A stretch of 35,475 nt of DNA from Bacillota bacterium (GTDB taxonomy: Bacteria; Bacillota; Dethiobacteria; Dethiobacterales; Dethiobacteraceae), in NCBI GenBank assembly GCA_012523945.1, contig JAAYSO010000001.1, forward strand, positions 1-35,475. Reading direction: 5' to 3'. The translations under genes were made by a program, and so were the position numbers. Shown piece by piece: positions 1-35,475 of this stretch. A model generated the notes under the pieces. That model made no database searches. It was not told the origin of the DNA and saw only the letters and a program-made list of their open reading frames with translations. Every line of letters begins with the position of its first letter. Position 1 is the stretch's first letter.

Positions 1-2
1 CT

Positions 3-332
3 TCCAACTTTGAAATTGCCCTTTTTGGACCGGCAGCCCCAAGTATGCTGGCAGTTGATATTTTGGCTATGTACTTAACATTCATCCCCCTTGGCTGGTC
101 CGGGCCTGAACGCGATTTGTACGGGGAGTTAAGTATGAAAGCTTTAACGACGTATGATCCTGAAGAAAGAGGAGATTTGTTGTACGAAGCACTTCAGGTT
201 TTCGTAGACAATACTCCCTGGTATGGATTATGTGAATCGGTTGGACCCAGAGCACAAGCGCCCGAGCTTGGTGGCGTAGAATACATGATAGCCGGCAGTA
301 TTTACTATCAGGATATTTATTTCACTGAATAA
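3..332 (+). CDS. Extracellular solute-binding protein family 5, C-terminal fragment
   Basis: The reading frame is open from the window edge, so the start lies outside; about 109 C-terminal residues are visible. They match the end of the family 5 (peptide/nickel/oligopeptide type) binding proteins of ABC transporters: a segment like NFEIALFG, followed by a helix ending ALQVFVDNTPWYGL and a final strand region GGVEYMIAG. In this family the lipoprotein sits outside the membrane and delivers oligopeptides, nickel or other ligands to a permease pair. The ligand cannot be inferred from this piece. A strong terminator follows 24 bases after the stop, so it is the last gene of its transcript. The family call rests on overall resemblance, with no signature motif present. 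Confidence 0.65.
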   Translation, partial: SNFEIALFGPAAPSMLAVDILAMYLTFIPLGWSGPERDLYGELSMKALTTYDPEERGDLLYEALQVFVDNTPWYGLCESVGPRAQAPELGGVEYMIAGSIYYQDIYFTE

Positions 333-356
333 GGGAAGATTATATTAAGAGCCGGC

Positions 357-397
357 AAAATCGCCGTTCCTTACTTGCGGAACGGCGATTTTCTTTA
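357..397 (+). terminator. Intrinsic terminator after the solute-binding protein gene
   Basis: A perfect 14-bp inverted repeat (357-370 with 379-392) with an 8-base loop ends in a T-rich run (ttttctttat). It closes the transport operon. The A-rich 5' side means it could also act on the opposite strand, but no minus-strand gene points at it. Confidence 0.92.
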
Positions 398-444
398 TAA
401 TTGCTGTGACGAGTCTTTTATTTTTTTCTTGGCAAATGTAATGA

Positions 445-474
445 TGGACAAAGTCTCTTGTCTGGCGGTATTAT
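445..474 (+). promoter_or_regulatory. Candidate SigA promoter for ddh
   Basis: TGGACA at 445-450 and TATTAT at 469-474 are separated by 18 bases, about 60 bases upstream of the ddh start. The spacer contains a small inverted repeat (gacaa/ttgtc, 447-462), which could be an operator or chance. Confidence 0.5.
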
Positions 475-531
475 GTATATGTATGATGAAAAGGCTACCG
501 GTAAGAAATTTTTGCTGCAGGAGGAGACGTC

Positions 532-1524
532 ATGTCTGAGAAGATTAGAATTGGTATTGTCGGTTATGGTAATTTAGGGCGGGGTGCTGAACTGGCTGTG
601 CTGCAGAATCCGGATATGGAATTAATTGCTGTTTTTACAAGAAGAGACCCCAAATTGATTCGTGTAAGCACAGAGAAGGTAAAAGTTTTGCCGGCGAAGC
701 AGGCGGAAAAGATGATTAATGAAATTGATGTTATGATTTTATGCGGTGGCTCTGCCCGGGATTTGCCAGAGCAGGGGCCGTATTTTGCACAAATGTTTAA
801 TACTGTGGACAGTTTTGATACACACGCAAGAATTCCGGAATATTTTGCCGCCATGGATAAAGCGGCTATGGCAGGTAAGAAAACAGGTATTATTAGCATC
901 GGCTGGGACCCGGGACTGTTTTCACTGCAGCGGATGTTAGCGGAAGCCATATTACCGCAAGGGAAAGAATACACCTTTTGGGGGCGTGGTGTCAGTCAGG
1001 GGCATTCCGATGCCATCAGAAAAGTACCGGGAGTTAAATATGGCGTACAGTATACTATCCCCAAGGAAGACGCGGTAACTCGTGTGCGCAGAGGGGAAAC
1101 TCCTCATTTATCTGCTGGAGACAAGCATTTGCGCCAGTGCTATGTTGTGGCTGAAGAAGATGCAGATAAAGAAAAAATTGCTGCTGAAATTAAATCAATG
1201 CCCAATTATTTTGCCGATTATGAAACACAAGTTATTTTTATTACAGAAGAGCAATTTAAACAGGAGCACACAAAGATGCCACATGGCGGTTTTGTGTTAC
1301 GCAGCGGTATAACCGGAAGTAATAGAGAACACAAACAACTCATGGAGTTTTCTTTAAAACTGGAAAGCAATCCTGAATTTACAGCCAGTGTCCTGGTTGC
1401 TTATGCCAGGGCGGCATATCGTTTGAGCGGGGAGGGACGTTATGGTGCTAAAACAATTTTTGATATTCCCTTGGCTTATATTTCACCACGATCTCCGGCA
1501 GAATTGCGCAGGGAGCTCTTATAA
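532..1524 (+). CDS. ddh: meso-Diaminopimelate dehydrogenase
   Basis: Predicted NADP-dependent meso-diaminopimelate D-dehydrogenase (EC 1.4.1.16). It makes meso-DAP directly from tetrahydrodipicolinate, by-passing the succinylase or acetylase branches, for lysine and peptidoglycan. The 330-residue length fits the family. The N-terminal Rossmann motif is G11-Y-G-N-L-G16. The family-typical segments GWDPGLFS, GRGVSQGHSDAIR and MPHGGFVLRSG are all present; these line the substrate pocket and dimer region in known Ddh structures. The ATG at 532 follows a strong AGGAGG ribosome site. It appears to be a single-gene transcript with its own promoter. Nothing is missing from the catalytic core that I can see. 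Confidence 0.93.
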   Translation: MSEKIRIGIVGYGNLGRGAELAVLQNPDMELIAVFTRRDPKLIRVSTEKVKVLPAKQAEKMINEIDVMILCGGSARDLPEQGPYFAQMFNTVDSFDTHARIPEYFAAMDKAAMAGKKTGIISIGWDPGLFSLQRMLAEAILPQGKEYTFWGRGVSQGHSDAIRKVPGVKYGVQYTIPKEDAVTRVRRGETPHLSAGDKHLRQCYVVAEEDADKEKIAAEIKSMPNYFADYETQVIFITEEQFKQEHTKMPHGGFVLRSGITGSNREHKQLMEFSLKLESNPEFTASVLVAYARAAYRLSGEGRYGAKTIFDIPLAYISPRSPAELRRELL

Positions 1525-1619
1525 TTAAGAGGATTATACTGCCCTTTCTTTTTTGGAAAATCTGTTATAGAATAAAGACGCAAAAATAAAGCCTAAAACA
1601 GGGAGCGAAGGTGTAAGAT

Positions 1620-2453
1620 ATGTACAAGTTAATTTGTATTTTATTGCTGGCAATGATGCTTGGCAGCGTTAACACAGCTTGTTCCCGTAATCATAACTCT
1701 CCTGAGGTGCCTGAACAGTTAAGTGAAGATACCTTGGAAACAATTGAAGAAACAGAAGCAGCGGAAGAAGCAGAAACGGAAGATGTGGTAAAAACGGTGA
1801 AAGATGAGCTGGAAGCCTGGATTGAAAACTCAAAACATATTTTTTTAGCACAAAGTCGTGAGTTGGAAGGAAAACAGTATTTTTTAGTAACATATGGTAT
1901 GAAGAAAAGCAGTGGGTATGCGGTGGAGATTGCAGAAATTGAAAGTTTAGAGGATTGTGTTCAGGTTCATGTCACTTTCAGGCACCCGCAGCAAAATGAG
2001 CAAGCAGAAACATTAATCACCTATCCGTATGCACTGGAGAGTATTGATGCCGCCGGGTTGCCGGTTAAATTTGTTGTTCATGGAGCCGAGGAATATGTGC
2101 CGCAATTACTGGAAATTGACTATGTGCACCCCATAGTGGCGCAAGCAGACGGCATTAAAATTTTTTCACCCCAGCCGGGATCACAAGTTGGGCGCCGGTT
2201 TACTGTTGAGGGGATAGCCAATGTTTTTGAAGGAAATTTTCAATATAAATTAACTGATAATCTAGGCAAGACACTGCTGGCAGGGTGCAGTACTGCCGCC
2301 ATGGGGGACTGGAAATATTTTAAGCTCGAGCTCAATATTGATGAAAAAATGCCTGTGGGTTCACACCTGCAGCTGGTTTTATACACACAGAGCGCTAAAG
2401 ACGGCAGTGTCAGTGACCAAGTTGTATTGGAATTAGCTTTTGCCGAAATTTGA
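1620..2453 (+). CDS. Probable lipoprotein with PrcB_C-like and Gmad2 domains
   Basis: This 277-residue protein begins with a hydrophobic signal (residues 4-20) ending at Cys21. The lipobox VNTAC is imperfect because Leu at -3 is replaced, but Cys21 is the only plausible lipidation site. A very acidic linker (about 30-60) follows. Residues 85-145 resemble the PrcB_C domain (a YFLVTYG strand, SSGYAVEI, TYPYALESI), and residues 178-272 resemble Gmad2, an Ig-like domain linked to spore germination proteins (IKIFSPQPGSQV, FTVEGIANVFEG, then a GDW turn). The combination suggests an extracytoplasmic binding or adaptor role, without an active site. ATG 1620 follows a GGGAG/AAGGTG-type ribosome site. 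Neighbours give no functional link. Confidence 0.7.
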   Translation: MYKLICILLLAMMLGSVNTACSRNHNSPEVPEQLSEDTLETIEETEAAEEAETEDVVKTVKDELEAWIENSKHIFLAQSRELEGKQYFLVTYGMKKSSGYAVEIAEIESLEDCVQVHVTFRHPQQNEQAETLITYPYALESIDAAGLPVKFVVHGAEEYVPQLLEIDYVHPIVAQADGIKIFSPQPGSQVGRRFTVEGIANVFEGNFQYKLTDNLGKTLLAGCSTAAMGDWKYFKLELNIDEKMPVGSHLQLVLYTQSAKDGSVSDQVVLELAFAEI

Positions 2454-2523
2454 TTGCTACGGTGCCGGTGTGGCTATGTGCTCACAGCCTTAATTTTACT
2501 GTAATATTTTTTCTTACTATTTC

Positions 2524-2532
2524 TGATATAAT
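2524..2532 (+). promoter_or_regulatory. Extended -10 promoter for trxBA
   Basis: TGA followed directly by TATAAT (2527-2532) forms a TGnTATAAT extended -10 element 83 bases upstream of trxB. I see no convincing -35 at the right distance, which is usual for this promoter class. Confidence 0.5.
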
Positions 2533-2614
2533 TGACGAAGCCAATAGCAACCGGCCTGTATGCTTGCAAAGGATAATAAATTTAGAATAGCAAATAATGG
2601 AGGAGGCCTATTAA

Positions 2615-3565
2615 ATGACTCGTCAAGATAAGCTATATGACATGCTGATTATTGGAGGCGGCCCGGCCGGTTTAACTGCCGCCATCTATGCTGCTCGGGC
2701 AACAATGTCAGTACTTGTAATTGAATCTGCGCTCTCGGGCGGCCAAATTGCTACCACTGAAAGTCTGGAAAACTATCCCGGGTTCCCCGATGGCATAGGT
2801 GGCATAGAATTTGGCCAGCTTTTGGAAGCCCAGGCACGTAATTTTGGTGCCGAGATGGTTTTGGCCAATGTAGAGAGTATGAGCGTTGACGGGGGTATCA
2901 AGGAAGTACATACTACTGAAGGTACATTCAGAGGGCGCACGCTTCTCATCGCTTCCGGTACACGTTCCCGAACATTGGATGTGCCGGGGGAGGAAGAGCT
3001 AAAAGGGAAAGGCGTATCTTATTGTGCTACCTGTGACGGCTTTTTCTATCAGGATCGGGAAATTTTAGTTGTGGGCGGAGGCGATTCTGCTCTTGAAGAG
3101 GGAATGTATTTAACAAAATTTGCTGCAAAAGTCTATATTGTTCATCGCCGTGATCAATTGCGGGCAGTGAACCTTTTGCAGGAAAAAGCAAAAGCCAACC
3201 CTAAAATTGAATTCATTTTGGAAACTGAAGTGAAAGAAATTAAGGGTACAGATCGTGTGGAAAGTGTAGTATTGCACCATAAAGGTCAAAATAAAACGTG
3301 GGAGATGCCTATTGATGGTATTTTCATGTATGTAGGTCTTATTCCCAACACAGAATTTTTAGCTGACAGCATAGAAGTGGACGCATACGGCTATGTGCTG
3401 ACTAATGAGGAAATGGAAACTTCTGTGCCGGGAGTTTTTGCGGCCGGCGATGTTCGCCAAAAAAGTTTACGGCAAGTAGTTACAGCCGTTGCTGATGGAG
3501 CTATTGCGGCTGTTCGTGCCGGGCAATATGTTGATGAAATGAAAGAGAAGGAGGCCAAACAATGA
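2615..3565 (+). CDS. trxB: Thioredoxin reductase
   Basis: Low-molecular-weight thioredoxin-disulfide reductase (EC 1.8.1.9), 316 residues, the normal size. It moves electrons from NADPH through FAD and a redox-active disulfide to thioredoxin. The FAD dinucleotide motif GGGPAG is at 14-19, the redox pair is C137-A-T-C140, and the second Rossmann motif GGGDSA is at 154-159. H177-R-R-x-x-x-R183 is the known NADPH-preference motif, which argues against the ferredoxin-dependent or NADH-dependent relatives found in some clostridia. ATG 2615 follows a strong GGAGGAGG. The last codon overlaps the start of trxA, so the pair is translationally coupled and its product feeds directly into the neighbour's product. 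Confidence 0.96.
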
Positions 3566-3897
3566 GCGAGTTTGTAGCGGAAATCACTGATAATAATTTT
3601 GAGGATGAAGTTATTAAAGCCGATAAGCCGGTGGTCGTTGATATCTGGGCATCCTGGTGTGGACCGTGCCGTATGTTGGCTCCGGTTTTTGAGGAATTGG
3701 CCCGTGAAATGAATGACCGTGTAAAGTTTGTTAAAGTGGATGCTGATCAGAACAAACAAACACTGCAACGCTTTCAGGTTATGAGTATTCCAACCCTTTT
3801 ATTTTTTAAAGACGGAGAGGCTGTAGCCACACAAGTTGGTTTTATGCCGAAAGAGCAATTACAGCAAAAAATAAATGATGTTTTTAGTTTAAATTAA
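3562..3897 (+). CDS. trxA: Thioredoxin
   Basis: A 111-residue thioredoxin that reduces protein disulfides in the cytoplasm using electrons from TrxB. The active site W32-C-G-P-C36 and the later SIPTLLFF segment carrying the cis-proline are present. The start codon overlaps the trxB stop (ATGA), with the ribosome site GAAGGAGG inside the trxB end. A perfect terminator follows immediately, so trxB-trxA forms a complete two-gene operon. Confidence 0.96.
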
Positions 3898-3900
3898 CAG

Positions 3901-3937
3901 AAAGCAGCGGGTAAAAAGCATTAACCCGCTGCTTTTT
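3901..3937 (+). terminator. Intrinsic terminator of trxBA
   Basis: A 12-bp stem (3901-3912 with 3924-3935) followed by a run of T. It starts 3 bases after the trxA stop. Confidence 0.9.
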
Positions 3938-4014
3938 GCATATTGTTCTCATTTGGTCGAACACTAAACAAAGAAAGTTTCTCTGATTACGGCTTATGTC
4001 AAAGGAGGTTCAAA

Positions 4015-4848
4015 ATGAGGACAATTTGGAAAGGGGCTATCAGTTTCGGCTTAGTTAGCATTCCAATCAAACTTTTTGCCGCCACTGAACAAAAAGATGT
4101 AAAATTTCGTTATCTGCACGAACCGTGCCGGGCTCCCCTAAAATATCAGCGTGTCTGTTCTGCCTGCGGTAAAGAAGTGCCCCAGGAAGAAATCGTGCGC
4201 GGCTATGAATATGAAAGCGGGCATTTTGTTATTCTTAATGAAGAAGATCTGGAAAAAGTCCCTGATCTCAAAACAAAAACTATTGATATTATAGATTTTG
4301 TTGCTTTGGAAGAAATTGATCCGGTATATTTTGCCAAAACTTATTACCTGGCACCCGGAGAGGCTGGGGAAAAGGCATATACTCTTTTACGTGAGGCAAT
4401 GGAGAAGACAGGAAAAATTGCGGTGGCAAAAATTATTATGCGTAATAAAGAATCTTTGGCGGTGATCCGAGGATATAAAAAATTTTTACTGATGGAAACG
4501 ATTTTTTATCCGGATGAAATCAGAAGTCCTGAACAATTGCCGGGCTTTGACTATGAAATAAAGTTAAATGATAAGGAAATGAAAATGGCATGTGAACTGA
4601 TAGAAAATTTGGCAACTGAATTTGATCCCACAAAATACCAGGATGAATACCGTCATCAATTATTGGAGATGATTCATGCCAAGATTGAAGGTCAGCAGAT
4701 TGTGGCACCTGAAGACCCGCAGCGCGGCAAAGTGGTTGATTTAATGGAAGCGCTGAAGGCATCGGTGGAAATGGCGCAAAAGGAAGTCAAGAAGCAAGAA
4801 AAAACAACAAAGAAAAAACAGCGAAAAAAGGCTGCAGGTGCAAATTAA
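4015..4848 (+). CDS. ku: Ku DNA end-binding protein (non-homologous end joining)
   Basis: Bacterial Ku homodimers thread onto broken DNA ends and recruit a ligase, normally LigD. This 277-residue protein opens with MRTIWKGAISFGLVSIPIK, a hallmark of the family, and has the RYLHEPCRAP and CSACGKEV segments of the Ku beta-barrel. The C-terminal 25 residues are very lysine-rich (KKQEKTTKKKQRKK), as in Ku proteins whose tails bind DNA or ligase. I place the start at 4015 because AAAGGAGG lies 7 bases upstream; an in-frame upstream start near 3943 lacks a ribosome site and adds non-family residues. No LigD gene lies in this window. Single-gene unit between the trxA terminator and a convergent hairpin. 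Confidence 0.93.
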   Translation: MRTIWKGAISFGLVSIPIKLFAATEQKDVKFRYLHEPCRAPLKYQRVCSACGKEVPQEEIVRGYEYESGHFVILNEEDLEKVPDLKTKTIDIIDFVALEEIDPVYFAKTYYLAPGEAGEKAYTLLREAMEKTGKIAVAKIIMRNKESLAVIRGYKKFLLMETIFYPDEIRSPEQLPGFDYEIKLNDKEMKMACELIENLATEFDPTKYQDEYRHQLLEMIHAKIEGQQIVAPEDPQRGKVVDLMEALKASVEMAQKEVKKQEKTTKKKQRKKAAGAN

Positions 4849-4858
4849 TCAGAAAAAT

Positions 4859-4882
4859 AAGCGGAAACTTGCGTTTCCGCTT
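4859..4882. terminator. Shared hairpin between Ku and the convergent small gene
   Basis: A perfect 10-bp stem (4859-4868 with 4873-4882) with a TTGC loop. Read on the minus strand it is followed by ttatttttct, a fair T-tract. On the plus strand the tail is poor (ttaaagtt). It probably serves mainly the minus-strand gene and perhaps both. Confidence 0.65.
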
Positions 4883-4890
4883 AAAGTTGG

Positions 4891-5058
4891 TTAGCAGCCG
4901 CCGCCGTCGTTTTGTTTGCGGCTCTTTTCATTGCGGATGTTTTTTTGTTTGCCCCCGGCGATTTCGCGGGCAAACTCAACATTTACATCCTTGGCTTTGA
5001 AGTTCTCATCCACACGGTTTTGGCGTTTATTGCGGTTCAGTTTATTTTTTTTCGCCAT
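4891..5058 (-). CDS. Small basic protein, possible gamma-type SASP-like (55 residues)
   Basis: An uninterrupted 55-codon frame runs on the minus strand from ATG at 5058 to TAA at 4891. The product is strongly basic and hydrophilic: it starts MAKKNKLNRNKRQNR, contains VNVEFAREIAGG, and ends DGGGC. The EFA-x-E core recalls gamma-type small acid-soluble spore proteins, but the match is short and the function is unproved. AAGGAG precedes the start at a rather long spacing (about 13 bases). A hairpin with a minus-strand T-tract follows 8 bases after the stop, which supports a real transcript. Plus-strand frames over the same bases lack ribosome sites. There are no membrane segments and only the terminal Cys. 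Confidence 0.55.
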   Translation of the reverse strand: MAKKNKLNRNKRQNRVDENFKAKDVNVEFAREIAGGKQKNIRNEKSRKQNDGGGC

Positions 5059-5106
5059 GTGTTTTGCAACACTCCTTTTTCGGGATTTGAACTACAATCA
5101 TAGTGT

Positions 5107-5145
5107 TAGCTTTTTGGCTGTGAATATGTCCGGTACAAAAAGCTA
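5107..5145. repeat. AT-rich inverted repeat upstream of the small minus-strand gene
   Basis: TAGCTTTTT at 5107-5115 is mirrored by AAAAAGCTA at 5137-5145, with a 21-base loop. It lies 50-90 bases upstream of the 55-residue gene and could be its operator, or a weak terminator on the plus strand (tail tattttttag). The rest of 5146-5364 is AT-rich, with no gene or clear motif that I can see. Confidence 0.4.
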
Positions 5146-5364
5146 TATTTTTTAGAAATTGAAATATTTTAAGTTATTTTTAAGTTTTCCCATGCCTTGT
5201 CAGCTTATACTATTCATAAGCCGTTTGGTAGAATTTTACCTCCAAATTTAAGAAAATGGCATGGTGCAAGATAAGGTTTATTACAGGCGAAACAAATACT
5301 TATGTTTTAAAATCAAGCAAAAACTACAAATAAAAAATTAAATTTTGCACAAAATATAAATAAT

Positions 5365-5381
5365 GGTCGGAGAAGGTCAAA
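5365..5381 (+). promoter_or_regulatory. CtsR operator 1 (imperfect first half-site)
   Basis: GGTCGGA, a 3-base spacer, then GGTCAAA: the tandem heptamer layout of the known CtsR box (RGTCAAA-NAN-RGTCAAA). The first half keeps GGTC only. It lies 29 bases upstream of the -35 of the operon promoter. Confidence 0.7.
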
Positions 5382-5409
5382 ATTTAAGCCGTTCAGGGAA
5401 ATTTAGGTA

Positions 5410-5438
5410 TTGAAATTAAAATAATAATAGGTTATAAT
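5410..5438 (+). promoter_or_regulatory. SigA promoter of the ctsR operon
   Basis: TTGAAA (5410-5415), a 17-base spacer, then TATAAT (5433-5438): a near-consensus vegetative promoter. Transcription should begin near 5445, inside the second CtsR operator. Confidence 0.82.
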
Positions 5439-5441
5439 GTT

Positions 5442-5458
5442 AGTCAGTAAAGGTCAAA
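5442..5458 (+). promoter_or_regulatory. CtsR operator 2, over the start point
   Basis: AGTCAGT, a 3-base spacer (AAA), then a perfect GGTCAAA half-site. Its position over the expected start point and just before the ctsR ribosome site fits repression of the whole operon by its own first product. Confidence 0.8.
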
Positions 5459-5470
5459 TGAGGGATTTGC

Positions 5471-5923
5471 ATGAGTAATTTAGCTGATTTAATTGAATCC
5501 TACATTAACAGGCTTTTGGATGCCAGCCCTAATGCTACACTTGTTTTGCAGCGTAAAGAATTAGCCGAACGTTTTCAATGCGTACCGTCACAGATTAATT
5601 ATGTGCTTTCTACACGTTTCACCACTGAACGTGGGTACTTAATCGAAAGCCGCCGTGGCGGCGGTGGCTTTTTGCGCATCAAGCGGCTGGATTTGGATCG
5701 GGATAAAGTAGCAAAAGTATTATCTGCCTTACGCAAATTAAAGCAAGGTATTACAAGATATGAAGCACTGGATTTCGTGACCAATTTGGCTGAATCCAAA
5801 CTCATAACGCGCCGCGAAAGCAGTTTAATGAAGGCGGTGCTGCTGCAGGACCCGTTTCAACATGAACAAGCCTGTACGGAAGTATTGAGCTGCATGTTGG
5901 AAGTTATTCTGCAGGAAACATAA
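5471..5923 (+). CDS. ctsR: Heat-shock repressor CtsR
   Basis: A 150-residue dimeric repressor of clp genes in Firmicutes. It releases DNA on heating and is degraded with help from McsB and ClpC. The N-terminal winged helix-turn-helix is visible (LADLIESYINRLL, then ELAERFQCVPSQINYVLSTRF), and the glycine-rich wing R61-R-G-G-G-G-F67 is the known heat-sensing DNA-contact loop. The C-terminal helical domain is complete. ATG 5471 has a modest GAGGG ribosome site, which overlaps the end of operator 2. First gene of ctsR-mcsA-mcsB-clpC, and predicted to be autoregulated by the two operators upstream. Confidence 0.95.
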   Translation: MSNLADLIESYINRLLDASPNATLVLQRKELAERFQCVPSQINYVLSTRFTTERGYLIESRRGGGGFLRIKRLDLDRDKVAKVLSALRKLKQGITRYEALDFVTNLAESKLITRRESSLMKAVLLQDPFQHEQACTEVLSCMLEVILQET

Positions 5924-5939
5924 ACGGAGGTGCCATCTT

Positions 5940-6467
5940 ATGTTATGTGAGGCGTGTCAAAAAAGACCGGCAACTGTTCATTTGACAGAAATTATAAATG
6001 GTGAGAAAAAAGTTTCGCATTTGTGCGAACAGTGTGCGCGTGAGAAAGGTGAATTTAACTTCGATTACCCGCCTTTTTCCATTCAGAACTTGTTATCCGG
6101 CCTGTTAAATTTGGATGTGCAGGCAGATAAGCCTGTAGAATTTTCAGCAAGAAAGCTGCAATGTGAAAACTGTGGTTTGACGTATGCTCAATTTGGCCAA
6201 ATCGGACGCTTTGGCTGCAGTCAATGTTATACGTCTTTTGGTGAACGTTTGCAGCCACTTATGCGGCGTATACACGGTTCGGCTCAACATGTGGGGAAAA
6301 TCCCCAAGCGGGCCGGAACAACAGTGAAATTGCGCCGGAATCTTGAGGAAATGAGGAAAGAACTGCAGGCTTTGGTGGAACGCGAGGAATTTGAACAAGC
6401 AGCAATCCTAAGAGATCAAATTCGTGAATTAGAGGCAAAGGTTGAGGGCGGTGAAAGTAATGAGTAA
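5940..6467 (+). CDS. mcsA: McsA, zinc-binding activator of McsB
   Basis: A 175-residue zinc protein that activates the arginine kinase McsB and modulates CtsR. Two pairs of CxxC motifs occur in the N-terminal half: C3/C6 with C29/C32, then C75/C78 with C93/C96, as in known McsA. A UVR-type helical motif (EEFEQAAILRDQIRELE) occupies about residues 135-170 and is the usual docking element shared with UvrB, UvrC and ClpC. ATG 5940 follows CGGAGG. Its 3' end overlaps mcsB by 8 bases, pointing to coupled translation. Confidence 0.93.
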   Translation: MLCEACQKRPATVHLTEIINGEKKVSHLCEQCAREKGEFNFDYPPFSIQNLLSGLLNLDVQADKPVEFSARKLQCENCGLTYAQFGQIGRFGCSQCYTSFGERLQPLMRRIHGSAQHVGKIPKRAGTTVKLRRNLEEMRKELQALVEREEFEQAAILRDQIRELEAKVEGGESNE

Positions 6468-7536
6468 GGAAAAGAAACAAGAACCTGCCAGTGAATGGAT
6501 GCGTATTTCCGGCCCGGACGGTGACATTGTTTTAAGCAGCCGTATCCGGCTGGCACGTAACCTCCTTGATATTCCGTTTCCATACCTGGCTTCAGACAGT
6601 CAGACAGAAACTGTTTTGCAGCAAGTAAAAGAAGCCTGTGAGGCTCTGGATGAAGTCTTTGGTCCCATGACTTTTCTGCGGATGAAAGATCTTTCATTGC
6701 TGGAGCGGCAGGTATTAGTGGAAAAGCATTTAATAAGTCCCGCCCTGGCAAAGGAACAGCGCAACTCGGCTGTAATCCTGCGCAAGGATGAAGCATTAAG
6801 CATCATGATTAACGAAGAAGATCATCTTCGTATTCAATGCTTACTGCCCGGACTGCAGCTGGATAGAGCACTCCGGCTGGCGGAACAGTGTGACGATTTG
6901 CTGGAAGAAAAATTAGATTATGCTTTTGACGAACAATGGGGGTATTTAACTGTTTGTCCCACAAACGTAGGCACAGGTTTGCGGGCTTCTGTCATGGTAC
7001 ATCTTCCGGCTTTAGTCTTAACAAAACAAATAAACCGTATTTTATCCGCCATTGCCCAAGTTGGGCTGGCAGTACGCGGTATATACGGAGAAGGCTCTGA
7101 GATAACCGGCAACTTGGTGCAGATTTCAAATCAAGTAACTTTAGGTCAAACTAACGAAGAAATTATTAGAAATCTATTTGGGGTTACCAGGCAAATTGTT
7201 GAACAGGAATCTCAAGCGCGGCAAATCCTGCTTAATGAAAGTCGGGATCAAATTGCCGACCGTGTTAACCGAAGTTTTGGCATTCTCAGCTATGCACAAT
7301 TGATTTCCTCACAAGAAGCCATGCAATTATTGTCAGATGTTCATTTGGGCATCGATTTAGGCCTCATTGATGGGGTGAAAAATGTTGTTTTAAAAGAGTT
7401 AATGGTGTTACAGCGCCCGGCTAATTTGCAGATGCTTTACGGGCAGGTTTTAGACAGCGTGGATAGGGACCGCCAACGGGCACGTCTCATTCGCCGGTAC
7501 CTGCAAGAGCGGGCGACAGAAACAGAGGAGGGATAA
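6460..7536 (+). CDS. mcsB: Protein arginine kinase McsB
   Basis: McsB phosphorylates arginines on misfolded proteins and CtsR, marking them for ClpC-ClpP. This 358-residue protein is related to creatine/arginine kinases: SSRIRLARN (26-34) is the phosphagen-kinase nucleotide-binding segment, and the later TNVGTGLRASVMVHLPAL and YGEGSE regions are typical of McsB. I choose ATG 6460, which follows GAGGGCGGTG; upstream in-frame TTG or GTG codons inside mcsA would add only six residues and lack better ribosome sites. It overlaps mcsA and ends 3 bases before clpC. Confidence 0.94.
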   Translation: MSKEKKQEPASEWMRISGPDGDIVLSSRIRLARNLLDIPFPYLASDSQTETVLQQVKEACEALDEVFGPMTFLRMKDLSLLERQVLVEKHLISPALAKEQRNSAVILRKDEALSIMINEEDHLRIQCLLPGLQLDRALRLAEQCDDLLEEKLDYAFDEQWGYLTVCPTNVGTGLRASVMVHLPALVLTKQINRILSAIAQVGLAVRGIYGEGSEITGNLVQISNQVTLGQTNEEIIRNLFGVTRQIVEQESQARQILLNESRDQIADRVNRSFGILSYAQLISSQEAMQLLSDVHLGIDLGLIDGVKNVVLKELMVLQRPANLQMLYGQVLDSVDRDRQRARLIRRYLQERATETEEG

Positions 7537-7539
7537 TTA

Positions 7540-9990
7540 ATGTTTATGTTTGGACGATTTACGCAAAGAGCGCAAAAAGTACTGCTTTTGGCACAGGAAG
7601 AAGCCGTGCGGTTTGCACATAATTTTGTGGGCACAGAGCATATTTTACTGGGGCTTGTGAGGGAAGGGGAAGGTATTGCTGCAAAAGTTTTGCTTTCTTT
7701 AGGTGTAGACTTGGCAAAAGTCCGTGCGGAAATTGAAAAAATGATCGGTAAAGGCAAGCAAGAATCCTCAACTCAGAATCTAAATTACACGCCCCGGGCG
7801 AAAAAAGTAATTGAATTGGCCATTGAGGAAGGACGTAATTTAGGGCACAATTATGTGGGCACTGAACATCTCCTTTTAGGCCTGATCCGGGAAGGGGAAG
7901 GGATTGCTGCTCAAGTTCTGGCTAACATGGGTGTTGATCTGGGGAAAGCGCGTAAATCAGTTTTGGCGCATTTAGGAAGCAGTCCCGGCGGCCATCCCGG
8001 CGGAGGGGAGCAAGCCACAGCAACACCAACACTGGATCAATTTGGCCGCGATCTGACCAAACTGGCTCAAGAGGGCAAATTGGATCCGGTAATTGGCAGA
8101 GAAACGGAAATTGAGCGTGTAATCCAAGTGCTGTCCCGCCGCACGAAAAATAATCCTTGCCTGATTGGCGAACCCGGTGTGGGCAAAACTGCAATTGCGG
8201 AAGGTCTGGCACAAAGGATTGTTGAAGGCAATGTGCCTGAGACCATCAAAGATAAAAGAGTGGTAACACTGGAATTGGCTGCAGTAGTAGCAGGGACAAA
8301 ATACCGCGGCGAGTTTGAGGAGCGCCTGAAGAAGCTCATGGATGAAGTGCTGAACGCCGGCAATGTTATCATCTTTATTGACGAGCTGCATACAATCATC
8401 GGTGCCGGCGCCGCTGAAGGCGCCATTGATGCTTCCAATATTTTAAAACCGGCTTTAGCCCGGGGTGAGATGCAAGCCATCGGTGCCACCACACTGGATG
8501 AGTATCGTAAACATATTGAACGTGATCCGGCTTTAGAACGCCGTTTCCAGCCGATTATGGTGGGCGAGCCTAATAGGGAAGAAAGTTTGGCCATTTTAAA
8601 GGGTTTGCGAGATCGTTACGAAGCACACCACCGGGTAAATATTGAAGATGAGGCACTGGAGGCTGCTGTGAATCTTTCAGATCGTTATATCACAGACCGC
8701 TTTTTACCCGATAAAGCCATTGATTTAATTGATGAGGCTGCGTCCAAAGTACGGATGAAAACTTATACGGCTCCGCCCGATCTGAAAGAAAAGGAAGAAC
8801 GTCTGGAAACACTGCGGCAGGAAAAGGAATCTGCCGTGCGCAGCCAGGAATTTGAACTGGCGGCAAAATTGCGCGACAAGGAACAACAGTTAAAAGCCGA
8901 ACTGGAAAACCTGAAAAAAGAATGGGAACAAAATAAAGTAAAAGATACCCAATCTGTAACAGCCGAAGATATTGCCGAGATTGTTGCCGCCTGGACAGGT
9001 ATTCCGGTTAACCAGTTGAAACAGGAAGAAACGGAACGTTTGTTAAATATGGAGGATATCTTGCATGAACGTGTCATCGGCCAGGATGAAGCTGTAAAAG
9101 CTGTTTCCCGTGCCATTCGGCGGGCGCACGCCGGACTTAAAGATCCTAAACGGCCTATTGGCTCCTTTATCTTCCTGGGTCCCACCGGTGTCGGTAAAAC
9201 CGAACTGGCCAGAGCTTTAGCCGAGAGCCTCTTTGGTGATGAAGATGCTATGATCCGGTTGGATATGTCGGAGTATATGGAAAAGCATACAACGGCACGT
9301 TTAATTGGTTCCCCTCCGGGTTATGTGGGCTATGATGAGGGCGGCCAACTTACGGAAAAAGTTCGCCGCAAACCTTATTCAGTAGTTTTGTTTGATGAAA
9401 TCGAAAAGGCTCACCCGGATGTATTTAATGTCTTGTTGCAAGTGTTGGAAGACGGACGCCTGACAGACGGTAAAGGGCGCACAGTTGATTTTCGCAACAC
9501 TGTCCTCATTATGACCTCAAATGTGGGTGCCAGCCAGTTAAGAAAGCAGACTTCGCTAGGATTCAGGGCGTCGGATCCGGAAAAATCCTATGAGGATATG
9601 AAGGACCAAGTTATGGATGAATTAAAACGGACATTTAGACCTGAATTCTTAAACCGTATTGATGAAATAATTGTTTTCCATGCTTTGGAAGAAGAACATT
9701 TAGCGGAAATTGTTACTTTAATGCTCAAAGACTTAAAAGGACGCCTGGACGATCATGGTATTGGTTTAGAAGTGACGGAAGCTGCCAAGGCATTCCTTGC
9801 CAAGGAAGGATATGATCCCACTTATGGCGCACGTCCTTTACGCAGGGTTATCCAGCGCAAAATTGAAGATGAAATCTCGGAGCTGTTGCTGCGCGGTGAA
9901 TATACGCGTGGTGATGTAGTCCGCATCGAAGAAAAAGACGGAAAACTTATTTTTGCCAAAGCAGATCTTTCTGCTCAAAGCACAGTTTAA
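7540..9990 (+). CDS. clpC: ATP-dependent unfoldase ClpC
   Basis: An 816-residue Hsp100 unfoldase that feeds arginine-phosphorylated and adaptor-delivered substrates to ClpP. Two N-terminal Clp_N repeats lie at about 1-145. The first AAA+ module has Walker A GEPGVGKT near residue 211, and a UVR-containing middle domain follows at about 415-470 ([18 protein letters not shown]). The second AAA+ module has Walker A GPTGVGKT from residue 547, and a C-terminal D2-small domain follows. The full domain order and length match ClpC rather than ClpB (long middle domain) or ClpE (zinc finger). ATG 7540 follows GAGGAGGG; an alternative ATG two codons later is possible. ClpP is not in the window. Confidence 0.97.
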
Positions 9991-10005
9991 TTTCCTGGTT
10001 ATGAG

Positions 10006-10048
10006 GCTGCTGCGCGAACAGGTTTTAGTTCGCGCAGCAGCTTTTTTT
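10006..10048 (+). terminator. Strong intrinsic terminator of the clpC operon
   Basis: A 14-bp perfect GC-rich stem (10006-10019 with 10028-10041) followed by seven T. Confidence 0.95.
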
Positions 10049-10059
10049 CGGTTAGGAAA

Positions 10060-10158
10060 TTTGAAGAGAGGTCGGGTCGTAGGCCCGCCGAAGTGGTGGC
10101 AACCCTAAAGGACAAGTAAGACGCGTCATAAAAAACGCGAAGCGTCTTTCTTGATTTG
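10060..10158 (+). ncRNA. Structured RNA-like element, class unknown
   Basis: This segment of the 513-base gene-free region (9991-10503) is GC-rich and full of short helices. CGGGT pairs with GCCCG (10073-10077 with 10083-10087). The alternative CCGCC/GGTGG stem (10085-10089 with 10095-10099) excludes the first. The final hairpin is AAGACGC/GCGTCTT (10118-10124 with 10142-10148), followed by tcttgattt. Purine-rich single-stranded-looking stretches (ggcaaccctaaaggacaag) separate them, as in riboswitch, attenuator or guide-RNA scaffolds. It sits just after the clpC terminator and 346 bases before acsE, with no obvious promoter of its own. I could not assign it to S-box, T-box, glycine or cobalamin classes. 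Part of it resembles 27197-27230. Confidence 0.35.
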
Positions 10159-10275
10159 TAATTTTCTGATATTTCTTGCCAAAAGACTAAGAGGGATTGT
10201 GCTTATTCTGTAGAATCACATACACATGTACATAGCTGATAAATATCGAAAAACGATAAATTTTGAGAAAGTACA

Positions 10276-10286
10276 AAAAAAGGAGG
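10276..10286 (+). other. Shine-Dalgarno-like site without a gene
   Basis: AAAAAAGGAGG is a textbook ribosome site, yet the ATG immediately after it opens a four-codon frame and nothing longer starts within range. It may be the relic of a lost gene, a leader peptide (MFYL then stop), or chance. The rest of 10159-10490 is AT-rich, and I see nothing else in it. Confidence 0.3.
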
Positions 10287-10425
10287 ATGTTTTATTTGTA
10301 AAAAGGGAAGAGCACGTTTTTAACGAATAGTATACTAAAGCCCTTGATTTAGTTGCTTTTGTTTTTTTATCTGCTACTAATGGGTAAAAGCCGGCTGCTC
10401 TTAAATAAATAAACGGATGGCCTGA

Positions 10426-11295
<870 letters not shown>

Positions 11296-11320
11296 CACTG
11301 CTGAAAGGAGGAAACTTCTT

Positions 11321-13414
11321 GTGAGTAATATTAAATATGACCTTTCTGCCGCTGTGCCGCAATATGTTCCTTGCCAGGGCGGTTGCCCGGTGCACACGGA
11401 TGTGCAGGAGTATGTGCGGCAAATATCTTTGGGTAATTACGACAAAGCCATTGAAACCATTATTGCCCCCAATCCGCTGGCAACTGTTTGCGGGATTATC
11501 TGTGCTCATCCCTGCGAAGATGCATGCCGGCGCAAAGATGTGGATGAGGCTGTTTCCATCCGGGCACTCAAGCGTTTTGCCCTGGAAAACGGCCAATGGC
11601 CTCCGGTAAAAAAAGCCGAAATTACACGGCCGGAAAAAGTTGCCGTTGTGGGTGGCGGTCCTGCAGGTTTGGCAGCCGCATTGGATCTGGTGGAGATGGG
11701 CTTTGCCGTAACGATTTTTGAGCGTTCGCCTGAAGCCGGGGGCGCCATTACCAACTATATTCCCCGTTATCGGCTGCCCATGGAGATGGTACGCCAGGAT
11801 ATTGACCGCATTGTGGCAGCAGGGGTAGAAATTAAAACCGGTGTTGAATTAGGTAAGGATATTTCCCTTGATGAATTGACTAAAGAGTATCAAGCAGTTA
11901 TTTTAGCTCTGGGCTTACCCACCAGCCGAGCCCTCTCCATCCCCGGTGCCGATGCGAAAGATGTTATGTTGGCACTACCTTTCCTCAGTGCAGTAAAATA
12001 CGAAAACTTTAAATTTGAACCAGGCCGCAATGTTTTGGTAATCGGCGGTGGCAACGTTGCCATGGACGTGGCTCGTTCTGCTGTCCGTTGCGGTGCGGAA
12101 AGCGTGCAGCTGGCCTGTTTAGAGTGTCGCCAGACCATGCCTGCTTCCCCCTGGGAGATAGAAGAGGCTCTGGAAGAGGGTGTCATTATCAATCCTTCGT
12201 GGGGACCCAAACGTATTCTTGTTGATGAACAGGGCCGGATAACCGGAATGGAATTACAGGAAGTAGTATCTGTCTTTGACGAGCAGAAACGTTTTAACCC
12301 CCAATATGGTGATGAAGCAAAAGTTATAAGCTGCAATGTGGTGATTTTTGCCATTGGCCAGACAAATGATGATTTGTCTTACCTGACAGAAGCGGGTGTT
12401 GAACTGACAGAACGCGGTAACTTGAAATATGATCGGCGCACTCTGCAAACAACACGTGCCGGCGTTTTTGTCGCCGGTGAAGTGGCTACCGGTCCCGGCT
12501 TGGCAGTGGACGCCATGGCTTCCGGGCAAAAAACTGCACAAGCAGTAAAGTGCTATTTGGACGGAGTGCCTTTTGATGCCGAGTTTGTAGATCGTTATGA
12601 AGTTTTAGACTCGCTGGATGACGGCACTATTGAGAAAGTTAAACGGATAGATCGCCTGGCCGTTCCCATGGTGGACCCAAATACTCGTGCGCAAAATTAT
12701 GAGATGGTGGAGATCGGGTATGATGAGCGGGCAGCACTGTGTGAAAGCCGGCGTTGCATGGATTGTGCTGCCGGTGCCGAATGTATTGATGAAATTTGCG
12801 CTGTCTGCCTTACCTGTTTGCGTACTTGTCCGTATGATGTTCCCCATATTGATGAAAACGGTATCTTTACCATTCGCAATGAAGAATGCCAGGCTTGCGG
12901 GTTATGTGTAGGAGTCTGCCCGGCTCATGCTATTCGTTTCCGTGATCATTATGCACAGCATGCTTTAGACCGGCTGGAAGATGCCGTAAAACAAGCCAAA
13001 CAAAACGGTGCAGCCACAGCAGTTCTTTTCTGCTGTAGCTATGGTGCTTTTGCCGAAAAATCTTTCCTCGAATATGTCAATAACGGCAGACCACAGAATC
13101 TGGCTGTAGTCCGTGTACCTTGTGTAGCCAAAGTAGAAGTGGAGAATATTCTCCAAGCTTTTAATTACGGAGCGGAAGCCGTCTTTATTGCCGGCTGTGA
13201 ACAAGAAGAAGAATGCACTTACCATGATGTGGCTAAATGGGCAGGTCAACGCGCCGGCAGAGCCCAGGAAATCCTGGAAGAAATCGGCCTGGAAAAAGAC
13301 CGGGTAGAGTACTTTAACTTAACTGTTGATGAAGTGAGAAATTTCTCTGCTGTAGCCGATGATTTGCTGCAAAAAGTTGAAGCCGTTTTAAATGGTCAAG
13401 GAGGTGAAGAGTAA
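11321..13414 (+). CDS. Fused FAD/iron-sulfur oxidoreductase (GltD-like, 2x 4Fe-4S, MvhD-like)
   Basis: A 697-residue fusion. The N-terminal GltD-type cysteine domain has C18/C22 and C57/C61/C65/C69. The FAD motif GGGPAG is at 111-116, and the second Rossmann motif GGGNVAMD is at 242-249. Two ferredoxin motifs occupy C493/496/499/503 and C523/526/529/533. Residues about 565-690 resemble MvhD/FlpD, retaining C571/C572, C601, C626 and C632 but not the usual FCCNWCSY spacing. A further Cys cluster lies at 474-488. Placed between acsE and metV, it is probably the electron entry protein for the MetVF reductase. The usual YRR of NADPH-type GltD proteins is replaced by C-L-E268, hinting at NADH. GTG 11321 has AAAGGAGG 9 bases upstream; TTG 11318 is an alternative start. 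The domain reading is firm, the role inferred. Confidence 0.85.
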   Translation: MSNIKYDLSAAVPQYVPCQGGCPVHTDVQEYVRQISLGNYDKAIETIIAPNPLATVCGIICAHPCEDACRRKDVDEAVSIRALKRFALENGQWPPVKKAEITRPEKVAVVGGGPAGLAAALDLVEMGFAVTIFERSPEAGGAITNYIPRYRLPMEMVRQDIDRIVAAGVEIKTGVELGKDISLDELTKEYQAVILALGLPTSRALSIPGADAKDVMLALPFLSAVKYENFKFEPGRNVLVIGGGNVAMDVARSAVRCGAESVQLACLECRQTMPASPWEIEEALEEGVIINPSWGPKRILVDEQGRITGMELQEVVSVFDEQKRFNPQYGDEAKVISCNVVIFAIGQTNDDLSYLTEAGVELTERGNLKYDRRTLQTTRAGVFVAGEVATGPGLAVDAMASGQKTAQAVKCYLDGVPFDAEFVDRYEVLDSLDDGTIEKVKRIDRLAVPMVDPNTRAQNYEMVEIGYDERAALCESRRCMDCAAGAECIDEICAVCLTCLRTCPYDVPHIDENGIFTIRNEECQACGLCVGVCPAHAIRFRDHYAQHALDRLEDAVKQAKQNGAATAVLFCCSYGAFAEKSFLEYVNNGRPQNLAVVRVPCVAKVEVENILQAFNYGAEAVFIAGCEQEEECTYHDVAKWAGQRAGRAQEILEEIGLEKDRVEYFNLTVDEVRNFSAVADDLLQKVEAVLNGQGGEE

Positions 13415-14083
13415 ATGATCGTCGGTGAACGTAAACCTCTTGCAGAAATTATTAAAGCGGTAGAACCCTATGAGAAAATTCTTATTCTTGGTTGTGGTGA
13501 ATGTGTAACCGTCTGTTTGGCCGGCGGTGACAGGGAGGCACGGGAAACTGCGCTGGCTTTATCCATTGCCCGCCAAAAAGCAGGAAAATCGGTGCAGGTA
13601 AAAAGCCATACAGTTGAGCGCCAATGTGAATATGAATACCTGGAGTCTGCCCGCGAATTAGTGGAAGAAGCCGACGTTGTCGTTTCTTTGGCCTGTGGTG
13701 TAGGCGTTCAAACCATGAATATGTATTTTGAGCAAAAACAAACTCTTCCCGGACTTAATACTACCTTTATGGGTATGCCTGTTAAACAGGGTGTCTGGAT
13801 GGAAAACTGCCTTGGCTGCGGGGATTGTGTTCTGGAGGAGACCTTGGGGATTTGCCCTATTGCCCGCTGTGCCAAGAGCATGCTGAACGGCCCTTGCGGG
13901 GGTTCGCAGGACGGCAAATGTGAAGTAAGCAAAGATATTGATTGTGCCTGGCATCTCATTATTGAGCGGCTGATGCGTTTTAATAAACTGGACAATATAG
14001 CGGAAGTTAAGCCGCCAAAGGACTGGTCGACATCCCACCATGGTGGTCCGCGCAAAACTATTAGGGAGGATGTGAAACTGTAA
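13415..14083 (+). CDS. metV: MetV, iron-sulfur subunit of methylenetetrahydrofolate reductase
   Basis: A 222-residue cysteine-rich partner of MetF found in acetogens and other anaerobes. It is related to the C-terminal domain called MTHFR_C. Cysteines fall in groups: C27/C30/C34 and C71 in the first half, then C132/C135/C138, C147, C152, C161, C169 and C177. The segment ARCAKSMLNGPCGG is the family signature. In Moorella the MetV subunit holds zinc/iron-sulfur and links MetF to electron donors. The ATG directly follows the flavoprotein stop, with AAGGAGGTG upstream, and its stop overlaps the metF start, so the three genes are tightly coupled. Confidence 0.9.
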   Translation: MIVGERKPLAEIIKAVEPYEKILILGCGECVTVCLAGGDREARETALALSIARQKAGKSVQVKSHTVERQCEYEYLESARELVEEADVVVSLACGVGVQTMNMYFEQKQTLPGLNTTFMGMPVKQGVWMENCLGCGDCVLEETLGICPIARCAKSMLNGPCGGSQDGKCEVSKDIDCAWHLIIERLMRFNKLDNIAEVKPPKDWSTSHHGGPRKTIREDVKL

Positions 14084-15000
14084 TGAGTAAAAGCAATCTG
14101 CAAAAAGTACTGGAAAGCGGAGCATTTGCGGTTACAGGTGAACTTGGACCTCCAAAAAGCGCGGAACGTGAAGTTATTGAGCACCACGCTTCATATTTGA
14201 ATGGAAAAGTTGATTCCGTTAATATCACAGATAACCAAACAGCCATTGTGCGGACGTCCAGTATTGCCTGTGGAAAAATCATTTTAGATATGGGTATTGA
14301 GCCCAATATTCAAATTACATGCCGCGATCGTAACCGTATTGCCATTCAATCTGATGTTTTGGGTGCTGCGGCTTTAGGGATAAAAAATATTCTTTGCCTC
14401 CAGGGTGACCATGCTACTTTTGGCAATGAGCCACAAGCAAAGAACGTTAACGATTTGGATTCTATCAATTTAATCAGTACCCTGAAAAAAATGCGTGATG
14501 AACAAGAATTGCTTGGTGGAGACAAGCTGGAAGCTCCCCTTAATATTTATATTGGGGCGGTAGCCAACCCCTTTGCCGATCCTTTTGAATACCGGGTTCA
14601 CCGTTTGGCGAAAAAAATTGAAGCCGGTGCTGATTTTATCCAGACGCAAGCAATTTTTGACATGGAGCGCTTTGAGCGGTGGATGGAGCAAGTACGCGCC
14701 TTGGGCTTGCATAAAAAAGCTCATATTATGGCAGGTATTATCCCCCTTAAATCTCTTGGTGCCGCACGTTATATGAAAAATAATGTTTCCGGAATGCTAA
14801 TCCCGGACCATATTATTGATCGCTTAAAAGGTGCCAAGGATAAAAAAGCCGAAGGTGTAAAAATTGCAGTGGAAATGATTGAACACATTAAAACTATTGA
14901 AGGTGTGGCCGGCGTCCATATTATGGCGGTTGCCTGGGAAGAAATTGTGCCGGAAATCTGTGAGCGTGCCGGCTTACTACCACGCCCCACATTTGACTAA
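14083..15000 (+). CDS. metF: 5,10-Methylenetetrahydrofolate reductase
   Basis: A 305-residue FAD enzyme that interconverts 5,10-methylene-THF and 5-methyl-THF. The acid-base Glu in TGELGPPK (E20) and the Asp in LQGDH (D109) match the conserved catalytic and flavin-tuning residues of MetF. Other family segments (NITDNQTAIVR, QTQAIFD, AGIIPLKS) are intact. Like other acetogen MetF proteins it pairs with MetV and need not use NADH directly. TAATG overlap with metV; GGGAGG upstream. Together with acsE it completes methylene-THF to methyl-corrinoid transfer. A terminator follows within 9 bases. Confidence 0.95.
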   Translation: MSKSNLQKVLESGAFAVTGELGPPKSAEREVIEHHASYLNGKVDSVNITDNQTAIVRTSSIACGKIILDMGIEPNIQITCRDRNRIAIQSDVLGAAALGIKNILCLQGDHATFGNEPQAKNVNDLDSINLISTLKKMRDEQELLGGDKLEAPLNIYIGAVANPFADPFEYRVHRLAKKIEAGADFIQTQAIFDMERFERWMEQVRALGLHKKAHIMAGIIPLKSLGAARYMKNNVSGMLIPDHIIDRLKGAKDKKAEGVKIAVEMIEHIKTIEGVAGVHIMAVAWEEIVPEICERAGLLPRPTFD

Positions 15001-15009
15001 AATACAAAA

Positions 15010-15045
15010 AGAGAGTCCGAAAGAAAAATCGGACTCTCTCTTTTT
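15010..15045. terminator. Bidirectional terminator between metF and the convergent gene
   Basis: An 11-bp stem (15010-15020 with 15029-15039), followed by cttttt on the plus strand and, read on the minus strand, by tttttg. It serves both convergent genes. Confidence 0.92.
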
Positions 15046-15046
15046 G

Positions 15047-16036
15047 TTAAAACATTTCTTTGCTCATCCTGTCAATTTCCTTGCTGACGGCTTCATAAAC
15101 GCCGGGATATACAGTTTGTGCTAAGCCCATTGTTGTGGAAGGGATAAAATAAAGCTTACCGCAGGATCTGCAGGCACGTTCCACTTCTTTGGCAATGATC
15201 TCCTGGGTCCAGTCCTCCCTGTCAACCAGGCCGTTATCAATGTCACCCATGAAGGAAATCTTGCCACCATATTTTTTAATTAACTCCGGGTTGTTGTTGG
15301 TGGACAGGCAGCCTTGCCAGATATCAATGCCCATTTCAATCATATGGGGAACCAGGTTGGCTGCATAGGAGTCACAATGGTGCACAATCAATTCGACGCC
15401 GTTTTCTCTCCAGAAACCATAGAGCTTTTTATAGGCCGGAACCAGAAACTCTTCAAACATGGCCGGTGATAGGAATGAGTTGATTTGGCTGCCCCAGTCA
15501 TCATGCTGGAAAATAGCCTCGGGTTTAATTCTTTTCAGACAGCTATGAGCACAGGCAATTTTGTAATCAACAATATAGTCAATGAGTTCATGCATTGCTT
15601 CAGGCTCTTCATGGAAGTTGATGAGTGTGTCATCCATACCCATTAGGTAATGCAGCTGCTCAAAAATACCCGGTGCTTGAAACACGGTGAGGAATTGTTC
15701 ATTGCGATCAACAGCTTCGGCTTCGGCAATATAATTAGCCCATTCTTCCTCGGGAGCGTCTGTCCGGGGGGCTTGTACCACATCTCTCCACTTGGTTATA
15801 TCTTTGAGTACTTTATGCTCTTCATCATGTACGGGGAAAGGTCCGGGAACATGATCCGGCCAGCTGATGGTAACGCCCCAGCCGTCAACTTTATCCGGTT
15901 CACCACGCTTAGGCCTTAAATTACGTTGAGACAGCGGATCCTCCATAATTATACCTAAAAATTCATACTGGTTGACAAATCTGTCTGGATTGCCCCCTTT
16001 AATGGTTTCCAGCAGATTTTCTTTAATTGTGAGCAT
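15047..16036 (-). CDS. Uroporphyrinogen decarboxylase-fold methyltransferase-like protein
   Basis: A 329-residue member of the URO-D superfamily, which besides HemE includes the cobalamin-dependent methyltransferases MtaA, MtbA and CmuA. H219-x-C221 (in IVHHCDS) resembles the zinc-binding HxC of the methylcobamide:CoM enzymes; C243, C289 and C292 are candidates for the third ligand. The conserved GDID (264-267) and the C-terminal PSTTMGLAQTVYPGVYEAV region fit the family. It lacks the N-terminal arginine motif of true HemE that I would expect, so haem synthesis is unlikely. ATG has GGGAGG 7 bases upstream. Convergent to metF, it may touch methyl metabolism, but the substrate is unknown. Confidence 0.75.
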   Translation of the reverse strand: MLTIKENLLETIKGGNPDRFVNQYEFLGIIMEDPLSQRNLRPKRGEPDKVDGWGVTISWPDHVPGPFPVHDEEHKVLKDITKWRDVVQAPRTDAPEEEWANYIAEAEAVDRNEQFLTVFQAPGIFEQLHYLMGMDDTLINFHEEPEAMHELIDYIVDYKIACAHSCLKRIKPEAIFQHDDWGSQINSFLSPAMFEEFLVPAYKKLYGFWRENGVELIVHHCDSYAANLVPHMIEMGIDIWQGCLSTNNNPELIKKYGGKISFMGDIDNGLVDREDWTQEIIAKEVERACRSCGKLYFIPSTTMGLAQTVYPGVYEAVSKEIDRMSKEMF

Positions 16037-16105
16037 ATTTTACCTCCCTCATTTAAGTTGGTTAATTTGTAAGCCACTTATGAAAGTAATGCCCTACTAC
16101 AAACT

Positions 16106-16134
16106 ATTATATAGGTTACAGTTACTTATCACAA
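16106..16134 (-). promoter_or_regulatory. SigA promoter of the UroD-fold gene
   Basis: Read on the minus strand: TTGTGA, 17 bases, TATAAT, with the -10 about 70 bases before the ATG. An inverted repeat TTATCA...TGATAA (16126-16147) covers the -35 and may be an operator. Confidence 0.75.
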
Positions 16135-16300
16135 TATCGTATGATAAAAATTTTGTGAATATTTCTTCATTGGCAATTAGTGGCTTGATTGCTTAACATT
16201 TTGTGAAAGTTAGAGCCCTTAAGCACAAATAAAGAGGAAATCAGGCAGTTGTAGGGAATAAAATAGCTGAAACAGTTTAAACATGTAGTTGGAGGTTCAA

Positions 16301-17263
16301 GTGGAAAAGCAATTTGTCGCCAATTTACAAGTTGGAGATGCGGTACATTCGTACTTTATCGTAACAGAAAAAACACTTCTGCCCTTTAATCAACCTAATC
16401 GTGCCGGAGAACGCTACCTGCGTTTACAGCTGGCGGATGCTTCCGGTTCCATGCGTGCCGTCATCTGGGAAAAGGCTGAGGAGATGGCTGAAATTTTTTC
16501 TGTGGGCGATGTGATCCGGGTACGGGGAGAAGTCACTAACTTCCGTGGTTTGCAGCTGACTGTCTATAGCCTGGAACTTGTACCGGAAGCAGAAATTGAG
16601 CGCAGTCATCTCCAAAAGACGGCATCCCTTAATCAAGAAGAATTGTTGCGCCGGCTACAGGCATTATATAGACAGATTACAGATCCGTACCTGCAAAAGT
16701 TGCTACAATCTTTTTATGCAGACGATGTTTTCCTGAAACGTTATCTTGAAGCACCTGCCGCCCGTTCTGTCCACCATAATTACGTGGGTGGGTTGGTTGA
16801 ACATTCCTTGGAAGTGGCGGCCTTGTGTCAGGAATTTGCCAAAATCCATCCCGGTTTAGATTCATCCCTGCTTATATGCGGAGCGCTCCTTCATGATGTG
16901 GGCAAAATTGAAGAATATGAAATGAAAGGCCTGTCCATTGAACTGACAACACGGGGAAAACTTTTGGGCCACATAATTATCGGGGTGGAAATGATTAACG
17001 AGCATATAAGTCAGATAGACGGTTTTCCGGAAAAACTGCAGCTAGAGCTTAATCATATGATCTTATCGCATCATGGACAGAAAGAGTGGGGATCTCCGGA
17101 AGTACCGCGTACATTTGCCGCTTTTGCGCTTTTTCATGCTGATCTGGTTTCGGCCAGACTGAATCAATTTGCTTTAGCTGTGGAAAAGGGTGCTAAAGCG
17201 GATGGCTGGACGGAATGGAACCGCCTGTTGGAAAGAGATATCTATTTAGGATTGGCTGAATAA
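16301..17263 (+). CDS. YhaM-like 3'-5' exoribonuclease (OB-fold plus HD domain)
   Basis: A 320-residue protein with the layout of Bacillus YhaM/CbfI: an N-terminal OB-fold (about 12-95; FIVTEKTLL, YLRLQLADASGSMRAVIW, DVIRVRGEV) and a metal-dependent HD domain from about 150, with H168 (VEHSLEV) and H198-D199 (LLHDVGK), plus the later LSHHG. YhaM degrades RNA and single-stranded DNA from the 3' end. Start chosen at GTG 16301, 5 bases after GGAGG; a TTG at 16289 would overlap the ribosome site. The next gene begins 17 bases after the stop, so both are probably co-transcribed. Confidence 0.88.
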   Translation: MEKQFVANLQVGDAVHSYFIVTEKTLLPFNQPNRAGERYLRLQLADASGSMRAVIWEKAEEMAEIFSVGDVIRVRGEVTNFRGLQLTVYSLELVPEAEIERSHLQKTASLNQEELLRRLQALYRQITDPYLQKLLQSFYADDVFLKRYLEAPAARSVHHNYVGGLVEHSLEVAALCQEFAKIHPGLDSSLLICGALLHDVGKIEEYEMKGLSIELTTRGKLLGHIIIGVEMINEHISQIDGFPEKLQLELNHMILSHHGQKEWGSPEVPRTFAAFALFHADLVSARLNQFALAVEKGAKADGWTEWNRLLERDIYLGLAE

Positions 17264-17280
17264 AGATTGGTGGTGAGAAA

Positions 17281-18417
17281 ATGAGAAATAGTCCTGAAAA
17301 GGTTAGAACAAAAACTAAAGCACCCAATGTTATTCCTTTTGAACAGGATTCTGGCTTTTATTTAAAAAAAGGTGTGTCCTACTACAGGAAAAACAAGCCG
17401 GAAAAAGCACTTTTTTATTTTCAAAAAGCAGTAAGCGTAGAGCCTAATAATGCTTTTAATCATTATAATCTGGCTTGCATGTTAAGCAAAATGGGGCAAC
17501 TGCGGGAAGCAAACCGCATCTTTTTGCATATACTTCAGCATTTGGATGAGGAAATGACAGAGTGCTACTTTTTACTGGCCATCAATTTTGGCTTGCTGGG
17601 AGAAATGGATTTATCACAGTACTATTTAAAACAATACTTAAATGCTGAACCCTTTGGTGATCTGGCCTATGAAGCTTCAGAACTTTTAAGTGCCCTGGAA
17701 GATTATGCCGAGGACAATTACTCCGAACATGATTACTACATGGAAACAATTTTAACAAATTCAAAAATACCAGAGTTGTGCTCTTTATATAAACGCAGTC
17801 CCGAATTCCGCAGGGGGCTAAGTATATGGCTCTATGACGGCCCTGATGAGTATAAAGAAAAAATACTTGATTTATACGGCAGGGTTGGCGGAGATAAAGC
17901 AAAAAGAGTTTTGCGCAAATTTGTCAAAAATCCCTGGATTAAAGAGCGCTTTCGTCAACTGGCTCTTTTGGCTTTAAAAAAGATGGGGGAAAACCAGGTT
18001 AAAATATATGCAGCAGGAGAGCTTGTCAATATTAAATTAAATCAGTCTTCCTTTCCCAACCCTGTCTGGCGCCAGGAATGGCAGCAGGTCATTGACTGCA
18101 CCATGCATAATATGCGTAAAAGTAATTGTTATGATGATGGCTTTTTTGAAGATGTGCAGGCGATTTGGCTGGATTATATCAATACAGTTTATCCTGATAC
18201 GCCCCGTATTGTTAAAGTGCAAACCTGGGCTGCCGCTTTAGAGTACAGTTTGGCGCGTTTCCATTTCCTGGGCTTAACACAAAAAGAACTGGCTGCAGAA
18301 TACGGTGTGTCCTGTACCAGTATCTCCGGTAATTTTAAACGTATTAACGAAGCTTTGCATCTGGAAGAAAAGGCGTTTCAGAATATGCTGGCCTTTTTTA
18401 AAAGAGAACTGGAATAA
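17281..18417 (+). CDS. TPR-repeat protein with C-terminal helix-turn-helix
   Basis: 378 residues, not recognised as a named family. Residues about 24-125 form tetratricopeptide-like helix pairs (FYLKKGVSYYRKNKPEKALFYFQKAV is the first). A helical region at 185-240 looks HEAT-like. Residues 332-361 form a convincing helix-turn-helix (LTQKELAAEYGVSCTSISGNF) of the kind seen in sigma-70 region 4 or TFIIB-like folds. No signal peptide or membrane segment. The pattern suggests a cytoplasmic regulator that senses a protein or peptide through the TPRs and binds DNA, but no target is evident. ATG 17281 follows GGTGGTGAG. Confidence 0.7.
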   Translation: MRNSPEKVRTKTKAPNVIPFEQDSGFYLKKGVSYYRKNKPEKALFYFQKAVSVEPNNAFNHYNLACMLSKMGQLREANRIFLHILQHLDEEMTECYFLLAINFGLLGEMDLSQYYLKQYLNAEPFGDLAYEASELLSALEDYAEDNYSEHDYYMETILTNSKIPELCSLYKRSPEFRRGLSIWLYDGPDEYKEKILDLYGRVGGDKAKRVLRKFVKNPWIKERFRQLALLALKKMGENQVKIYAAGELVNIKLNQSSFPNPVWRQEWQQVIDCTMHNMRKSNCYDDGFFEDVQAIWLDYINTVYPDTPRIVKVQTWAAALEYSLARFHFLGLTQKELAAEYGVSCTSISGNFKRINEALHLEEKAFQNMLAFFKRELE

Positions 18418-18433
18418 GAATGCTACGCACAGA

Positions 18434-18455
18434 ATGCAAGAGCCTTGCATATAAT
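18434..18455 (+). promoter_or_regulatory. Inverted repeat abutting a TATAAT box
   Basis: ATGCAAG (18434-18440) and CTTGCAT (18444-18450) form a 7-bp inverted repeat whose last base begins TATAAT (18450-18455). The -35 is poor (CGCACA or similar). If used, transcription would start near 18462, at the foot of the following hairpin. Confidence 0.4.
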
Positions 18456-18459
18456 GTTC

Positions 18460-18495
18460 AAAAACCTCCTTACATAGTCAGGTAAGGAGGTTTTT
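18460..18495 (+). promoter_or_regulatory. Perfect hairpin that buries the next gene's ribosome site
   Basis: A 14-bp uninterrupted stem (18460-18473 with 18482-18495) with an 8-base loop. The right arm contains TAAGGAGG, 7 bases before the TTG start at 18498; the left arm carries the matching CCTCCTTA. The right arm also ends in five T, so the same element could terminate the upstream transcript. Confidence 0.85.
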
Positions 18496-18497
18496 AC

Positions 18498-19025
18498 TTG
18501 GAAACACATGAGATCATGCAAATTGCCGCCTTTATACCGGATTACCAAAGTGGAGCAGGTCATGGGATAAAGATTTTTTATCGTGATGGTTCTACCGGTT
18601 GGATTCATTGCAGTTTTCGTTCCTATATTAAAAAGCTGGCAAAAACATTTACGGTAAATCTCCAAGAAGCCAGACGGCGCTATGGAGCCGTTATCGGCAG
18701 AAAAAACCTGATTCCCTTAGTTTTGTCTCCCTTTTTGTTGTTTGTACCCCTGAAAGCACGTAAACCGCTGGTTCCGGGAGATCCGGCGTATGGATATTTT
18801 CGCCTTCGTTCTGTGCAGGACGTTGTTTCGACGCCACAATCATGTCTTTTGCTTTTGGAAGGCGGACATACTTTACCCATTATCCAATCTTATCGCGCCA
18901 CGTGCAGTCATTTGCGTAAAGCACGTAAGCTGGAGGCTTATCTTTTAGAACAGTATCTGCAGTTAATGGATCATGAAGCCAATGTAGAGCTATTACAAAA
19001 AACCATAGACCGTGATCAACTGTAA
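18498..19025 (+). CDS. ComK-like protein
   Basis: 175 residues. The central part follows the order of ComK, the competence transcription factor of Bacilli: ARRRYGAVIGRK (58-69) parallels the CRFFGSSYAGRK region, then IPLVLSPFLLFVPLKARKP parallels the PPIMVDP...FLFPTLSS strand pair, then GYFRLRSVQDV, and LEGGHTLPIIQS parallels the NGKTMELPIS segment. Similarity is by pattern only, so DNA binding and a role in competence are inference. Starts at TTG 18498 with a strong TAAGGAGG that is locked in a hairpin, implying regulated translation. Own terminator downstream. No com genes are nearby. Confidence 0.6.
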   Translation: METHEIMQIAAFIPDYQSGAGHGIKIFYRDGSTGWIHCSFRSYIKKLAKTFTVNLQEARRRYGAVIGRKNLIPLVLSPFLLFVPLKARKPLVPGDPAYGYFRLRSVQDVVSTPQSCLLLLEGGHTLPIIQSYRATCSHLRKARKLEAYLLEQYLQLMDHEANVELLQKTIDRDQL

Positions 19026-19070
19026 AACGCGCTTGCGCTACCTGACAAAAGCGCGTTTTCTGCTTTTTTT
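19024..19070 (+). terminator. Intrinsic terminator after the ComK-like gene
   Basis: An 11-bp stem (19024-19034 with 19049-19059) followed by ctgc and seven T. It overlaps the stop codon of the gene. Confidence 0.82.
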
Positions 19071-19158
19071 CTTGGGATTGGCAAAGGTAACCAGCATAAT
19101 TTACTTCTTTTCAGCACAAAATGAGCATAGTATTTTACTTTCATTAAGGGGCATACAG

Positions 19159-19602
19159 ATGAGCGTCTATTCATTAACCTATACTTTGCATCACATTTTG
19201 CTGATCAAACTTCTTGCTTCCTTACCCTTTGACCGCACACGTACTCTACATAATTTTCTTTTTTTGGCTGTTGCCAGCAGTTCTCCCTTGCAGCGGCCGG
19301 GGATCCATTATACCTTTTACAAAAGTAATTCCGGCGTACATAGTTTTGATATTCAGGGATTTCTTAATGATCTGCGCCGGGGCGGAATGCTGCAAGAAAA
19401 GACACTGGAGCTGACGCCAAAAGGCACTGATTTTTATTACCAGGTTGCTGAACTTTTACGCTACGAACGTTTTCCTGAACACTGTATGAAAATAGGGTTA
19501 AAGTATAAAGACAATTTATGGAGAGTAAATCATGAAGTAATTTTTCATCCTCTTTTGCGTAAAAGTAAAACGGGAAGAAAGATTCAGCTGCCGGGACTTT
19601 AA
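19159..19602 (+). CDS. Hypothetical protein, winged-helix-like (147 residues)
   Basis: Not recognised with confidence. The pattern of an N-terminal helix (HHILLIKLLASL), a helix containing RTLHNFLFLA, then FDIQGFLNDLRRGGMLQEKTLELTPKGTDFY is like small winged-helix proteins such as the YwgA or SocA/Panacea groups, in which the last part is a wing with a LTPKG turn. The C-terminus is basic (RKSKTGRKIQ). I place the start at ATG 19159 after AAGGGG; an in-frame GTG at 19012 would lie inside the previous gene and its terminator and is rejected. Single-gene unit, followed by an inverted repeat. Confidence 0.55.
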   Translation: MSVYSLTYTLHHILLIKLLASLPFDRTRTLHNFLFLAVASSSPLQRPGIHYTFYKSNSGVHSFDIQGFLNDLRRGGMLQEKTLELTPKGTDFYYQVAELLRYERFPEHCMKIGLKYKDNLWRVNHEVIFHPLLRKSKTGRKIQLPGL

Positions 19603-19607
19603 TTTTA

Positions 19608-19643
19608 GTAAGCGGGCGAAAGCAGTAGTTTTCGCCCGCTTAC
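19608..19643 (+). terminator. Long hairpin after the hypothetical gene
   Basis: A 14-bp perfect stem (19608-19621 with 19630-19643), GC-rich, but with only a weak T-tract (ctgttta). A terminator is likely, though it could also act in the leader of the pyr operon. Confidence 0.7.
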
Positions 19644-19689
19644 CTGTTTACAGTATATATTCAGTAAAAGAGATAAAAAAAGGATAAGA

Positions 19690-19715
19690 CCGTTGCTATG
19701 ACGAACTAGTAACGG
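19690..19715 (+). promoter_or_regulatory. Hairpin in the pyr operon leader
   Basis: CCGTTGCTA pairs with TAGTAACGG (9 bp, one G-U) around an 8-base loop, 46 bases before pyrC. No PyrR-binding consensus and no following terminator are visible, so the role is open. Confidence 0.4.
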
Positions 19716-19760
19716 AATTTGCAGAAAATCGCTTCGGGTGCAGAAGAAAGGAAGATTGAA

Positions 19761-21056
19761 GTGGAATTAGTTTTACAGGGGGGGACAATTGTTGACCCCA
19801 GTCAGGGACTGCATGGTCGCTATGATCTTCTTATCAGAAACGGGCACATAGTTGAAATTGCTGAAAAGATAGAGACGCAGGACAGAATGGTGAAAGATCT
19901 TTCCGGTTTAACAATTACACCCGGTCTGATAGATTTACATACTCACCTGCGGGAACCGGGCGGCGAGGAAAAAGAAACAATCTTTACGGGAAGCTGTGCC
20001 GCCGTTGCCGGAGGTTATACTTGTATTACTGCTTTACCCAATACCAATCCGGTCATTGATGATGCAGAAAAAATTAAACAAGTTGTCGCTCTGGCTCAAA
20101 AAGCCGGTTTAGTGCGGGTTTTGCCGGTGGGTGCTGCCACAAAAGGGTCCAGAGGTGAGGAGCCTGCAGAAATTGCCGCCATGGTAAAAAGCGGTGCCTT
20201 TGCCATCACTGACGACGGACGCGGCGTACAAAATGCCGGCATTTTGCGGGAAATTTTGCGGCAGTGTAGGCAGTGCGGCATACCTTTTTTGGAACACTGT
20301 GAAGATGAAAGCCTGGCCGGTACTGGACAAATCCATGAAGGGGCTATTGCGAAAAAATTAGGGGTTGCAGCTATCCCGGTTTCCTCTGAGACTGTAATGC
20401 TGGCTCGCGATTTACTCTTGGCGCGGGAAACAGGTGCCCATGTTCATATTATGCATGTTTCCTGTGCAGATTCCGTGGAATTGATCCGGATGGCCAAGGC
20501 CCGGGGGATAAAAATAACGGCAGAAGTAACACCGCATCATTTATTGTTAACGGAAGCAGCGGCGGATGGTTTTAATACTTTGGCAAAAATGAAGCCACCC
20601 CTGCGTACTGAAGCTGACCGCATAGCACTTTGCCAAGCCTTGGCGGATGGAACCATTGAAATTGTGGCTACTGATCATGCCCCTCACACAGCTACGGAAA
20701 AAGAGCAAGATTTTACACTGGCTCCTTTTGGTGTGGTAGGGCTGGAAACGGCATTTCCTTTGCTGTACACTTATTTAGTAAAAGCCGGGATTATGGAGCT
20801 TGATACTTTGGTGGAAAGAATGTCCTGTGCTCCGGCAAAAATATTTAACTTGCCCTACGGAACGCTCAAAACGGGTAGTGCAGCAGATTTGGCCGTTTTT
20901 GATCTGGAACGGGAAATGATAATTGATAAAGAAAGTTTTTATTCTAAAGGTAAAAATACTCCTTTTCATGGTTGGAAAGTAAAAGGTGTTCCGGTGCTGA
21001 CCATGGTGGGAGGAAAAATAATGATGCAGGACGGCAGGATCTGTAAAAAAGTTTAG
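19761..21056 (+). CDS. pyrC: Dihydroorotase
   Basis: A 431-residue class I dihydroorotase (EC 3.5.2.3) converting carbamoyl-aspartate to dihydroorotate. Metal ligands H60-T-H62 in LIDLHTHLREPG and the late Asp in VATDHAPH are visible; the intermediate histidines appear in LEHCED and HIMHVS. Start chosen at GTG 19761 with AAGGAAG 7 bases upstream; a TTG at 19719 would add 14 residues outside the family. Head of pyrC-pyrK-pyrD-pyrF-pyrE. Carbamoyl-phosphate synthase, pyrB and pyrR are absent from this cluster and must be elsewhere if the pathway is complete. Confidence 0.95.
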   Translation: MELVLQGGTIVDPSQGLHGRYDLLIRNGHIVEIAEKIETQDRMVKDLSGLTITPGLIDLHTHLREPGGEEKETIFTGSCAAVAGGYTCITALPNTNPVIDDAEKIKQVVALAQKAGLVRVLPVGAATKGSRGEEPAEIAAMVKSGAFAITDDGRGVQNAGILREILRQCRQCGIPFLEHCEDESLAGTGQIHEGAIAKKLGVAAIPVSSETVMLARDLLLARETGAHVHIMHVSCADSVELIRMAKARGIKITAEVTPHHLLLTEAAADGFNTLAKMKPPLRTEADRIALCQALADGTIEIVATDHAPHTATEKEQDFTLAPFGVVGLETAFPLLYTYLVKAGIMELDTLVERMSCAPAKIFNLPYGTLKTGSAADLAVFDLEREMIIDKESFYSKGKNTPFHGWKVKGVPVLTMVGGKIMMQDGRICKKV

Positions 21057-21068
21057 GGAGCATGAATC

Positions 21069-21830
21069 ATGCAGAAAAAAAAGATGGAAATACTTGAACA
21101 TGAACAGCTTGCGGATGATATTTTCCGTTTAAAGTTAGCGGGAGATATTGGTGCCCGGCCAGGACAGTTTGTTCAGGTCGGTGTAGCGTCAACGCTGGAA
21201 CCTTTTTTAAACAGACCTTTTTCAGTGCATAACTGCACAGAAAGTTCTTTAACACTTTTGTATCGTGTGGTGGGCCGTGGTACGCGCCTGCTTGCCCAAA
21301 GGCCTAAAGGAGCAATTTTATCTGTAGTAGGGCCTCTTGGCAATGGCTTCCCGCGGACAAAGAAACGACAGGCGGTACTGGTTGCCGGTGGTATCGGTGT
21401 TGCCCCCCTCTATTATTTGTTGCATACGCTGCGGGCGGAAGGTAAAGATGTCAGCTTTTTGTATGGCACCAAAACGGCAGCGGAAATTGTCCTGGAAAAT
21501 GAGTTCAGGTCCTTGGTGCAGGAATTCCACCTTACCACAGAAGATGGCTCTGCAGGTAAACAAGGTTTTGTGACGGAACTATTGCCTCAAGTTTTAGCTG
21601 AAAAACAGGCTGATATTTTTGCCTGTGGCCCCAGTGCCATGTTACGTGCCGTGGCAAAAATTGCCACACAAATGGATTTAACCTGTTTTGTTTCCCTGGA
21701 AGCAGAAATGGCCTGTGGTGTGGGAGCGTGCCTTGGTTGTGTGGTGACAGGTGCAGATGGGAACTATCGCCGTGTTTGTACCGACGGGCCTGTTTTTGCG
21801 GCGGGGGAGGTATTTAGTTTTGACTCTTGA
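21069..21830 (+). CDS. pyrK: Dihydroorotate dehydrogenase electron transfer subunit
   Basis: 253 residues, a ferredoxin-reductase-like protein with FAD and one 2Fe-2S cluster. With PyrD it forms the class 1B enzyme that passes electrons from dihydroorotate to NAD. The FAD-binding RPF-S segment (NRPFSVHN), the NAD-binding GGIGVAPLYYL, and the cluster cysteines C216-x4-C221-x2-C224-x12-C237 (CGVGACLGC) are all present. ATG 21069 follows AGGGAG. Its last 11 bases overlap the start of pyrD. Confidence 0.95.
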   Translation: MQKKKMEILEHEQLADDIFRLKLAGDIGARPGQFVQVGVASTLEPFLNRPFSVHNCTESSLTLLYRVVGRGTRLLAQRPKGAILSVVGPLGNGFPRTKKRQAVLVAGGIGVAPLYYLLHTLRAEGKDVSFLYGTKTAAEIVLENEFRSLVQEFHLTTEDGSAGKQGFVTELLPQVLAEKQADIFACGPSAMLRAVAKIATQMDLTCFVSLEAEMACGVGACLGCVVTGADGNYRRVCTDGPVFAAGEVFSFDS

Positions 21831-22758
21831 TCTGACGGTGAAAATCGGTAATTTGCTTTTGAAAAATCCGGTCATGCCTGCTTCAGGTTGTTTTGGCTAC
21901 GGTGAAGAATATGCCGCCTTTTATGATCTGTCATGTTTGGGAGCCATTGTGGTTACGGGCACTACGGCTGAGCCCCGTCCGGGCAATCCGCCTGCCCGTC
22001 TGGTGGAAACTCCGGGTGGCATGCTTAATGCCATTGGCCTGCAAAATCCGGGTGTGGAGGCGGCCTGTGAGAAAATCCGCCGTTTGCAGCCATACAAGAC
22101 TCCTGTCATCGTCAATGTGGCAGGTAATACTGTGGAAGAATATTTACAGGTGATTAAAGTTTTGGAGCGGGAAGAAACTGTAGCCGCATATGAAATTAAT
22201 ATTTCCTGCCCCAATGTCAAAGCCGGCGGCATGGCTTTTGGGACCGAACCCGGGACTGCGGCCAAACTGGTGGCGGCACTGCGTCCGGCAACGTCAAAGA
22301 CTTTAATTGTAAAACTATCACCCAATGTTACCGATATTGTTGCTGTTGCCAAGGCCGTGGAAACTGCCGGTGCCGATGCCGTATCTTTAATTAACACACT
22401 TTTAGGAATGGCCATAGATGTAGAACAAAGGCGCCCGGTGCTGGCCAATCTTACCGGCGGGCTGTCGGGACCGGCCGTAAAACCTGTGGCTTTACGCATG
22501 GTTTGGCAGGTTAGCGCCGCCGTTAATATTCCGGTAATTGGTATGGGCGGAATCAGTAATGCCGAAGATGCGGTGTCGTTTTTGCTGGCAGGAGCCAGTG
22601 CCGTTGCCATCGGAGCGGCTAATTTTCGCAACCCTACAGTTTGCCCGGAAGTAATTGCCGGAATTAAAGACTATCTTCTCAGACATGGTTTTCAAAGCGT
22701 CCGGGAGATTACCGGTCTTGCCCGTACAGAAGAAGAAAAAAGAAGGAGGGCAAAATAG
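21820..22758 (+). CDS. pyrD: Dihydroorotate dehydrogenase, class 1B catalytic subunit
   Basis: A 312-residue FMN enzyme oxidising dihydroorotate to orotate. The catalytic base of the class 1 enzymes is Cys130 in INISCPNV. FMN and substrate segments NPVMPASGCFG, GLQNPG, and IGMGGISNAEDA are intact. I choose TTG 21820, preceded by GGGAGG at 9 bases, since this gives MTLDLTVKIGNLLLKNPV, the expected N-terminus. The longer frame from 21751 runs deep into pyrK and is not credible. Works as a heterotetramer with PyrK. Confidence 0.94.
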   Translation: MTLDLTVKIGNLLLKNPVMPASGCFGYGEEYAAFYDLSCLGAIVVTGTTAEPRPGNPPARLVETPGGMLNAIGLQNPGVEAACEKIRRLQPYKTPVIVNVAGNTVEEYLQVIKVLEREETVAAYEINISCPNVKAGGMAFGTEPGTAAKLVAALRPATSKTLIVKLSPNVTDIVAVAKAVETAGADAVSLINTLLGMAIDVEQRRPVLANLTGGLSGPAVKPVALRMVWQVSAAVNIPVIGMGGISNAEDAVSFLLAGASAVAIGAANFRNPTVCPEVIAGIKDYLLRHGFQSVREITGLARTEEEKRRRAK

Positions 22759-23486
22759 TGCGGGAAAAAATAATTGTGGCTTTGGATGTGGATAGTGAAG
22801 GCGAAGCCCTGGCATTGACAGAAGCGCTAAAAGATTATGTTGGCGCTTTTAAGGTGGGTTTACAGCTTTTTCACCGGGCGGGCCACGGCATTGTGACAAA
22901 ATTGGTGGAGGCCGGAGTTAAAGTTTTTTTAGATTTGAAATTTCATGATATACCTAATACAGTGGCACAGGCTGCGGCTGCCGCCGTAGAGTCGGGGGCT
23001 TTCATGTTTAATGTGCATGCCTCCGGTGGCAAAAAAATGATGCAGGAAGCAAGGAAAGCGGCGCAAGCCAGCGCAGCAGCTTTAGGAATTGCCCCGCCCT
23101 TGTTAATTGGCGTAACTGTGCTGACTTCTCTGGCGGAAGATGAGTTGCAGGATGAACTGGGCGTGGAGCGTTCTTTGCCGGAACAGGTGGCGGCACTGGC
23201 CCGCTTGTCCCAGGAAGCCGGTTTGGACGGTGTGGTAGCTTCAGCCCGGGAAATACCCTGGATTCGTGCTGCCTGCGGTGATGATTTTGTCATTGTGACG
23301 CCGGGGATCAGGCCTTTATGGGCGGCAGGAGATGATCAGAAACGAATTGTAACCCCGCAAAAAGCCCTTGAAGACGGGGCAGATTACCTGGTAATCGGTC
23401 GTCCTTTGACTGCGGCGGCAGATCCCCGGGAGGCGGCAAAAAAGCTGTTGGCCGAAGTGGCAAGTGAAAATAAGGGGGAGGCGTAA
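22758..23486 (+). CDS. pyrF: Orotidine-5'-phosphate decarboxylase
   Basis: 242 residues, the last step to UMP (EC 4.1.1.23). The catalytic charge network D59-x-K61-x-x-D64 lies in FLDLKFHDIPNT, and the phosphate-binding TPGIRP and VIGRPLTAA segments follow. Starts with GTG overlapping the pyrD stop by one base, after GAAGGAGGG. Length is normal for the group 1 bacterial enzyme. Confidence 0.95.
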   Translation: MREKIIVALDVDSEGEALALTEALKDYVGAFKVGLQLFHRAGHGIVTKLVEAGVKVFLDLKFHDIPNTVAQAAAAAVESGAFMFNVHASGGKKMMQEARKAAQASAAALGIAPPLLIGVTVLTSLAEDELQDELGVERSLPEQVAALARLSQEAGLDGVVASAREIPWIRAACGDDFVIVTPGIRPLWAAGDDQKRIVTPQKALEDGADYLVIGRPLTAAADPREAAKKLLAEVASENKGEA

Positions 23487-23488
23487 GC

Positions 23489-24064
23489 ATGATTTCAGAA
23501 AAGAGAGTGCTGGAAATCCTGCAGGAAACAGGTGTTTTACAAAAGGGGCATTTTTTACTTTCCTCAGGTCTTCACAGTGACAGTTATTTACAGTGTGCCC
23601 TGGTGTTTCAGTATCCCCGTTATGCCGAAGAACTCTGCCGGGCGCTGGCGGCAAAATTGGCGCAACTGAGACCGGATCTTTGCGTCGGTCCGGCTTTGGG
23701 GGGCGTAATCATAGCCTATGAGACGGCCCGGGCTTTGTCTGTACGGGGTTTATTTACAGAACGCGACCAGGAAGGAAAGATGACTTTGCGTCGCGGCTTT
23801 AACATCAAGCCGCAGGAGCGGGTTTTAGTTTTGGAGGATGTGGTTACTACGGGAGGGTCTGTGCGGGAAGTAATAAATGTTGTTCAGGAATGGGGCGGAG
23901 AAGTTTGTGGCGTAGGAGCGCTGGTGGACCGGAGTAACGGCAAAGTAGATTTTGGCGTTCCCTTTCATGCCCTCATACGCCTGGATGTTAATTCCTATGA
24001 GCCTCAAGCCTGCCCGCTCTGTCAAAATGGAATTCCTGTCGTAAAGCCGGGCAGTCGCAAATAA
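23489..24064 (+). CDS. pyrE: Orotate phosphoribosyltransferase
   Basis: 191 residues, making OMP from orotate and PRPP (EC 2.4.2.10). The PRPP motif VLVLEDVVTTGG is at 113-124. The C-terminal CPLCQNG segment is common in the Clostridia and Thermus type of PyrE. Starts 2 bases after pyrF with GGGGGAGG. In this operon PyrE runs before PyrF in the pathway, though it is encoded after it. A terminator closes the operon. Confidence 0.95.
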   Translation: MISEKRVLEILQETGVLQKGHFLLSSGLHSDSYLQCALVFQYPRYAEELCRALAAKLAQLRPDLCVGPALGGVIIAYETARALSVRGLFTERDQEGKMTLRRGFNIKPQERVLVLEDVVTTGGSVREVINVVQEWGGEVCGVGALVDRSNGKVDFGVPFHALIRLDVNSYEPQACPLCQNGIPVVKPGSRK

Positions 24065-24082
24065 AGCAGAAAAAAGTTTTTC

Positions 24083-24115
24083 AAGCTCACCGGAAGGTGG
24101 GCTTTTATATTTTTT
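24083..24115 (+). terminator. Intrinsic terminator of the pyr operon
   Basis: A 9-bp stem (24083-24091 with 24096-24104, one G-U), GGAA loop, followed by ttatatttttt. Confidence 0.85.
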
Positions 24116-24231
24116 GAGTAATAATGTCTTTTTAGCAAGATCTTATTGTACAAAAAGGAAAAATACGACAGGGAAAAAATGTTTTTAAAAAAAGTCCGAA
24201 AAACAAAAGGTTTTTCTTAATAACTGTCGAA

Positions 24232-24273
24232 TTTATGTTAAGTACTCACAACAATTTTGTAAGTTTATGTTAA
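24232..24273 (+). repeat. Direct repeat upstream of ftsE
   Basis: TTTATGTTAA occurs at 24232-24241 and 24264-24273, start points 32 bases apart (about three helical turns). Each is followed within a few bases by ACTCA. It lies 40-80 bases before ftsE and could be a paired binding site, or coincidence in AT-rich DNA. Confidence 0.4.
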
Positions 24274-24311
24274 TCAAACTCATAGTGTGCTGACAGGAGG
24301 ACCAGGGGCGT

Positions 24312-25001
24312 ATGATTGAAATTCAGCATCTTAATATGGTCTATCCCAATGGTGTGAAAGCACTTAAAGATATAAACCTTACAATTGAGCGTAATGAATT
24401 TGTTTTTGTGGTTGGTGCCAGCGGCGCCGGGAAGTCCACTTTAATACGTTTGATCGGACGGGAGTTTCTGCCTACTTCGGGCAATATCCGTGTTTTTAAT
24501 AAAGACATTACCCGCCTACGCCGCCGGGAAGTACCTTATTACCGGCGTAAAATAGGTGTTGTCTTTCAGGATTTTCGTCTCTTAGATAATCGTACTGTGT
24601 TTGAGAATGTAGCTTTTGCCATGCAGGTGGTGGGCGCTTCGGCGCGACAAATCCGGCGCCAGGTACCGGAAGCACTGGAAATGGTTAAGCTGACGGGAAA
24701 AGCAAGAAGAAAAGCACATGAATTGTCGGGAGGGGAGCAGCAACGGGTCTGCCTGGCCCGGGCCATCGTCAACAAACCTTCCCTTATTATTGCCGATGAA
24801 CCGACAGGAAACCTGGATCCTGAAACTTCCAGGGAAATTGTTGAGCTGCTTGATGCAATCAACCTGCGTGGGGCAACAGTGATTATGGCTACACATGATA
24901 AAGAGATTGTGGACTCCATGAAAAAAAGAGTTCTTACTTTAAGTGCAGGCAAAATCATCCGGGATGAGCAGAGGGGAGTATACAATCAGGATGCTCATTA
25001 G
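24312..25001 (+). CDS. ftsE: Cell division ATP-binding protein FtsE
   Basis: A 229-residue ABC ATPase that, with FtsX, activates cell-wall hydrolases outside the membrane. Walker A GASGAGKST is at 35-43, the signature LSGGEQQR and the Walker B with IIADEPTGNLDPE are intact, and the D-loop and H-loop (ATHD) follow. ATG 24312 has AGGAGG about 11 bases upstream, slightly distant. It overlaps ftsX by 11 bases. Confidence 0.95.
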   Translation: MIEIQHLNMVYPNGVKALKDINLTIERNEFVFVVGASGAGKSTLIRLIGREFLPTSGNIRVFNKDITRLRRREVPYYRRKIGVVFQDFRLLDNRTVFENVAFAMQVVGASARQIRRQVPEALEMVKLTGKARRKAHELSGGEQQRVCLARAIVNKPSLIIADEPTGNLDPETSREIVELLDAINLRGATVIMATHDKEIVDSMKKRVLTLSAGKIIRDEQRGVYNQDAH

Positions 25002-25872
25002 AAATTTTATCTACTACATTAAGGAAGCTTTCTGCAGCATTGGTCGTAACGGGTGGATGAGCTTTGCCTCCGTTGCCGTTGTTGCCATTACTCTACTGAT
25101 TTTAGGCTCATTTATTCTGTTAAATCTAAATGTGGAGCATATTGCCAATGAAATCAAAGAACAGGTGGAAATAATTGCCCGGGTAGATGAAAATTGCGGG
25201 CCACTGGAAGTGGAAGAACTGCGCGTATCCCTGATCCAGCTGGCACAAGTGGAGGAAGTACGCTTTGTTTCTAAAGAAGAAGCTTTGGTGCGCTTAAAAG
25301 CACAATTAGGCGAATTTATGGAAGGATATGAGCAGGAACATAATCCCTTACGGGATTCCTTCGAAATTCGCACCATAAATCCTGAAGATGTGCCGGCTGT
25401 GGCAGCGGAGATAAAAAAAATACCCGGTATTGCCGCCGTTGATTACGGGGCTGAGGTTGTTGACAAGCTTTTTCGTTCCACCAATGTAATTCAATGGGTG
25501 GGTTTGGCTTTTATGATTGGCTTGGCCGGAACAGCCATGGCTTTAATTGCCAATACCATTAAACTGACAGTTACTGCCCGCGCCAAGGAAATTATGATTA
25601 TGAAATGGGTAGGGGCAACAGAATGGTTTATACGCTGGCCCTTTATCTTTGAAGGAATTATTCTTGGTACCATTGGCGCCTTGATACCCTCTTTGATCCT
25701 AATTTATGCTTATGGTGAAGCTTTTAGCTGGGCCAGGATGAATCTCTATTTTTTACCGTTGGTGGCACCAGAGCAAATTTTGCTGGATTTAAGTAAATTG
25801 CTACTGGTACTGGGAGCAGTCATCGGCGCCTTGGGAAGCATGTTTTCCATGCGGCGTTTTCTGAAAGTTTAA
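24991..25872 (+). CDS. ftsX: Cell division protein FtsX
   Basis: A 293-residue membrane partner of FtsE. The N-terminal cytoplasmic helix is followed by TM1 (about 22-44), an extracytoplasmic domain (about 45-165) that contacts the hydrolase or its coiled coil, then three more membrane segments ending near the C-terminus. The first residues (MLIRNFIYYIKEAFCSIGRNGWMS) are typical. I choose ATG 24991, after GGGGAG, because the longer frame from 24943 only duplicates ftsE sequence. Confidence 0.94.
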   Translation: MLIRNFIYYIKEAFCSIGRNGWMSFASVAVVAITLLILGSFILLNLNVEHIANEIKEQVEIIARVDENCGPLEVEELRVSLIQLAQVEEVRFVSKEEALVRLKAQLGEFMEGYEQEHNPLRDSFEIRTINPEDVPAVAAEIKKIPGIAAVDYGAEVVDKLFRSTNVIQWVGLAFMIGLAGTAMALIANTIKLTVTARAKEIMIMKWVGATEWFIRWPFIFEGIILGTIGALIPSLILIYAYGEAFSWARMNLYFLPLVAPEQILLDLSKLLLVLGAVIGALGSMFSMRRFLKV

Positions 25873-25889
25873 GGAAAGGGGAGCGGAAA

Positions 25890-27071
25890 GTGCATAGAAA
25901 AGTAGTGATTGTATTTTTAGTAGCAGTAATGCTCTGCATGAATATTTTCCCGGCATTGGCCAATACCATAGATGAAAAAAAGCAGGAACTGGATAAAATT
26001 AATCAAAGTATCCAGCAACGGAAAAAAGAATTGGCCCAGAATAAGCAAGAACAAGAAAAAATCCTCCGGGAAATTAATCTTTTAGAAAAGGAAATTGAAC
26101 TGGTAGAAGCAGAAATACGCTCCTTAAATCAGAAAATTACAGAAACAGAAAATCAGATTGCTGTGGCGGAGGCAGATTTACAGGAAGCAGAAGAAAATGT
26201 GGCCAAGATGGATGAAATCCTTTCCGTCCGCCTGCGCGCCATTCATGAGCATGGCCAGGTTAATTACCTGGAGGTGCTTTTCAACAGTACTTCCTTTGCC
26301 GATTTTTTATCCCGCTTTCATGATCTGCAGCAAATTATCAACCAGGATAAAGAACTTTTACTGCAGTGCAAACAGGAACGTGAGCGGATTATTGCCTTGA
26401 AGGCAGACCTGGAAGAGCGCCGCCAGGAACTTTTAACGCTGCACCGGGACAGTCTCAACAAAAGACAGGAAAAAGAACGTAAACATACGCAGCAAAAAAG
26501 TTTAATGGCGGCACTGCGGGAAGCATATGAACAAACAAATAAAGAGATAAGCAAACTGGAACAAAAATCTGCAGAAGTTACAGAAATTATTAAACGGCTA
26601 CAGGAGCAACAAAAAAATACTGCTTCGCGCGGTTCAGGCACATTGACCTGGCCGGTTCCGGAGTACGGCAGAAGCTGGATTACCTCCGGTTACGGGTACC
26701 GCAGAGACCCGATTTCCGGAAGACAGGGTGTTTTTCACGGCGGTATTGATATCGGTATTCCCCACAGCCGCTGGCCCGTTTCATCTTCTTACAAGGGCAA
26801 TCCGGTAAATATTGTGGCTGCTGATGCAGGTATCGCCTATACATATAAAATGGGCAGCGGGTACGGAAATTTGGTAATTGTAGATCATGGCGGCGGTGTG
26901 GCAACAGTGTACGGTCACACACACTCTTTTAAAGTAGCAAACGGTCAGCCTGTTGCTAAAGGACAACCTATTGCCATCGTCGGCAGTACCGGTTATTCCA
27001 CCGGACCGCACCTGCATTTTGAGGTCCGTATCAATGGGGAGCGTGTGAATCCTCTGGCGCATTTACGTTAA
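25890..27071 (+). CDS. CwlO/PcsB/EnvC-like coiled-coil M23 peptidoglycan hydrolase
   Basis: 393 residues. A signal peptide (1-24, ending ALA) leads to a long coiled coil (about 27-245) rich in Glu, Lys and Gln, then a LytM/M23 endopeptidase domain (about 265-393). Its zinc motif is visible as HGGID in the first strand and HLHFE near the end, so it should be catalytically active, unlike EnvC-type activators. The coiled coil is the part known to dock on FtsX in related systems. GTG start with AGGGGAG 8 bases upstream, 17 bases after ftsX, so co-expression with FtsEX is likely. In this order it is probably the FtsEX-controlled hydrolase. Confidence 0.9.
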   Translation: MHRKVVIVFLVAVMLCMNIFPALANTIDEKKQELDKINQSIQQRKKELAQNKQEQEKILREINLLEKEIELVEAEIRSLNQKITETENQIAVAEADLQEAEENVAKMDEILSVRLRAIHEHGQVNYLEVLFNSTSFADFLSRFHDLQQIINQDKELLLQCKQERERIIALKADLEERRQELLTLHRDSLNKRQEKERKHTQQKSLMAALREAYEQTNKEISKLEQKSAEVTEIIKRLQEQQKNTASRGSGTLTWPVPEYGRSWITSGYGYRRDPISGRQGVFHGGIDIGIPHSRWPVSSSYKGNPVNIVAADAGIAYTYKMGSGYGNLVIVDHGGGVATVYGHTHSFKVANGQPVAKGQPIAIVGSTGYSTGPHLHFEVRINGERVNPLAHLR

Positions 27072-27092
27072 ATATGATTTGTTACACTGTAC

Positions 27093-27117
27093 AAAAAGCC
27101 CGGAAACGGGCTTTTTT
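27093..27117 (+). terminator. Intrinsic terminator of ftsEX-hydrolase operon
   Basis: A 10-bp stem (27093-27102 with 27107-27116), GAAA loop, T-run ending at 27117. Confidence 0.92.
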
Positions 27118-27120
27118 AAT

Positions 27121-27247
27121 CGGTTAGGAAACCTTGTCTTCTTGATTTGCCTATTCCCCTAACCTCTGAGTGTTGTTAAGGGCACCTCAAGTTTGCGAGG
27201 TGGTCATGACCGGAGGGCCACCGAAGGAGCCGGTCCGGACCGGCTCC
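27121..27247. repeat. GC-rich palindromic intergenic element
   Basis: The 293-base gap 27072-27364 holds, after the terminator: an inverted pair GGTTAGG/CCTAACC (27122-27128 and 27158-27164); a CACCTC/GAGGTG hairpin (27183-27188 with 27197-27202); the palindrome GGTCATGACC (27202-27211); and a perfect 22-base palindrome (27226-27247, half-site GGAGCCGGTCC). The GC content stands out from the AT-rich flanks. No T-tract follows the long palindrome, so it is not a normal terminator. Part of it resembles the element at 10060-10158. Confidence 0.6.
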
Positions 27248-27297
27248 GGAAAAAATCACTAGCTGTGTAGAAACTACAATCTGGCAGCATGTTGCAG

Positions 27298-27326
27298 TAG
27301 ATAATTTAAGACAGAAGGTTTATAAT
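27298..27326 (+). promoter_or_regulatory. Candidate promoter for the ctpA-like gene
   Basis: TAGATA (4 of 6 matches to -35), 17 bases, then TATAAT at 27321-27326, about 40 bases before the TTG start. Confidence 0.45.
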
Positions 27327-27364
27327 GTTTTACATAAACTTGACAACGGAAAGTTGGTGCTTTC

Positions 27365-28771
27365 TTGCGTAGAAAAACTGTGTACCTGGTGGTACTTCTT
27401 TTTATTATCAGTAATATCTTCACCTTCTTGGCAAGTGAAAATTTTTACCGGCAGCTGCAAGAAGAATTGCCGCCGCCACCGGAGCCCAACCAGGAATTAC
27501 AGCCTCTAATTGAAGTCCTTGATATCTTAAGCGAACGTTATCTGGAAGATGTTTCGCGTCAGGAGCTTATTGATGCCGCCATTAGTGGGATGGTGGACTC
27601 TTTAGGCGACCCGCAAACTCATTATATGAGTGCCAGTGACTGGGAGAACATTATGATTAAAATTGATGGCTCCTTTTCCGGCGTGGGCGTGGAAATAACC
27701 TCCATCGACGGCTATATTACCGTGGTTGTACCTATCAAAGATACACCGGGAGAACGGGCCGGTCTTTTGCCCGGTGATCGCATTATTGCCGTTGACGGCC
27801 AAGATCTGATTGGTGCTTCCACCCTGGAAGCAGCAACACTGATGCGGGGTAAAGAAGGGACAAAAGTAACACTGACCGTAGAAAGGGACGGTTTGGCAGA
27901 GCCCTTTGAATTGGAAATTATCCGCAGTAATATTGTCGTCCCCAGCGTTTTCCCGGAAATGCTGGAGGAGAGAATTGGTTTTATCCAAATAACAAATTTT
28001 GATGAACATACAGGAAAAGATTTTCAGGAAGCTCTTTTGGAGTTGGAAACGAAAGGTATGCGCGGCCTGATCCTGGATTTCCGTGGCAATCCCGGCGGTC
28101 TCCTCTCGGAAGCCATTAAAATCTGTCAGGAGATTTTGCCTGAAGGGCTGATAACACAAATGGTTGATGCTGACGGCAATGTGATTGAAGCATACCATTC
28201 TTACGGTACTAAAAAAGATTACCCCATTGTGGCTTTAATTAACGGCACCAGCGCTTCAGCTGCTGAAATTGTTTGCGGAGCACTGCAGGATACAGGTACA
28301 GGCATCCTGGTGGGAACAAAAACATACGGCAAAGCAACAGTACAACATTTGGAAAGTATCTCCAACGGCTATGGTTTGCGTTACACCATTGCCAAATATC
28401 AAACGCCCAAAGGCAGGGATATTCACGGCCAAGGTCTGGAGCCGGATTTGGTTGTGGAGCTGCCTGAAGATTTTTACACACTGCAATTTAGTCTTATCAG
28501 GGATCTGAAACCGGGGGATAAAAGTGTAGAAGTGCTAATCCTGCAGAAAATGTTAAATGCACTGTCCTTTACCGTAGCAGAAACAGGCGAATTTGATCAG
28601 GCTACAGAAAAAGCGGTGCGTACTTTCCAACAAGAGCAGGGTCTTGAGCTTACCGGTTTTGTAGATCAGGCATCGCGTACGCGTTTAAGAGCAGAAATAG
28701 ACCTGGTGCTGGAACAGATGGATACACAGAAACAAAAGGCGCTAGAAGTGATGCAAGAAAAATTAAACTAG
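27365..28771 (+). CDS. CtpA/CtpB-type carboxyl-terminal processing protease (S41)
   Basis: 468 residues: an N-terminal membrane anchor (about 5-23), a proline-rich linker, a PDZ domain (about 95-180), the S41 protease core (about 190-365) and a C-terminal peptidoglycan-binding domain (about 384-445; SVEVLILQKML, FDQATEKAVRTFQQEQGL). The catalytic triad can be read as S298, K323 and Q327, the same spacing as in Bacillus CtpB. CtpB-type proteases act outside the membrane, for example in sporulation signalling. TTG start; the ribosome site is weak (GGAAAG), so the exact start is less certain than the product. It is followed closely by the MinJ-like gene, as in the ftsEX-ctpB-minJ area of Bacillus. 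Confidence 0.92.
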   Translation: MRRKTVYLVVLLFIISNIFTFLASENFYRQLQEELPPPPEPNQELQPLIEVLDILSERYLEDVSRQELIDAAISGMVDSLGDPQTHYMSASDWENIMIKIDGSFSGVGVEITSIDGYITVVVPIKDTPGERAGLLPGDRIIAVDGQDLIGASTLEAATLMRGKEGTKVTLTVERDGLAEPFELEIIRSNIVVPSVFPEMLEERIGFIQITNFDEHTGKDFQEALLELETKGMRGLILDFRGNPGGLLSEAIKICQEILPEGLITQMVDADGNVIEAYHSYGTKKDYPIVALINGTSASAAEIVCGALQDTGTGILVGTKTYGKATVQHLESISNGYGLRYTIAKYQTPKGRDIHGQGLEPDLVVELPEDFYTLQFSLIRDLKPGDKSVEVLILQKMLNALSFTVAETGEFDQATEKAVRTFQQEQGLELTGFVDQASRTRLRAEIDLVLEQMDTQKQKALEVMQEKLN

Positions 28772-28784
28772 GTGTGTAGGTGCT

Positions 28785-30086
28785 GTGAATATAAAAAATA
28801 TTGTCATGCTTTTTGGGCAAACTTATTTTAGTTTCCCGCTTAATCCGTTGTACTGGTTGGTACTGATCATTATTGGTTTACAGTACCGCCGCCTACAACA
28901 AAATGAAAGACGGCTTTTCGGTCGCAACCGCTATTATCTCTGGGAGCAAATACTGGCGTCCGCCCTCTTTGGTCTTGTAGGCGGGTTAATTGCCGGCACT
29001 ATTTTGTTTGTCCTGGGCATTAATTTAATGGAAATCGGCATTATTTATGTCTGGCCGCTGGCGCTGATCCTGGCCTTTGTTCATCCGCGTTACCTTTGTT
29101 TTGCTTATGCCGGCGGGTTGGTGGGTGCCGTGGCAGCGGTGGTCCAATTGCTTTCCGGGATTCTGCCCTTAATGTCGGCAAGTTTCTGGAAAGGAATTCA
29201 TGAAATTAATGTACCCGGCCTCATTGCCCTAATTGGCACATTGCATTTTTCCGAGAGCATGCTCATTGCCTTAAGCGGACATCTTTATCCCAGTCCTGCT
29301 TATCTAAGAACTGAACACGGGGTAGTGGGAGCTTTTGCCCTGCAGAAATTCTGGCCGTTACCTTTAGTGGGCATTATTGCCGAAGTAATGCCCATGGCAT
29401 CTGCTGAAGCTTTAACCGGAACGCCGATGCCGGATTGGTGGCCGCTTTTTGCCAACAAAACTGTTGTTGAAACCGGATTTACTTTAATTTATTTTCTCTT
29501 TCCCATTGTGGCCGGTTTAGGTTTTGGCGATATGGCTGTCTCCAGTTCACCGCGGCAAAAAGCACAACGTTCTGCGCTGCATTTGGGGCTTTACAGTGTG
29601 CTTGTGATTATACTGGCTTTTGTGGCCAATCAGCAACCGGCGCTTACCTTACTGGCAGCACTCTTTGTGCCCTTTGGCCACGAATTAATTATTCTTGTGG
29701 GGAATAAAAAAGAACTTGAGGGGGTGCCCAGATATCGGGCGCCTGCCTACGGTGTGAAAGTATTGGATTTGTATGCGGATTCCTCCGCCAGAGCTGCGGG
29801 TATGCTGCCGGGAGACATTATTACCAATATCAATGGTATCCCCATAGAAAATCTTTTTATTTATCAGGCAGTGCTGCGTTCCACCTGGCGGCCGCTACAG
29901 GTTTTAGCAGAACGTGACGGGGAATCGCGTTTACTAATTATTGATTACCAGCATGATCCGGGTATTATTGTTGTCCCGGACCGCTTTACTACCACCTATA
30001 TGCAGATTAAGCAAGTGCGCTTTCTTGAAGCATTGAAGCAAAGGCTAAAACGCATTTTCAAAAGAAACAAGCCCTTTGGTCGTTAA
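28785..30086 (+). CDS. Multi-pass PDZ membrane protein, MinJ-like
   Basis: 433 residues. About seven or eight hydrophobic segments fill residues 10-315, then a PDZ-like domain (about 325-405: VKVLDLYADSSARAAGMLPGDIITNINGIPI) and a basic tail (KQRLKRIFKRNKP). This layout and the position next to ftsEX and a CtpB-type protease match MinJ (YvjD), which in Bacillus bridges DivIVA and MinD at division sites. Orthology is inferred from layout and neighbours, not from a sequence signature. GTG start 13 bases after the protease stop, with only a weak GTAGGTG site. No Min genes are in the window. Confidence 0.7.
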   Translation: MNIKNIVMLFGQTYFSFPLNPLYWLVLIIIGLQYRRLQQNERRLFGRNRYYLWEQILASALFGLVGGLIAGTILFVLGINLMEIGIIYVWPLALILAFVHPRYLCFAYAGGLVGAVAAVVQLLSGILPLMSASFWKGIHEINVPGLIALIGTLHFSESMLIALSGHLYPSPAYLRTEHGVVGAFALQKFWPLPLVGIIAEVMPMASAEALTGTPMPDWWPLFANKTVVETGFTLIYFLFPIVAGLGFGDMAVSSSPRQKAQRSALHLGLYSVLVIILAFVANQQPALTLLAALFVPFGHELIILVGNKKELEGVPRYRAPAYGVKVLDLYADSSARAAGMLPGDIITNINGIPIENLFIYQAVLRSTWRPLQVLAERDGESRLLIIDYQHDPGIIVVPDRFTTTYMQIKQVRFLEALKQRLKRIFKRNKPFGR

Positions 30087-30131
30087 TATTTTTTGGGCAT
30101 ACTGTATTTAAAAGACCAAAGGAGGCATTAA

Positions 30132-30401
30132 ATGAAGGAACAGCGACAAGCTGACACAGAAGCACTTTTGCAACAATTGTCTTTGCGGCAGGAAGATATA
30201 GACAGGCAGGTCTTACAAGCTTTACAGCAAGCAATGAGTGCATTGGTGCAAGCGCAACAGCTAATTATCAATGATGAGAAATTCCACCACAAGCTACGCC
30301 GGTCTGGTTATGAGACATTACAGGATTATCGTTGCCTGCTGCCGGAAAAGGACGGTAATATACCGCCTTGGCTTTTGGCCAAACCTCCCCAGCTACAATA
30401 A
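30132..30401 (+). CDS. Small helical protein of unknown function (89 residues)
   Basis: Not recognised. A Gln- and Leu-rich, probably coiled-coil helix covers about residues 8-55 (EALLQQLSLRQEDIDRQVL), then a short YETLQDYRCLL segment and a proline-rich end (PPWLLAKPPQLQ). No signal peptide or membrane segment. A perfect AAAGGAGG lies 7 bases before ATG 30132, and a strong terminator follows 6 bases after the stop, which supports a real gene. It probably shares the transcript of the MinJ-like gene, 45 bases upstream. Confidence 0.72.
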   Translation: MKEQRQADTEALLQQLSLRQEDIDRQVLQALQQAMSALVQAQQLIINDEKFHHKLRRSGYETLQDYRCLLPEKDGNIPPWLLAKPPQLQ

Positions 30402-30407
30402 AGTGAC

Positions 30408-30437
30408 AAAAAGCCTGCATTGGCCCGCAGGCTTTTT
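30408..30437 (+). terminator. Intrinsic terminator after the small helical protein
   Basis: An 11-bp stem (30408-30418 with 30427-30437), 8-base loop, ending in a T-run. Confidence 0.93.
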
Positions 30438-30557
30438 CTCTGAGCTTGTGCCAGGAATTTAAATCTTAATGTTGAATTAAATTTGCACTTTGCCGGGAAT
30501 AATGGATAAATTAGGACCAGAGATCTTCTTGAAATCTCATACATAGTAGATGGGATA

Positions 30558-30566
30558 TGGTATAAT
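30558..30566 (+). promoter_or_regulatory. Extended -10 promoter of uvrBA
   Basis: TGG followed by TATAAT (30561-30566), 36 bases before the uvrB ATG. The -35 is poor. I looked for a LexA box (GAACnnnnGTTC type) in 30440-30602 and found none. Confidence 0.6.
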
Positions 30567-30602
30567 ATTTATGTTTACTTCTAGTGTAAGGAGAAATGTA
30601 AT

Positions 30603-32591
30603 ATGGGGCAGTTTCGCCTGAAAAGCGAATATAAGCCGCAGGGGGATCAGCCCCGGGCTATTGACCGTTTAGTGGAAGGTTTAAATAAAGGGTACCGTCA
30701 CCAAACGCTTTTAGGGGTGACCGGTTCAGGTAAAACATTTACCATGGCCAACGTGGTGGCGCGGGTACAGCGTCCCACCCTGGTTATTGCTCATAATAAA
30801 ACGCTGGCCGCCCAGCTTTGCAGCGAGTTCAGGGAGTTTTTCCCCGACAATGCGGTAGAATACTTTGTCAGCTATTATGATTATTATCAGCCGGAAGCCT
30901 ATATACCGCAAACAGATACCTATATCGAAAAAGATGCTTCCATTAATGATGAAATTGAAAAACTACGGCATTCAGCCACCAGTGCTCTCTTTGAACGGCG
31001 GGACGTGCTTATTGTTGCCAGTGTTTCCGCAATTTACGGTTTGGGTTCACCTGATGAATACAGGGAGAATGTGGTTTCTTTACGCGTCGGGATGGAAAAG
31101 AGTCGCGATGAGATTGTGCGGGAGTTGGTGGCCATTCAATATGAGCGGAATAACCTGGTACTTGAGCGCAGTCGTTTTCGGGTACAAGGCGACGTCCTGG
31201 AAATCTACCCTGCTTACTTTACCGAGAAAGCAGTACGGGTAGAATTTTTTGGCGATGAAATTGAACGTATACGCGAGTTTGATGTGCTGACAGGGGAAGT
31301 TTTAGGGGAACGCAATCATATCGCCATCTTCCCTGCTTCCCATTATGTGACTTCCCGTGAAATCTTGGAAGCAGCCATGGCCGATATCCGCCTGGAACTG
31401 GAGGAACGCCTGGCAGAATTGCGCCGTGCCGGCAAACTTTTGGAAGCACAGCGGCTGGAGCAGCGGACAAAATATGATTTGGAAATGATGAATGAGCTGG
31501 GATTTTGCAGTGGCATTGAAAACTATTCCCGCCATCTAGACAGGCGTCCGGCCGGGTCGCGCCCCTACACTCTCCTGGATTACTTCCCTAAAGATTTTCT
31601 TTTACTCATTGATGAATCTCACCAGACCATACCGCAAATAAGAGGGATGTATGCCGGTGACAGGTCGCGTAAAGAAGTTCTGGTAGAACATGGTTTTCGC
31701 CTGCCCTCGGCTCTGGACAACAGACCTTTGCAATTTGCTGAATTTGAAGAATTGGTGCACCAGGTTATTTATGTTTCAGCCACACCGGGTCCCTATGAAG
31801 AGGAGCATTCTCAGCAGGTGGTGGAGCAAATTATCCGACCTACCGGCTTGGTTGATCCGGAAGTTGTAGTGCGTCCTGTAAAGGGCCAGATTGATGATCT
31901 TTACGGCGAGATTCGGGAAAGAGTGTCACGAAATGAACGTGTACTGGTTACAACGCTGACTAAACGGATGGCCGAAGATTTGACTGACTATTATAAGGAA
32001 CTGGGGTTAAAAGTTAGATATCTCCATTCCGAAATAAATGCTTTGGAGCGGATGGAGATTATACGTGACTTGCGGCTTGGCGCCTTTGACGTCCTGATCG
32101 GCATTAATTTATTGCGTGAAGGGCTTGATTTGCCGGAAGTCTCACTGGTGGCCATCCTTGATGCCGATAAAGAAGGTTTTTTGCGGGCAGAGCGTTCCTT
32201 GATCCAGATTATTGGCCGGGCTGCCCGTAATGTTAACGGCAAGGTAATTATGTATGCCGATACAATTACAGACTCCATGCGCCGGGCCATAGATGAAACT
32301 GAACGGCGGCGCAAGTTGCAGATAGAATATAATGAAAAGCACGGGATTACACCGGCTACAGTCCGGAAAGCAATTCGTGATGTCATTGAAGCTACCAAGA
32401 CTGTGGAAGAATTGCCTGAAGAGCTGCCCAAAGATTTTAAAAACTTGAATGCAGCCGAACGGAAGAAAGCCATTAAGAAACTGGAAAAAGAAATGAAAGA
32501 AGCAGCTCGTGATTTAGAGTTTGAAAAGGCAGCTTTGCTGCGTGATCTGATTTTCGAATTAAGAAAAACGAAAGCAGAAGGCGGAAGATAA
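30603..32591 (+). CDS. uvrB: Excinuclease ABC subunit B
   Basis: A 662-residue damage-verification helicase of nucleotide excision repair. Walker A GVTGSGKT is at 38-45, and the beta-hairpin region [21 protein letters not shown] that clamps DNA follows. Later helicase motifs ([41 protein letters not shown]) and the C-terminal UVR motif that binds UvrC ([15 protein letters not shown]) are complete. ATG 30603 after AAGGAG. Overlaps uvrA by one base. Confidence 0.98.
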
Positions 32592-35419
32592 TGAGTCAGG
32601 ATTATATACGTATTCGCGGTGCGCGTGAACATAATTTAAAAAATATTGATTTAGATATTCCCCGCAATCAGTTGGTGGTTGTAACCGGAGTTTCCGGTTC
32701 CGGCAAATCCTCCTTGGCTTTTGATACGATTTTTGCCGAGGGTCAGCGCCGCTATGTGGAATCGCTGTCGGCATATGCCCGCCAGTTTTTAGGGCAAATG
32801 GACAAACCGGATGTGGATTATATAGAGGGGCTTTCTCCCGCCATTTCCATAGACCAGAAGACTACTTCCCGCAACCCGCGTTCCACGGTGGGGACTGTGA
32901 CTGAAATCTATGATTATTTGCGTCTTTTATACGCCCGTATAGGTCGCCCCCACTGTCCTAACTGTAAGGTGCAAATAGCACAGCAAACTGTAGAACAGAT
33001 GGTGGACCGGATTATGGCACTGCCTGAAAGAACAAGAATTCAGGTTTTGGCGCCGTTGGTGCGGGGTCGCAAGGGAGAATATCAAAAGCTGTTTGCCACT
33101 ATTCGGGCCGATGGTTTTGTCCGGGTGCGGGTTGACGGAGAAATACGCGATCTGGATGAAGAAATTATCCTGGAAAAAAACAAAAAACACGATATTGAAA
33201 TTGTGGTGGACAGGCTTATTATCAAAGAAGGACTGGAAACGCGCCTGGCCGACTCTCTGGAAACAGCTTTAAAATATGGAGAAGGACTGGTGCTTATTGA
33301 TGTTGTGGATGAAGAAGAACTGCTTTTTTCCTCAACATTTGCCTGTCCGCAGTGCGGTTTTTCTTTTGAGGAATTATCTCCCCGCATGTTTTCCTTTAAC
33401 AGCCCCTATGGGGCATGTCCTGAGTGCAGCGGCTTGGGCTTTCGCAGTGAAATCGATCCGGACCGGGTAGTTCCCGATAAGCGGCGCAGCTTAAATGAAG
33501 GGGCCATTGCACCCTGGACGCCGGGTACGCAGGGGTATTATCAAAAGATGTTGCTGGCTGTTGCCAAGAAGGCCGGCATTGATCTGGACACACCTTTTGC
33601 GGAATTGTCGCAAGAACACCAGGATATTTTGCTGTACGGAATGCCTGAACGTGTGCGTTTCAGTCATAAGAGTTTCGGCGGCCGCATCAGGGAATATAAT
33701 GTCCGTTTTGACGGAGTGGTGCCAATTCTGGCCAGAAGATACCAGGAAAGTTCCTCGGACCTGATCCGGGAAGATATAGAAAGCTATATGTCCCAATATC
33801 CGTGTTCAGAATGTGGCGGGGCACGGCTAAAACCTGCCAGCCTGTCGGTGCTGGTGGGCGGAATTAATATTGCTCGGTTTACAGCCATGTCTGTGGAAAA
33901 GGCACTTGTTTTTATTAAGAATTTGCAGTTAACGGAAAAAGAAAGACAAATTGCGCGCCTGGTGCTAAAAGAAATTGAAGAAAGACTGACATTTTTACAA
34001 AATGTGGGCCTGAATTATTTAACTCTTGACCGGTCTGCCGGAACTCTTTCCGGAGGCGAAGCGCAGCGCATTCGACTGGCGACCCAAATTGGTTCCAGTC
34101 TGACCGGAGTGCTGTATATTTTGGATGAGCCCAGTATTGGTTTGCACCAGCGTGATAATGCGCTTTTAATCCAGACACTGACTAATTTGCGTGATCTGGG
34201 CAATACGGTGATTGTGGTGGAGCATGACGAAGACACTATTCGCAGTGCCGACTACATTGTGGATATTGGTCCCGGTGCCGGTGCCTGGGGCGGACAAGTG
34301 GTGGCAACCGGTACGGAGGAAGAGATCAAAAAAGTACCTGAATCTATCACAGGCCAGTATTTGTCGGGGGAAAAAAAGATACCTGTACCGCAAACACGGC
34401 GCGTTTCCAACGGGAAGTGGCTGGAAGTTAAAGGAGCGCGTGCCAATAACCTGCGTAACATCGATGTACGCTTCCCCCTGGGTGTTTTTATTTGTGTGAC
34501 CGGAGTTTCCGGTTCGGGAAAAAGTACACTGGTCAATGAGATCCTTTACCGGCGGCTGTCCATGGAACTGCATCGCAGTCATATGAAACCAAAAGAACAT
34601 GATGCACTTTTAGGTTTGGAACATTTGGATAAAGTGATTAATGTGGATCAGTCTCCTATCGGGCGTACACCGCGTTCAAATCCGGCCACATATACAGGTG
34701 TGTTTGATTATATCCGTGAATTATTTTCACGTACGGCTGAGGCACGGGCACGAGGTTATAAACCGGGCCGCTTCAGTTTTAACGTTAAAGGCGGCCGGTG
34801 TGAAGCCTGTCGCGGTGACGGCATTTTGCGCATTGAAATGCACTTCTTGCCTGATGTTTATGTGCCCTGTGAAGTCTGCCGCGGTAAGCGTTACAACCGT
34901 GAAACTTTGGAAATCCGTTATAAAGGAAAAAATATTGCCGATATCCTCAATATGACTGTGGCGGAAGCTTTAGAGTTTTTTGACGCTATTCCGCGCATTA
35001 AAAATAAACTGCAAACTTTATATGATGTGGGACTTGGTTATATTAAACTGGGGCAACCGGCACCTACATTATCCGGCGGTGAAGCCCAGCGTGTTAAATT
35101 GGCCACCGAGCTTTCACGCCGCAGTAACGGTAAAACACTTTATATTCTTGATGAACCGACCACAGGCTTGCATAGTGATGACATCAGCAAGCTGCTGAAT
35201 ATTTTGGATCGCCTGGTGGAAAACGGTGATACTGTGATCGTTATTGAGCATAATCTTGATGTAATTAAACGGGCAGATTATATTATTGACCTGGGGCCGG
35301 AAGGCGGCGACGGCGGCGGAACGGTTGTAGCTACAGGAACGCCTGAGGAAATCTGCCGTGCAGAGGCCTCCTATACCGGCCGTTTTCTGCAGAAAGTACT
35401 ACAAGAGGGTGGAGCATGA
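32591..35419 (+). CDS. uvrA: Excinuclease ABC subunit A
   Basis: A 942-residue damage-recognition ATPase with two ABC modules. The first Walker A is GVSGSGKSS (33-41), and the second GVSGSGKST follows the internal repeat. Two ABC signatures (LSGGEAQR) are present. Zinc modules appear as CPNC, the CPQCGF...CPEC group, and CEAC...CEVC. Domain order and length are typical. TAATG overlap with uvrB; the stop is 7 bases before probable uvrC, giving a uvrBAC operon. Confidence 0.98.
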
Positions 35420-35426
35420 GGCTGTG

Positions 35427-35475
35427 ATGTCAGAAAAGGAGCATGCTTTACTAAAGGAAAAATTAAAACTTTTAC
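35427..35475 (+). CDS. uvrC: Probable UvrC, first 16 codons (cut by window end)
   Basis: ATG 35427, 7 bases after the uvrA stop, opens a frame reading MSEKEHALLKEKLKLL up to the window edge. The LKEKLKLL pattern is what precedes the PxxPGxY motif in UvrC, and the uvrBA context supports it. The fragment is too short for proof. Confidence 0.6.
   Translation, partial: MSEKEHALLKEKLKLL

Follow-up and report, generated by a model that had tools for sequence, protein, structure and literature searches.

IS200/IS605-derived palindromic elements and REP/RAYT systems produce no target-site duplication, hold a fixed orientation to a short target, bear terminal hairpins and occur in many intergenic copies, and group II introns have ends of the form GUGYG..AY. 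According to PMC8919778, bacterial-C-type (group IIC) introns insert immediately 3' of rho-independent terminators, sparing genes. The bcr1 repeats of the Bacillus cereus group have copies on plasmids, as stated in PMC6542083. The orphan Rfam family Clostridiales-2 (RF02937) has no assigned function and is typed by Rfam as an sRNA gene, with Rfam information that shows neither mobility nor an address behind terminators. A literature search of a limited collection returned no paper on Clostridiales-2 RNA, on a Dethiobacter repeat or noncoding RNA, or on terminator-linked repeats.

Here we describe a gene-less dispersed element with two copies in the window, by which we mean the whole analysed stretch of 35,475 nucleotides. 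It shares with group IIC introns, as described in PMC8919778, the address directly behind intrinsic terminators, which for the element is a statistical preference; however, those introns comprise a full ribozyme with a reverse transcriptase, whereas the element is about 180 nt in length, several copy-bearing genomes yielded no reverse transcriptase, and its ends do not fit those of group II introns. In size, number and T-rich site it is like bcr1 as portrayed in PMC6542083; in an indirect comparison, blastn of one copy against 72,556 plasmids revealed no DNA similarity. With IS200/IS605 PATE and REP-RAYT systems it has in common that it lies 3' of a short target in a constant orientation, that hairpins are present at its ends and that no target duplication was seen at the few resolved junctions, but it differs by a long conserved internal core and by having no Y1 gene with matching ends. 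It is also like HEARO/omega RNA (RF02033) in being a structured RNA-like part of a mobile element.

Hairpins P2 and P3 follow each other in the element as they do in RF02937, and both contain the motif GGGUGCUCAGG..CGAAGGG, with the Rfam model covering the middle of the element only and leaving P1, P4 and the 3' palindrome outside. Intact relatives, though not the window copy itself, gave three end-to-end alignments that scored 41.8-48.8 bits (E 9e-7 to 7.4e-9) and spanned the full 82 positions of the model, and per-genome E values went down to 1e-12. The cut-off of 58.6 bits was reached in 0 of 12 and 0 of 398 genomes (best scores 56.5 in G204 and 55.4 in G011), and positions 9700-10500 of the window had no RF02937 match at E<=10. 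By sequence comparison the core therefore appears as a sub-threshold but clear relative of this orphan family. We consider it probable that the element is mobile but non-autonomous, is mobilised in trans and has a core resembling RNA, and that the stretch between clpC and acsE is a worn copy of it.

The clpC-acsE gap and the two copies in the window

The clpC gene (ORF 7540-9990, a Clp-family ATPase by NCBIfam) and an acsE-type methyltransferase gene starting at 10504 (NF005719) enclose a gene-free gap of 513 bases (9991-10503). The T-tract closing the clpC terminator occupies 10042-10048, and the element begins at the very next base. The start at 10007 given by the covariance model was rejected as the element start because the model had aligned the clpC terminator as P1. 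The features of both copies are as follows.

10003-10048, plus strand: intrinsic terminator of clpC, stem and T-tract; landing site, outside the element (direct sequence)
10049-10153, plus strand: copy 1 of the dispersed element, degenerate and internally deleted (covariance model, 73.7 bits, E 1.3e-19)
10049-10062, plus strand: 5'-end remnant CGGTTAGGAAATTT, including the conserved AGGAAATT of P1 (by-eye comparison with full-length copies)
10074-10086, plus strand: hairpin P3, GGGTC-GTA-GGCCC (covariance model; helix included in the covariation count)
10095-10104, plus strand: worn hairpin P4, GGT-GGCA-ACC, consensus GGGGYGGCARCCCC (alignment, covariation count, covariance model)
10113-10153, plus strand: 3' palindrome P5, which closes the element (inverted repeat I5, folding, covariation count)
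27093-27117, plus strand: landing site of copy 2, a terminator-like hairpin GCCCG-GAAA-CGGGC with T-tract that follows an M23-peptidase-like gene (read from the sequence directly, absent from the list of the terminator scan)
27119-27282, plus strand: copy 2, diverged; P1, linker and core are present and P4 (27227-27248) is enlarged (covariance model 27120-27282, 35.6 bits, E 1e-8); no recognisable P5 or 3' palindrome

About 70 nt are gone from copy 1 3' of 10062 (P1 loop, P1 3' arm, linker and P2, judged by eye against full-length copies). Little of P1 and nothing of P2 is left in it, P4 is incomplete, and it looks dead through decay. The initial annotation, made from the letters of this gap, had reported a structured element with mutually exclusive helices, a purine stretch and a last hairpin with a modest T-tract. 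The element is real, as its repetition in the genome and its covariation attest, and all three features lie where claimed: the purine stretch ggcaaccctaaaggacaag spans 10098-10116, the palindrome (10113-10127/10139-10153) has an alternative in CGCG..CGCG at 10122-10139, and the T-tail of the last hairpin is weak. Its remark that common riboswitch classes do not fit also held, with no Rfam riboswitch above cut-off and no Rfam family at gathering score in the window; the sub-threshold hits to Ms_IGR-8 and M-box are located on the clpC terminator. The homology search for covarying copies that it had suggested returned 47 covariance-model matches in the genome of the window (G000) and strong covariation in the alignment described below. 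Single-sequence folding is weak evidence: the 111-nt stretch had z -1.38 and was equalled by 17 of 200 shuffles, its 3' part had z -2.72 and was equalled by 2 of 200, and the support beyond chance is comparative. No sigma-70-like promoter match was found around the window copy, with 1.1 expected by chance.

Anatomy, covariation and spread of the element

An intact element is about 180 nt long, contains no gene and consists of a P1 stem holding a nearly constant AGGAAATTAT, a linker of GGGG, the P2 hairpin, a core that includes the hairpins P3 and P4 (consensus GCGGGGTGsTCAGG..CCGAAGGGGyGGCArCCCCTA), and the palindrome P5, which occurs as CAAGAAAGACGC..GCGTCTTTCTTG, ATAAAAAAGACGC..GCGTCTTTTTTAT or GAACAAAAGCAT..ATGCTTTTGTTC. 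Its 3' end reads TTTTTTA or TTTCTTG and resembles the target. The covariance model was built on an alignment (A1) of 36 sequences, namely 39 representatives of 98 full-length copies, minus six and plus three distant ones; those left out had another repeat inserted (L057 and L238), a deletion (L118) or wear (L028, L006 and L004). The repeat that splits L057 and L238 is a palindromic one (GGGCGGGTTTGAAACCCGCCC), GTAG-type REP in appearance.

In A1, 153 double-changed cells were counted vs 52.6 after shuffling, with 22-44 in slid-partner controls, 21 pairs had double changes vs 15.8, and 89.3% of the cells were paired vs 79.8%, in counts where the shuffle control leaves the relatedness of the copies in and the P5 register comes from the RNAalifold fold. 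Pairs changed on both sides numbered 8 of 10 in P1, 3 of 9 in P2, 3 of 5 in P3, 1 of 5 in P4 and 6 of 12 in P5. RNAalifold itself proposes P1 and P5, and instead of P2-P4 it pairs G- and C-runs (columns 77-80/157-160, 88-90/137-139 and 140-143/149-151). Because the shuffles ignore relatedness and RNAalifold pairs the middle runs otherwise, we regard P1, P3 and P5 as the best-supported helices. A further helix, P3b (CCGC/GCGG), was dropped for its overlap with P3. Between three PH28-type and 10 family copies, the core was 0.85 identical, compared with 0.20 for the P1 loop and 0.18 for the P5 loop. A second subfamily (L222 and L224) keeps the AGGAAATTAT block (0.86), the linker (0.86) and P2 (0.74) and has a different core (0.34). 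None of the 39 representatives had terminal inverted repeats at a threshold of at least 11 of 16 matching ends.

The element is dispersed at high copy number. With the window DNA as the query, 22 matches at E<=1 were obtained in its own 2.08-Mb genome. Besides the 47 matches there, the covariance model at E<=0.001 gave 77 in G018 (the most), 66 in G013 and 31 in the one-contig genome G174, counts that are approximate because 97 candidates per genome were scored and matches may include remnants. Matches occurred in 21 of 28 genomes, comprising 14 of 19 from the family Dethiobacteraceae and 7 of 9 distant ones; the nine were picked for RF02937 hits and include the two that the model misses (G288 and G352). 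Another copy as the query had matches in 13 of the 19 family genomes (G000 included) and in none of 40 genomes from other families of the same class. A 26-base core pattern appeared in 75 stretches of named genomes, which are MAGs named Dethiobacter sp., Clostridium sp., Clostridiales bacterium (CROMO series), UBA7523 and PH28_bin88. Carriage as phage or plasmid cargo was rejected, since a 23-base core pattern was present in 0 viral contigs and blastn with one copy found nothing in the 72,556 plasmids and nothing in phages.

Seven copies (L053, L062, L064, L068, L105, L107 and L116) lie some 200 bases or less from the end of a contig. Copies so placed suggest that the repeat probably breaks assemblies, so that real copy numbers may exceed the counts, and it may account for part of the fragmentation in these MAGs. 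Remnants were also seen. In G000, three loci (L020, L021 and L022) carry 3' palindromes that are lone or almost so; at L022 only the 5' start and the palindrome are left, at a site where G001 (L028) holds a longer copy. On the minus strand of locus L011, positions 1335-1395 are a P1-only remnant just 5' of a valyl-tRNA synthetase-like frame (by eye).

Insertion behind T-tracts and terminators

The insertion sits directly 3' of a T-tract, with a mean of 6.1 T in the last 10 bases vs 2.7 at random. The 12 bases 5' of 54 full-length copies show a T-tract after G/C, with a closing A in 25 of them. A hairpin ahead of the T-tract was detected in 27 of 55 T-rich copies vs 688 of 6812 control T-tracts (Fisher p 4e-13), the controls being taken from the same loci with coding DNA included, and with the hairpin defined more strictly the figures were 31 of 67 vs 93 of 2680 random positions. 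Overall, the hairpin was found in 35 of 81 copies and went undetected in 46, and site A of L058 is a T-tract without a detected hairpin that faces a gene start (by eye). These last two results indicate that the T-tract looks like the basic target, with terminators as a favoured source of it.

Orientation is biased as well. Among 62 intergenic copies, the 5' neighbour has its 3' end facing the element in 43 cases, and the 3' neighbour does so in 21 (discordant 32 vs 10, p 0.0009); of 119 distinct copies, 12 within a called ORF and 45 without a called gene on one side were excluded from this count. Tandem copies abutting the 3' end of the previous one were observed at L087, L110, G018:C29 and L042 (where the second copy is truncated), and stacked copies at L009 are separated by a 15-nt gap. 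Copies stack because the 3' end of the element is itself a terminator-like structure.

Movement is indicated by copies that resemble each other far more than their surroundings do. In G003 (8 copies compared), element identity reached 1.000 and that of the 100-nt flanks at most 0.47; maxima of 0.994 were obtained both in G013 (12 copies) and in G016 (8 copies). The copies of G000 (6 compared) are older, with a median identity of 0.75 and a maximum of 0.82. The clpC-acsE gap of the same-genus genome G001 is an empty site, where the same terminator is joined to the shared downstream sequence with no element between them, and the syntenic gaps of G008, G014 and G017 are likewise without it, these three genomes having no copy anywhere. 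Further empty sites were found for L050 (occupied) vs L076 (empty) and for the two L058 copies vs G005/G016. Their junctions read TTTTTTTA / element / CTAT and TATATTTT / element / ATAAAGGC, with a 2-nt ambiguity at the third, and no target duplication was seen at these resolved junctions (two clean, one ambiguous; flanks read by eye). A fourth empty site (L086 vs L040/L094) is too diverged to resolve. At any such two-genome site, a gain by one genome and a loss by its counterpart look alike. Two genomes carry the element at the same orthologous site (L043 and L080, flanks 72% and 68% identical), as either an old shared insertion or two insertions into one terminator.

In the mechanism we propose, a unit of about 180 nt without a gene, whose 5' and 3' ends are fixed and whose RNA-like core is conserved, inserts in one orientation at the 3' border of a T-tract, with no target duplication seen; in many cases this T-tract is the tail of an intrinsic terminator. 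Its core would work as a folded nucleic acid in mobilisation, and a protein encoded elsewhere would move the element as a single-stranded or hairpin intermediate; the nearest enzymatic logic is that of single-strand DNA transposition of the HUH/Y1 type or of group IIC introns with their targeting of terminators. The terminator-like palindrome at the 3' end would allow later copies to land behind it and form tandem pairs. Since landing behind terminators spares genes and transcripts, copies can accumulate, and the tail of transcription terminators represents a safe landing address.

Candidate enzymes, rival readings and a larger repeat

Enzyme profiles were run on 20 genomes each and matched Y1_Tnp in 13, RVT_1 (PF00078) in 8, the zinc ribbon PF07282 in 9 and IS110 in 7. 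None of the four was found in G000, and copy number is tracked by none of them (by eye, 20 genomes). Searches of G013, whose 66 matches include nearly identical copies, gave no reverse transcriptase, TnpB (PF07282) or IS110. G018, the genome with the most matches, contains Y1, TnpB and IS110 genes, and for this reason the argument against TnpB and IS110 comes, among the richest genomes, from G000 and G013 only. With family genomes that are drafts of 90-99% completeness, absence of an enzyme is not proof. Of 29 Y1 loci, only L162 (G002) holds a copy, and the Y1 gene there is bounded by its own GGGTCAGG ends; 26 of the 29, inspected by eye, have none of the element's ends around the Y1 gene, and several carry other REP-like repeats. 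Across several family genomes, loci L157-L178 contain RAYT-type Y1 genes, several with short flanking repeats of their own (GGGTCAGG, GGGGACGGTTC and others), which are probably several independent REP systems. G013 has one weak Y1 match (E 8.6e-8, a 188-aa frame near a contig end); this RAYT-kind match (L163) might belong to the GGGCGGGTTTGAAACCCGCCC REP-like repeat.

Against mobilisation in trans, no transposase, reverse transcriptase or integrase was tied to the element, and its mobility is read from sequence comparison. Two other explanations are possible, at clearly lower probability and with little to choose between them. The copies could constitute a family of trans-acting small RNA genes that extends Clostridiales-2, spread by duplication, kept for an RNA function and lodged in the free space behind terminators. 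This fits the strong covariation, the conservation of the core next to loops near 0.2 and the sRNA type that Rfam assigns to RF02937; the empty-site insertions, identical copies at unrelated sites, 5' junctions at T-tracts and tandem copies argue against it, as do the lack of a promoter match around the window copy and the divergence of the G000 copies. What counts against such a family shows mobility, yet may be compatible with an additional RNA role. Alternatively, the element could be an IS200/IS605-type (PATE-like) single-stranded DNA element served in trans by a Y1 transposase, given its single orientation 3' of a short T-rich site, hairpins at both ends without terminal inverted repeats, a 3' end like its target and no target duplication seen. 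However, the 13 genomes with Y1_Tnp do not include copy-bearing G000, G001, G010 and G011, and the Y1 loci and the G013 match provide no gene bounded by the element's ends. A classical MITE of the DDE type was rejected on the absence of terminal inverted repeats in the representatives and of target duplication at the resolved junctions.

A relic or satellite of a group IIC intron, with retro-mobility aimed at terminators, is unlikely. It would explain the address immediately after rho-independent terminators, as described in PMC8919778, but PF00078 was not found in eight copy-bearing genomes (G000, G001, G003, G007, G010, G013, G015 and G018), Rfam group II intron models had no match in the window or 18 copy loci, and the ends misfit. 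The initial annotation had suggested a transposon-derived structured RNA, and the hallmarks of a mobile element bring this broad idea close. Its specific version, a HEARO/omega-RNA scaffold with a lost nuclease gene, accounts for a structured transposon-like element beside a variable flank and is nevertheless very improbable: the Rfam covariance search for RF02033 had no match in the window region (E<=10), in 18 other loci (E<=1) or in the whole genome G000 (E<=10), and PF07282 was lacking from the searches of G000 and G013. A one-off riboswitch, small RNA or attenuator gives way to one copy of a dispersed element. Equally improbable is a cis-regulatory leader or attenuator of acsE, to which the position 5' of acsE and the alternative helices had pointed: the element is absent from four of four syntenic relatives, none of 18 other acsE-type loci carries a copy within about 1.5 kb, and about 350 nt lie between the 3' end of the element and acsE. 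Copies elsewhere are more often behind gene 3' ends, with no conserved position 5' of one gene class.

Returning to mobilisation in trans, mobility is a testable role for relatives of the orphan Clostridiales-2 RNA family, and RNA-motif searches can, as a caution, pick up mobile repeats. We put forward, as a speculation somewhat less probable than the small RNA and Y1 readings, that Clostridiales-2 RNA and its relatives may not be regulators and may instead form the functional centre of a mobile element that bears RNA and lacks genes, with the folded core bound by a host or mobile enzyme and the A-rich 5' arm of P5 reading the terminator T-tract as though it were the 3' end of the element itself. 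If this pairing is true, insertion behind terminators and behind earlier copies would follow from it; it is not helped by a tally, made without a statistical test, in which no link of 3'-end type to the last target base was evident. Both basic and applied work would have an interest in an enzyme able to set short DNA cleanly behind T-tracts with no duplication of the target.

In the one-contig genome G288, an RF02937-like core was observed inside a larger dispersed repeat, about 385 bp long and present in four copies (L220, L230, L235 and L240; E 4.7e-8 to 1e-5) to which the covariance model built from the element had no match. The ends of the repeat at L230, GACAAAGTCATT and AATGACTTTGTC, form inverted repeats, and the copies at L220 and L235 lie 3' of terminator-like hairpins (by eye). 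Upstream of L240 is a frame that we take to be an IS1182-like transposase.
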